DNA of 64,000 bases from Darksidea phi (Eukaryota > Ascomycota > Dothideomycetes > Pleosporales > Lentitheciaceae): contig JASJFT010000065.1 in NCBI GenBank assembly GCA_030770425.1, forward strand, positions 104,829 through 168,828, written 5' to 3'. The translations under genes were made by a program, and so were the position numbers. This document shows, piece after piece, positions 1 through 64,000 of the stretch (positions are counted from its first letter, which is position 1; every line of letters starts with the position of its first letter). Under the pieces are notes generated by a model. That model did no database searches. It was not told the origin of the DNA and saw nothing but the letters and a program-made list of their open reading frames with translations.

Positions 1-1563
1 GCGAAGTCCTTGTCGTGCTCCTTGGACGCCCACGCAAAGTCCAGAGCAGAGCCGAAGGCTTGGTTTCGGAGAGCGAGCGCAGTGTAGATGATGTATTCGC
101 CATCACCGCATACAGCTACGAATCGTCCGTTCGGCGAGTGTAGCAGTGACTGCGGATAGATCTCGGTCGATCCCAGATCCTTGATGGGGAGAGTGAGACG
201 TTCAGAATCCTTTAGCTTCTCATTTCCTTTGATCACCGTGGTGAGAATCTCGTTGTGCCTAGCCCAGAGCAGTTTGCCTCCCGAATCCATACTGACTGCC
301 GGCTCCTCGCGACCCATTGAAATAACAACAGCTCCATCGTCGAAACCGAGCGCGACACCATTTTTGCCCTTCTGGTAGGCCACACACCATGCCCGCTCGA
401 GTCCGTAATTCAGTGATTGTTCTAACCGGTACGTCGAGGAGTGCCAGATCTTGATTGTGCCGTCCTCGGATCCGGAAATGATGACTGGGAGTTCGGGGTG
501 ATACACGGCAAAGCTGACATTCGATGTGTGTCCCTCCAATGTAGCAATGAGGGCCTTTGTGGTGTAGTCCCACACCTTGACGGTTCGATCGTCGGATGTT
601 GTGAGGAGGTACGGCTTGTCGGACTGTGGATAGTAGTCGATGAAATTGACGCCCTTGGCTTCATGCGCCTCGAGAGTGAAGTTAGGGGTTGAGCTGCCCA
701 AAGACCATATCTTAACTGTCCTATCGAGACATGCCGAGGCGAATGTATTGGGGTCTTTTGGGTTAATGGCAATGCCCATAACGTAGTGTCCGTGGCCCTC
801 GAATACTTGGACGCCTGCGAGCTGTTAGCGCCGATGCGCCTAGGGAGGCTGTAGTGCGCACATTTCCACGACTTGTCCCAATCCCACAGCTTAATGGTCA
901 TGTCATCCTGTAATTGCGTCAGCTCCGTCTTACGCTCGTGTTCCTGTAGGTACTCACGCTTGCGGTCAAGACGAACGGCTGCGTCGGGTGCACAGCGATC
1001 GCACGAATGTAGTCCGGATGCGCCTCAAATTCCGTGATCTTCTCCGAGGTGTTGTAGTTGTACACTCGCAGTCTAAAGTCGTCCGAGCCTATATTGAGCC
1101 CTGTCAACCTCCTATTCAATAGGTACAAAGCCTGGGTCTCCCACCAGCGACTATCCAGTTTTTCCGCGCAATGAAACGACCTGCTCGTACAGGCACATCG
1201 GTGAGTTCGAACGTCTTAACAATCGATTGCGAAACATAGGACCATATGTGGACGTGACCTGCCCTCATCAGCATGCTCCCTCACTCCATTGCTCTGGCTA
1301 TGCATACCGCTATATAACGTCGTGAGGATCCATGGCTCAGTAGGATGAAAGTCTTCGGAGCTCTTTAGCATGCATCGAGGTGTCTAGCGTCGCGGATCCT
1401 ACCAATTCCTATCCCAAGTTAGTTCATCATCCTTGATATCGTGGGCGCCGCAAGCTCACCTTTGACCCTCTCCGACCGCGCAAAAAGTTGCCTCTATATT
1501 TCATACTATATTAGCCTTGCCTCTGGAATAGGCGTGCTCTCGTACCTTTACGTCCAAACGCAT
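1..1563 (-). CDS. SEC27: Coatomer (COPI) subunit beta-prime, WD40 protein; 5' part, continues past the window start
   Basis: COPI coat subunit acting in Golgi-to-ER retrograde vesicle transport; it binds dilysine-tagged cargo through its WD40 propellers. Seven exons can be joined in frame: 1546-1563 (MRLDVK), 1460-1493 ([11 protein letters not shown]), 1308-1352 ([16 protein letters not shown]), 1145-1258, 958-1088, 862-907 and 1-814. Family landmarks are [77 protein letters not shown] and [19 protein letters not shown], all typical of Sec27/COPB2. Introns are 46-105 nt; the last uses donor GTGCGC. Start chosen because the short first exon MRLDVK precedes [12 protein letters not shown] in this family. 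The C-terminal propeller and alpha-solenoid lie outside the window. Identity is very secure; exon edges are good but read by eye. Confidence 0.95.
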
Positions 1564-2519
1564 TTCGTGGTTAGGCGCGTGTTTCTAGGCGGAGGGGTGA
1601 AGTAGAGAACGTGGCTACTCAAAGCCCGTCCACGAGCGCAGCTTTGCGAGCCTCACGAGCGCACAAAAACGGGAATGGGGTCCGAGGAAAGGAAACAAAA
1701 ATCGCCGCGAAGGCAGAAGCAATTAGACGTGCCGTGCAGTGAACAAGTTGCTGTACCAGTCATGTAAGTCGGCCGTAGTGGGCTCAGTGTTGCCTGCCAA
1801 GACTTTCGGAGGGCTTGAGTGGATCCTGCCCAAACAGGCAGTTTCGAGGTCGGCCATCGAACGCAGACGAATGGGGGGTGACGCAGAGTGAAATTGTGAA
1901 ATTCACCCGCCTTCGCTAGCTCAAGACCGCAGTCCGTCGCTGCATGTTCATCTCAAGATCTCGAGTTGAGTTTCCGAGAAGGAGTAAGGCACCGCACCAA
2001 CTCATTGCAGACATGACAGCAGTATAGCAAAGGTCATGATGTTTAACTTTTCTTCGTCTCCTCTACTATATACTAGGACCTCCCCACAAGCAAATCGGCC
2101 CACGACAATATCCGCTCTCGTCAAATGCTCATCAAATGCACGTCTTCCACAGCCGCATCCATAAACACCCACGATCGGAAGAGAAATAAAGCCTAGCATG
2201 ACCGCAAAGGCAGGTATCTAAGAACTAAAAATACTAGGAAAGGATCCAAGACATGGAGAGACACTAAAACATGTAAAATATAAGGTCCTTGAAGGAGAGT
2301 GTCGAACATTAGAAATGTGGGCTGCGATGACCTCCAAGCCAGCTTAGACAAGCGTGGTTGGTTAGCTCGCGAGGACTGAAAATCGGGAGGTAATTACACG
2401 TGGCAGGGACGACGAGCATCCTCGCATGTCGTAGAGCAGTATGCGTTAACATCTCGCTCAAGATATGATACAGTGACACGTAAAGTCGTGTATGGGGCGA
2501 CGATTCCTGGGCGGCCACC
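1564..2519. other. Intergenic: SEC27 promoter and MSB2 3' flank
   Basis: Both neighbours are on the minus strand, so this stretch should hold the SEC27 promoter (near 1564-1900) and the MSB2 3' UTR/terminator (near 2200-2519). No coding segment with family motifs is visible. Confidence 0.6.
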
Positions 2520-5500
2520 TCAGTTCCAGCCAAGAGAGTTCTCCGCCATGACTGGAGCGGAAATCTGCTGGGTCCGTACACTGCGGCCGTTGCTGCTGCT
2601 GCTTCCTCGGCTACCGCGACTGCCGGGCAACCCAGGTGTCAAGCGTCCATTGCGAGCACCAGACATCCAGGCATTGCCACCCAGGCCGCCTACAGAGCCA
2701 TAGGTGTATCGGCTGCTACTTGGAATGGAGCTGGACCGTTTGTGCGACATCTTCTTCTTCCGGTACCTGCGCGCGACGAAGAACATGGCGGCACCATATG
2801 CGAATGCACCGATAACAGCACCGGTAGCGATACCGACACTGGTTCCATTGATAGGTCGGCTAGCACCCATGTCACCGCCCAATGCGCCGCCTTGGGCAGG
2901 CCCATTGGTGGCAGTGGCTGCCGGGTCGTTCACGTTATACGAGTTGCCAATCTTGTGGGAATTGTACTCTGAGAATGTAGTAGGGTCCACCAGCGAGGTG
3001 AGTGTATTGACTGTTTCGTTCTTGTTGTTGTAGAACGTGCTGGCTGGTTGACTCACTGCATTCGCCAGAGTGTCGTTGAGAGGGCGAGGGATCATGAACA
3101 CGGCCAGGGTCTGTCCCCAACCAAGCTTGTTCCATGTATCCGCAGATGTCAAGCCATAATTGACAACGTCTGCCTCTTTCAGTTGGAGCGTATCAGCAAT
3201 AGCCATCTTCAAATATAGGAAGATTTGGTTGCCGCCGTCGTTTTCGGCTACGAATTTGTAGTTGAGGCCTCTCCGGAATCCAATCTGGCCTAGGAACATG
3301 TCCTCGGGTACAGATGTCGGCATACCCCCAGGGGGCTCAATCCATGCTGCCAATTCGGAAGGGACCGCAGTCACCGATGCCGTTGTCGCTGACGAGGGTT
3401 GGACGATGATGCTTGTGCCAACATCGTACGAGGTCTTGCTGTCAGTCCCTGTCGGCAAGATGGAATGAGGGGGTCCCGTTGGCGACGGAGGCGGCGTGAA
3501 TGGAATCTCAATTGAAGTACTTGGCTCAACAGTGGTGCTGATCGGCTGTTCCGTAGGCGTCGCAGGGACAGTGGCATTCGCAAGAGTGGTCGGGAGACTC
3601 TGGGAACTGGACACGTCCGACGTGGGAACTACACTGGTTGTATCGGGAGATTCTGATGTTGGGATTGCAGTCTCTGTTTCTGAGGTGATAGAGCTGCCAT
3701 CGCCGGTTGAAGTGGTGACGCCAGTTCCACTCGGAGTACCAGCTGTCGGAGTGATGCCAGAAACCGTGTCAGAAGGTGACGTAGGCGTACCTGTGGGGAT
3801 GTTTGTGGTGGGATCTGTGGTGTCCGACGTAGGAATGGGGATGGTGCTACTCGGTGTGGAAATGGGGATGCTGGCATCCGTAGTTGGCCCCGTTATTCCG
3901 GTAGGAATTCCTGTCGGAGTGGGGATGGTGGCGTCTGTGGTTGGTACTGTTATTCCAGTGGTGATTCCCGTCGGAGTTGGAAGCGTGTTGTCCGAGGTTG
4001 GAATGGTGGGGGTAGGGAGAACAGTAGTGACATCTGTGGGAGGTGCAGTGCCAGTAGGCAATGAGATGGTAGGAATGTTCGTGAGAGAAGTCGGGATAAC
4101 AGTGGATAGATCCGGCAGAGATGTTGGCAATACGTCAGAGGTGGGAATCAAAACAGTACTCGGCAGTTCAGAGGGAAGCGTAGCGGAGGGGATAGTGAGG
4201 GTAGGCGCCGTCGGCCCAGTTACTGAATCCGTGATACCAGTTGGGGGCAAGGTCACAGTCGGTAGCGCTGAAGTCACGTCCGAGGCGACAGAGGAGACGT
4301 CTGAGATTACAGATGATACAGCAGAAGAAACTCCCGGCAGGAGCTCAGTGGTCTCCGAAGTTGGGATTGCCGTTGGATCAACAGTTGGGCTTGCACCAGA
4401 CTCGTTCGTGGTAGGCGCCGTCTCGGTTCCTAAAGCTGTCGTGATTCCCACTACGATTCCACTGGAGGGAAGCGTGACAAGAGGAGACTGGGTCGGCAAG
4501 CCTTCGGTTACATCCGTGCCGGACGGCAGCGCAATAGAAGTTGGTAGACCACCCGTCGAACCAGGGACAATGAATGGTCCTTGGAACGCTGTTGAATCGC
4601 CAGATGTCGTGGGCTCTTCGACAACGGCAGTAGAAGGGTTGGGCGAGACAATTGACGGGGGCACTTCACCAGTCGGAGCTACTCCCGAGCTAGGAGCCGT
4701 TGTGGGCAACACAACGGTTGCGGGAAGCTCGCCTGTGGAAACACCTACCGACGGCTCTGAAGTCGACACGATGAATGGGGGAATCACGCCACCCGTCGAG
4801 GCTGGGGTCTCGCTTGTTGTTGTTGGCGCAGAAGACGGGACAACTGTATCGGGAATACCGCCAGTGCTACCAACAGGCGGGGCTTCGGTCGGCTCCTTCA
4901 CGCTTGTTGTCGCAGACGGTGGGATGATGGTATCTGGAAGACCACCAGTGCTGCCAACAGGCGGGATTTCAACCGGTTCGTTGACGCTTGTTGTCGGCGC
5001 AGGCGGGATGATGGTATCTGGAAGACCACCAGTGCTGCCAACAGGCGGGGCTTCGGTCGGCTCCTTCACGCTTGTTGTCGCAGACGGTGGGATGATGGTA
5101 TCTGGAAGACCACCAGTGCTGCCAACAGGCGGGATTTCAATCGGTTCGTTGACGCTTGTTGTCGGCGCAGGCGGGATGATGGTATCCGGAAGGCCACCAG
5201 TACTGCCAACGGGCGGGACTTCAATTGGCGCCTTCACACTTGTTGTCGTCGCGGAGGGCGGGATAATCGTGTCTGGGAGGCCGCCAGTGCTGCCAACATC
5301 TGGAACGCCGGTCTTATCGGTCACGCTCGTTGTTGTGGGGAGAGTGGGGACCACGATTGTATCTGGGATGCCACCAGTGCTGCCAATCGACGGGACGTTG
5401 GTCGGTTGCACCACAGTGGGTGGTTCAACGTTGGTTGAGGGAAGAACAATCGTGTCTGGGATACCCCCGGTGGTTCCTTTGTTTGGTACATTCGTCTCAG

Positions 5501-6236
5501 CCGGTTCGGTTTCGACTATCGTGGTAGGCAAGACGACGGTGTCTGGAAGACCTCCAGTAGAAGCAACGCTCGTCCCCTGAACGTCAGTGGACGGCTTTGT
5601 AGCAGGCTCGGTCGTTGAGGTAGTGGGCAGGACGATAGTGTCCGGTATCTCTCCAGTCGGCGCGACCACTGTGGTTTGGACGGTTGAAGTTGTTTGAGCA
5701 GTGGTGGGCTGAACGGGGGATTCTGGCAGACCGTCCGTTGAGCCAACCACTTCGCTGGTCGATGTTGTATCTGTAGATGGGGCCGGGGGCGCCGGAGGAG
5801 GTTGCAAGCTTGTTGTCACAGTCGTGAACGTGGGGTCTAGAACATTCCCAGTACCGGTAGTGGGGAGCTCTGATATCGGGACGGGTTTGGGTCCTAGATC
5901 ATCCTCTGTTGTTGTGCCTGCTACATTGGTGGTGTCTTTTGAGCTTGGCTGGAACAACGACGAGAAAAACCACGATGTATCTCCCTCCGACTGCCGCAAT
6001 TCCAGGCTGGATGTGCTTGTCGAGGTTTCACTTGATGTTGTCGATGTCGTCGCCTCGGTCGACGAGTTGGTCACAATCTGGCGCTTGACGTGCCGCGGGA
6101 AGTAGTACTTTGGACGCATTGCGGTCTGTTGCGGCCCCGGTGCTGGTAGGGCATCCGCAGTCGTCAGCATCGGTCCAGAGCCAGACATGCTGGCGAGGAA
6201 AAGGGCCGCAGCCCATATCGTCGTAGATCGCGGCAT
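2520..6236 (-). CDS. MSB2: MSB2-like signalling mucin (osmosensor/polarity receptor)
   Basis: Single-exon gene, 1238 aa, encoding a plasma-membrane mucin that feeds Cdc42/MAPK signalling (filamentous growth, appressorium formation, HOG branch). Residues 1-30 look like a signal peptide (MPRSTTIWAAALFLASMSG). About residues 55-910 are Ser/Thr/Pro-rich, expected to be O-glycosylated, with tandem repeats around GSTGGLPDTIIPP. A conserved extracellular block near residues 940-1090 (IEPPGGMPTSVPEDMFLGQI, WNKLGWGQTLAVFMIPRP) matches the MSB2 homology region. It is followed by one membrane segment (GIATGAVIGAFAYGAAMFFV, about 1110-1132), a basic stop-transfer RRYRKKK, and a short Ser/Gly-rich cytoplasmic tail. 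This layout is characteristic of filamentous-fungal MSB2. A long open frame on the opposite strand is a by-product of the repeats. Confidence 0.92.
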   Translation of the reverse strand: MPRSTTIWAAALFLASMSGSGPMLTTADALPAPGPQQTAMRPKYYFPRHVKRQIVTNSSTEATTSTTSSETSTSTSSLELRQSEGDTSWFFSSLFQPSSKDTTNVAGTTTEDDLGPKPVPISELPTTGTGNVLDPTFTTVTTSLQPPPAPPAPSTDTTSTSEVVGSTDGLPESPVQPTTAQTTSTVQTTVVAPTGEIPDTIVLPTTSTTEPATKPSTDVQGTSVASTGGLPDTVVLPTTIVETEPAETNVPNKGTTGGIPDTIVLPSTNVEPPTVVQPTNVPSIGSTGGIPDTIVVPTLPTTTSVTDKTGVPDVGSTGGLPDTIIPPSATTTSVKAPIEVPPVGSTGGLPDTIIPPAPTTSVNEPIEIPPVGSTGGLPDTIIPPSATTSVKEPTEAPPVGSTGGLPDTIIPPAPTTSVNEPVEIPPVGSTGGLPDTIIPPSATTSVKEPTEAPPVGSTGGIPDTVVPSSAPTTTSETPASTGGVIPPFIVSTSEPSVGVSTGELPATVVLPTTAPSSGVAPTGEVPPSIVSPNPSTAVVEEPTTSGDSTAFQGPFIVPGSTGGLPTSIALPSGTDVTEGLPTQSPLVTLPSSGIVVGITTALGTETAPTTNESGASPTVDPTAIPTSETTELLPGVSSAVSSVISDVSSVASDVTSALPTVTLPPTGITDSVTGPTAPTLTIPSATLPSELPSTVLIPTSDVLPTSLPDLSTVIPTSLTNIPTISLPTGTAPPTDVTTVLPTPTIPTSDNTLPTPTGITTGITVPTTDATIPTPTGIPTGITGPTTDASIPISTPSSTIPIPTSDTTDPTTNIPTGTPTSPSDTVSGITPTAGTPSGTGVTTSTGDGSSITSETETAIPTSESPDTTSVVPTSDVSSSQSLPTTLANATVPATPTEQPISTTVEPSTSIEIPFTPPPSPTGPPHSILPTGTDSKTSYDVGTSIIVQPSSATTASVTAVPSELAAWIEPPGGMPTSVPEDMFLGQIGFRRGLNYKFVAENDGGNQIFLYLKMAIADTLQLKEADVVNYGLTSADTWNKLGWGQTLAVFMIPRPLNDTLANAVSQPASTFYNNKNETVNTLTSLVDPTTFSEYNSHKIGNSYNVNDPAATATNGPAQGGALGGDMGASRPINGTSVGIATGAVIGAFAYGAAMFFVARRYRKKKMSHKRSSSIPSSSRYTYGSVGGLGGNAWMSGARNGRLTPGLPGSRGSRGSSSSNGRSVRTQQISAPVMAENSLGWN
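4860..5300 (-). repeat. In-frame higher-order tandem repeat inside MSB2
   Basis: About 28-residue units each begin VGSTGG(L/I)PDTI. Two unit types alternate, one ending SATTSVKEPTEAPP and one ending APTTSVNEP(I/V)EIPP, so the larger unit is about 56 residues (about 168 bp) and occurs more than twice with near-identical DNA. This is consistent with recent unequal exchange. Confidence 0.85.
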
Positions 6237-9200
6237 GTTATTATTATCTACAATTGCTAATTCGTAATGGTTCCCGGGGTATCGAAGCCAAGGTCAGAAG
6301 CTGAGATTCTGGGCGCGTTAGGAGAAGTGCAATCTAGGCAGGAGGCACGTACTGTCAGGGTATAGGTTCAAACGAGTGTACTTGACGTGGTCAAGGCAAT
6401 AAAGTAATGAGTGGACCTGCACACGGCGGATTAGCTGGCCGCTCCGTGCGGGACATTCGTCGGGAAAACGCACTAGGCTGTCGAGCAGCTAGAAGATACC
6501 GGTGCTCCGGGTAATGCAGATGCAGCGTCGTTGCAAGAAGGATAAGAGTCGAGCGGACCTATGCCGTCATGTTGCGAGACGACGTTTCGGATTTCGCGAG
6601 GCAAACGTTCGCCAAACCCAAGATGGCGGGCTGTAGCGCGATCTGGACAGGTACCCGACACACACGCCTAGCTCTCAACAGATGCGTGTCGCAACAAAGA
6701 CGTGCGCGGTGGCTGTCGCGCTTAAAGAAGTTGTTCCTGGCCTGCGATGGCAACAAGCGCGCACAGCGGGCGTGGCTGACGGCGGAGGCTTTGTTCCTGA
6801 GCGGCGGGTCGGGACGTGGCGGTCGTGGTGCGGGCAGGCGGGGAACGAGCGACTCAAGGGGAGCACGCTGCACGATGGGAAAGACGAGGAGGTTCGCGGC
6901 CGAAGGAGTGTGTGCCCGGGGGCGTCGTGGCGGGTCGTAAAGGAGGGCGGGCGGGAGGAGATACTGCGACGGCGGCGAATTGCACACAACACACGGCCGT
7001 GCTGTATGCGTTCCCGGTCGAGAATTGTCGAGAGAGATGGGGTGGGAGGAGGGCGCTGGCGAGGCGGAGCGGTGGTGAAGGAGGAAGAGCGTCTTACTCT
7101 ACGACGGCGAGCAACGCCCAGGCCGGGCGGGAGAGGTTCGCCAAATGAGCAGCAGGGGGCACAAGAGGGCAGCGACTCGTGCCTGGCGGGCGTCGCGCTC
7201 GATCGGGCGCCCTAGCCGGCCCACGCACTGAAAAGGAGATGTCGGTGCGCGGCGAATCAATAGCGGCAAAATCGGAATAGCAGGACGCAGCAAGCGCAGA
7301 GATGGCCCGCAAAACAACGGATGGCGATGGCGATGCAGAGATGGCGACGCAGAGAGGGCGACGGGGCAGCGGTGTGTTCTGTCGCGCCCCTGTGTGCGAT
7401 GGCCGTCCTTTTGCCGTGCACCGTCAATCACCACCTGCTCACAGCCTGCCGGCTCGCAGCTCAATGTTGTTTCGCAGGCTAGGCTGTGTCTTCAAACAGC
7501 CAGGCCGGGGGGAGCCCTGGCCGCAATATCAATATCGCCGGCAGGCGAGAGCAACGGCAGCAGGCCTCCTCGCCCGCCGCCGCCGCCGATGCTCATCGAC
7601 GCGCACAACGTCGCGGCCTGTGTTCCTCGATGGACGAGAGCATCGTGCCAACGCGCGCTTGCCTGTGCTCACGGCCTGCGATGCGTCCAGTCTGGCAGGC
7701 GCGGGCGGCCGGTTGGTGTTGCGCCGGTCGTCCCTGCCCCGCCGGCCCTCCCCTGCCGTTCATTCCGGGAAGGCGCCGTGCTCCATCCCGTGCAGCCTCC
7801 CCTCCCCTCCCATCCCATCCCATCCCCCCACATGCACTCTCGCCGGCTGCCGCCCTATATTCTTTGATTGCCCTGGCCTCTCAGCCCCGCTGCAATTCAC
7901 CCGCAGCCTCTCAGTGGCCCTCCAACGGCCGTCCAGTGCTGCTCGCCCTGCTGCGCACCTGTCCCGTGGCAGGCTGACAACCGCTTTATTGACCTGCAGC
8001 CACCAATCCTCGTCGCTCCCGCTCCACGAGCCACCCTGTACTGCCGGAGCCCGGGAGAATTCGACCAGCACGCTGTGACGAGCTAACGCTCCTCAATAGT
8101 TCGTGCATCTATCGATTCCTGTCGCATGCGTCGTCTATTTTCATAAGGCGACACTTGCTGCGACACCGACCCCTAGGTTCAACGCTTGTGCTTCAGGAAC
8201 CGAGACGTTGCTAGAATCGCCCGTCTGTGTCGCAGCGAGCGCCAGTCTTGGACGCTTCTGCGCACCTTGTACTCGACCGCTCCCTTTGCTCATCTGCCCA
8301 CTTACCCATCAAAGCTCCGTTCCACAATTCTCAGCGCGGAAACAAAAGTCCGGCTTTGTTTCACGACCGCTCCTCATTTGAACGCCTTCACGTTTCATAT
8401 GGTTGCCCCGGGAGTATTGTCCTCTCAGCGTGGTCCAGACATGGCCAGGAGACTCCAAGATTGCCATTGCTCTGCGCCTCTGTGGCGCTCGACCATGGAT
8501 CCTATGCAAGATCCACGTACTACATGGGCAGTGGAGATGGCTGCGATAGGTGGGAAGGGATTTTTTCTAGACGATTTTGACACCCCAGTCTTCTCCGTCT
8601 GTCAACGCCTTCATAGTCGTTTGTGACTGTGGCTTTTCATTATCAACTCATATTATTCGACAGACCATCTTGGTATAGGCCTCTCTGCAAGCACGTCTCT
8701 CAACTACTCGTTGCACTCGGTAGTGGTAGACGTTTATTCGAGCGCTTCCACGATTCAAAGTATGTCCGCCAAAAGCGGACTCCGCATGTCGACATCCGTT
8801 AGGCACTCATAGCATACTCAGAATCCGTCAATGAGAACCACGACGGCGATGGCTAGACATTTGGGAGTTAATGGCGGCCGATGTTTCGTTTCCACCTGTC
8901 GTCGGCACGCTTCGCGGTACCTAAGACCAACCTTGGAGTCATCACAGGACAGTGTATTTGCATTACATTTCGCGAGTTCTACGCAACCATCCACCCTGCC
9001 ATAGATGTAAACGTTCCGTCTCTACAAGCATGGTCATCGCAAGAAAGCTTGTAGTGAGGTCCGCTTTGACTCGAAACATCCATAGCATGAACGTTTCAAA
9101 ACACAGTCAATCTACAGCAAACACCTACCATACGGCGCGATTCTATACCATCCGCCGCTCCCACTCCTAAGTCCGCAGTGAGTTGGTCTCAGGTCGCTCC

Positions 9201-11840
9201 AATGCTTATCCTCTCCCTCATCGCTCCTATCCTGCATCTCCGCCAGTTGCTTCTTTACCGCAGCACTTGTCACCTCACTCCTGCCCCTCTTCTGCTTTCC
9301 CGAATGTTTCGTTTGGCTAGGTCTGCATTAACTACAATCCCAGCTACCGTCCCACTACCGCGAAACATGATCCACTCTGGCCGTTCATGCGCTGTGCAGA
9401 TCTTCGAGGCCGCTGTTCAGAGCTTGGCTAACGTGGAGAAAGTGACCACGCATTGGAGATGCCGGTGTGATTAAACCAGCGGCCCCGATATTAGTTACGG
9501 TTCGTTACACAAACACAGAAGTGGGCTTGGGACCATAAGGAGTCAGCATCTGACTGTCGTGATGTTGTACGCTACGCGAAAAATGACCCGTGGGTTTTTC
9601 GCAGCACGTCGCTCGGGCACCCAAGCGCAAAAGAGACCATTCACAGGAGACCACGGTTCTAGAAGGCCGAAGCATTTGCTGATGAGCCGTAGGGCTCAGA
9701 TTCGCTCCAAGTTCTCACTCCCAAGCTTCCGAGAGTGCCCCATTTCTAATCTCGCTTTTCCACTCTCGTGCCAATCGTACTTTGCGCAAATCGATTCAAC
9801 AGGCACGATTTCTCGCCCACACGTTATGATAAACCACGCCGCAGCGCTTCGCCGCGTTGGTGGCCCTCATTTCTCACCAATCACATGGCCTCACCACTTG
9901 AATAAATTGTTGGGGCAGCGAGTTATATCGCAATACGGAGGCTGACGTGAGCCTAACTGTGTGTACCGAGATACCACACGTGTATGATCCCATAACCAAC
10001 GACCGACAGCCGGGGCCACGTAAGCGTCATTGTCAGATAGGGTAGGCGGAAGGATGCCTCGGGCGTAGAATTAAAGTGTGTACGGGTGGTTAATTAAAGG
10101 AACGTTTGTTGGGTCTGCTGGCTCCCGGGATCAGGGATCGCTATGGATGCTTCGAGTGGTGAGAATTATTCGTGAGAATATTAGGTGTTGTTGCTGATGA
10201 TGAGAGAGATTATTGAATCATTTCGGTGCTATGGAAGGTATTAGGATTAGGAAGTCTGGTGGGTGTGGATTTGTAGTTGCTGCCGGATCATGCAGTGCTG
10301 ACGGTTCTTCTGAAGTGCTTGTAGGCTGTGCACGAATATTTAGAGAAACAATACTTGAAGAGGCATGACGTTAAGATATTTGGATCTTGGTAGGCATCTC
10401 ACGTGCCCCATATGACTCGAGCCGGAAGCACCACTTAGGGCGCGACCTTCATCCCAGCGCTACGTACGTCGAACGTACACTTTTCCCTATTCACTTTCTC
10501 TGCCATGTCCACATTAAAGAAAAATTTCCATGCGTCTACACAGCCCGTGCCCAGCTTACGCATCCATTCTGCAGATCCCGTCTTGCACCTCTCACAACCA
10601 CGCACGTGCATGCATCTGCATACATCTACATATCTGCATGCGTCGTCAAACACCTAACACTTACCCTATCCGTCATCTCACAGCTGCTGTGCTTTATTTG
10701 AAGAGACAAGTGACCGACCCGGAGACCCGGCCGCTTTCCGCGTCTTCAAACACCGAAGTCCGCATCAAGCCCGTCGCTCACGATCGCCCTCCGGTCTCCA
10801 CCCATGCCGCCGCGGAGCGGAATATCACCACGCGCTTAGTGCTTCTCCGGGTAGGTGCCACACGAGAGATAAATTCCCTACCGATCTTTTTTCATCGGTA
10901 TCCCCGCTTTGCATATCTTTCTCCAATTGGCAAAATGAGTCTCCGACGTATGCATCGGACTTTTGCGGTTTGAAACGCGAGTTGGGTGTTTCCGCTGCAA
11001 GTCATGCCGTGCACGGTGGGATTTGTTAGGGTTGCGACGAGCTTTGCGGAGCCGAGTTTGCGGGTTTGTAAATTCGTGGGAGCGGGTTCTTGGGTAGGGG
11101 ATAGGGAGCGGAGTTTTGGTGTGGAGAGTCGAAGAGGTTTGGGGGGGACGTAGTGGTTTCTGGACGGAGGAGGCTAGGATGAGTTACCAGTGTTGAAAGT
11201 GTAGTGCTTAGTGACGTCTAATACCACTCTAGCCATTCGATCCTGTGGGAGCTCGACGAATGGCAGGATGTTCAGCTGCAAGGGGTTTAGCATGTTAATT
11301 GCAGGGTCTCCTGCTGTTCCACCGCATTCCTCACTATGGTAGGCTGTTCGTTTTGGGGTTCAACGGCGCAAGGCTTCTTCGGTGGTGGTTCTTCGTGGGC
11401 GTAGTGGCGGTACCAAGTCGGTAAAGCTCATCTCATCCCAAGGTGATTTGACATGTGTATCGTTTCAGTTTCTATTGTGGATTGCTAGAAGGACAAACAG
11501 CAGTACACGGTATAAATCTCACGCGGTAGCAATGGGGATGTACGCCCACACTACATGCATGACGAGAACGACGAGGTTCAGTATTGCTAGTCGTGAGTGA
11601 ATAAGGACTTGACATCGGCCGAGGTGGAAGTTCGAAGTGAGAAATAAGAGCTTCAGTATATATTGTTGTAAACTAGAAGTGGGTCTGCTTTTTTAATTTC
11701 AATGGTAGCAAGGCATGTTCTCAGGCAGGATTTATACCGCCAGATTAGAGCCCGATCTTAGCGGAGACGCTTCTTGACAAGGAGCCTGCAGAGCTATGTC
11801 ACTGGTGAGACTCTACAGAGTTATGCTTATTGAGTTCACT

Positions 11841-11842
<2 letters not shown>
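6237..11842. other. Gene-poor 5.6 kb stretch upstream of MSB2
   Basis: Near 6237-6600 lies the MSB2 promoter. 6,560-8,090 is GC-rich with overlapping random open frames on both strands. From about 7,400 to 10,950 the plus strand is pyrimidine-rich (CCTCCCCTCCCATCCCATCC near 7,800); from about 10,980 to 11,600 it becomes G/T-rich. None of the open frames shows a domain, conserved motif or convincing exon chain. It may hold long untranslated leaders, a non-coding transcript or a decayed gene; I see no supportable CDS. Confidence 0.5.
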
Positions 11843-11884
<42 letters not shown>

Positions 11885-12031
11885 AAATAAAAACCGGACA
11901 AAGGTTTGGGGTTTTTTGAGGCTCAAAAATTTTTTTACAAAACGGGTTNNNNNNNNNNGTTTTTGTAATCTCGCGTGCCCTTGTTTTTCCCTTTTTTTTT
12001 TTTTAAATATTTTTTTTTTTTTTTTTTTTTT

Positions 12032-12065
<34 letters not shown>
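11843..12065. other. Low-complexity assembly gap (poly-T with 10 N)
   Basis: Long T runs at 11,845-11,877 and about 12,009-12,065 flank ten undetermined bases (11,949-11,958) and homopolymer-rich sequence of doubtful quality. The true length and content here are unknown. Confidence 0.9.
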
Positions 12066-12066
<1 letters not shown>

Positions 12067-12249
12067 AAATACTAATTCAAAGCCTGCAACAGGTTTGTGG
12101 AGTTGAGAGAGCGAAGAAGGTTTGTAGCAACAGGGATTTATTATTATTAATCATCTCTCGTGCTACAATCCTTGCTAGATTTGAGATAGCGAGAAGGACA
12201 GTATCGGGAAAGAAAGGGTTGCATTGAAAGACTATAAGAAAAGGAATAT

Positions 12250-13702
12250 CTATTCTGCAAAAGGAGTAGAGGAGTTCGAAGATACAGGCGTATCGCTAGA
12301 ACCGGAAACTGCGTCCGAAGTCGATGTGCTCACTCGCAGCTGCCGTTTCGAAGACGATACCGAATATGTCCCCGTCTGGGCCCTCTTCCTTCCAGGATGC
12401 TTCGGCTTTTCTATTTTATTCTTCTTTGCGTCGCCCTTCCGCCGCCTCATAGCTTTGTTTACAGTATTCATAGCTTTCGCAACTTTGAGGAAGCCATCCG
12501 TGTCCGCTTTCGCCGTCTCCATCTTTACCCAGTCAATTCGTCGCACGGAGATTCGAGCTTCGTCACACGCTGCTGGTAGTCGCTCAGCAAGCGTCTCTAT
12601 ATGTCGCCTGGACAAGTCATCGACCTTCAAAGAGAACCGCAGGGTCAAAGATGCCTTCTCGGGTTCCCTATGCTGAAAGGATGCACTTCGCTCTTGGGTA
12701 GAGTCAAGTCGAGCCAGTTGCAAGTAGCGGTTAAAATGCTGGAGGCGGTCCCACAGGACGGAAGATTGTGTTCTTCTCCTCAGATTGATTCTTTCGGAAA
12801 GCTTGGTGACTGTAAAGTTTGCACCCTTGGATTCTAGTAAGAGCTCCTCTAGTGAATCGCTTAGTGCTCTCGTGAAGGAATTCCCGCCAGGCCCTTCAGT
12901 TGGACTGTCCGGTGAAGATGCGGCTAGCAACTGGTAGATCCGAAATTCTTCGCTTCTGCTCTTCAAGGCGGCACTGCTTGCGAAGCAGCAGTCGAGGATA
13001 GACAGCACATCACCCTCGGCCAGTGTGAGGAGCGGCTTTTCTGCTTCGTCCCAGAACGCCGTGGGTAAATAAGAGCCTCGCTTCTCTACCCATTTCCGCG
13101 TTGTACTAAATGGCGTTAGATGTGGGGGCTCGACTGCTGGGACAGACTTACGCTGACAACTCCAAGCGTTGCTTATTATCCATCTCAACTTGGTTTCCAT
13201 GACCGGTGTAGTACACGACTAGCAGGTTGTTCGGTCCATCATGCTTATGCACGTGCTGCAATATTGCAAAGTTCAAGTCAATCTGCGGCTTTTTCAAGTT
13301 CGTGATTTTCGCGATACTGCATTCGTAGCCAAAATCTTTGGTAAATATCAAATACAGCCTGTTGATCTGAAGAGACTAGTCAATGAAACTGCAATCGATT
13401 CTAAAGTAAACGTAGCTTACTTCTTCATCGTGGCCTTTGAACTCATCGATCTCGTCATGCCATCGGATGATCAACACAGCCACCTTGAGATAGCCATTGG
13501 GAATCTTCATAATATCGTTGGATACGTTTTGGAACCACGCTTGCCTTTCTGATTCACGTTCATCACCTGGTTGTAACACGGAGCTACCTGAAGTCGCAAC
13601 AAGTGGACCTGTACGAGGCATATCGGATGGTGGAGTGCTTCGACAAGGAACGGAACATGCAGGAATATTAGGCCTCGCAGCTGACGGACGCTGTGTCGCC
13701 AT
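12250..13702 (-). CDS. Caspase-like (C14) cysteine protease domain protein
   Basis: Three exons (13421-13702, 13152-13366, 12250-13105) join in frame to 450 aa; introns of 49 and 46 nt have donors GTAAGC and GTAAGT. After a Pro/Ser-rich leader, residues about 70-210 carry a caspase-haemoglobinase fold: LKVAVLIIRWHDEIDEFKGH, then LLVVYYTGHGNQ with the catalytic His near 150, then LSILDCCFAS with the catalytic Cys near 206 (second Cys of the DCC). The C-terminal 240 residues have no recognised domain and end in a Lys/Arg- and Ser/Thr-rich tail. Such fungal caspase-like proteins are often effector modules of NLR-type death pathways; here the domain stands alone. Specificity and activation are unknown. 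The gene ends about 185 bp from the assembly gap, so the 3' flank may be misassembled. Confidence 0.82.
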
Positions 13703-14437
13703 TTTGTGAGAGGTAAACGGGGCTGAGGTTTACTGGGGCAGCCCATCAGCGCGTCGTCCTCTTATGAAGCCCTATGGGTCTTCTGTCACTGTTACAGCCC
13801 ATTGTCCTGAAGGACCTCCAAAGGCTGAGCGTACGGCTGTGTTCAAGGCGCTCTTTCTTCATAAGGAATATCTGGTGGCGGTTTGCTTTTGGCGGTGCTT
13901 TACTGACGATTGGGTCGGCGTGCCGAGCCCAAGCCCTCGACCCATAGAGTCGGCGCTGCCATGCATATCTTCCAATCGAATCCCATGTCGACCCTCCATC
14001 TCGGAGCACGGCAAATTGCCCGTTGGCCGAAAATGGGCAATTGAGCCTCATTTCAATGAGCAGGAGCGGAGGGCGCTGCCTCCTAGAGGCGGCTTCGCAA
14101 AGGCTGTCAGCCTTCTAATTCCTCCCTTTAAGGCGCAATCTCTTCTCTGTGACGACTGCGCCTTCATTTCCGCCTTGCTGCCTGGTAAGGCATCGTCACA
14201 TTCCACATTGGCAACCCACTCATAAAGATGGCGAATACTGTATGCTCACCGGAAAGCGACTCCCCATGCAGCCGTGTTAAGCGACTACTGACCGGTTTGC
14301 TTGGTTGTAGGAAACGGTACCAGAGAGCGGGAAGAAGAAGTCGGGCGTAGTCCAATCGCAAAACCCAAACAAGGTACATGCGCTAGCAAGCCTAGAAAGC
14401 AAGCCTAACTGAGAGGTTGCTGCTGACATAAATCTAG
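13703..14437. other. Intergenic stretch without recognised gene
   Basis: Upstream flank of the caspase-like gene. Several short open frames exist on both strands but none has motifs or a plausible exon chain. Confidence 0.5.
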
Positions 14438-14650
14438 AGAGACCCTGCGTTCGAAATTGGGGATGCAGTGAAAATGGTTGTACGAGAGACGTGGGTTGAC
14501 GGTATCACGCGCCTGTTGAACAAGGAGTTTATCGTCGACGATAGACGTTGCGCTCGGGGTCATTGGGAGTATCGACTGCGCATTGCGCCTAACGCTGGCC
14601 TTTGGGACGGCGGGAACTGGTTTCTCGAGACGAGTCTGAAGGCGGGTTGA
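14438..14650 (+). pseudogene. Small hypothetical open frame, possibly an exon or gene fragment
   Basis: An in-frame stretch follows a possible acceptor (CTAG at 14,434-14,437). It reads FEIGDAVKMVVRETWVDG, then GHWEYRLRIAP, and ends NWFLETSLKAG before a stop. The alternation of F-x-x-G-D-x-V with WEYRLR resembles small SH3/chromo-like barrel modules common in fungal accessory genes. There is no clear start or upstream exon, so it may be a fragment. No function is assigned. Confidence 0.3.
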
Positions 14651-14842
14651 TCATATGCAGTCTGGTGCATACCTGGGATGCCACATCATATGGGGCCGTT
14701 CGCCTTTTGCCCGCTTTATAGCCTCTCCATCGTGGCCCTCCAGCCTTGTATGTAAGGCTGGTGTATGAGCCGAGGACATATTTATGACCTCAACAACACC
14801 AAATTGAACATTTCCTTCAGCCTACTCAAAAACTTTCGTACG

Positions 14843-16113
14843 ATGGCATCTAATGATTGTGATCTAAAGAATGGTTCCAACAACTCTGCAGGCTCAGGCG
14901 ATGTTATTATTAACATCGATAGCCGATCACCGACCCTCGTAGATGAACCTGACCGTATGTACTTCGCCTCCACATTGATAAGCATTAGCATAGACTGATC
15001 CTCTTAGCCCCAAATTTAAACCCTGCCCAAATCGACGAAGAGATATCAAAAACGATAACAATACCGTGTAAGCTGCGCTGCAATTCCTGCGCTGCAATTC
15101 TCAAACGGGACTAACATAGCGAAGTGCAGGACTATCCGAGAGGATATCCTAAGCAGGCAGCGTTTCAATCCAGCGACCCAAGTTGGTCCATCTACCGCGC
15201 GTTTGGCTATCTCCATTCACGTGTCCTTCTCGAGCTGCAAGATGAGCTTCGTATTATGGAAGAGGAACTCACCGACCTGGACCTAATGGATTTGGAGAAT
15301 GGAAACGGAAAACGTTTGAGGTCGCGAAAAGATGATCGCCAGCAGGCAAAGCGTGAAAAGACGGAGAGCAATCGCGCAAAGCTCATCGCTGCGATACGGG
15401 GCAAGCTTGTCGATTATGGTAGGTGGCCGTAGCTCCAGTGATGAAAGGTGTACATGAGGCTGATCTGCGGGAAGACGAAATCTTGGTCAAGACTCATGAG
15501 CTCAACGGCTTTCAACGCCCGTCGAAGCGCGACTATCGTAGCTTTCGGACGTGGTTCTGGAACGTTAAGCCTTTGAACTACGAGCTCGAAGAACAGTTCA
15601 TAAAGCGGAAGGAGGATTTGATCACCTTGCGGCATGGGCGAGAATGGGCGGGATTCGATGGGTGGGTTGAGACTTGTATCAGGAAGCTCCACTGTGGGCT
15701 TACGCAGGTAAGTCGTCTTCGACCCGCAAACGGACAAAGCGTCTGACGGCCTTTTGCAGAGAATCTTCGCAACCCCCGAGCTCCGGGCAAAGACTAACGA
15801 CAAGTGCATATACTACTACTCGCCATCCCGCATCGAAAAGCTGGTTGGCCTCATCATCACTCTTGTAGTATTCATCTTGCTTGTTCTTCCGGTCGTTGCA
15901 ATGTATAAGTTGACTTGCATTGGAGATCGTAATTCGACGTTTGACGCGGTAGGTGTTTTGGTTGTCTTTACGCTGCTGTTTTCCGCGGCAATGTCGCTTC
16001 TTACAAAGGCGAAGAGGCATGAGCTGTTTGCTGCGAGCGCAGCATATTGTGCGGTGCTCGTGGTTTTTATCAGCAATTTCAATTCGTCAAATGGGCAGGG
16101 GGGTCGCGCTTGA
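14843..16113 (+). CDS. DUF6594 family membrane protein
   Basis: Five exons (14843-14954, 15008-15067, 15125-15418, 15475-15707, 15760-16113) join in frame to 350 aa. Order: a variable acidic leader; a conserved block YPKQAAFQSSDPSWSIYRAF ... GYLHSRVLLELQDELRIMEE (coiled-coil-like); PSKRDYRSFRTWFWN; GREWAGFDGWVE; IYYYSPSRIEKLVG; then three hydrophobic segments near the C-terminus (LIITLVVFILLVLPVVAMY, VGVLVVFTLLFSAAMSLL, ELFAASAAYCAVLVVFI). This is the standard layout of the fungal DUF6594 family, whose function is unknown and which is often expanded in accessory regions. Intron 3 (15419-15474) was chosen because it restores the family sequence KLVDYDEIL. The frame has no lesions. Confidence 0.86.
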
Positions 16114-16637
16114 GACATTAACTTGGAAGCGTATGGGCAGGAAAGATTTTCGGCTCTGTGAAAAGTTTGGCGATCTGTAATGGTGTGCGAGTGGGTGTCG
16201 TTCAAGGGAACTTTACACGCAAGTCTTAGTTATGGTTCGAGATGATGAAATTTCTGCTTGATGCGTTTTGACGGCACACGCTGTGCCATCCATTGGTTGC
16301 TTGTGCTATTTTATATCATGCTTTCGTCTGTACGTGTCCAGGACGGTATAGTATTCTAGAAGGAGCCGTAATGGTTCATTTTGGATGTTAGCCTTTTCAT
16401 TGGCATGTCTTCAGAATTATATGGTTGGCCCCACCCAAAACAGCCGGCGCTTAAGATAGCGGTCCAATCGTCGCCCAATAGTTACAGGGTCTTTGCGTTA
16501 CCGAGATCTGCCCCGCTCCGCACAAAAGACGACTAATTTGGCAACAAGGGCTTCCATGTCTTCTCTCTTGTACTCTTCTAAACCTGGTATATAATGTTAG
16601 TTATTATTCCGAATCTTCATATTCAATACAAACAACA
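16114..16637. other. Intergenic, DUF6594 gene 3' flank to tRNA
   Basis: No coding signal seen; holds the 3' flank of the DUF6594 gene and the AT-rich upstream flank of the tRNA gene. Confidence 0.5.
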
Positions 16638-16784
16638 TCCGATATGGTCTAGTGGCTAGGATTTGCCGCTCTCATCGCAGAGTAACTACACTTGTAGTGC
16701 CGGCAAGGCCCGGGTAAGTGACTCTAAGTCATTGCCTTGATCTATCCAACTAATTCCTGATAGGTTCGATTCCCGGTGTCGGAA
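16638..16784 (+). tRNA. tRNA-Glu(CUC) with a canonical intron plus a second, spliceosomal-like insertion in the T arm
   Basis: Removing two insertions leaves a 72-nt tRNA: acceptor TCCGATA paired with TGTCGGA, D arm GTCTAGTGGCTAGGAT, anticodon stem TGCCG/CGGCA, loop with anticodon CTC (16,671-16,673), variable AGGC, T arm CCGGG-TTCGATT-CCCGG, discriminator A. Insertion 1 (16,675-16,699, 25 nt) lies directly 3' of nt 37, the normal place for eukaryotic tRNA introns. Insertion 2 (16,714-16,763, 50 nt) lies at the T-stem/T-loop junction. It begins GTAAGT, has ACTAAT 10-15 nt before its end and ends TAG, exactly like protein-gene introns of this window. Box A (TGGTCTAGTGG) is intact, and box B (GGTTCGATTCC) is kept because the insertion ends in G. 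Whether a mature tRNA is made is not known. Confidence 0.85.
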
Positions 16785-16795
16785 TTCCAGTATAC

Positions 16796-16803
16796 TTTTT
16801 TTT
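16796..16803 (+). terminator. RNA polymerase III T-run terminator
   Basis: Eight consecutive T residues begin 12 nt after the discriminator base of the tRNA-Glu gene, the expected place for a Pol III terminator. Confidence 0.7.
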
Positions 16804-17469
16804 CGAGTTTTTCCCTTTTGCTCGGAGGATGTTAAGGATCAAAGTCTTTATTTTATGCCAATTTCCATCAGAGAATAAAACCTCCCTATCCAACACATAT
16901 TTTTAAAGCTTCAAGGCTAGTAGAAGGCATAAGCAACTCAATGAAGATGAACAGCGAAAGTGTGCGCGTGAAATGCTGTGTCTTGGCACAATACCTCTTG
17001 AACAAATGTGAGCAGCGCATAGAGCGACTTTAAATACTAAACCAATCGTTAAGACGTGGAAAGCTGCTGCATAGAAGGTAGCGACCAGCGCGGAGCCGGC
17101 TTACAGGCAATGAGCTCCGACCGCATCGTTCCCGGCCTCCTTCTGCAGCGATATTTTTTTGTAGAACATCAATAGACGCTGATAGCTTCAGGAGTAGGTC
17201 GTTTTGGTTGCTTTGTCGAACGCCGGCACAGAGTGTCCTTGACAGGCGCTACGAGGTCACTCATTCCATCAACATTGTCAAGCTGGGACACCAAATTTTG
17301 ATACAGATCTGGTCGGCTGAGAAACCCTCCATTCGACTGCCCAACTATGGAACTAACATTACCTACCGATTCCACTCTCTGTCTCGCCGATTGCTGTACC
17401 TTCACGGCCCACTACTCCACAGATGCTGTTCCGTCGGACGTGGAAGGCCGGCGTATAGTATCTACCTCT
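16804..17469. other. Intergenic, no feature seen
   Basis: AT-rich then mixed sequence between the tRNA and the 3' end of the SDR gene. No coding or RNA signal recognised. Confidence 0.5.
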
Positions 17470-18350
17470 TCACCAAGGCTGTACACCAGCGCTGTTTACT
17501 ACCTTCCCAGAATCCTCATCCCTCGCCCCCTCTACCACATCCTTAATGAAAGTGCCACCCAAACTAGCATCCCCAGCGCCCATCTGCTTCATCCTTTCCT
17601 TTCCTAAGCCTGCCAGCCCCGTCGCCAAAAACCCCGGACTAATACAAAACACCTTCACCCCGTCTTCCTTCAATAGATTCGTCCACTCCAACATCAGCAT
17701 ATTGAGCGCAACCTTGGAGCTGCGATACGCGATCGCACTGACCGACGTCGGCTTGGGCCAGCCTGCTGGGATGGGACCAGATGATAATGCTGGAGTGAGG
17801 CCGCCGGAGCAGGTCGCGAGGGACGAGAGGCCGGATGTCACGAAGAGCAGGCGGGGTTGCGAGGATTTGAGCAGGAGAGGTGCGAACATGCGAGTAAAAA
17901 CTTCCGTGGACGTTACATTGATGCTGTAGGTGTGGTCCCAGGCTTCACGGATGCCCTTTGCGCCGGGTTTTTGAAGCATGACAGGGTCATAACTTGCACC
18001 TTAGGATAGATCAGCGGCTGTGCGACGTCTGGGGCTAAGAAATAGCTGGAAATTTCGTGCGTACCTGCGTTGTTGACAAGCGCATCAACCTTCCCATACT
18101 TAGATTCCACCTCTTTGAAAACATTTTCTATCGAAACGTCGTCTTCGATGTCGATCTGCAAGGGCACAATTTCGGACTTTGAGACTGGGACCTCGGATTG
18201 GATAGTTGATATGGCGGCATGAGCTTTGTCGAGCGAACGACTGCCCATAAGAATGGTGTGTGCGCTTTGAGAGGCGTAAAGGGCTTTAACGCTCTCGTAG
18301 CCAATCCCGGTATTCCCACCTGTGATGAGGACGATGGTCTTGTCAGACAT
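17470..18350 (-). CDS. Short-chain dehydrogenase/reductase (SDR)
   Basis: Two exons (18065-18350, 17470-17999) joined across a 65-nt intron (donor GTACGC, acceptor CTAAG) give 271 aa. Classical SDR motifs are in order: cofactor loop TGGNTGIG near residue 11, NNAG near residue 92, active-site Ser in LLFVTSGLSS, and YRSSK (Tyr-x-x-x-Lys). The intron restores NNAGASYDPVMLQKPG, typical of the fungal SDR group. Expected to be a cytosolic NAD(P)(H)-dependent oxidoreductase; substrate unknown. It sits among accessory genes with no obvious partner. The frame is intact. Confidence 0.88.
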
Positions 18351-20500
18351 GATGAAAGGTATAGTGATGTGAGGAAGAGGAGTTGGAACTTGGGTTGGTT
18401 GGGAGGTACGGAGCGAAGGTGGTGGTTATCATATGCTTCGACTATGCTGCCTTACGTCACTTTATATTTCCCGGGCATCTGGTTGTTAGCACTCTCTGAA
18501 ACTCTTATAATAGATCACTATTATGTTTAACTTTACGTATTATATATGATCAATAACTGTCCGGCCACATATTGTGCCCAACTAGTAGTTGCGGGATCGG
18601 AGGACTGCTCACCCGTGCAGGCAAACGCTTGAATCACCACTCGGCCGAGTAGGGACACGAGTCGGCAATATGGCCTCTTTAAATCCTTTACCCTCTTTAA
18701 ATCCTTTAACTCCGGACCGAGCTTCAGATTTCAGCGACTATTATATACGTAATGAGACACCTGTAGTATTCTATGATTGGCTAGACGGATTTAAAGAAGC
18801 GTTTGAATAGCGCAGCGTCTCTCGGAGCCGAAAAGGAGCATGGCTCGGGTCCGAGACATGTGGCGAATGTGTGAGAAGGAGGCCTAACTAAATGTGTCAG
18901 AAAAGAAGAGCTATGGAGGTTCAACATAAGAAAAAACCCCAAATCATAATACAGCTGCACCGGTGAGCGGTTAACGGTTAAGGTAAGATCTACTGTTGCC
19001 AAGCTCATGCTCATGATATCGTCCAAATCATTCAGGTGAGTTCGCAATGTAGAACTTTGGGAAGCTCATTGAGGTTGGTGCTTCCTGTTAGAGAAGCGGG
19101 CCATCGAAATGTACCCAGCTCATCTTGTCCCCAAGAATCTTCAAGTTTATGACCTGTCATGATAATCTCAGTGGGTTAACACTTTTTGAAGGCTATTGAG
19201 TTGGACGTGGAATATGTGTATCTTCTAACATCTCCGCCTTTGACACCTCACATTCACATTGCTTCATTCAATGGGATAGAGTTCAAGTGAATACCTTGCC
19301 CAGAAGCTGTAAGCAGTCTTTCTCTTTTGTTTCGGGGGTTCCCCCAGAGAAGGTGCATGAGGCCGTAGGCGTGAATAAGCTACAGCCCGGATAAAACCAG
19401 TGGAAACAGCAAACTTAGACCACAGGGCCGAGTAATGGCCACCTAGCACAGTAGGTTCCTTTTGCGCAAGAGTGAACTCTCTGGTAATAAAAAAATACCC
19501 AGGTTAATCTTGACGCAGGATCGATCATCTCAATGGCATACGTGAAGTGGAGCATGTTGTTCCATCTCGAAGATGTCCATTTCGTTGGGCTGCTGACGGC
19601 ACCGAAGCAGATGGTATCTGGTCGGCCTCGTAAGCGCCGAAAGCCCAGTAGGAAGAATCACAAGAACGACATCGGCGAATATGTTTTCGTTCACAATATG
19701 AGCCGAAACAATTGTTCCAAGAAGACGCCAAGCGATCCTCAAACCCCTGCTCTTCCCAAACACGGGCGAAAACCGGCCTAAATAGCACTTCGTCTTATCT
19801 CAGCGGCTCTCAGTTAGATTACAGTAGCGTTTCTGCTTCGAGCCCCATGACGCATGTTCCCAGCTTGGAGTCCGACCGGTCTTCTTATTCGGAAGGCGTT
19901 CATTCCGCCAGCTTGCTGTCGAACAGCCTAATGGCGCCTGGTAACGGTGAAGGTGGATGGATTGGAGCGAAAGTGCAAAGGGTCAGCATGGAAGGTCTTC
20001 TGATGATGGAGTAGAATACGTCATGGGAGTGGGATGAACTAAGGTACGAAACTCCAGTGTCATAGGATAGATTAAGGAAGTATTGAGCATATTACGACGT
20101 TATCTGCCAAGTCCATTATCATTTACAGGTGTCTGAGTTCCGATATTTCGATGCTCTTACGTTTACAGGAGAAGCTGGACTCCTGAGACTTTCGTACAGC
20201 TTGGCTCTTAGTCGATACGAGTTCCACTGCACTATCTTCGTCACTGATGAGAGAACAGGACTTGCCATTTGTGTAGACCAGGTTCGTTTTCCCCTCCACA
20301 GAACCGCTCCGGGGGGTATCGCAAAAAAAGCTTTGGTCGCTAAGCTTGTGATGGTACTGTACGCGAAAACGAGAGTGCACAGAAACTGGGAGAGCAAATC
20401 CGCCTAAAAATGTTAGAGGCTGTCCTGCTAACCGGGCTTCCGAGACGTACCAGGAAATATATTCAGAGATGGCTTTTTTCGATATTTTGCGGGCCCTTTT
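18351..20500. other. Degenerate intergenic region
   Basis: Contains the SDR promoter, AT-rich patches (18,500-18,560) and a short frame at 18,670-18,810 (MASLNPLPSLNPLTPDRAS...) with a TTTAAATCCTTTA duplication. On the minus strand at about 19,530-19,790 and 20,120-20,400 there are hydrophobic stretches that may belong to the broken membrane-protein gene at 20,501-21,225. Nothing firm. Confidence 0.35.
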
Positions 20501-21225
20501 TCACGCAAACGTGTACGAAAAGCCTGCTCCAGCAAGATGAAAAGCCGCTGCTAATATGTTTGTGGCGATGGAGCATTTCAATAGGTTGATGCATGCTTGA
20601 TTAACCTCTATGAATCTTTCCTGGTTACGAAGCTTCAAGCCCAGAGGGACTGAACATACGAGCAGGGCTATCCCGAGGAAGGGAGGAACATATGCGTATA
20701 CGTAGAGCATGTCTTGAGGCCTGCTGCCTAATCAGAAAGGCATATAGAGCGACGCACGTAGAGTTGTATTACCGTTAAGCATGTTCGGTGATGGTGCACG
20801 TTATTGGAGCAACGAAAGCAAGGAATGGGCCGTATTGTATCCATTTAGCCCAGCCTCCGAAGAACAAAAGCCGAAGCGAGCGTGAAGACTATTATCTCTC
20901 ATATTAGCAAGCTCAGAGCACATACGGTATTGCAGAGAAGGAGTTGCATGGTGCAGGACGTTGCGACTTCGACCCAGTGCAGCTGGCTGTTTGCGTGAAG
21001 GGCCTCCGCAGTTGCATAGATGTCAGTGATAAGGGTCGCTAGGAGGATGGCGTTGGGTATAATTGCTAGACGAATTTCTCAGGGAGTGATACCAACTTCT
21101 GTCGCGGGTCTGTTCCTCGAGTTTGCTGCAGTTGGGAGTTGTACATTGCGATAATTAAGTCCAGACTCAAGAAGCAGAAAGCAAGAGAGACAAAGAAGAT
21201 GAATTTTCAGAATTATATCTGCCAT
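20501..21225 (-). pseudogene. Decayed multi-pass membrane protein gene, family not recognised
   Basis: Three hydrophobic pieces can be followed on the minus strand: MADIILKIHLLCLSCFLLLE near 21,225; ILLATLITDIYATAEALHAN (about 21,050-20,910); WAKWIQYGPFLAFVAPITCT (about 20,860-20,780); and MLYVYAYVPPFLGIALLVCS running to the stop at 20,501. One break is an in-frame TGA where an Arg codon (CGA) would fit, a C-to-T change. The pieces could be exons of one gene with introns, but no full splice chain holds. A living gene with several introns is not excluded. Confidence 0.35.
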
Positions 21226-21412
21226 TTTGGACACGCCTTGGATCATACACTAGATTACCGCGAGCCCAGGACTGAATTCCGTGGTTGTGCTGAAAACGGA
21301 CTTCAAAAAGGAAATTGGACAGATAAAGGAACAGTGGGTACTTCATCAGCAACGACCAGCGAGCGGGTCTCTCCTTGAAGCCTCGACCCTCCCATACCAT
21401 TCCCTGCTCCAG

Positions 21413-21970
21413 GCACACACTTCCATTCCCGTTCCAGCCGTTTATTCCTGCGAAAAGAATGGCTGGGGCGTCGCGAGCCTCGAAGTCTAGCGCATCAATA
21501 GGATTGCCGCATCTGAGGTAGTGAATCAGTACCAGATGCCAGAAGGGAAGTCTCATGTCGCTACAGGCGAATGCCTCGCATGCGAACAGATCGTCGCCGA
21601 AAAGGTCAATTGCTTCATTGAGGAGACCGTCATACCGTCACTGCAGAGACTCAAGTCTAGTTGGACTGGACTGAATGGATTCGTCCTTCCATCGCCCCGC
21701 ATTGAGCAATACGACTGCCGGAATTCATGGGCGCCGAAACAGTCTTCGGTTCCTGACGAATACGTCTTCTGCCATGGCGGCCTCTCTCGATCCAACATCA
21801 TGGTACATCCCACCACTTTGCAAGTCATTTCCGTTATCGATTGGGAAACAGCAGGATATTTCCCTGCCGAGCTTGAGCGTCCGCTCTGGCGGCTCAACTA
21901 TAATGAATACATGCAGACTTTCGAAGACACTGCCAGGCTTGATCGGGAAATTGCGCTTATTACAGGGTAG
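21413..21970 (+). pseudogene. Aminoglycoside-phosphotransferase-like (APH/protein-kinase-fold) gene, mostly C-terminal part
   Basis: The frame reads HTSIPVPAVYSCEKNGWG (N-lobe strand of fungal APH-family proteins), a stop after VASLEV, then LKSSWTGLNGFVLPSPRIEQ, YVFCHGGLSRSNIMVHP, ISVIDWETAGYFPAE and PLWRLNYNEYM. The catalytic loop of this family is HGD-x-x-x-x-N; here the Asp is Gly (HGG), one A-to-G change. The Mg-binding IDWE is intact. A large part between the N-lobe strand and the C-lobe is missing. Loss of the catalytic Asp, the internal stop and the deletion argue for a dead gene. Confidence 0.6.
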
Positions 21971-22447
21971 GGGCGAGAGTAGAGAGTCAGCTCAAATCGG
22001 TTAGAAATCAATTTTCATGTCTTATGGCGCTTCTCTTAGGTGGTAATTACACTGGGTTTGTTACGTTTATTAGTGTTGAATCTACTTCGTTCTCTTTTTG
22101 GTACCGAGGATGAAACTCTCTCTAAATAAGATCGTGATTGCGATATACTTTCAATTCAACGGTTTAATTGATACTACTACATACATCTCGTAGATTTGAT
22201 CGTTAGAATTTGTTCACAACCTAATCTGTTGATTAGGAGGTCAAGCAGTTTGAGGCGAGGAAAATTTCCCAAGCACCGATATAGCATTTCATCTGTTCAA
22301 AAATTACAACAACCGAATGAACGACTTCAGGTGAGCAACCCTTCTTCACAAACTCGCAACTCTCGATAACCCGCTCGAGTCCAATGAACATCAACTCGCT
22401 ATAGCCATAGCTCAACCCCAGAAGGACAAGTGACACATCGCCTCCCA

Positions 22448-22567
22448 TTATCCGCTCTGGCAAGGGCAAGTTCCATCGTTGCACTTGGACACGGTGGATT
22501 TGCCACAGTTGGCGTTGGAGCAAATATAGTTCGATGCATTTTGGGTTTGACCACAGTGAATGCAGTC
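22448..22567 (-). pseudogene. Cysteine-rich small-protein remnant
   Basis: A minus-strand frame encodes about 39 residues with seven Cys (pattern DCIHC...IC...NC...KC...TCPC) and ends at TAA. Such spacing is typical of small secreted fungal proteins. No ATG is found, and an in-frame TGA lies upstream of the block; a hydrophobic stretch near 22,720 (KPLTLFTLAL) could be a lost signal peptide. Probably a decayed secreted-protein gene; family not recognised. Confidence 0.3.
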
Positions 22568-22599
22568 TTTCACCGCTGGTTCGTAGTTTCAGGGCCTGC

Positions 22600-24165
22600 A
22601 AATTTCAGCATCAACGTCGGGACATCTGTGCCGACTATATAATGTGGTGCTTACATATTGGTAGATGTGCCGGCCTATAAAGGTGCGGAGCAGCTTTTGG
22701 ATGGAGAGCGAGGGTAAAGAGAGTAAGAGGTTTGGCAACAAGTGGTCCTAGGCTAGCAGAGGAATCTGAAAGTAGGTCTTGCTAGATGTTTTCGAAGCGG
22801 ATAAAGTGAAGTGAATGAAAGCTTCCCATCGCTGGTGATTATCGTAACCTTATACCCGAGATATTCCCTATATCCGCTTCTCATTCTAATAACCTCTATC
22901 CTGAGCGGGATGGGTTGCATACACTGCATTTGCCTCGTCAGCGAGAGTTGATTGGATGAGGAAAACCATCCTTGCTCAACAGTGCATCAGATCGCTCACT
23001 TGCATCCGGATGAGTGTCCGTTGGCACCCAGAACTCCCTGGACCCAGATATTCTTTCCAGGATATACTCTCTGTCCTGTCCGTCTCGTCCCTCATTTCCA
23101 CCATGACACCTGCGGGCTCCTGACACCCCATCCGCCAACGCCCACACTTTACGGATCAAGCTTAATCCTATCTCATATTGCGTGAAGGGACCTCCCTGGT
23201 CACTTGATGTACAGACTGATAACCGAGTTTGCTTAGAACCCCTCCCGAGTGAATTCTGAGGTGGATGCGTCCAGGTGCCCATCCATTCTAGGGCTTGCAT
23301 CTCCAGATTGCTATGCATACCTGCTCGTGTGAGAGCATCCTTAATGCTATGTTAATGGCTCGTCAAATCATTATTCTGATATATCCCAACCATATCATGC
23401 ACTAGTCCGGACACAGCCTCGAAAGGAAGGTGATCGATAGAGGTGGTAAATTATGCCACTGGGACACGATCTACACAATTCTCATGCTACGACTCCTGTG
23501 GGAGGTCTGAAAGGTAGCAAAGATACCCATAGATGCCCCTACTGGTGCAGTGTGTATGCAAAATACGGTGTGTACCAATACCGCGTTGTAGTCTCTTGGC
23601 TGATAAACTCTAAAAATAGACGAAGCACTCGCAGCCTTTAACAATAACTTGACAATGGAGACATTCTCCCTGCTTGACGATGAGAAATAGTTCAGCTTGC
23701 GAGATGACCTTAACCTGTACGAAGTATATAACACTAGGCTTTTTAGAGTAGACCTAGGGACACGATCTTGGACGGACCTATTCTAGCGCTGGCTTTACAG
23801 ATACTTGGGAGCATTTTGGTATTGGAGACTGCCGAGGCAGTCTTGGAACAACGACGAAGGCCTCAGATAGTTTTCTGGACGCTGCCAATGGTTGTATTAG
23901 AACACCATATTGATAGCAGATATAATAGGACGTGTAACGACTGCAGCGTTGACGGCTATTTTTCTTATTGCTCCATTAGCTATTCTATCTTACCTCTCAT
24001 CGATATATATCCAGCTTATAACGTATGTCCGCATATTCTCTTTAAAACATCCGAGTATACTAGGGACGTTGGAATCGGCAAACCCGGCAAACCCACGACC
24101 TGATTTCCCATACAAGTCCCCAACATCAACGAGGTACTCCACATCCAGCATGAACTGACTCCCTC
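22600..24165. other. Degenerate intergenic region
   Basis: No intact gene. A plus-strand hydrophobic stretch at 23,910-24,010 (VTTAALTAIFLIAPLAILSY) resembles a membrane segment of DUF6594-type proteins, but no flanking family blocks were found. Remaining open frames look random. Confidence 0.35.
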
Positions 24166-25073
24166 GCAGCACCGGTGCCACGGGCTACATCGGAGGCGAT
24201 GCCCTGTATGCGGTAGCCAATACCTATCCGGACCTGGAGATCACTGCCTTAGTTCGGAACAGCGACAAGGGAGCCAAAGTCGCTTCACAGTACCCAACGA
24301 TCCGACTTGTCTACGGTGGTCTCAACTCCACGGAACTCCTCGCCACCGAAGCTTCCAAGGCCGACGTCGTCCTCCACACAGCCCACGCAGACCATGTTGC
24401 AGCTGCAGAAGCTATCGTCGCAGGACTCTCCCAGAAGCAGACACCTACCTATTTGATCCACACCTCCGGAACGGGCATTGTAGCGTCTCCCGATTATCAG
24501 CGCAAGACCTACGGGCTCCTTGCAGAGAAAACCTACGATGACTGGGACGGCGTTGCAGAGATGGTCTCACTTCCCGACGACTTTGATCATCGCAATGTCG
24601 ATAAGATCATGCTGGGCGCAGCAGACAAGAATCCCGGAAAGGTCTTTGCAGCCATCGTCTGCCCGCCGATGATCTATGGGCCCGGTCGAGGTCCTAATAA
24701 CCAAAGGAGCGTTCAGGTTTACAAGATGACGGAGGCCATCCTCAAACGAATGAAAGGATTCCAGGTTAGAGAAGGGAAGAACATATGAATCCAGGTGCAC
24801 GTCTAAGATCTCAGCGAGGTATACCTCTCGCTGGTCACCTTAGCTCTCCAACCAGGCGGGGGCAAGGCCACGTGGAACTCCGAAGGGTATTATTTCGCTG
24901 AGAATGGAGAGTTCTCTTGGGGAGACATCAGCCACGCTGTCACAAAGATGGCAGCCGACAAGAAGCTCATCAATATTGCCGAGGTTGATAACCTGAGCGG
25001 TGAAGAGGCGGACAAGCTAACGCCCCACGGCTCGTACCTCTGGGCCACGAATTCTCGGGTCATAGGAATATAT
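24166..25073 (+). pseudogene. NAD(P)-dependent epimerase/dehydratase-type gene, broken by stop codons and 3' truncation
   Basis: Reading in one frame gives TGATGYIGGDALYAVANTYP (Rossmann TGxxGxxG), ITALVRNSDKGAKVASQYP, ADVVLHTAHADHVAA, YLIHTSGTGIV, VCPPMIYGPGRG, then QVHV-DLSEVYLSLV and YYFAENGEFSWGDISHAV. Two stops interrupt it near 24,786-24,810: a TGA where Trp (TGG) fits and a TAA where Gln (CAA) fits. Both are RIP-type transitions. The frame then stops at LWATNSR (25,073), where AT-rich repeat sequence begins. The true start lies upstream of a possible acceptor at 24,163-24,165 and was not found. Extended-SDR oxidoreductase of unknown substrate; dead as sequenced. Confidence 0.78.
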
Positions 25074-25690
25074 TATAGGTAACTACTAATAGCTATACGA
25101 GAATCCTATTACCGCCCGTTCTCATAAATATATCTAATATATAGTTAGTTTTATACTAATAATTATTATAATCGAGAAGCTCTATTAATAGTACCGTCCG
25201 CCTATAGCGCTAGGGATACTCTACTATAATATTTAAAAGGTTTAGAGTACTATACTCGAATAGTCTATTATACTCTAGTTTATTTTCCTAAAGGACTAGG
25301 TAAACGATCGTTAGTTAAGATATATAGTTAGTAGGTATTAATATAAGAAAGTTAGCTAAGAATAAGAGATAGATATAGTAAGTAGGATACTAGTATTATC
25401 GTAGGTAATTTTTATACTATAGGTAGTAGTATAGGTACGCTAACTTATCGCTACTACTATTAGTCTCGTAATCGCCTTAATATTCGAAATATTACCTCGT
25501 CGGTATTACTATATATAGCTCTATAGCTCTATTATCGTATATAAAGTATAGGTATAGTACCTCTACTATATATAAACTCCTACTATATAAATCCAAATCA
25601 AATATATTATTAATAAATAATATATTATTATTAAGTAATTTTTTTATAAAACTAGTAGTTTCTTTAAAATACGTCTTCTTTATCTACTGG
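25074..25690. mobile_element. AT-rich, RIP-mutated repeat inserted at the end of the epimerase pseudogene
   Basis: About 600 bp of very AT-rich sequence almost free of CA and TG dinucleotides but rich in TA, the classical mark of RIP (CpA to TpA on both strands). It starts abruptly after the last readable codon of the epimerase pseudogene. Part of it (25,493-25,605) matches 53,190-53,346. No coding frame survives, so the element class is unknown. Confidence 0.65.
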
Positions 25691-26220
25691 AGCTCGTATC
25701 ATATAGGCAACTTTCAGCGGCTGCCGGACGCTTCCACGGCCACGCACGACTCCAGCTCGGATAAGGATGGTCTATTCAACCGTAGTGTAAAGGCGATCGA
25801 CATGGGTCACCTGCGACCGAGACACATTGTCGTTACCCATACCTCTGAGATGACGGCAGCGGCGAGAGATACGAATAGTTAGGTCTGGGCTTGGCCGGAG
25901 TCCTTTTCTTTGCATTACGAAGTTCCGCATGTATGTAAGCTGGGTTAACGAAGCGATGTACCATGTAAATCCTGCGTATAAGGGGGAATCTTATCAATAT
26001 CCAGTTGGTGTAATAATACCAGCATTTTCGGGGGTTTTACTACACACAAGCGCCACTGCAATCTAGCTGGGACGCCTGAAAGAGTCTAGACCGAGTTGTA
26101 GAGTTTACCTATCTTACTCGTGGAAAGGATGAAATGTTACGATAGGCGGTGCTTATGCTGGAAGGAAATGGATTAAGATTGTTGGCACATACTCTACAAC
26201 CGAACACAACCTTGATCAGG
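25691..26220. other. Intergenic, no gene recognised
   Basis: Normal base composition returns at about 25,690. No supported coding frame; ends at a foldback element. Confidence 0.45.
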
Positions 26221-26390
26221 AAGCTCTACTCTGGTTGCAGCCGTAAGTCTCGCACTCTAAGGGGCTCCTTAATAGCTAAGCGAACTAATTATGATAAATT
26301 TTACCTACAAAAAGCAGCGGTAATTTGTTCACTTACGGGCTAGGATACTCCTAGAGTGCGAAACCTACGGTTGCAACCACAGTAGAGCTT
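26221..26390. mobile_element. MITE-like foldback element, about 170 bp
   Basis: The first 49 bp (26,221-26,269, beginning AAGCTCTACTCTGGTTGCAG) and the reverse complement of the last 50 bp (26,341-26,390, reading AAGCTCTACTGTGGTTGCAA) are inverted repeats with roughly 80% identity, around an AT-rich non-coding centre. Several mismatches are A/G or C/T. Size and structure fit a miniature inverted-repeat element. The target-site duplication is not clear. Confidence 0.6.
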
Positions 26391-26561
26391 GTCTTTGACG
26401 ATCATGAATAGATTGATCAGGACATTTCCCTAATACTAGACGTAAAACTCGATTCGGCTCTCACGCAGATTCAAGAAGAATATCACAGACAACAACACAA
26501 GACTAAACATCATAGTGGTGACAGTTTGAGTGTCTCTTATGGTTGTTTCGTGAAACCAACA

Positions 26562-27776
26562 TCATTTCTTATCCGCCGCCATTCTATCAAGAATAGCCTT
26601 GACTTTGGCCAAGCTCCATTCACGGGCAGTCACAATTTCTCCATTCTCTTCCTCCGGTGGGATCATGTCACTCTTCAGCGCCCGCATTGGAGTATCGTTG
26701 GCCGGACGCAAGTTGGTCAAGACACTGTAACGATGGAACTTAGCTTGAGGACCAGGCGGGGTCACCACCCGATGGCGCCCGGATTTCAAGACTCCATTGG
26801 AGAGGATGACCATCGTGTCTCCTAGATTCACAATGACATGGTCCGGCTCCGGTGGGACGTAGAGCCATTCCTCTCCTTCGTAGTCGCGGTCTACCTTGTC
26901 CACTCGTTCCTGTCCTTCACGCTTCGTAATCTGGAGTCCACCCTGCCAGTTGAAGAGGAGGGTCATGCTGGTGGCATCGGTGTGCGCAGGAGTAGGAGCT
27001 GTGTTGTGAGGTTTCCCATCCTTGGGTGCTGGGTACCGGAACAATCGAACGAATTCTCCCGAGTAGTCCTTAGGTTGATGAACCTCGGTCAACTCGTTAG
27101 AGTACAAATGTAATTCGCGCTCTAACGTCTTGAGGATGATTTGTCCAATGGCATTACCGTTAGCCGCAAAGGATCGATAAAGTTCTCGCTGTTTGTTCAG
27201 CCATGGTGGAAGATAATAGTTCTCATCATAGTTGAGGCCCCAGCAGGACACCTGCATGCCAGGAGTCATTAGCGAAACTATGCCTTTCTAGCCATCCCTG
27301 CCATCTGGGTTGACGTTGAGCTAGGGGGGTTATACATTAAGGAATTCAGCCATATCTGGCTCGCCATTCTCATCTACACTTTGACACTTGTAGCTGTTAA
27401 AGGCATCAGTATCGATCCGTCTGTGACCCGAAGGAGCCTATAACGGTGGGACTCACCCAGTGTGGAGATGATCCTTGGTTGGGTCACCTGGAGGAAATGC
27501 GAGCTTGTCTCCCATAGGAACATTGTTGAAGACATCGGCCGCAATATGGTGGAGTTGATTGGATTCATCCAGAAACTGGCGTCCCAGCTCATGTGGAGTC
27601 AAATCTAGGTAGAAGAAGCCCTCATTAGAAAGGACTTTAAATAATTCCTGACCCTCTTTTTCATCGCACTCCAGCAGCTTTGCCAGCGAGATCTTCTTGA
27701 GATTGACGGTAGGTACGTCCTTAGGAAATGGAACGGGATAGAATTGGTCGAGGTCGGCGGTTGCAATGGGAGCCAT
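26562..27776 (-). CDS. 2-oxoglutarate/Fe(II)-dependent oxygenase (isopenicillin-N-synthase-like)
   Basis: Three exons (27457-27776, 27336-27393, 26562-27251) join in frame to 355 aa; introns have donors GTGAGT and GTATAA. An N-terminal DIOX_N-like domain (VPTVNLKKISLAKLLECDEK, GFFYLDLTPHELG) is followed by the jelly-roll core. Iron ligands are His216 and Asp218 (PAHTDATSMTLLF) and His286 (LKSGRHRVV); the 2-oxoglutarate-binding Arg is in RYSVL near 300. The start is the ATG at 27,776 (MAPIATADLDQF), because the upstream extension begins with GTG. It lies between a broken epimerase gene and a broken MFS transporter gene, suggesting the leftover of a small metabolic cluster. Substrate unknown. 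Unlike its neighbours, its frame and active-site residues are intact. Confidence 0.88.
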
Positions 27777-27790
27777 TTTTACCGCTTGTA

Positions 27791-27822
27791 TCACAGTGAG
27801 GTATCACAGTAAATCACTGTGA
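27791..27822. promoter_or_regulatory. Repeated TCACAGTGA-type half sites just upstream of the oxygenase start
   Basis: Three related half sites lie 15-46 bp before the ATG: TCACAGTGA (27,791-27,799), ATCACAGT (27,803-27,810) and ATCACTGTGA (27,813-27,822). The last two form a perfect 7-bp inverted repeat TCACAGT / ACTGTGA. They could bind a dimeric regulator or form a hairpin in the leader. Function is inferred only. Confidence 0.35.
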
Positions 27823-28170
27823 GAGAAAGAAGTGAGAACTGCGGTTGATTGTGAAAGCTCTGTATGAGAGCAGCTTATATAAAACAGAATGCGGCGTAGC
27901 AGCCAGGAGCAGTCATGTGATCTGATCTGGTGTGTGAGCTAGCCTGATAGCTTGTCTTCCACAAATAAAGGTAGATATGGAATGGATCTGTCTGTATCCC
28001 CCATGGATGCCCAGAAAATAGACGTAGGTAGGTGGAGTTAATATGGAGTTGTCGAGCAGACCAGTTGATACCGATGGTGGTACGATGGAGGGGTAGTCTC
28101 AGTGTACTGTGTGGCCGTCAGCAATCTCGTGCCCGAAAACTCCGAGGCTAAAATCCTAAATCCGGGCTAG

Positions 28171-28262
28171 GATTGATATCCCTGTATTCTTATCCTTGTC
28201 GCCTTGTATCCCTGTCCTCTTTCATTCCTGTCTCCCTATATCCCTGAATTCCTGCATTCCCG
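28171..28262. repeat. Degenerate short tandem repeat
   Basis: Irregular copies of TATCCCTGT / ATTCCTG-type units fill about 90 bp in the region between the oxygenase and MFS genes. Confidence 0.45.
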
Positions 28263-28521
28263 TTTTGCTACACTCGTTTCTGTAAGCGCACCAAATTGCT
28301 GCCAGAAATGGACACTGTGCACTGATTAGTGGCTAGAGATAATACTCCGAAGGTAGTTGCCTAGAAGGGATGCGAAGTGACGTGCCAATATCCAGTATAT
28401 TAAATATCTTCGCCGCTAGTAAGCTTCCGTCAGAGGGAGGGGAATAGTTATTATAACCTCTGTTCAATGATTCCTCTCGTCGTTTTTTGTTTTCAGGTCC
28501 CCCAAATATTTCTCCGACCAA

Positions 28522-29035
28522 GATGACGGACATCAAGGATGCCGAGGCTCAGGGTGGTAGTTTTGCTACTGATCATTCAGAAGAACAACAAGACACACCA
28601 TCCACAGAAGAGAAAGCTCGCTTAAATGAAGATTCTACTGTCAGCACCGCTAAGGATCCCACCGCTCAAACCACTACCCCACTAGCTCTCCCTCCACTCG
28701 TTGGAGGTAAAGATGCGTGGCTATCCGTTTTGGGGGGATGGTTTGGCTTCTTCGTCACATTCGGTTGGATGAACAGCATCGGCGTCTTTCAAGAGTACTA
28801 CCAAAAGAACTTTCTTTCAAACTACTCTCCGTCGGAGGTAGCCTGGATTCCGTCCACCGAGGTTTTCTTCCTGTTCATCGGTGGCCCTATTTGTGGCAAA
28901 ATCTTTGATAACTATGGACCGTGACAGTTGCTTATCGATGGGGCCTTTCTCCATGTCTTCGGTCTGATGATGGCCGCCTTGGGAACCCAATACTATCAGC
29001 TCTTTCTAGCGTAGAGTGTGTGCAAGAAATAAGTT
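28522..29035 (+). pseudogene. MFS transporter (monocarboxylate-porter type), N-terminal fragment with stops
   Basis: From the ATG in MTDIKDAEAQG the frame has a polar acidic leader, then the first membrane helices of a fungal monocarboxylate-transporter-like MFS protein (AWLSVLGGWFGFFVTFGWMN, SIGVFQEYYQ, VAWIPSTEVFFLFIGGPICG, KIFDNYGP). A TGA follows YGP where the family has Arg (CGA); the frame continues LLIDGAFLHVFGLMMAALG and meets TAG where Gln (CAG) is expected. Both stops are C-to-T changes. The sequence then runs out, so ten or so helices are missing. A RIP-damaged, truncated gene. Confidence 0.75.
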
Positions 29036-29440
29036 AAAAGAAATAAGTTAATGTGCATCCCTGCGTAGCGAGATACAGTTGAAGGTAGCAGGTTTAACTG
29101 TATGAAGCTAGCTAACCTGCGAGTATTAATTCTCGTAAGCACGTGACATATCAAATATATGAAACAGTGATCTTAGGATCCAACAGACATCCGGGGTGGC
29201 GAGACAAATGAGGGGTACTTTGACTTTCAGCAGCTGTAAAGACCATGCGAACAACGAATATTGCTATAAATCTGTGAAAATAATCTGGTGTAGCTAATCC
29301 CGAATGTCTATAACCGATTCTTCCACAAAAATTACGTTTGCATCGTTGCCTCCGCGCCTGATTTGTGAAGCGCCCTTTTATCATGGCATAACAGACTTCC
29401 CATTGTATGGCACCAACGGTACGTCTATTTCGCTCCGGAT
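29036..29440. other. Intergenic / degenerate
   Basis: No supported feature. May include the lost 5' part of the recombinase-like relic that follows. Confidence 0.35.
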
Positions 29441-30300
29441 TTTCGTAAACGGCCTTGTGCTGGCCTCAAAACCTTGCTCTGATGCTGGCAAGTCATCATC
29501 AGCCCTATGCGCGCTGCGGGGCACGATTTCGACTCACCCCGGAACATTCCGCATCGGTAAACGATGATCCTACCGTTCGTTCCCTTCTCAACCGACGAGA
29601 GCGTCTCTAATGTACCCTTACCAACGCAACCAAGGATCTGAAGTACCAAGCGCTTACCAGCAGAATTAACCGGGAAAAGCAGCGGTGCCGGCATACCCTT
29701 CTTCAGGAGGTCCAGAAACGGTAGGAGTACGAACAGCCAGTACATAACGTTGAGCGACAGCTGGCTGGCCTTAGCATCGACACGGAGGATAAACTCGAAG
29801 TAGTACCTCGTACGCTACCCCAAGAACAGTAGGAGTTAGTAGCCGCTATTTTCGCTCCTCCGGGACTTACAGAGGCCGAGGAGCTCGGCCGGCGGAATAG
29901 GGCTATCCGTACCGTTATACGATATTATATATTCGAAGAAGGCGCAATATCCCTATCTTAGACGCAACGCTCGAGCCATCGTACTAAGCCGCCAAGTAAG
30001 AACGAAGACGATACTTAGCTAGATCTAGATAAAAAAGTTCTAGAAGTAGCCAAGGTTACGTTGTACAGAGAGGAGAGGCCGATAATATATTTCCTTTACT
30101 TAGGCAACTAAAGTCTACGTACGGACGAACGTACCTACTTATTCTATACCTTAGGGAATCTTAGCAAACATTTTAAGAGAAAGTATCTATAGTATATTAA
30201 GAAAGAGGATAAGCTCGGCTATAATCTCTACCAGGTACGTCTCAAGTACCAAATACACTTGCAGCGATATGCTTTAGATGTCTATGGTACTGTCTCCTAA
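29440..30300 (+). pseudogene. RIP-decayed relic of a DUF3435-like (Starship-captain-type tyrosine recombinase) gene, C-terminal part
   Basis: One frame runs from about 29,440 to TAA at 30,300, interrupted by about eight stops, nearly all TAG or TAA where CAG or CAA would fit. Readable blocks are RLTPEHSASVNDDPTVRSLL, EYEQPVHNVERQLAGL, AAIFAPPGLTEAEELGRRNR, DERTYLFYTLGNLSKHFKRK and YQVRLKYQIHLQRYALDVYG. The V-x-x-[IV]ERQLAG stretch and a final C2H2-like pair, in which expected Cys and His are now Tyr (G-to-A and C-to-T changes), are features I know from the long C-terminal tail of fungal DUF3435/FluG-like proteins. The recombinase core is not recognisable. Assignment rests on remembered family patterns. 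Confidence 0.55.
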
Positions 30301-30718
30301 ATATGCGTATAGGTATAGGATGTTCCGTAGCTTTATTATCAAGGTATAAGTATAAGGTAGCGGTTAGCTTACTTTATAGTAGAGAGGAACCCAGTTTATT
30401 AGTAGTATACCGTTGTAGACGGATGATGTACAGTGGTGGTGTGCAAGTTCGGCTTACAGCTTTTGCAAGCTGCTAGACTTTAATATAGATTGCACACGTC
30501 TGGTGTTCGCTTAAGCTTCCTAATTTGGAGCGGTATCGTCTGCCAAGCTAAAATTCTCGTGCCTATTGTTGGCATCAGCTTCGAGTACACAATCCATCTT
30601 CGTAATACACGCACTGCAGTACTCAGATATGAACTATAGGCAGGGTAATTGCCCATGAGCGACTAGCTTCCCCCCCTTATTCTATTGCTTACGTATATAG
30701 TGCTGCCTACATCTGAAG
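30301..30718. other. Degenerate flank of the recombinase-like relic
   Basis: Stop-rich in all frames; likely part of the same mutated element. Nothing else seen. Confidence 0.4.
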
Positions 30719-31399
30719 ATGAATCATTGTAGCCCACTTCGAGAGACGCAACGACCGCGCTTTCTTTTTCGCGTCGAATGTCACGGCCCGCACTTCCCAC
30801 ACTATAATTGCAGTTTTAACGGCTTCGATATGGACGCAAGGTCCCCCGCACGCAGACCAGACAGGCAGGCATTTGACGACCATCTCTCATGGACTCACTC
30901 TCCCGCGCCATTCCTGTCATTCACTGGTGACTGGTATAAGGCATTGGAAAGAAGGAGATGGATGCTTGGACATGGGGCAAATAACGTTGTAATTATCGCA
31001 ATTAGTTCGGAAGATCTGCGAGGCATTTATAACGCTTACGATATCGCGAGTCACCTACGGTACACGGATGATAGTCGAGACCAACGACGGCGACTGCGTA
31101 ATCACTTGGACGAGTTCTTGGTGTTAGGCGGAATACGTGCAGAGGAGGACAGAATACTTGCAACCTTCTGTGGCGACGGACCAAAGAGGATTGTGTCATT
31201 GTCCATCCCTGGGCTGCCAACGACGGTTGACATGACCAGTGACTTCGCACCGATCGGGACAGATGCCACTCATGAGCTTCAAATCGAGATGTACTCCAGT
31301 ATAGGGCCTAAGTCGAACGACCTACTTGTGCCGTTCATTCTTCACATAAGTAAAATCCCTCCACATTTGTTCGAATATAGAGAAACAAGAATGGCGTAG
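30719..31399 (+). CDS. DUF7587 domain protein
   Basis: Uninterrupted 226-aa frame. The core spans about residues 12-155: PRFLFRVECHG at the start, HLSWTHSPAPFLSFTGDWYK (residues 55-74), an AL-x3-R segment, VVIIAISSEDLRGIYNAYDI, and DEFLVLGGIRAEEDRILATF. This is the order of the fungal DUF7587 family (FRV ... PFLSF ... E-[FY]-LVLG ... RI). Function is not established; the domain also occurs joined to NLR-like proteins. The R ... S-F-L-S-F ... E layout recalls ADP-ribosyltransferase folds (Arg18, Ser67, Glu132), an inference only. The tail after residue 160 is variable. Base composition is normal despite decayed neighbours, suggesting it is maintained. A downstream exon is possible. Confidence 0.68.
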   Translation: MNHCSPLRETQRPRFLFRVECHGPHFPHYNCSFNGFDMDARSPARRPDRQAFDDHLSWTHSPAPFLSFTGDWYKALERRRWMLGHGANNVVIIAISSEDLRGIYNAYDIASHLRYTDDSRDQRRRLRNHLDEFLVLGGIRAEEDRILATFCGDGPKRIVSLSIPGLPTTVDMTSDFAPIGTDATHELQIEMYSSIGPKSNDLLVPFILHISKIPPHLFEYRETRMA

Positions 31400-31529
31400 C
31401 CTATCTTCTGGCATATTATACAAAGCAGCTTTCACTACGTGCGCGCGTAGATTCTTGGAGCTTAAGCTGGCTGATGCAAACGAGCTCGTACCTAAAAGTG
31501 TGTTTGGACAACCGGTGCAGGGCAACGAG

Positions 31530-31660
31530 GCGCCCGTTTTGGTCCTTTGTTTCTGAACTCAGTTCCGGGTTTTTCTAACGGTATTTTGGGCTATGCTTGG
31601 CTAGCAATGGGGACCCGTTTTGGGTCTCGCAGCGGACCACATTTTGGTCCCGCAGTAGGC
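31530..31660. repeat. Short diverged hairpin-forming tandem repeats
   Basis: Three related units, GCGCCCGTTTTGGTCC, GGACCCGTTTTGGGTC and GGACCACATTTTGGTCC, occur within about 130 bp. The second and third can fold on themselves (GACCC...GGGTC; GGACCA...TGGTCC). Confidence 0.4.
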
Positions 31661-31840
31661 TAGGTTCCGAGGCCAGGCTCCAAGTTTTAATCTCCGCAGA
31701 TCTGATCGGATCATGGCCTGTGCTCAGACCCTCTTGGCGCCCATCAAATCGCGTGCGGCATATGCTGCCAAGCGGCAACCAGGCCTGCTTCAACGCCTTT
31801 CTTTGTCAAATCCGCAAAATCAACGCCCCCCGTACAAAGG

Positions 31841-31895
31841 TCTGTGCCAGTGCGGGTCGGCCATCCTCCCTGCTAGCGTTGGCGGACTCGGGAGC
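31841..31895. repeat. Dispersed repeat, copy 1 (pairs with 36,001-36,055)
   Basis: TGTGCCAGTGCGGGTCGGCC followed by A/G-TCCTCCCTGC here matches TGTGCCGGGGCGGGTCGGCC followed by GCCCTCCCTGC near 36,008. The copies are in the same orientation and bracket the HET region. Confidence 0.5.
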
Positions 31896-32038
31896 CCTCT
31901 AGACCTACTTGTGCCTGTACCTCAAGCCCGCCACAGGAGGCAAATCCTCGCCCTCTTATCCAGTCAGCTAATGGCTTATCTATTATTGAATAACATACTA
32001 TCTATTTACTCTAGACTGAGAGGCTCTAAATGGCATGG

Positions 32039-32639
32039 CTATTGGAGCGAGGAGTAGTGGTTGAGGCACGCTTGGGTAGTGGGATGGGTTGCGCCAAGGT
32101 TCTCTTGATAACTAATCCAAGTTCTGTGGTAGAGTGACAATGCCTCTTCGTACTGCTCTCGCTGGTGCAGCGTGTTTGGGTCTTCCTTTCCCAGTACCTT
32201 CTCGCGCAGTGCCAGCACTTTTCGATCCATCTTCTCCGCCTCCGCGTACTTCCCCTGAATATAGTACTAGATACCAATGGGCCGCACTTGTAAGCTATAT
32301 ATACCGTTATAATGGATATTCTATGGATTTACCTACTAGTAACGTCAGTTGTATACTTTGCGTTGATACTCTCTATTGCCTCCAGCCTCCGTGGGAGATC
32401 GAAATCTCTTTCTTTATTAACGGGCATGTTGGAAAAAGGCTCGGTTCCTTCTGAATTTCTGCCAATGGGAATGGAGTGTGGCCGGGTGATTGATCCCTAG
32501 AAGACTCTTTTATTTCTTTCTGCAGCCGCGTTAATGCCTTCCTTCGACCTTCGCTATAGATCAGAGGCATATAAATTTCGAAGATGCCTAGCAGAGAGTA
32601 GGCTAAGTCCTCTTCGCGTTTCGTCTTTCGTTTCCTCAC
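32039..32639 (-). pseudogene. Remnant of a HET / NLR-type gene with TPR tail, internally deleted
   Basis: On the minus strand a piece reads TKREEDLAYSLLGIFEIYMP, LIYSEGRRKALTRLQKEI (32,373-32,639), the conserved block found after the HET domain of many fungal incompatibility NLRs (T-R-x-EDxAY-LLGIF-x-MPL-Y-GEG). About 150 bp further, another frame reads KVLALREKVLGKEDPNTLHQ and ENLGATHPTTQACLNHYSSL (32,039-32,230), kinesin-light-chain-type TPR sequence. The NACHT/NB-ARC part that should lie between is absent. Best read as a deleted NLR. Confidence 0.6.
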
Positions 32640-33083
32640 CTATAACATCCGCTCGTCGACGCTAAACTAGGCCAAAGACTTTTGTTAAAGAGCTTTAGAG
32701 AGGTATACGCAGCATTTCGCCAATTAGTAGTACTAGTAAAACATAGAGTTGATGGCTTCTGAAAGTGCTGTGCTGCTCGACTTGACAATACACGTGTTGG
32801 TGAGTATGAAAAATCAGTTCTAAAATCACAGACTATAGAAACATGATTCCATATGTGACACTATACATAGATAGCAAGCATATTATTTTGAAACAAGTTT
32901 TATGGTGAGTTTTTGAATATAAAATCACTAGTTCACGGCAGCTAATCCACACACTTTTGTCTAATGGCCCAGCTGTTTCAACATCAAAAAGGCAGAAGCG
33001 AAAGGAGTGGATGATGGGAAGTCACCAAGGCGCAGCTGTGACGGAGCGTCTAGCCTTCCGAGAACTGTACTTTCCATTATATA
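32640..33083. other. Intergenic, 3' flank of the HET gene
   Basis: AT-rich sequence; no feature recognised. Confidence 0.45.
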
Positions 33084-35375
33084 TCACCATATCTCAATCT
33101 CCTCTACTTCTGAACATGCGCTTGATGCGTTAGTCTCGTTATTCTTTTCAACCTTTTCAAAAAGCTGCCGAATTTCGCAATATTCCGCACCCTCTTCGAA
33201 CTTGATATCCCGTTCGATCGTTCTCCTTGGAACTCTACTATTACAGACCGCACAGGTATCGTGTCCTGATGTAGCATCATATAGATAACACTCCCCAACC
33301 ACTGTATAATGACGTCGACGTCGTGTGGAAGGATCAGACGGTCGTATAATTGTAGGTGCTCTTGCGCCTTCTAAGACCCACACAGTGTCACCAAACTCAA
33401 GGTTGTTTGGGCCAAAGCCGAGGGAATGCTCGGTTCCGAAGAGCCGTCTCCCCGATCCGTGTTGCTCGAAAATCCGGTAAAATTCGTCTAAACGATCCTC
33501 AAAATAGTGATTCGGGTTATGAGATTCTGCTTGGTTGTCCATTTGGGATATAATTTTGCTATAGCAAAGACACCTCTGCACATGGACTTGATTGAGCCGG
33601 GTGAAGGAGCACCAGTTGATCAAATCTACACGGAGACATCCAGCACAAAAGCCACCAAACGCTGGCGGTACATCTGCAAGATACCCACTGTCGTATAGAC
33701 CGTTGTCATTGTTATAGATATATTCTGAAAATCGGTACCAGAATGCTCGACGTCGGGAGCACGTGCGGGACCCTTCATTTGCGGAAGGGTTCATAATCCA
33801 GTTCATCTCCCAGGATGTGACCCCATTCATTGACGAATTGCTTGGGCGATTAAAATTCTGTGGCCTGAAGATAAACGAATCTGGCCATACTGTCCCAATT
33901 CTCCGCCCACGAATCCTTAAATAACTGTCGACAGGAATATTAGTATTGAATCGACCAGTAAGAGTGATTTCGTTTCCATCTGCTCGAGCCACTATCCGAG
34001 GTGGAATTCGCGGTGTTGTCACTTGCGGAGTGAAGCAAGGTGAGGACAAAGGTTCGAGAGTTGGTGTATTCCAGTCCGGTACCCAAGAAGGAATTGCTAT
34101 GAGTTCAACTCCTGTTGATTGAGGGTTTTCACGTGGTGGTTGTATGTAGGCGAAAATTTGAAGATCTTTTGTTTCAAGCAAGTGCAGTGCCGCAAGCTGG
34201 ACGTAGATCCATGCTGCTGTGACGTCTTGAGAGTAGTCCGTTGGAACTGCTCTTGAGAAGTTTGCAGAAACCAATCCACGAATGGCGTAGAACTTATCCC
34301 GTGGGTCTTTGCAAGCGCTGTTGCGAGCAATTTGAAGCATCCTCAACGGATCAAGTTCCTAGTCAAGTACGTTAGTAGGATGTTTTATATGACTTCATTC
34401 AATAAGTACCGTTTTGATCCTATTCCGCATATTCCGGTCAGACAGCAACCCGAAACTCATGACAGAAGGCAGCTCTATTGGATGTCCCATGCGAGTACAT
34501 CGCTCCAAAAACTTGCAGAACGAAACCAGGCTATCCCAGGAACATGATTCTGCTCCACACAGGATCGTCTTATCTACAGGCACATCAATCTCCTGCAAGA
34601 CCCACAATCGGTGGAACCATCGGCACCTAAACAATGCTGCGACGTCCTCACTCGTGGGATAGCGGTCTTGACCAAAGCTTGACAGATACCTAATAACTCC
34701 TTCTGCTTGAGCATATTCTTCTCCAAGATAAATTCTTACATGCTTTGAGCTCCTAAAAATGAATAACATTTGCTGAACTTGGTGATTCCTCTCGTAAATA
34801 TTGTTCTGGTCGATGCAAACAGCGTCGATCCAAATCCGGCGTTTGTCGTCAGTCCGCCTTAGACATCGCAGTGCGGCCTCGCAGTTCTTTGTAATGTTTA
34901 GGGACCTCTGATCTGATCCGAAGCAAATTGCTCCAGAGAGCTCGTCTTTCCCGTCTTTATCCGCCCAGGTATAGGATACTGCTTCATACGCGGGTCTCGT
35001 CGTCAAGTTTACGATCTCAAAGTCTCCGAACAATGGATCGCCGGAGGACCCAGGGTAGAGATTGAGTAAACGAACGAAATACCCGCGGTCTATAGGAAGC
35101 GGTGGGTGAACATAGGTGATTGGTTTCGATTCAGGATCTCTCTTATCCGACCCTGATTGGATTGCCGACTGCTTCTGCGATTGAACATCGGAGTAAGGGT
35201 TTCGGGCGAGTGCAGTGGGCTTCATAACCAGCCCACAGCCAATGCAGCAGAGTGCTTGCAAGCGTTCCAGCTGAAATCGATCGTTGTGCTTACACCCACT
35301 GATTTGGGTAAGTGCAAGGCTTGAGGTAACAGCCTCCACTGCGGTCTCGGGTTGGGATGGCATCATATCCGCCAT
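33084..35375 (-). CDS. HET-domain (heterokaryon incompatibility) protein
   Basis: Two exons (34410-35375, 33084-34358) joined over a 51-nt intron (donor GTACTT, branch CTAAC, acceptor CTAG) give 746 aa. The HET domain occupies about residues 130-275: YEAVSYTWADKDGKDELSGA, then RIWIDAVCIDQNNIYERNHQ, QQMLFIFRSSKHVRIYLGEE, and RCRWFHRLWVLQEIDV. After it come KDPRDKFYAIRGLVSANFSR and IPSWVPDWNTPT, regular features of HET-domain proteins, and a variable C-terminal half. HET domains trigger programmed cell death on non-self recognition. No NLR partner is fused; it lies next to a broken HET-TPR gene. The frame is intact. Confidence 0.92.
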
Positions 35376-36598
35376 GTCACGCGCAGCCTGATCTTACTAT
35401 TTCGAGACACGGGTCAAAATATGGGACTACAAGCGACGCGAGGCGCGCACACGCTGGTAGCGACACAGTACTCACCACAAGACTCGGCAAGCGTATCGCG
35501 TCGCGAAAGCGCGTCTTGCGTAGGGAGAAGTGAACAGGAGAGGCGTATGATAAAAGTTAGTGTAAGAGATGTGGACTGGTTTAGGCTGAAGGCCTTCCTA
35601 TATAGGTACTAGCGCTAGCACAGACCCCAAACAGTGGCCGCATAGCCACTTCCGCCAACAGTGTACTCATGTAGAGCTGCTCAGCAGTCGGAAGACGCTC
35701 GCCGCAGCCCTGCCACTGGCACACGAGCTGATCACCAGACACGCTGGCTGGCGCGGGAGTTGGCGGATTATATGATGTTATTGAGTGTTGCTGCCCACTG
35801 TTGCCTATCCGGCGGATGGTCTCGGTCCTCGGACCCTCCTCGACTTTACTATGCCGTAACAGGCTAGATCGGGGAAGCGAGAGCGATACCGCACAGACCC
35901 ACTGCGGGAATTAATTTAGAACACCACAGCTAGCAGTGGCAACAACCATGATAAATTCAAATCCCTATCTCTGCTTCGGAAAATTTCAACGCCTCTCGCA
36001 CAAGGTGTGTGCCGGGGCGGGTCGGCCGCCCTCCCTGCTTGTGGTGGCAACGTTCAGTGTGAAGCCGCTTGGATTACCGTTAAATATGATTCATAAGCAT
36101 GCTTATACGGTTTAACCCATCCTCCATTTGCACTAGCTGTAAAGCCCAAGACACCTAGTCACGTGGTTCACCACTGATTTATCAGTCCAGTGCCACATGT
36201 ACTTATACCTCACTTTCGTAGACCTACAGACGTCACAATATACCTTATTTTCAATTGTGTAAAATGATACGATCAACGCTTTTGTGCAACTCGGGTAGAG
36301 GGCTTTACCTATTTGTGTAATTTTTGGATTTTAGCTTTATACCCCTGTGTGTTAAAAAAAAAATACCTTATTTTCTATCGTTACTACCCGCTTACACTAG
36401 CCCTACGAACCCTATACTAAGGCAGCATTAACACCATTCTCCGATGTTCTCTATTTGATATTTATTTACAACTTCAGCTGATGTTTTTATATCGGAATGA
36501 TGAGAGACTTAGGCGAGAATGTAATATTACTATACCTGGCAGCGTGTCTGGACAAGTCTCCCTAAGCACTCCTGCACGTCTAGCTCTTCCACCTCCTA
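35376..36598. other. Intergenic: HET promoter and degenerate sequence
   Basis: Holds the HET gene 5' flank and copy 2 of a dispersed repeat near 36,001-36,055 (GTGTGTGCCGGGGCGGGTCG). From 36,060 on it is AT-rich. No gene recognised. Confidence 0.45.
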
Positions 36599-36931
36599 CT
36601 ACCCTTGACTGTTATACGTCGATGCCAGGTTGGTTTTATCGTCGGTCGGGAAGAGTGCTATTAATTCTTTGCGATTCCACAAATTATCTGCGGCTGCCTC
36701 GACTACCTCTTCAGTGATCTGGATGTCTGCTCCTCGCCGGTCGAAAAGGATTTCCATCACTTCCTTGCTATTCATCCAACTACCTGCAGCTGCCTTGACC
36801 ACCTCTTCAGAGATCTGGACGTCTGTCCCTCGCCGGTCAAGGAGGAGTGCCACTCTATTTGTGTCATAATAATAGGACAAAATGCTGGTGCAAAAGAATA
36901 CGGAAGCGCCAAGGGCCATGGTTGTATGCAA
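36599..36931 (-). pseudogene. Fragment with DUF7104-type repeats (NLR C-terminal repeat remnant)
   Basis: The frame encodes two copies of a repeat, ALLLDRRGTDVQISEEVVKA-AAGS and ILFDRRGADIQITEEVVEA-AADN, the pattern (E/A)-x-LLDRRG-x-x-x-x-I-x-EEVVKAAA seen as long arrays at the C-terminus of some fungal NLRs. Only two units remain, preceded by an unrelated hydrophobic stretch (MALGASVFFCTSILSYYY). It directly follows the 3' end of the GIY-YIG gene but cannot be joined to it by an evident splice. Most likely a torn-off fragment. Confidence 0.5.
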
Positions 36932-36936
36932 TCACA

Positions 36937-38046
36937 TCACCTTTTCCTTGCTCGTTGGGATAATTTAGAAGCAGAAACATGTGCCGAAGAACAAAGTACC
37001 GATACGAATAAAAAGAAAAGAGAAGTGATGTTACGAAAAGTGAGAAACAACACCGCCCAGGAGAGAACAGTGGAGATCTGCCACGAGAACATCCACAACC
37101 ACCGCCACCACGACAGACATGTCTCGAAAAGGTGCCCGCAATAGTCGAGCTGCCGAGGAGGTAAAAGTACGCTATCCCAGTGCTGCCACCGAATTTCGTG
37201 ATCGAGAACTCCGTTTAACGGTTGTGGAAATCTTCGTCTGTCAAGAAGATGCTTCCAGATTGGTTTGAGTGTGCCCGCCGATGTGTATGGTTGCCGTTGC
37301 ATGAAGTTGACCCACCTCTTCACCGTATCAATCGCCAAGTCTTCTCCAATCTCATGCCACTCATGATGCGTTGTGGAACACTTGACACACTTGTGTGGTC
37401 TACATAAATGCCAAACATCAGCTTGCGCAAGGCGTTCTGTTCTAAGACAATTGTCCACCTCAGGTGACACAAAGATCTCTTTTACCTGAACGCCGCACTC
37501 TTTCTCGATCTTTTTCCATCGCTGTCCTGTGTTCGCACTAGAACCGATTTTCAGTAGATCTGGGCGAGCAGGGTCTCGGACGATGTAGACGAATCCGCTC
37601 TTGTTGGATTTAGAGGTGGGCATGAATAGTCTTCGTCGCACTTCTTCGTGTACTGCTTGCGCGGTCTTGGCATTTCCAAGCGTCGGATAGTTGACATCTG
37701 TGGTAGACCTAATCGAAGCTGTAGACCGGTCGCCTTCCATTGCTCGTCGCTTTAGATGACGCAGAGGGCTTCCGTAGCTTTGCATCGGCCTTTTGGTGCG
37801 ATTGTCCCGCTCGTCTGACCTTACTCGCCTGGTTGCACTTGGCCGAGAACTTGATGCCGAAGGTGTAACAGGATTCATAAACGGGCTGATCACAGTTCCT
37901 TGAATTGGTTCGTTGCCGTCGTTGGTGTCAAAAGCCTTCGTGGGCGTAGGCATATTTTTGATTGCTGGAGAGAATGCTGCAGGCGAGGATGACACCATAG
38001 TAAGTGTGGTTGGTCTTGGGGAGAAAGGAGGAGTAGACATGCTCAT
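36937..38046 (-). CDS. GIY-YIG/T5orf172 (DUF1766, Mug113-like) protein with C-terminal hydrophobic segments
   Basis: Single-exon frame of 369 aa. A disordered Ser/Pro-rich N-terminus (1-140) leads to a T5orf172-type GIY-YIG domain: SGFVYIVRDPARPDLLKIGS (YI ... KIG pair), then RWKKIEKECGVQV, LRTERLAQADVWHLCRPHKC, a CVKCSTTHHEWHEI segment with possible metal-binding Cys/His, and VKRWVNFMQRQPYT. The C-terminal 90 residues hold two hydrophobic stretches (LSWWRWLWMFSWQISTVL, AVLFLTFRNITSLFFLFVSV) that could anchor it in a membrane. Relatives include fission-yeast Mug113 and many fungal DUF1766 proteins; biochemical role unknown. Starts at MSMSTPPFSPRP. Confidence 0.8.
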   Translation of the reverse strand: MSMSTPPFSPRPTTLTMVSSSPAAFSPAIKNMPTPTKAFDTNDGNEPIQGTVISPFMNPVTPSASSSRPSATRRVRSDERDNRTKRPMQSYGSPLRHLKRRAMEGDRSTASIRSTTDVNYPTLGNAKTAQAVHEEVRRRLFMPTSKSNKSGFVYIVRDPARPDLLKIGSSANTGQRWKKIEKECGVQVKEIFVSPEVDNCLRTERLAQADVWHLCRPHKCVKCSTTHHEWHEIGEDLAIDTVKRWVNFMQRQPYTSAGTLKPIWKHLLDRRRFPQPLNGVLDHEIRWQHWDSVLLPPRQLDYCGHLFETCLSWWRWLWMFSWQISTVLSWAVLFLTFRNITSLFFLFVSVLCSSAHVSASKLSQRARKR

Positions 38047-39234
38047 TGCTTTGTGTATTCAGTGTTATCGAAATTAAAGCGGGAGACATTGGGTGAAATA
38101 TATGAGAGTTAGAGCATTTGAGCATCAATCGAGGTAGGCTACAGTATGAGGCGGAACGGAAGGCTGTTGCTGTGCCGCAACCAGGGACCCTGTCCACCTT
38201 CCTCATCGATAGATATGGCATCATATTTGCTATCATTTTGAGTGACTTGAAACGTATAAGCCACGCTGTAGTATATGAGAGGCTGTGTCGTCTTGGCCTG
38301 CCAGTAAGATTGATCGAAGCCTAAAGTCATCTTCCCAGAGAAGAATGGACTCCGAGTGCTGTAACAGGCTCCAATATAAGGTTTCGTGAGTTTCGCGTGC
38401 TGTGCAAGCCTCGACAAAAGGCGTGAACCACTTGGCGCGCGGAAACGCGCAGAAGGCTCTGCATCCAACCGTTAGCCGGTGGGACTGGGGTCTAGAGTCC
38501 CGGGACATCTCGTGACTAAAATGGAATACGATAGTACATGCAGCAATATTAAAATCGGGGTCGGTCTCCGCGAAGTATTCAACGATCCAATTTCCCTATA
38601 ACTAGAGGCTGGTTAAATCGAGAATGCGAGTCGCAGCAAAAGGGATATTTTTAGATAGCCGATGGGGTGTGGGTGTTGGGATGCTTCAGGCATGGCGCGT
38701 TTCGGTCTGTTACACTGGAAGAACACGCATGATATTCGAGATAGCGCCTAAGCAGGAACAAAAAAGGTACTGTGTAGGCAAGTACACGATAGCATGCCCA
38801 GCCGTAGGACGTTGTGGTTAAGCAGCGATGATTAAGTCGGTGCAGGTCAAAGGGAATGGTTCGCGCTAGCATGAAAACGGACAAGCCGGATCCCTCCGTT
38901 TAGCACCTGCAGCACCAAGCTCACCGACTCGTCTCGTAAACCCCTCGTATTTGCTGGTGCCTAACAGCTGCCTCAGAGACTACGGCTTCTTTAAAGGCTC
39001 TGCATGATACCAAGCATCGACGTTCAGATCAGTCGGGGCTTGGTGGAAGGAAGTGTTGCCAGGAATAGGTAGCAGCGCAGACGCCGCCACCTCGAGCGAT
39101 GGCGTCCACTCAGATTCCATTGTCCTCGAATTTATGGGCTGTATCCCAAGACACGCCGCCGATAAGTGCATGTCGCGAAATATGGGTATGCGGGCATCGA
39201 GGAACGCGTGAAGAAAGTATTTGCTAATACATAG
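38047..39234. other. Divergent intergenic region; may contain the first exon of the ABC transporter
   Basis: Lies between two divergently transcribed genes, so both promoters are here. A possible start MGCIPRHAADKCMSRNM near 39,137 with donor GTATGC at 39,185 and an acceptor CATAG at 39,234 gives a plausible 50-nt intron, but the phase does not match the next exon, so it is not accepted. Confidence 0.4.
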
Positions 39235-42200
39235 AAGGATTATCGGGCTGCACGTTTCACACCATGTTTCCTCCCGGTCATTTCAACGCTACCGGCGCTG
39301 CTAGGAGCGTTGTTACTACTACCGTACTCACTTCGAATTTTCGATGCGTACCGGCCAAGATGGACAAAACCTTTTGTCGAGGAGACGAAAGTAAGCCCAG
39401 ACGAGTTGAGCCCGACGTCTTCTCTAAGACCATTGTCTCCGACATGGGGACTGCTCGTGGTGTCAATGATCGGACTCACATTGCAGATCATCACCATTTT
39501 TCTCCCTCATGTCAACCTTAGCTCTATTTACCCTTCAACCGCTTGGGTACGTGTCCCCGCTCCTACTTCGATTGCACGCTGACACGTCCAGGCGATCGCT
39601 ATCGCTATTCTCGTCATTGAACGACCCAGGGCAGCATCAGTGTCGCTGTTGACATTGTACACCGGTATATTATTGGAACGTCTTGTCGTACTTTCCGGTG
39701 GCCGGTCCCCTTGGATGGCCACCGACATCCCATCAGTCCTGGCCGGGGTAGCAGCACTTGTCGGGGCCTTCGTCATCTTGAATACGCCACTCCGAGATTC
39801 CGCGCTGCCAAACGATGATATTAGCGCGGCTTTTACTGCCCCAACTGTCAAGCTCCGGACACCAGAAGACAACTTGACACCGTGGCAGTACATGTCGGTC
39901 TCTTGGATGGCGCCTTTGATATCAAAAGGCATGACTAGGAAAGTCGACGACGAGGACGTATGGGACTTAGGATGGGAGTTTAAGCATGCCAGGCTTCATA
40001 GTGCATTTCGAGTACTCCAAGGGTCAGTAACGAAGAGGTTATTTATAGCGAATGGCATGGACTTGGTGCGAACGACCAGTCTAGCGCTCATCCAGCTTAT
40101 CGCAAGTAAGTTTCCATCTCATTGTAGCTCGTGCATAGGTCAGAAACTGACTTTGCAGCCCTGTCAACACCAGTTTTACTACAACAGCTTCTCACCTCTA
40201 TGAGGGACCCAGACTCAACTAATCAAGCTACCATTACCTATGCGTCTCTTTCACTAATTGTCCGGCTCATCTCCGCTCAATGCGAAGTGTTCAATTTATG
40301 GTATCAGCGTAGGTCATATGAATGTTCAAGAGGCGAGATGATCACTATGCTCTATGAAAAGACGCTAAATAGGAAGGTCATGGGCGCCAAACAGGAATCC
40401 ACAGAGGAGCAACCAAATGGTCATGCGAATGCTGAGACGAATGGTGGCGCGTACGACGACGCGAATGGAGCTCTCGAACCCAGCAAAAGTTGGTCTGGGT
40501 ATCTCCGGGTTGCGTTGCGGACGGTATGGTCACGCATTCGATCACTGTTCGCAAAGAAGCCAAAGGCGGAAGAGAAGAAAGATGACCCTGCTTCTATGGG
40601 CAAAATTTTGAATCTCATGCGGTAAGCAATACACAGATTTATCTACATTGCCTTGATACGTACGCGACGGGTGATTGGGCGTTAAATGCTGGCCTGAATG
40701 CTTGAGGCGCGCATTCTCAGAAGTGGTTGATCACAGTTACTCACACATGGCTCTCGCTGACAATATGGCAGAAACGATGTATATGAAGTCTCCCAGCGCT
40801 TTTGGGAATTCCCAGATCTCATCACGAAGCCTACCGGCGTCATTTTCGCCACCCTTCTCATCTGGAAGATGCTTGGCTGGTCTTGTCTCCTGGGCGCGCT
40901 CTCGTTGCTTGTTACTCAGTCGGTCAACGTTCTTATAGCACGTTGGGAAGTCTATTTTGAGAAGAAGCGCAGAATTGCCACAGACGAGAAACTGCAGCGC
41001 ATCAACCAATTCATCGAGTCTATAAGGCACCTACGATGGTACGGATGGCAAGATGCATGGCTCGAAGGGATCATGGAGTCTCGCCAAAGGGAACTACACC
41101 TCCGCATCATACAGATCATCTTTCAGACCTCAATGGCTTTCATTCTGAAGTTTGGCAGCGGCTTGTTCAGCGCGGTGGCCTTTTATGCATTCATCAAGAT
41201 AACTGGCAAGCCGCTGCACGTAGAGTTGATCTTTCCAGCTCTCGATCTCTTCAATATGCTGGACTCTTACCTTCGAGGACTACCCCGACTCGTCACGACG
41301 TTGCTCAATGCATATGTTGCTATGGGCCGCATTGAAGCGTTTATGAAGGAGCCGGATAAAGAGCAGGCAGATGTTGTGCCAGAGAATATTGCTGAACTTC
41401 GCGTACAAAGTGCCTCGTTTGCTTGGCCAGGTGTGGGAAAGAACGTCCTCGAAGACATCACACTGTCTTTTCCTCCAGGCCTTACGGTAGTGTACGGAGA
41501 AGTCGCGTCGGGCAAAACAGCTTTATTGCAAGCATTGTTAGGAGAACTAGACAAGACGGCTGGGGATGTTATTCGCCCAGAGGAGGTCATTGGTTATTGC
41601 GCTCAGACACCTTGGCTGCAGAGCATGAGTATACGCGACAACATCTTGTTCTCCTACCCGTATGAGGAAGCGCGATATAAGCAAGTACTAGAAGCTTGCG
41701 CCTTGCTTCCGGATATGGCCGAGTTCAAACACGGCGATCTGTCCAACATTGGGGAAAACGGCATTGGTCTTTCTGGTGGGCAAAAGGCAAGAGTAGCATT
41801 GGCTCGAGCTGTGTACAGTAAAGCGAAGATGATCATGCTGGATGATCCGTTGTCTGCCCTCGATCACCAAACCGCCGAGTTCATCGTACACAAGTTGCTT
41901 GCCGGTCCGTTAATGGAAGGCCGGACCACTGTTCTCGTCACGCACCGAACAGAGCTCTGTCATGGTCTCGCAAAGCAATGGGTTGAGCTCGAGAAAGGCA
42001 GAGCCACGATCCACGAACCCGCCCCAGAAGAAGAAAGCGCACTCAGACGTCAGCAAACGCAAGAGTCGGTCTCCGAGGAAGAGGCCAAGAAGCGCGAAGA
42101 AGAACAAGCAGCAGCCATACCTGATAAATTCATCGAAGACGAGCACCGTGCCACCGGTGGCGTCAAGTTGCGTGTCTACTGGCGCTACATCAAAGCCGGT

Positions 42201-43934
42201 ACCCTTCTTTGGTGGACCATTTCCATCATCGTGATGTGTGCTTTTCGTGTTGTCGATGTCGGCTTAGGTTGGTTCATCAAAGCCTGGGGCGAAGGCTACG
42301 ACTACGACCACCCTCGAGGCGTCTTCCGTTTCCTCCCAGCTCCAGGACAGGACGTAGTACCGTGGCTCGTCACCTTTTTTCTCTTCATTACCGGTACCTC
42401 AATTCTGTACTGGTGGACCTACCTCATTATGCTCGGTGTCGGATATCATGCTGCGAAGACGATATTCAAGGAGGCGATCGATCGTGTTGCGCATGCGACA
42501 TTTCGCTTCTACGATGTTACGCCGGTGGGACGATTGATGAACCGTTTGACGTCGGATATGAACACAATTGATGGGCATTTGAGCTTCATGTTTACCATCG
42601 CGATATGGCAGCTTGTGGGCTGGGTCTCCGCTTTCGTCATCATCTTATCTGCAGCGCCTGCCTTCCTTGCCTTTGGAGTCATACTGAGCGCAGGGTTTGT
42701 TCATTATTTTAGGATGTACCTACCGACGTCGCAAACATTGCGTCGTCTAGAGGCACGTGTTCTCCTGGCTCCTCCATCAGTGCCCCACATGAGCATATAT
42801 TAACATTACTAGATGGTATCCCTCTCCCCCCTCATGTCCAACTTCGGCGCCCTCGTCGAGGGCCTAACAACCGTCCGCGCCTTTTCCGCCCAGGCACGCT
42901 TCCAAGCCCACGTCATCGAAGTAGTCGACAATTTCCAAAAGAACGACCACTTCTACTGGTCGCTGCAAGCCTGGCTCGGGCTGCGCTTTTCTTCCCTCTC
43001 CGCCTCCGCAACCCTCGTCATGACGCTCATAGCCGTTTACACAGGCATAACTCCCGGCCTTACTGCTTTTGTGCTCGTCACCGCGAATAAGTTTGTCATA
43101 CATACGGAACAGCTTTGCAAGATTTACGGACAGTTGGAGATGGATTTTACATCCGTGGAGCGTGTCGTCGAACTCTTAGATCTTGACGAGGAGAAGAAGG
43201 GTGTCGTCGATCCACCAGCGCACTGGCCCACGTACGCCGGCGATATCGTCTTCGAAGACGTTACGGTTCGGTACGCGCCTAACCTCGACCCAGCCCTGCA
43301 CAACATCACACTACGCATTCCGGCCGGCTCCCACACTGCAGTAATCGGCCGCACAGGTTCCGGAAAATCTACACTCGCCCTCTCCCTCCTCGCTACCATC
43401 GTGCCCGAGAGCGGCACCATCCTCATCGATGGTGTAGATATTTCCACCGTAAACAAACAAGCTTTGCGTAACCGTGTGACCTTCCTCGCTCAAGAGCCTG
43501 TTCTTTTCCCCGGAAGCATGAGGAAGAATCTCGACCCGTTGGACGAGTACTCGGACGGCGCATGTGAAGCCGTGCTCGCAAAGATTGCGGGGAACCATAA
43601 CTGGACGTTAACTACTACCATTGAAGGTGGCGGAAAGGGGCTTTCGCAGGGGCAACGGCAGCTCGTCGGCCTTGCTCGCGCTATGCTTCGACGCTCACCC
43701 GTTCTTATTATGGACGAGGCGACTGCTAGCATCGACTTCGAAACAGCCCAACGCATTCAATCGGTGCTTCGCAATGAGATGAGAGAAAGCACGGTGATCA
43801 CGATTGCGCACCGTCTCGAGGCCGTCAAGAGCGCGGACTTCTGCGTCGTTTTGGGTAAAGGCAAGCTTGTAAAAAGTGGCAAGGCGGCGGATATGCTCAA
43901 GGAGGGGAGCGAGTTTAGCGGGACGTTGGCGTAG
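39235..43934 (+). CDS. ABC transporter, ABCC (MRP/YOR1-YCF1) subfamily
   Basis: Exons 39235-39546, 39592-40105, 40159-40621, 40772-42752 and 42813-43934 join in frame to about 1460 residues; the first coding exon is unresolved. Order: N-terminal TMD0-like helices, TMD1 (SVSWMAPLISKGM ... EKLQRINQFIESIRHLRWYG), NBD1 with Walker A YGEVASGKTALL, Q-loop CAQTPWLQ, signature LSGGQKARVALARA and Walker B MIMLDDPLSALD; a charged linker; TMD2 (FYDVTPVGRLMNRLTSDMN); NBD2 with Walker A IGRTGSGKST, signature LSQGQRQLVGLARAM and Walker B VLIMDEATASID. ATP-driven exporter of organic anions, conjugates or drugs at plasma or vacuolar membrane; substrate unknown. The last intron (42,753-42,812) seems to start GC rather than GT. 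Confidence 0.92.
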
Positions 43935-44410
43935 AGATTTGGTTATGTGACGTGGTAAAAGTGTGGTAGAATGGTATGCAAAGGAAATTTGGGGCGGTCG
44001 ACTAAAAGTTCTCCTTTACATCTAGAGTATATAGAGGAACCCACGCTCGTTTGGATCGCATGACATGCCGTCTTCTCGTCCATTGTCTGCTTCGACTCGT
44101 ACGAGAACGTTAGGGGATGCTGATAGTTCTTTCACCATAGAACGCGGGGCCTGAACACCAACAGAGGTACTGCTAGATTCTAAGCGCGTATATATGCTAA
44201 GATATCTCCCCGCCTGCTTGTCTGGTCATGCACGTCCAAATGTAACCGTGAACAATGGCATAACGCTGTCACAACGCAAGAAATGCTTGCCGGAGATATA
44301 CTGTATACACAGAAGCGTACACATACCCAACAACCAAGATTGAAAAGCCAAGAACCCCTAAACGAATGAGAGGATGAGAAATATAGGCCTCCACCAGAGC
44401 TCACACGAGC
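43935..44410. other. Convergent 3' flanks
   Basis: ABC transporter (plus) and R3H gene (minus) end towards each other; no coding signal between. Confidence 0.6.
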
Positions 44411-45462
44411 TCACACCAGCACCCAAAGAGGCTGCGGCATCGGCCTACAGCTCACCTTCCTGCCCGCCCGCATCCTCGTCTCCTTGAGTCCGATGTAGGC
44501 TTCACGGCGGGCCGGACTACCCACAGTGACAGACCAGGTCTTGAGACCATAATAGACACCAATGTGATGGACAAGCCAACGCCCAAAGCTTCCGCCCTGG
44601 TCCTCTTCAGGCGTCTCGAAAAGCATCATCTCACGCTTGACCGCAGAGCTCGACGTGGGACTGCCCATGTCCCTCATCTTGCCATTGCGACCCACAAACA
44701 CGATCTCGTCGTCAGAAGAGTCAGGATCAGCAGGGAGTCCGTCGGCTTCGGCCCTACGTTCCCTGTCCTCCCACTCCTCCACAAACTTCCTCACCTCGCT
44801 CTCGAGATCCATGAGCAGACCCTTTGCGCCGCGGGAGCGTTTGAGCTTCTCGCGCAGCTCTTTAGGAACGACGCCAGGGCTTGTGGGTTTCTTAGCGACA
44901 GTCTTGGTGGCGGAGGCGGCTTTGCGGGCGGCGGTTTTGCGCTCGGTGGATTGGCGGGCGAGGCCGGCATCCCAGAGCGGCGCGAGGTAGTAGGGGACAT
45001 GGCGGACGGTGTGGGTAGGGTGGACTTCCCAGTCCTTTGGCTGGGGCGGTTCGACATAGGGGTTGTTCAAGAGGTGGTCTGATCATATCAATCAATTGCA
45101 GTCGGAGAGGGTGAGTGAAACCAACCATTCTCCCACCTCAACCTCCGCTTACTCCCTTCCCTCCCCTTAAGCAACGCCTCCCTCCGCTTCAGGCTATCCC
45201 TCCTAACCAACTCCTTTCTCTTATAGAGACCACCTTCCTTCGTGGCTGCTGAAGCCGGGACCGGATGCGTCGCGGAAGCAGCGCCAGTCGCGACGTCATC
45301 GAGCGGGATCTGGAGGCTGACCGTCGTGGTGCCTAGCACAGCATCGCCAGGCGCGGAGATGGTGACGGTGCTGAGCGCAGCAGTCGTCTGCTCCGTCCAA
45401 GCTTCGATGTCGATGGGCTGCGCGCCTTGGGGAGCTGCGGGCTCGGCGGAGTGGATGGCCAT
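44411..45462 (-). CDS. R3H-associated N-terminal domain / R3H-like protein
   Basis: Two exons (45126-45462, 44411-45078) over a 47-nt intron (donor GTTGGT, acceptor ATCAG) give 334 aa. The R3H-associated domain includes GLYKRKELVRRDSLKRREAL, SKRRLRWENDHLLNNPYVEP (formed across the splice) and HTVRHVPYYLAPLWDAGLA. A Lys/Ala-rich linker and a helical acidic region follow. The C-terminal block GRWLVHHIGVYYGLKTWSVT ... ARREAYIGLK resembles the R3H single-strand nucleic-acid-binding module of this family. Expected nuclear or RNA-linked; role unknown. Start at MAIHSAEPAAP, where family similarity begins; an upstream ATG would add an unlikely leader. Confidence 0.82.
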
Positions 45463-45932
45463 GGTTGCAGGGGTGGCGAGTGGCGGGGACCAGGGTGGTG
45501 GGGTGGAGTGAAGGCAACAAGCTGGAGAAGTCCTCAATGGGTGGGGAAGAGCTCAAGGACCGGCAGTGTAGTCTGGAGAGATGATTGCATCTGGGAAGAG
45601 GGCAGCTAGATAAAGCGCCGCGATAGTCAATGTAATCATGCAAGCTAGCTCGGAGCCAATCAGAGGCCAACGTGGGGTGCTGCGGATCAGACAGGGAGAG
45701 TCACACCTCGGTGACTGTATTGACTCCGCGGCGCAGTATGGGGCAAACGAGCTGCAGCTGGAGCGACTGGTCGCATCTGGTTGCTGCCTGTTGCTGATGC
45801 TATGTAGTGCTATCTTTACGGAAATGGGCTGTACGGAGAAACAAGAATATCTTCATTGCTGCGTGTTCACAACCATCAGAACTGTATACAATCTGCATAG
45901 CTCTGTTCCTGTCCAGCCCGATCCTGTCGGGT
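45463..45932. other. R3H promoter / aminopeptidase 3' flank
   Basis: No coding signal recognised in this 470-bp stretch between two minus-strand genes. Confidence 0.55.
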
Positions 45933-47190
45933 TCACTTGAACTCAGCAAACGCCAGTTCGTAAGCCAGCCCTAGCGTCAACCTCGCATGCTGAAGCATGT
46001 GATCGAAGCTCAGATACTCAATCTTGTCCTCAGTAGTGTGGATCTTGTTATCCGAATACTTGAAGTCGGACTCAATAACAAACGCAGACGGATAGCCGGC
46101 CTTGGACGCGCTGGCGTGATCGCTGCAAGCGTAGCCGCACTTGGTCAGAATGTACGGAATATCGCAGTACTCGGTAATGACCTCTTTGATGAATTCGGTA
46201 AGGCCGGGGTCGACGTAGTCGGTGATGACTCCAACAGACTCCGGCTCGCCTGCGTCGATGGTCTTTTGGACATAGCCAGTCATGTCTTGCTGCAGCATGG
46301 CTTTGACGTCCTTGCCATGCTTCTCGTATGACCGGAAGATGGCTTGGGAGCCGAGCAGACCGCCCTCCTCGGCAGAGTACCAATGGAACTCGACCGTGTT
46401 GGGTGCCTTGCCCTTGACAATGTCGTCCGACTTGAGCAGCACGCGGAGAGCCTCAAGAATTGTGACGGTGCCGCTGCCGTCGTCGTCGGCGCCGGGTGCG
46501 GCGAGGATGGAGGGAAGGAATAGGTTGATGCTGTCCTGGTGCGCGCCAATCACGACCGTCTTCTCGCTCTTGCCGGGAATGGTCGCAATGATGGACGACT
46601 GGCCCCATGGGTGGGAGAAGGCCTTGACCGAGGCGCCGTAGTCGAACGCTCCAGCCTTTGCCAGCGTGTCGTTGACCTGCCCCAGCAACCATGCCGACGA
46701 CTGAGCTCCATATGTTGACTTGTAGTAGCGAGTGTGGAAGGAGGTGAACGTCTCTAGGTGCTTGCGCATGTTGTTCTTCTGGAGTTGCTTGAGCAGCGGG
46801 CGGACAGTCTCGTTGTGGGCCGTCTTTGATGGAAACTCGACCTTGCGGACGCCATACTTGTCGCTGTTCAGAGCGCCGAGGTCTTGGGCATGTGTGATAT
46901 CGAAGAAGTTGATGCCCTCCTGCGAGCCCTGTTAGCCTGGAGTTCATGCTAGCACGAGGTGAGGTTTTCCGAGTTAGACCACCTTAAACAGCATAACATA
47001 CCCGTCGCAGCTCCCACTTCTCATCCTCGGTAATCCACCTTGTCTCCCCCGGCGCGAGCTCGATCAGGTACTCGTCCGGCTCAACGATCGTAGGCTGCGG
47101 GTCCTGTATGACGATCTGCGGGTCTTTCGGGTGGTGTATAGCTGCAGCAAGTGCCGCGGTGCACAACGGAAGCAATAGCGACGACTTCAT
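45933..47190 (-). CDS. LAP1: Secreted leucine aminopeptidase, M28 zinc metalloprotease
   Basis: Two exons (47002-47190, 45933-46928) over a 73-nt intron (donor GTATGT, branch GCTAAC) give 394 aa, the usual length of fungal Lap1 (about 380-390). Signal peptide [17 protein letters not shown], then an inhibitory propeptide ending before [11 protein letters not shown]. Zinc and catalytic residues typical of M28: VVIGAHQDS (His193), PGADDDGSG (Asp211-213), SAEEGGLLG (Glu250 catalytic, Glu251 ligand), QQDMTGY (Asp278) and KIHTTEDK (His360). Cys pair [20 protein letters not shown] matches the family disulphide region. Removes N-terminal residues from extracellular peptides for nitrogen supply. Frame intact. 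Confidence 0.93.
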
Positions 47191-47570
47191 CTCGGTTATG
47201 AATGTGCTGTAGAGCTGGAGATGATGTATCCCGTTCGTGTTTGATGTGTGGCGGGTGGTGCAGCGTTGGCGTAGTGATCGGAGATAGCGGGCTTAGCCGT
47301 ACGCGACTTTCCACCGGGGTCCCACTCTCTACTCTCTCAATAACTTGATGTCGTATTACTATTCCGCTTCATAACCTTGGGAACACTGTTGCTCACACAT
47401 GGATCGACTACTCGACGAGCTATGACATGATTTACCTCAATGTTTTGCCTAGCCAACAATACTGTAGCCTTTTAGGAATCTATGGGAAAGCGCTGTTACT
47501 AGTATCCCTGCCCCGAGAGACAGTCGGGTATGGTTAGACGAAAATATTTGGTGATTCGACTTAAGCGTGC
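47191..47570. other. Aminopeptidase promoter region
   Basis: 5' flank of the aminopeptidase gene; no other feature recognised. Confidence 0.5.
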
Positions 47571-47816
47571 CTAATATAACCTTGCCTTCCATTCGTTTGT
47601 ATAAAGCGATAGTTGAATTGGTGTGTATCCTATTTCTTTTAAGTATTTATCTTTGATATTTATAAGGATTTCTATTATGGGCCTCCGCGTCAGCGCAGAG
47701 CATATAACGTTGTGCTTCTTAGCTATTTCCGTATTATTAATTGATCCACCAGGCTTTAAGGATTTCAGTTCTTCAAGCGCAGCCTTAAGTGACCCTATAT
47801 TGGTGGTGATGGGCAT
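47571..47816 (-). mobile_element. Relic of a pogo/Fot1-type (Tc1-mariner superfamily) transposase, N-terminal HTH
   Basis: From MPITTNIGSLKAALEELKSL the frame reads KPGGSINNTEIAKKHNVICS ALTRR, the CENP-B/pogo-type helix-turn-helix that opens fungal DDE transposases (ALE-x-LKS ... I-x-x-IAKKH-V-x-x-LxRR). After the RR pair the sequence no longer follows the family, and no catalytic DDE region is present in the next kilobase. A 5' fragment of a dead DNA transposon. Confidence 0.6.
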
Positions 47817-49437
47817 TAGCCTCGTGCAGACGGTACTCGTGCTTATTTTTGTCCTCTGCAGGTGCGTGGGAAGTGTGCTCACTTTTCGCACAGGAATCTC
47901 TAGACTTAATCTGCATAGCATCGCCGATCTATTGGATTTGTCAAATAACCTAGTTCTAGAAGGCACCGTAAAGGAGGCAATCAATGCACCCGCCATTTTC
48001 GGCGCTTTCAGCTACTGGTAGTTAGGCCTTCCGGTGAGACGAAAACAGTCTCATGCAGCTTGCCCCAATCGCTTTCCCCGGCGCTCTAGGGAGACTAATC
48101 AGAATTTTAAGTGAATATTTTTCCGTGTTCGCAGACGCTGCGCATTACAGCACCTCCTAGAGAAGGTATGGATTCACATTTACCGAGCTCAGCTTCGGCC
48201 CAACGCTGGGTTCACACTGAATGATATGCTGTGATAGGTAAGACTCTCTAGCTTAGGGGCAAACTCTAGGCCGCTCTAACCCAAGGTCTAGCCAGTAAAA
48301 CATTTGCTCGATCTATACAATATTTTTTAAAATGCGCGTTGTAAACCTTTACACATCGAACTCGAAGCCTTTAGAGGTACTCCAAAGGAGACTAATAGGT
48401 CCAGAATGGTTCTTTTAAGCTGATGCTAGTTTGATATACCCGTTCAGCTATCTTCCTTTCGAGCCTGGTGACAGCCATCTCGCTTTCCCCTGTTTCCATT
48501 TCTCAGCTGAATACGATACTTTTATGCCGATCCATGCATTATCGACAATGGGATGAGAGGCTACATGAAAGGAAGTTCATTGGAGCTTCAGCTAGCCTCA
48601 CTCTGTCCCAGCTTTTGCGACCTTAATCGGGAGATACGGACTGCCGCGCCTCCCGAAGAAACTGCGTATGTGTTGTCTGCGAAACGGAATTACTGAGAGA
48701 GTTCGGTCTTTCTAGATTCTCAAGCAACTAAGTGCATATTGTAGATTGTAACTCATGCAATCATTAGCGAAATGGTTTGCGGCCTAGTCAGCAACTGTCT
48801 TGTCTTCGTGGCGCGGTTTCCACTCGCTACCCCTTGATTGTCTGTGCCCGAATAATCAATCTTGCTTTAGTGCCACCCACATTAGGGTCATGGTTGAGGT
48901 TCTCAATTCACTCCTTGAGCCTCACTGGTCAACAATCTCAGAGTCAGCTCCGGTTGCAGCTGGACACCTGACGCCAGGTTAAGCTTTAGGAGGCAGTAGA
49001 AGCCTAGGGTAGAAATGACGCGTACGACGCACAACTCCAAAACACTGTTGTCATCATCTAATTAGTCGTAATGGTCTAGCCTTGCATCCTTGACGCAGCA
49101 GACATGCAGTGGATTAGCCATCTGCAGTAGGGCTTACAAGCTTGGATATCAAACCCGACGTCCGAAGACCAGCAGCTGGGTGTCAGATTCCTATTCTGTC
49201 GACCTATAGAATGATCTTTTTGCCAAGGTTAAAGAACTAGGATGTTCAGTGTAGCTGCATGGTGCGGGGGAACAATCAAATGCGTAGACAACTCCGCGGT
49301 AGGTAGGCGCAAATATTTAAATACACAGGCTTCTGTTGGTATTCAGTCATCGCGTAGGAGTTGGGAACGGGCACGCAGTCGTATGCGTAATATTGGGCAG
49401 CATCTTCTACTTGTTTTCTATTCACCAACACTTCAGC
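47817..49437. other. Intergenic, no gene recognised
   Basis: Possible flanks of the transposon relic and the NLR gene 5' region. A small inverted repeat TGAGAC/GTCTCA occurs near 48,031. No supported coding segment. Confidence 0.45.
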
Positions 49438-52400
49438 ATGAAGGGTACTCTGAGGCCAATGAGGCACGTGTTCGGAGCGCCAAATGCCACAACCCTTGCC
49501 CATGTTAGATTTCTAAGTGTTTTCTCATCCAAAAAGAAATCTTCCATTCCATCCTCTAAAGTAGTGCCTGCATTTGGGTTACAGACACTACACGACCCCG
49601 AGTCGGCTGTAGTGGAGTAAGTGGCCTATTCCATGCATTGCAGCATATTTCTGACGTGCTGCTCTTCAGCATCGTATTCGTCCACGGCCTTACAGGCCAC
49701 CGCGAGGCGACATGGAAACACGGAGAAGCAGGCGATCCCTGGCCGAGGACCCTGCTTCCAAAGAGAATTCCGAACGCTCGGATTATGACTTTCGGATACG
49801 ATGCCAACATTACGGATTGGTGGAGAATTGTTGGCATGAATCGAATTGGAGACCATTCCCAAAGCCTGCTCGTCAGTCTCGCCAACTTCAGGGAGGTTGA
49901 TTATACTGTACGGTTAGACTGAAGCCATATTGTAGTTTCCTGCTCGCTAACAACGCTAGAATGACCGCCCTCTTATATTCGTAGCCCATTCCTTGGGCGG
50001 ACTAGTCTGTAAGGATGTACGGTAGCATTTCTGATCGAGTGTCCCCATCCAAAGAGAAAAATAAGGCTAACAATAAATCAAAGGCATTGACAGCAGCCAG
50101 AAGTAGTGCGGAACGCCACATTCAGAAGGTTCAAAGGAGCACTTGCGGACTCATGTTCCTCGGTACACCTCACTCGGGTGCCGACCGTCTTGCAGACGTT
50201 GCCACAAAGGTTGCTAATGCAGCCGGTATTTTCAAACAGGTAAATGTGGACCTCGTGAGGGTCCTCAAGAACGACTCCGAAGTGCTGGCTAGGATCCAGA
50301 GGGATTTTCACAATATGCTTCGGGCAGACGACCCAATCACCATTACTTGCTGCTTCGAGGAATTGCCTGTGCCGGTGTCCGGATTAGTAAGTCATCTAAT
50401 TTAAAATCCTTTCGGACACCACTCATGCATTCGTCTAGGTTGTCCCAAAGGAGTCAGGCATTCTGCCTGGATATGCCAATTTTGGCATCCATGCAAACCA
50501 CATGGACATGACGAAGTTCAAGGACGAGAATGACCACGGCTTCCCGGGGATTGTGGCTGCATTACAAAGATTGGTCAACGAGATCAAAAGACCTCAAAGT
50601 AAGTCATCAAGGGGACATTTTCTGCATGACGAAAAGGCGCTACTATACGTCTTCTAAGAATCAAGTTTCTAACTCCTTCAAGCCGATGATTCAGACAAAC
50701 TCCACTCAGTCAACGAAATCTACTTCGTTCCCAAAAATTCAAGCAGTCTCTTCACAGGAAGAGAGCAGTTACGTCAGAAACTGGAAGAGTCGTTTCCGTC
50801 ACCCCATGAGGATGATAAACAGAGATGCGTTGTGCTCCATGGACTTGGAGGATCCGGCAAGACACAACTTGCCCTCAAATTCGCCGAAACTTTTCGTGAT
50901 AAGTGCGTATAACACCCAAAATTAACATTGATATCTAATGGCATACGTCGCAGGTACTGGGGTGTCTTTTGGGTGGACGTCAGTAGCCAAAAGGCAGCCG
51001 AGCAAAGCTTCAAGGAAATTTCCCGCATCGGAGATGTCGGCGAGAGCATCGCATCAGCAAAATATTGGCTCTCAAATGTTGGAAAGCCATGGCTACTCAT
51101 CATTGACGGAGCCGATGACCCCGATCGCGATGTCGTTCAGTATCTGCCGGCGGCGAGCTACGGCCACATCCTCATAACAAGCCGAAATCCTGATTGCGGG
51201 ATGTTTCAGAGATCTGCGGTACACGAGGTCCAAGCAATGGATACCGAAGAGGGGAAGCAGCTGTTACTTAGAGCATCGAACATTTCCAACTGGTCCGGAA
51301 AGACTACTGAGACGGCTCTCAACATCGTGCGCGCGCTAGGCGCATTTCCTCTGGCGCTTACCCAGGCTGCAGGAGCGATCAGAGAAAGAATTTGCACTCT
51401 TCCTACATATCTTGATGACTTCTCTCGACATCGGAAAGATCTGCTGAAACATCCAGGACATGCGGTGGCAAGCCACAAGGAGAATGTGTACACCACCTGG
51501 AACTTGTCCTTCAAAAAAATTGAGAGCATGCAGACTGCGGATGCCATCAATGCAGTGGAAATGATGAAAGTGTTCGCTTTTCTACATTGGGACTCCATTC
51601 CGATTACTATATTCGAACGAGCTTGGAAGAATCGAAATTTGCGCAACGAGTCACAAAGGCAGCCATTAGCATCGCTAGGCGTCCTAAACCGCACATCTTC
51701 GGGATGGGACTCCTTCCCGGTCCGCAAAGGCCTTCGAATGTTGGCCTCTCACTCGCCTGTTGACCAGGAAACAGACGAGAAAGATATTTCAGCAGACATA
51801 CCCGCTCATTGTGTGTCCATACACAGACTAGTCCATCAATGGGCTCAGATTCGTCTACCAACTACAGAGCGCCAGCGATTTCAAGATATAGCAACTTCGC
51901 TGCTAGCTGAATCAATCTCTTTAAAGAAAGACGACGACAGTTCTGCATATCGCAGAGCATTAATGCCGCACGTCGACTACTGCCTGAGTCTAGATGGGAA
52001 CGAGGACAGAAGGTTCCGTGCCAATTACACCCATCGCTGGCAGCTTGAGTACGGCCCCAAGTTCGCCCTTGTTTACTCTGAATTCGGCCGTTTCCGAGAA
52101 GCAGAGAAGATACAGCGTCGTGTCACACAGGGATGTCGGGAATTACTCGGGGAAAACGCTCGGGAGACGTTGAAGGCTACAGCTGATATGGCGAGCACCT
52201 TTCGCCGTCAGGGCGTGCTGGATAAGGCGAGTAAGCTTCAGTCAGAAATTATGAGGTCAATGTGTCCGTCTTGGGAGATAGTGATGCTGACACACAGACT
52301 GTGAAATGCGAGCTGGCCGATACGTACCGGGACCAAGGGCACTGGCGGGAGGCGGAGGCTTTGGAAAGGCAAGTAATGGAAGAGAGAAAGGTTGTCCTCG

Positions 52401-53161
52401 GCCCCGATCACCCAGACACGTTAAAAACAATGGCCCACTTGGCGCAAACATATCGACGGTTAGGAGATTTCAAGCACGCGAAGACACTTCAAGAAAAGGT
52501 GTTGGGTTCCCGCCGGAAGATGTCCGGTGATTTCAGCAAAGATGCGCTCAAGGTTAAGGGTCAGCTGGCAGACACGTATCGAGACCAGGGACTATGGGAC
52601 GATGCCGAGCGCCTGGAGAAACAGGTGATAGAAGCATTGGATAAAGTCGTGGCACCATCGCACCCTCATATGCTGATTGCGAAGGGCGATTTAGCGGCAA
52701 GCTATCTCGGACAGAAACGTTGGCATGAGGCCGAGCGCGTCTTGGAACAGGTGGTAATGGACATGGATCGTGTGCTGGGCGGCAAGCATCCGCACAAGCT
52801 CAAGATGGCCGCAAAATTGGCCGTTTCGTATCGTGCCCAGGGCCGACTCGATGATGCGGAGACCTTGCTTCTAGAAGTGATAAAGGAGATGGAAGAGCTA
52901 AAGGGGGTGTTGGCAAAGGACCATCCGGACATTCTGAGAGCTAAGGGTTATTTAGCCGACACCTACCGGTGTATGAACCGTCTTGACGATGCTGAAGAGC
53001 TTGGAGAAGCGGTGCTGGAGTCTGCTAGAATAATGATGGGAGAGCGTCATCCGTATACACGGGATATCGCTCTTGGACTCGCGGATACCTACCGACTGAA
53101 GCAAAGGCTGGACGATGCAGATGCACTAGAGGCTAAAGTCGCTAGTGTTAGTGAGACATAG
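49438..53161 (+). CDS. NLR: SERAC1-like alpha/beta hydrolase - NB-ARC - TPR; two frameshifts as sequenced
   Basis: Exons 49438-49616, 49670-49895, 49960-50386, 50439-50598, 50683-50902 and 50954 to the end. N-terminal hydrolase effector: IVFVHGLTGHREATWKHGEA, ARIMTFGYDAN, nucleophile elbow VAHSLGGLVCK, GLMFLGTPHSGADRL. NB-ARC: P-loop VVLHGLGGSGKTQLALKFAE, WLLIIDGADDPD (Walker B), HILITSRNPD, LGAFPLALTQAAGAI. C-terminal kinesin-light-chain-type TPRs (LADTYRDQG, LGPDHPDTLKTMAHLAQTYR and about five more). This is a classical fungal NLR for non-self recognition and cell death. The frame shifts near 50,010-50,014, just after the elbow (VCK to MYGSIS), and near 52,257-52,260 between TPRs, with family sequence continuing on both sides. 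Either a recent pseudogene or sequencing errors. Confidence 0.8.
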
Positions 53162-53189
53162 CAGGTTGTTTATTTATGTAACACTCGGC

Positions 53190-53346
53190 ATACCTCGTCG
53201 GTCCCTCACGATTGACAGGACTGTGTATAGCTCTACAGGTCTATTATCGTGTATAAAGTGTGGGTATACTACCTCTACTGTGTATAAACTCATACTGTGT
53301 TTCGTGCGGACCTTACAAAGAGACTCGCACTATGTAAATCCAAACC
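53190..53346. repeat. Dispersed repeat, less mutated copy of the 25.5 kb repeat
   Basis: ACCTCGTCGGT, TATAGCTCTA, CTATTATCG and TATAAAGT occur in the same order and spacing as at 25,493-25,605. Where this copy has TG or CA (GTGTATAAAGTGTGGGTAT) the other has TA (ATATAAAGTATAGGTAT). This copy also has about 35 bp absent from the other (TTTCGTGCGGACCTTACAAA). Confidence 0.7.
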
Positions 53347-54113
53347 AAAAAACTTCAAAATTTGTTACCACCGTGCAGGGTGGCACACTCGTTTGACAAG
53401 GCACGGATTCCACATCGGAGCAGTAGTGCGTACGCCACGCGTCGAGTTCATGTACTGAAAAGCGAGTAAAGGAACACCAGAAGTGGGACGCATAACTATC
53501 TTCACGTTACTTCTGCAGCTACTATGTTTTGACCTAGTATTGCCTCAAGACTCGGACCGCTAAACAGCTTTGAGCCACCAGAATATGCTGCATCAGATGA
53601 ACTTCCCTCCCTCCTAGGCGCCCTTCTCAATCCTCTGCACTCTCCTTCTCCGCCGCTGAATAAGCAACAACATATACCCACACATTGATACCAGATAAGA
53701 AAACAGCCGGGGAATAAGCTAAATGGGTACCAGAAAGTCGACCGTTTGCGCCATCATGCACCCAGCAACCATGTGAGAAACGCCCCATGTTTCGATTCGA
53801 TCCCTCCCATTTTGGAAACGCCGTAGAGTCGTGAGTGTCCAAATGTTGAGAAGCCATCGATGAAAGCCGTACAGTCAAAGTCGAAAGTCGAAAGTAAAAG
53901 GTATTAGAGAAGAGCTCGATCGATCGTGGGCATCCGCGTCCGAATACTCGAAACCGATCGCAGCCCGCCCTAGCAAGAAAAGAAGCCCGGATGCGTAAGC
54001 ACCTTGCAACCCCATTCATGAACCCAACGATGCAGAAACATCATCTCCCATCATCCAAAAACGTAAGCAAAAGAGGACGACCGGCGCCGGGTAGATCAAA
54101 GTACGATCTACAG
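53347..54113. other. Intergenic; BEM1 3' flank
   Basis: No supported gene. The nearest 300-400 bp to BEM1 should be its 3' UTR. Confidence 0.5.
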
Positions 54114-56155
54114 TTACCTCGGAGTCGTCACCGAGAGCGTCAGTTTGGGATTCCTTTCCACTGCGATTGCCAAATCTTCATCGCTCTCAATCGGGTAATA
54201 TTTCCCCTCAATCTCATCCCTGTACTCCACATATAGTTCATCATTCTGTTCGTTGGGTTTGTCTATTGCTCTCCTCTCCTTCAGTTTGTTGTACAAGTCA
54301 ACAAACTTTAACGAGAGCGGCATGCGAATGACCACGCATTCGTCGTCCTCAAACCACACTTTGATTTTCAACGCTGATCCGGTGCCGGTGTTTGTCGATA
54401 CGTTGGAGACGGCTGAGAGACTTGAGTGCTGGTGTTGCATGGGTGGCGGATTGAGTCCGCCCATCGATGGGCCCCGCTGGTGGCTCGGGAAATTCGAACC
54501 TGTCGAAAATGGGGTTACAGGGGTGGAGGCCTGCTGCAGTTGGTCGGCGGATGATTGCCGCGAGGCTCCCTGTGATGGATCGGATGATTGCGCAGACTGC
54601 TGGGACAACCGGTATTCCTCCGCAGCGACATCCGGATCGATTTCGTAGTCGCCTTGTCTTGGCGCAAAGAAACTTTTGACTAGCTTTCCGGTTGTAATGT
54701 GCGGCCCTAGTTTTAGTAGATCCTTGATGTACTCGTCCAGGTTGGCGCGGCGACCGTTGGAGATGTTGTCGGTGACATAAGTGACAGGCCCAGGCATGAA
54801 CGGTAGCGTGCGCTCGCTTCCGTCCCCGCTGGTACCGGCTTCTACGGGAAATGTCGCGATTAGTTGGATCTGTAGATCATAAAAGTCTTGATACAGACGT
54901 TGCAGTTCCCAGTGTCGGCCATCCGACATCTGGCACTCAATGATAAACCAGAAAATGTCATCGGCGAAGCAGTAACGCGGCACGCAGGCCTTGACTGGCG
55001 CGAGCAGACTCGAGTCGGACGCGCGATATTGTTGTCGCTGCTGGCCCTGCGCAAGGGATGTCGTTCGCGAATGAGACGCGACCTGCAGACAGCCCAGTTA
55101 GGATGCGGAGGGAAAATTAGATTAGGCAAAACTCACCGAGTTGGCTTGACCATGACTCCCATTGGGCGCCCCGCTCGCCTGACTCTTGCTGCCCAGACTC
55201 ATTCTGTCCATGCCCTGTTGCAGTGTCTGCTGTGAGTTTGTCTCGAGCTTGCCGAGCGGTATGCTGCCGTTCTTGTAGTCGGCCGCCATCTTCTTCCATT
55301 CTTCGACTTTAGGTACACCTGCCCGACGGACAGCGTCCTGTGGGTCGGCCACGGCCTGGCCTGTGGTCATGTCACGTATTTCGATGAAGGAAACGGGTAT
55401 GAGCCCGGGGCCGCCTAGGCGTGTTATTGGTTTTGCGACGAACCATTCAGGGTTGGATTGTGCGATGACGATGATGGCCTCGCCCTCCTTGGCTTCGAGC
55501 TCGTCGGGTCGCTCTGCTTTGAAATCGTATATGACAACGCCGTAGACCATGGCGCCAGAGCCTTTCAGGGCGGCAGACATGCGACCGGCCATCATGTTGT
55601 TCATGGTGCCGGGACTCATCATGCTGCGTTCTTGGTAGCCTGAGTCGTGGGGCGCGGTGGGCTGGCTCGAGGGGATCGACTTGGCCGAGCCCCCGCTGTC
55701 GCGCACCGTCTTGCCCACGGGCTCAAAGTATGTGACAGGAACCAGCCCCCGCGTGCCGTGCAAGGGGTTGCACGCCTCGTACCAGTCTGTGTCGTTTTCG
55801 CGGCCGACGACGTGCAGGAAGTCGCCCTGCGAGAAGCTGAGGTAGCCCGAGTTGGGGTCGGAGTCGGGCGCTGCGTAGTCGTAGAGTGCCTTTATGACCT
55901 GTGGGTGGGGTTGTTAGCAATGGCACGTTTCTCGCTGCCTGCGCCGCGGGGCGGCAAGGGAGACCGGGAAAGGGGCGACTCACCTTCTTCGGAGGCACGA
56001 TGGCGATGGCGTCTTTGGGCGGGATGGAGATGTGGTGCGGCCGGCTGTCTTTCTCTCCTTTCATGGAGCGTCGGAACTGGTCGCGAGGTTAGCACTCTGG
56101 GCGGGTGCAACCCGGGGGTACGTTGGAAGAGGAGGCGGCGCGTGCGTACCTTCAT
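54114..56155 (-). CDS. BEM1: Bem1/Scd2 polarity scaffold (SH3-SH3-PX-PB1)
   Basis: Four exons (56150-56155, 55984-56076, 55137-55898, 54114-55082) join in frame to 609 aa; the first exon is just Met-Lys. SH3-1 about residues 34-90 (VIKALYDYAAPDSD ... GDFLHVVGREND); SH3-2 about 150-207 (YGVVIYDFKAERPDELEAKE ... GLIPVSFIEI); PX about 312-430 (PRYCFADDIFWFIIECQMSD ... ITTGKLVKSFFAPRQGDYEI); PB1 about 527-609 (LKIKVWFEDDECVVIRMPLS ... YPIESDEDLAIAVERNP). This is the diagnostic Bem1 order. It links active Cdc42, its GEF Cdc24 (through PB1) and PAK kinases at growth sites. MKFRRSMKGEKDS at the start matches Bem1 N-termini, supporting the tiny first exon. Confidence 0.96.
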
Positions 56156-57787
56156 AGCGGGCTGTATGCGTTGCTATCGCGGCTGGCAGGCGATGGAGCG
56201 GGCGCAAACGGAGACTTGAGGTGGTGAAAGTCAAGTTTGACTGCGGCGATGATGTGCGGGCGACCAGGATGAAAACCGGCAGGTTGGCGTTTGTGCTTGG
56301 GCCGCGTGGGGAGCGAGGTGAAATGAGCTACGGCTGGCCAGGGCCGTGCGGCGGCGCTGAGCGTATGCGCAAATCTCGGTGAATAGGGCTGCAGCCGGCG
56401 TCGTGGTGTTTGCCGTCGTCGTCGTCGTCGTCGTGAAACGGATCTTGGGCATTGAGCAGCGAGCGTACGCAATGGTGCCAGGAGGGCGACCACGTCTCTT
56501 GAGTGCCTCTGCCTAGACGCCACCACCTGCTGCGCTGATCCTTGTCTTCCGCTCTCCGCTGTGGCTGACAGATCGGACAAGGGCTGCGGCGGACGATGGG
56601 TGTCTGTCTTTGTTGGCGTGGATTCCGATGTGCCTGACGGCAACGTTGACAATGAAAGGCTGAGAGGAATGGGAAGGATGCACGCCAGCCGAACGCTAAC
56701 TAGTATGTCCGCCTGGTGGGTCGCATCTGTCAGTCCTCCTATGCCGCCTGAATTATGCTTATGCCAGCCAATCGACGCCTCTCAGCACCACGGAAGTGCA
56801 TGGCCATCTTGATTATCCACGTCGTTCAACACCGTACGCTCCGCCATCTAGCAAGGGAGTGCTTGTCCGACGTCTCCGAATGGGCAGACACCCGCAACAC
56901 CCGCAACATCACTACGCGCTGTGCATTCTGCCATACAGAATCCGTGAACCAGTGCATTCATCAACTATCTTCGTTGCTTGCGCCTCCTGCTAGAAAAGGC
57001 CTAGAAGCGCCGTTCCCAGAGCCCAGCCCGACGAATCGCGACCACCGACGCCAGCTTGCCCTCATCATTGGCCCTTGCTGGCGCCTGCCAACGAAAATCC
57101 GAAAGAAAGCGTCCACGTGAACAAAGATAACCAATGCTGCCCAATTCCAACGCCGTGTCCAAGCCAAAATAGCCCTGAGTGAAGCCGAGAACAAATCGTT
57201 CGTCATGCGCTGATCGCGTTGGGGACGGGAACGCCAGCAGGAATTCCCCGGTTCGATACTTGCCTTCTCGGACATGGGTCGACATGCCGGCGCCCTACTC
57301 GTGTTCCCACGTGTGCTATCGGACAATATTCTCGGCCGCCTCCGCCGAGTTTCAAGACAAAGAGCCACGCTATCCGAGCGTTGAAACTGTCATCACATCC
57401 GCAACCGCGCTTCACAGTCGGCCAACCCTACGGTACCCATCCGACTTTGCAACTTTCTTTTTTAGATGACGTACCAAACAGGCCTAAGTGGCTCCACTCG
57501 AAATGCGGAGAGCAATCGGGGACAAGATTCGAGACGTCTAGAGTTTGAGATTCGCGTACTAGAACTTTCGAGCATCATCGCATAAAGCGGATGCCCCGCG
57601 TTCCGTTCGGTGGATATTTGAGAAACGAAGTGATACCGGGTAATCGCTGCTTGACATCCCGGCCATGGGCGGCCAGATGGTGACGTAGGAAAGTGGCGCA
57701 GGGTATCGAAAAGACTAGAGAAACACGCGGTGAAGCCGAGAAAATAAGATACTAGTAGAACAGGTCGCATCGAAATCGGGGGTAAGC
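56156..57787. other. BEM1 promoter region and THP3 3' flank
   Basis: 1.6 kb between two minus-strand genes. Contains a (CGT)7 microsatellite at 56,413-56,433; otherwise no gene. Open frames here lack motifs. Confidence 0.5.
56413..56433. repeat. (CGT)7 microsatellite
   Basis: Seven perfect CGT units about 260 bp upstream of the BEM1 start. Confidence 0.9.
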
Positions 57788-59415
57788 TCATATCTGGCCT
57801 TTGATGTCTACTTTGCTGAAGGCCGCCTGGCGAAGGCCCTCGAAAACACCAGCGGCTTCTTTTACTTTCACGCGGACGATTCGCCCGCCCTGATCGTCGG
57901 TCTTTTCTTCGAAAATGTGCTGGGCACCATGGGCTTCGAGAAATTCACGGCAAGCGTCGTCATTATCGAAGCTGAGCTCGTCCGTGAGGAAGCGGAGCGC
58001 GACAGTCATATACCTACTTGCTGTTAGCGGTGGCAGGTGCAGAGAGGAACATGTATATACCCTCTAGAGATGTTAGCGAGAGCATGGAGTCGCTCGCGCT
58101 CGATGAACATGTCCATCAGGTAGCTTCCCATATTTTCAGCAGCGAGGTACAGCTTGAAGAATTTATGGTAGTTTCCGAGAGCCAGCGAAGAGCGGACGTC
58201 AAGGGCATGCTTGATCCATGGCTGGGTTTTGTCTGCGGGGGTTAATTCTGCCAACAGGTCGTTCATGTCGGTCTTGTTGCACGTATACACGAAATAGAGA
58301 ATGCGGTAGGCGGTGAACTCGGCAGGGTTGCCTCCCAGATTTTGCGAATACAGCGCCTTGAGCTGCGTCTGGCACTGGTTATACTCACCCAAATCCCCCG
58401 TCTCTAGTGCAATGCGGGCGTGGAGCTCGTACACCTTTACGGTGAAGGCATTCTTGATGTGCTGGACGGTAAGATCCTGGCGCAGCGACTTGAACTGGTT
58501 GCAAATGTAGCCGTACTTTTTCTCGTCTCTCCATTTCTTCGTGAGCATGGACAGCGTCTTTTCGAGCACGTGTTGAGGACGCACGGTCTCGGGATTGGGT
58601 GGCGCTGTCAGGCGGAAGTAGCTCTTTTCAAGACTTTGGTTCGTGCCGACGCAGGGCGCGGTGGACATGTCTGACTCATTATCGGGGCGCGGCGAGCTCC
58701 ACGGCGGTGTCGTCTTTGATTTGGGTTTGCCGTTCTGGAAGCGCTTTTGGCGCTTGTCCAGGTCAGCCTGGTCTAACTTACTGAAGTTGTCGCCGGAGAT
58801 GGTATTCTTCTTGTGCCGCTTTTCAGTGGGTCCGCCGGCGTAGGTGATGCGCGATTCTAGATTAGTTCTACGCCAAGGTGGGATGGACGCATCTGCCGCG
58901 CGGAGGGCAAGCTGGTCCCCGTCTTGCGACTTGCGTTTCTTAGATTGGGGAGTGTCAAAGTGCATGTTAGCAAGGCCATTGGGGGAAGTCATGGGTGCGT
59001 CGTGGCTGGACTGAGCTCGAGCGGATGCGCGTTCGTCCCTTAATATCTCTTGCGGCAGCGGATGGTTTGCCCAGTCAAGGCTGTCCAGCTGACTGCGCTC
59101 GGCGAAGAAGCCGATGATGTCCTTGAGCTTCTTCGTCATTTCTTCTCGCGAGATGCCTTTGATGGCGTTCTGTTCTTCAAAGGCGCGACCGACATATTCG
59201 CGGACGGCAGGTGGCCACTCGACCTTGGGCGGCTTTGCGGGGGATGGCGCTTCAGGCTGTGGGGGGCGCGTGAGACAGAGACGTTGGCCCAGCACTGTTA
59301 GGAGACCTACTGGAGCGGGTGGGTGCCGCAGGGTTGTGCGGGCGGGCACTGCAGTGAAGGCGGGCGGGTGCAGCGGGCTCTGAGTCCACGCCACGGTGGA
59401 GGTTGGGAACGACAT
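57788..59415 (-). CDS. THP3: SAC3/GANP/THP3 family protein (LENG8 homologue)
   Basis: Two exons (58061-59415, 57788-58016) over a 44-nt intron give 527 aa. The N-terminal half is Pro-rich and basic: VEWPPAVREYVGRAFEE, SKKRKSQDGDQ. From about residue 260 the SAC3/PCI-like region follows: CVGTNQSLEKSYFRLTAPPN, VRPQHVLEKTLSMLTKKWRD, YGYICNQFKSLRQDLTVQHI, LETGDLGEYNQCQTQLKALY, FTAYRILYFVYTCN and the C-terminal helix-winged-helix segment crossing the splice (ISRGRYMTVALRFLTDELSF). The pattern R-P-x-x-VL-x-x-[ST]L ... QFKS-x-RQDLTVQ-I is diagnostic for the Thp3/LENG8 branch, which acts with Csn12 in transcription elongation, splicing and mRNA export. Start at MSFPTSTVAWTQ; the in-frame extension upstream looks like leader. 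Confidence 0.92.
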
Positions 59416-59715
59416 GGCACGGTGAGAGCAGCTGGACAGTGCAGATGAAGAGTAACGAAGTGAGTAGCTTACAGGTGAAAACGATGGTAGAAGGCCCCGT
59501 CGCCGCTGCAGAGCGTCCGTGGTGTGGTGTTGAGGGGGGCGGGTGTCGAGGTGAGGAGGTGTGTGCGGTGAGGTGAGGCGGACGGCGTGCAACCGGGCAG
59601 CGCGCCAAGAGGCGAACTAAGGACCAATGCAGACAGGCGAATGACGGCAGGCTGGTACTATAGTAAAAGCACCCGGCCAGCCTGTGCAGCTACCCGCTTC
59701 CCATGCATGGCCTGA
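59416..59715. promoter_or_regulatory. Bidirectional promoter between THP3 and VPS36
   Basis: The two genes diverge from starts 300 bp apart, so this interval must carry both promoters and 5' leaders. A donor-like GTAAGC (minus strand, about 59,470) suggests a possible intron in the THP3 leader. No individual site is called. Confidence 0.55.
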
Positions 59716-61621
59716 ATGTTTCTGCACCAACTCGACCTGACGACGGCGCTGCGCCCATCGCTCCTGCCGGAAGAAACGCTGCTCTTCGTGCAAGATGCCG
59801 TGGGCCTGTATGAGGGGTGCGCGACCGACTGACTGCCCCGCGTGCCTCGACACCACTGACCGCCGTCCAGCAAGTTCAAGATTCCCCAGTACCAGGACGG
59901 CCAGGCCTATCTGACCTCGCACCGCGCCTGCTACGTCGACCACAATGAGCCGCGCCAAAACTCGGTCGCCGTCTTCCTGAGGGATGTCGAGCGCCCGGAC
60001 TTCTATGTACGCTATGTATGCTGAGCTGCGTTTGCTGCTGCTAGTATCTGACTTGCTTCAGGCCGGCTTTCTCAAGTCTTCTCCCAAGGTCATACTCTTC
60101 CCCAAGCCGTCCAAACGGCTCTCGCGGGCTCTACCAACCGCGACAAGCAGCCCCGCCACCCCCGAACGACGAGACAGTCCGGCGCCCGCATCGGCACCGC
60201 CATTGAGCGCGACCTGGGTGTGCCCCATCTGCTCCTTCTCCAACCCCGTCCCGTCGAACTTTGACCCCTCGACCGCCAACGCTCGTACTCCTCTGCCGCC
60301 ATGCTTGGCATGTGGGATAAAGCCGCCGCTGGTGCACGTGGTCAAGGCGGCGATATCGGCCATGTCGAACCGGCAGGCACCAGCACTGCCGCCAAAAGAC
60401 GACAGAAATGGGCTGTCCGGGCCGTCAAGCGGGACGAGTGGAAGCCTCGTCTCGTCCGGGTCCAGCTCGCTCCCTTGCCCCAGATGCACATTTCAGAACC
60501 ACCCCTCGCTGACCACTTGCGAAATGTGTGGAGGTCCGCTTGCCCCCGTAGCGGATAGGCGACTTGGGTTGGCCCAGGAAATTGGGCAGGCCGAGTCTCC
60601 AGGGCCATCACCCGATAAGCCTCTCAAGGACGAGACTATCGAGTGCATCAAATTCTCATTCCGAGGCGGTGGGGAGAAGATATTTTACGAGAGGCTAAAG
60701 AATGCTCTCGTACAGCGCAAATGGCTTCTACAAAGCGCGCCTCCGATACCCAAACCACGGCCCGCTTCAGGCAATTTTGACGATAGCTATTCGACAACCA
60801 CGGCAGCACCTTCGGCAGACCTCGAGCGCAACAAAGTTGTCGGCATCGCAGGCCTGGAGCGCAGGGGCCTCGAGCAGAGGAAGAACAACGAAGCCGTCAT
60901 CGGCGGCGCCTTTGAAGATCTTGAAGCCCTCATGACTTCCGCAAAAGAGATTATTGCTCTCGCTGAGCAGTTTGCGGGTCAAGCGAACCTGGGTACCAAT
61001 GGCAGCTCCGAAGCAAGTGCGCTTGCATCTCAGTCGGCCTCGGCACTTGGCCTGGTGACTACCAAAGACATGCTTGGGTCAAGATCAGAGTCTCTCTACG
61101 TATCCGAGTTGTCGAGAAATCTAGCGGAATGGCTTACGGATGACACCCGCGGCATCTTGAGGAGAGAAGGAGGCATCATGACCCTTGTCGATCTCTGGGC
61201 TGTATTCAACCGTGCGAGAGGCGGAGTGGAGCTCGTCAGTCCCGCAGACTTTGAAAAAGCGGCGCGCCTGTGGGACAAGCTCAAGCTGCCAGTCCGACTC
61301 CGACAATTCAAGAGCGGGCTTTTGGTCGTCCAGGGACGTGATCGGACCGACGAGAAGACGATCTCAAGTTTACTCGCCTGGCTGAAAGAGCAATACAACG
61401 AGCCTGCAGACATAGAGGCGCTGTGGGATGGGCAGCAGTATGGAAAAGGCGTCACAGCCCAGGAGACCGCGGAGCGCTTTGGTTGGAGTGTCGGTGTTGC
61501 TACAGAGGAACTGGAAATGGCTGAAGAGGCTGGCGCTCTCTGCCGCGAGCAAGGTCTCGATGGAGTGAGGTTTTGGGAGAACTGGCTTGTCAAGTTACCG
61601 TTTGGATCAAGTACGGATTGA
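59716..61621 (+). CDS. VPS36: ESCRT-II subunit Vps36 with two NZF-type zinc fingers
   Basis: Three exons (59716-59816, 59871-60006, 60062-61621) join in frame to 598 aa. GLUE domain at 1-100, built across both introns: MFLHQLDLTTALRPSLLPEE, LLFVQDAVGLYEGKFKIPQY, YLTSHRACYVDH, RDVERPDFYAGFLKSSPKVI. Two zinc fingers lie in the insert: WVCPICSFSNP...PPCLACG (Cys 133, 136, 160, 163) and LPCPRCTFQN...TCEMCGGPL (Cys 216, 219, 230, 233). The C-terminal half has the Vps36 winged helices (ETIECIKFSFRGGGEKIFYE, LNRFL-like VYVSEL, IMTLVDLWAVFNRARGGVEL, QFKSGLLVVQGRD, FGWSVGVATEELEMAEEAGA). Binds phosphoinositides and ubiquitin at endosomes and sorts cargo into multivesicular bodies. The fingers in the GLUE insert are as in yeast. 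Confidence 0.95.
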
Positions 61622-62731
61622 ATACCGTCTGACCGGCTACCTATTCGCCAACATTGCATCGTCAACGATGCTCACTTCAATCGCGCAGGCATAGATTCCA
61701 TCCCCGCTAGGAGCGCTCTCGACCTAGAACGTGGCATTAACGAGTAGCAACATATCTCAAACGTCGAAGCATATCGCAAGGAGTATCGCGATGACTACCG
61801 TGAGGGTGACCGATTGTAATCCGAGAGCAAACGGTAGAAATCCAACATCGAATGCTAAAAGTCCGACGACGAACGGGGACACGACCTACGCGCGGGCCGT
61901 GAAATACGGGCCCTTGTCACCCTGCAAATGAGAGGCTCGAGAAAAAGAGAGCGCGGTTTCACAGCGGAATCGCTACAGAATTCTTAGTGGATCTGCTCCG
62001 AGATTTAACGGCATGCAACCGACGAGGACAATGTGGAGATTGACGCTCTACTAGCTCTGGGTAGAGGTTTTTTGGTGTGGCTTCCCTCGATACCCCTCTT
62101 TTTCTTACGGTAATGCTTCGGCAGGATGGTGTCCTTGGGCTGTCATCTTCGGTTGGGTCATGTCTGAATATGGCTGTTCTCAGTTCGACACTTGTTCAAG
62201 TCACCATGGCCTGGTCTCTAGTTCTCTCAATCGAAGCCGCCACCACAGAGACTCGGGTAAGGTGGTAACACTATTCACAGTGAGTCTATAGAAATACCTC
62301 ACTCCTTCATTAGTCAGATCGCTCAGCCGATACTAGCCTGCTATATCGTGAAGCATTCAGAGCGTTCCTTCGTGTCTGAGGTACATGATTAGTTGGCCAA
62401 CATCACGTCGTCACTCTTTCACGTCCTCGAGACGACCATGAGGTTCAGCCGAAGCTACCCTTTTGTCGTTCTGCAGCAGTCTGAGGTGCAGGTTAGCATT
62501 GACCAATTAAATATTCGTCCGATCTCGGCGTTTGCTCCTGCGACCCCGAAGCGAAACTGGCCTGAGCGCTAACTTTTACTGACGCGACTCCGTTTGTTCA
62601 CCACCCGCTCCTTTTGCCAGCTCGTTTAGCGCGGACACGCGAGTGCTTCTCTTACGAAAAAGCGGCTGGAGGGAAAGGGATTACATGCAGCACAGGAAGA
62701 GAGAATTTGTGAATCACAGGAGGAAGCTGCA
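61622..62731. other. Intergenic, no gene recognised
   Basis: 1.1 kb with VPS36 3' flank and the promoter of the next gene. Short frames lack motifs. Confidence 0.5.
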
Positions 62732-63815
62732 ATGGGGAAGGAGAGAGCTGGACAAACAGCCTTGAGCGTACCAATGGGTGAGCAGAAGTTTACACATTCG
62801 ACTATTCAAAGCGCAGCGGAACTGGGCGACGTACCGTGGAGCGCACCACCGCTGCCGAAACCGAAGCTACCGTCTACGATTCCCTCGCTACCCACATCGA
62901 GCATGCCTACAAAGACGGCGATCTCCTCGAAAGACGAAGCCGAGCTCAAAACATGGAATACACATAATCTGGGGTTACGAATAGGCGCGGATGCGTTGGC
63001 TGCGGCCTCCGCAGGTGTGTTGGTTGCGCCCATCATTACGATGATCGACAAAGGCATCATTGAGAATGCTAGCGGGAGGAGTACGCTGGGGGAGAGCTTG
63101 AAGAATAGTGCGAGGAATTTGTTGCTGAAGCCGCATCGATTTCTCGCTAGTAAGCCATTTGCGCTGATCTTTGTACGTTGCCTACTTTCTTGTCTGCGTG
63201 GAAGGATTATGCTAACAGCGGCCTGCGTGCACTTAGAGTCTCTACTTCGGCACATACTTCACAGCAAACTCCATTGACACCACATCCTCAATATTACACA
63301 GTAGAAGGGTTACCGAGACCACTGCCGGAACAAGCAAGTTCGTAGCCACAAGCACGGCGAATCTAGCACTCTGCCTCTACAAGGACAACCGCTTCACCCA
63401 GCTGTTTGGCTCCGCGGCCTCCGCGCGACCCGTTCCACTCCCCACCTTCGCCCTCTTCACTGTCCGAGACTGCCTTACCATCTTCGCCTCGTTCAACCTC
63501 CCACCGCTCCTAGCTCCGAAACTAGAAGAGAAGATGGGCGAGGAGATGAGGAAGTACGTAGGTGCAGCTACCGTGGCGCAGTTCGTTACACCCGCGGCGG
63601 TGCAGATCGTGAGCACGCCACTCCATCTCCTCGGACTGGATCTTTACAACAGGCCGGGAGTTGGGTTGCTTGGGACAGAGGGGAGGGCCGGACGAGTCGT
63701 TAGAGACTGGGCAAAGTCGGCGTTTGCGCGTATGGGACGTATCATCCCTGCGTTTGGCGTAGGAGGCGTGGTTAATACTAAGGTCAGGAGGAACTTGATG
63801 GAGAAGCTCGAATAA
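62732..63815 (+). CDS. Conserved fungal membrane protein of unknown function, possibly mitochondrial
   Basis: Two exons (62732-63172, 63237-63815) over a 64-nt intron (donor GTACGT, branch GCTAAC, acceptor CTTAG) give 339 aa. Distinctive segments are NLGLRIGADALAAASAGVLV-APIITMIDKGIIENASG, LLLKPHRFLASKPFALIF joined to SLYFGTYFTANSIDT, ATSTANLALCLYKDNRFTQL, PTFALFTVRDCLTIFASFNL-PPLLAPKLEE and VTPAAVQIVSTPLHLLGLDL. Several are moderately hydrophobic, amphipathic helices with Gly/Ala patterns, as in mitochondrial inner-membrane proteins. I do not recognise a named family; the mitochondrial location is inference. An internal Met (MGEQKFTHS) is an alternative start. Confidence 0.75.
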
Positions 63816-64000
63816 AAAACTGGGAGCTAAATGCATAGAAAACAGAAATAGAGGGTAGAGGGTACCTCACGTCGATTATGGGACTTGGGGGGGGGGGGGG
63901 GGGGGTTTTTGGGGTTTGATGGGGGGCTATATAAAATTTGGAAAATTTGTAGACCACCATTTTTTGGAGATTGAAGGGGGGGGTTGGGGGGTTTTTTTGG
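63816..64000. other. 3' flank and low-quality G/T homopolymer sequence
   Basis: From about 63,889 the sequence is dominated by long G and T runs (including about 17 G in a row), resembling the poly-T gap at 12 kb. Likely a contig end or base-calling artefact. Confidence 0.65.

Follow-up and report, generated by a model that had tools for sequence, protein, structure and literature searches.

The window, by which we mean the whole 64,000-nt stretch of DNA analyzed here, carries on its forward strand a tRNA-Glu(CUC) gene at 16638..16784 that is interrupted by two introns, and the first-pass annotation was right to describe it so. Exon 1 (16638..16674, forward strand like all features of the gene), which covers tRNA positions 1–37 and includes the anticodon CTC, was delimited with ARAGORN and has the same sequence in both paralogs described below. 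It is followed by an ordinary 25-nt tRNA intron at position 37/38 (16675..16699; ARAGORN), which has counterparts of 30 and 25 nt in the paralogs L002 and L003 (ARAGORN), and by exon 2 (16700..16713; sequence and ARAGORN), which runs from position 38 to 52. A second, spliceosome-type intron of 50 nt (16714..16763) then interrupts the T stem at 52/53; the signals for which it had originally been singled out were all recovered, namely GTAAGT at its start, AACTAAT and a terminal TAG, with the predicted branch-point A at 16753, 10 nt from the intron end. The ends of this insert can slide among four equivalent placements, and the GT..AG placement was chosen. Exon 3 (16764..16784; sequence and ARAGORN) supplies the rest of the T arm, the 3′ acceptor strand and the discriminator.

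The elements expected of a Pol III gene (box A, box B and a terminator) were all present in the sequence. What we take to be box A (TGGTCTAGTGGC, 16645..16656) is uninterrupted, and box B (GGTTCGATTCC, 16763..16773) is unbroken in the DNA, the final base of the insert being a G that stands in for G52, so that both boxes are intact in the way first proposed. A TATATAA motif about 45 nt upstream of the gene (16588..16594, forward strand) is a possible Pol III upstream TATA, and a run of eight T that begins 12 nt past the gene (16796..16803, forward strand) would serve as the Pol III terminator. ARAGORN reported no tRNA for the unspliced gene, either over the whole window with bacterial settings or in its 3-kb locus (L001) with a maximum intron length of 160 nt. 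After deletion of the 50-nt insert the same program read tRNA-Glu(CUC) with the 25-nt 37/38 intron, in agreement with the earlier statement that taking out the insert restores the T stem. A fold suggested for the insert, TGACT-CTA-AGTCA, does exist as a hairpin, but the insert shows no more structure than shuffled versions of itself (z −0.3).

We then searched the genome (51.35 Mb in 477 contigs) for tRNA genes with similar inserts, a check that had been proposed, and found 12 genes with 13 inserts in all; these occupy eight types of site, the first at 25/26 and the last at 58/59. One protein of the window (45936..46931, minus strand) is 89–91% identical to proteins of Periconia digitata, Aaosphaeria arxii and Trematosphaeria pertusa and 95% identical to two others, and on the strength of this single protein we place the fungus in the Pleosporales. 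Of the 59 matches to Rfam RF00005 in the genome, 17 lie on contigs C304 and C417, taken here to be mitochondrial. Among the remaining 42, five were read by eye as tRNA genes with a similar insert: two Ala(AGC) genes, Ala-1 (C79, L056; insert at 52/53) and Ala-2 (C132, L061; 58/59), Gln(UUG) (C149; 53/54), initiator Met (C312, L058; 53/54) and Lys(UUU) (C436; 28/29). A second Glu(CUC) gene, Glu-2, with its insert at 52/53, the same site as in the window gene, was found by DNA similarity. The pattern GTAAGN{25,55}CTAAYN{3,20}TAGGTTCRANTC had three matches in 51 Mb, all of them tRNA genes, and none in a reversed control. A looser pattern that places CTAAY before the T loop was not enriched overall, since it had 29 matches vs. 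32 in the reversed control. By eye and with ARAGORN, 11 of these 29 were tRNA genes, nine of them with an insert and five of those new, and the other 18 were not tRNA. The new genes were His (C16; 53/54), Glu(UUC) (C445; 51/52), Pro(UGG) (C467; 53/54), Ile(AAU) (C177; 25/26), for which the pattern gave the locus and the insert was seen by eye against the cloverleaf, and Leu(CAA) (C85, L091), whose locus likewise came from the pattern. This last gene contains three introns: a 28-nt intron at 37/38, an insert in the variable arm and an insert at 34/35, which splits the anticodon between C34 and A35 and which, like that of Ile, was recognized by eye. A CTGAY version of the pattern had 24 matches vs. 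19 in its control, and the one match inspected of these 24 (L115) was by eye not a tRNA.

The Ala(AGC) genes form a trio of differing layouts. L061 (C132) has an insert in the T loop and no 37/38 intron, L056 (C79) has both a 37/38 intron and a T-stem insert, and the third gene, L043 (C429), has a 37/38 intron alone.

All 13 inserts were between 47 and 66 nt long and had a 5′ site of the form GTNNG. Eleven of the 5′ sites were GTAAGT (four), GTAAGC (two), GTACGT (two), GTATGT, GTGAGT and GTAGGT (one each), and two were weaker (GTTAGT and GTTAGA). A YTRAY branch site with its A 9–12 nt before the insert end was present in 13 of 13, as TACTAAC in three, and all ended in AG (TAG in eight, CAG in three, AAG in two). 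Only 31 of 400,000 random slices of the window, matched in length and with sliding allowed, fitted this signature, which is not due to chance. For the His, Glu(UUC) and Pro inserts and the Leu variable-arm insert the test is partly circular, because the search pattern included the branch site (CTAAY). The window insert was the starting point of the study. Apart from it, eight inserts were located independently of the signature (the five from RF00005, that of Glu-2 from DNA similarity, that of Ile and the 34/35 insert of Leu), and all eight fit. The first-pass annotation had also likened the window insert to the protein-gene introns of the window; nine putative mRNA introns that join open frames there are indeed alike (45–82 nt, branch distance 7–15), though the filter by which they were selected itself required GT, YAG and CTRAY. 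On sequence, the U2-type features (5′ GT consensus, branch site and 3′ AG) were found in all 13 inserts, and the reading that fits best is that they are ordinary U2-type spliceosomal introns. Folding of the 13 inserts revealed no excess structure (z −1.6 to 1.6). Group I and group II introns were considered and rejected, given a length of 47–66 nt vs. a catalytic core of hundreds of nucleotides and the finding that no Rfam family in the window exceeded its gathering score.

The Glu(CUC) genes offer a comparison among close paralogs. When the 5′ part of the gene was searched with up to three mismatches allowed, the genome gave three matches, all exact, in answer to the earlier call for a count of Glu(CUC) genes: the window gene, a gene on C335 with both interruptions, and a gene on C198 with the 37/38 intron alone and no T-stem insert. 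All 72 of 72 exon bases are identical among the three, and in a 10-kb comparison the flanks beyond a short leader were unrelated. The two T-stem inserts share their site, GTAAG, CTAAT and TAG, and their cores are about as similar as shuffled sequence (z −0.2). With identical exons, unrelated insert cores and unrelated flanks, the signals and the exons appear to be kept and the rest to drift.

Box B is affected to different degrees by the inserts in the T arm. GGTTCRANYCC is complete in the DNA of four genes with a T-arm insert, in the three 52/53 genes because the last G of the intron replaces G52. In Gln, His and Pro the sole change to box B is its first G to A, and GTTCRANNCC is contiguous across seven of the nine T-arm inserts. 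Box B is broken in Ala-2 (C132) and altered in initiator Met. Positions 14–24 of the initiator Met intron (L058, C312) hold a box-B-like TGTTCGATTCC, at a distance of 59 nt from where box A starts, and ARAGORN, which also called the unspliced initiator Met gene within its locus, placed the T arm inside this intron; the insertion alters the native box B of this gene. Among other Pol III genes, the 22 5S genes above the cut-off were 120–121 nt long and had no insert, in a search that an interrupted 5S gene could escape.

Removal of the inserts restored a tRNA reading by ARAGORN in 12 of the 12 insert-bearing genes. Of the bare unspliced genes, a tRNA was called in three (Ala C79, Ala C132 and Lys), with the intron or the T arm misplaced. 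The spliced Ala C79 and Pro sequences were miscalled as Arg ACG and Ser UGA because of where the program placed the 37/38 intron, and their anticodons were read by hand. Genome DNA searches with the spliced sequences, sensitive enough to detect the Ala and Ile paralogs at about 85–97% identity, found no uninterrupted nuclear gene for Lys(UUU), Gln(UUG), Glu(UUC), Pro(UGG) or Leu(CAA); mitochondrial genes for Lys(UUU), Gln(UUG) and Glu(UUC) are present. When the Lys(UUU) anticodon arm was used as a pattern with as many as two mismatches tolerated, the genome gave 28 matches vs. 11 in a control: one exact match, which is the insert-bearing gene itself, three with one mismatch and 24 with two; two of the 27 non-exact matches, both with one mismatch (C48 and C57), were inspected and neither is a tRNA. 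The tRNA census is not exhaustive, because Val(UAC) (C74) and Pro(AGG) (C201) did not appear among the RF00005 matches and were found with tRNA sequences of other organisms in a search for missing isotypes, and what supports the sole-copy claims is therefore DNA similarity together with one pattern. That search turned up just these two genes, which have 37/38 introns only and no spliceosome-type insert. By the decoding rules, AAA, CAA and GAA codons require a tRNA with U34, and the insert-bearing Lys(UUU), Gln(UUG) and Glu(UUC) genes should therefore be essential. Since the insert-bearing gene is the only nuclear copy found for each of the three, it is unlikely that such genes are dead redundant copies.

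Our main reading, to which we assign a probability of roughly 0.87 from the sequence, is that the window gene is a Pol III tRNA gene that has acquired an ordinary U2-type spliceosomal intron, and that the spliceosome removes it, by a route shared by at least 12 genes. Pol III would transcribe the window gene from box A and from a box B completed by the final G of the intron, and would stop at the T run. The spliceosome would then take the 50-nt intron from the nuclear precursor, whereupon the T arm could form, and tRNA endonuclease and ligase would subsequently remove the 37/38 intron. RNase P and tRNase Z need the T arm, and we therefore place the spliceosomal step in the nucleus, ahead of end trimming. 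In Leu(CAA) the 34/35 intron should go first, because the anticodon arm that the endonuclease reads is absent before its removal. The same route would apply to the other insert-bearing genes, some of which apparently supply an essential tRNA on their own. From the sequences with their signals, from the intactness of the exons and from the gene copies detected, we infer that Pol III transcribes the genes, that the spliceosome removes the inserts, and in what order the steps occur. A further proposition, which we consider probable, is that the spliceosome is an obligatory tRNA maturation factor in this fungal lineage: it would be needed for the sole-source Lys(UUU), Gln(UUG) and Glu(UUC), two unrelated splicing machines would act in order on single pre-tRNAs, the anticodon of Leu(CAA) would be assembled across an intron, and introns would contribute part of the Pol III promoter, as the final G of box B or as the box-B-like element of initiator Met.

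Spliceosomal introns are as a rule linked to Pol II (PMC8527467), and the loci could instead be transcribed by Pol II and spliced within longer RNAs, with the tRNA cut out later. This is improbable given that runs of at least five T start 5 to 15 nt past 12 of the 12 insert-bearing genes, that TATA-like hexamers lie at −33 to −57 in the same 12 (both counts being uncontrolled), and that TTTT occurs in none of the 13 inserts, where 2.5 would be expected in shuffles (P 0.05). It is also conceivable, if quite improbable, that the tRNA endonuclease (Sen complex) cuts the inserts as non-canonical tRNA introns and that their GT/AG likeness is incidental. Several insert-bearing genes also have canonical 37/38 introns, from which the Sen machinery is presumably present, and non-canonical tRNA introns are documented in Cyanidioschyzon merolae and in nucleomorphs according to a review (PMC4090602). 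Such cutting would leave the full spliceosomal signature of all 13 inserts, including the branch distance, as a coincidence. A bulge-helix-bulge scan recovered the motif at 0 of 13 inserts, but likewise at 0 of 5 of the 37/38 introns in these genes, and as built it is useless because ordinary introns fail it too.

The suggestion that the insert might be either introner-like or an ordinary spliceosomal intron has fared differently in its two parts, the ordinary intron reading extending to 11 further genes and the introner reading meeting no clear family resemblance among the 13 insert cores. Recent spread by introner-like mobile elements would agree with the many sites, with the similar lengths of 47–66 nt and with the top score among 78 core pairs, z 3.6 for Ala-1 and Lys. 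The mean over the 78 pairs, however, was z 0.3, and even the Glu pair at a shared site did not stand out. Nor did copies of the insert emerge from the genome: a similarity search with the window gene, the sole genome-wide query that included an insert, matched just the three Glu genes. As neither this search nor the core comparison revealed near-identical copies, an introner family is disfavored; recent spread is very unlikely, and an old or degenerate introner origin may apply. Least credible is the idea that the insert-bearing genes are dead or decoys while intact genes do the work, one form of which, a dead redundant copy, had been raised for the window gene. Glu(CUC), initiator Met, Ile(AAU), Ala(AGC) and His do each possess one or more copies free of this type of insert. 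Against it stand the tRNA read in every gene after removal, the Glu(CUC) exons that are identical in three genes with unrelated flanks (gene conversion being an alternative cause of this likeness), and the five isoacceptors, Lys(UUU), Gln(UUG) and Glu(UUC) among them, for which only an insert-bearing nuclear gene was found, although the assembly or the searches could miss an uninterrupted one. An intron removed by the spliceosome from a working Pol III gene remains the reading that we prefer.

Splicing of tRNA and of mRNA in eukaryotes is regarded as separate. The inserts are a known class of intron, with precedents in other non-mRNA genes, in a class of gene for which we know of no report of spliceosomal introns. 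Among the papers listed by literature searches, which mostly did not cover subscription papers and preprints, none was on spliceosomal introns in tRNA genes, and passages of four papers (PMC13149111, PMC12730881, PMC11782384 and PMC4033280) made no mention of them. The Pol III-made U6 snRNA gene of Schizosaccharomyces pombe has an mRNA-type intron (PMC10484740) and is like the present genes in being a Pol III-transcribed small RNA gene with a spliceosomal intron; its host is a splicing RNA, whereas the present introns lie in numerous tRNA genes, and no intron interrupts the U6 gene that was identified in this genome. Spliceosomal introns also occur in the nuclear rDNA of lichen-forming ascomycetes (PMC8527467), short as here (57 bp in the case of one moved to yeast) and likewise in a structural RNA that Pol II does not make, but the gene is transcribed by Pol I and encodes rRNA, as opposed to Pol III and tRNA. 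The earlier premise that eukaryotic tRNA introns are confined to 37/38 has known exceptions in algae and nucleomorphs: in C. merolae and in nucleomorphs, as in this genome, introns lie outside 37/38 and several can occur per gene (PMC4090602). The same review attributes those introns to the tRNA splicing endonuclease or does not commit itself to a mechanism, and it gives a length of 3–24 nt for Guillardia, compared with the 47–66 nt, GT, branch site and AG of the inserts described here. Canonical 37/38 introns are present in this genome too, and the second class differs from them in position and in signals.

If the main reading is true, a filamentous fungus needs the spliceosome for its supply of tRNA, and splicing extends to Pol III transcripts that are short and lack long exons. 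Insertions could then be functional in the D, the anticodon or the T arm, where the review supposes them to mark pseudogenes (PMC4090602). Gene finders can miss such tRNAs, ARAGORN having been blank on 9 of the 12 bare unspliced genes; for tRNAscan-SE 2.0, a search for non-canonical introns is described for archaeal tRNAs (PMC8450103). The genes would also constitute a natural test of spliceosomal intron gain in non-coding genes and of the tolerance of Pol III promoters to introns.

Several other tRNA-like sequences were seen during the genome searches. L054, L057 and L062 (on C187, C425 and C158, respectively) resemble tRNA-Ser(GGA) and encode a CCA-like end, and L054 and L057 share by eye a tail after the tRNA, which suggests a tRNA-headed repeat. 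L028 (C51) and L053 (C119) are tRNA-like, with T loops of merely about 3–5 nt by eye, and L060 (C29) appears by eye to be a broken tRNA with two tandem T-arm-like pieces.
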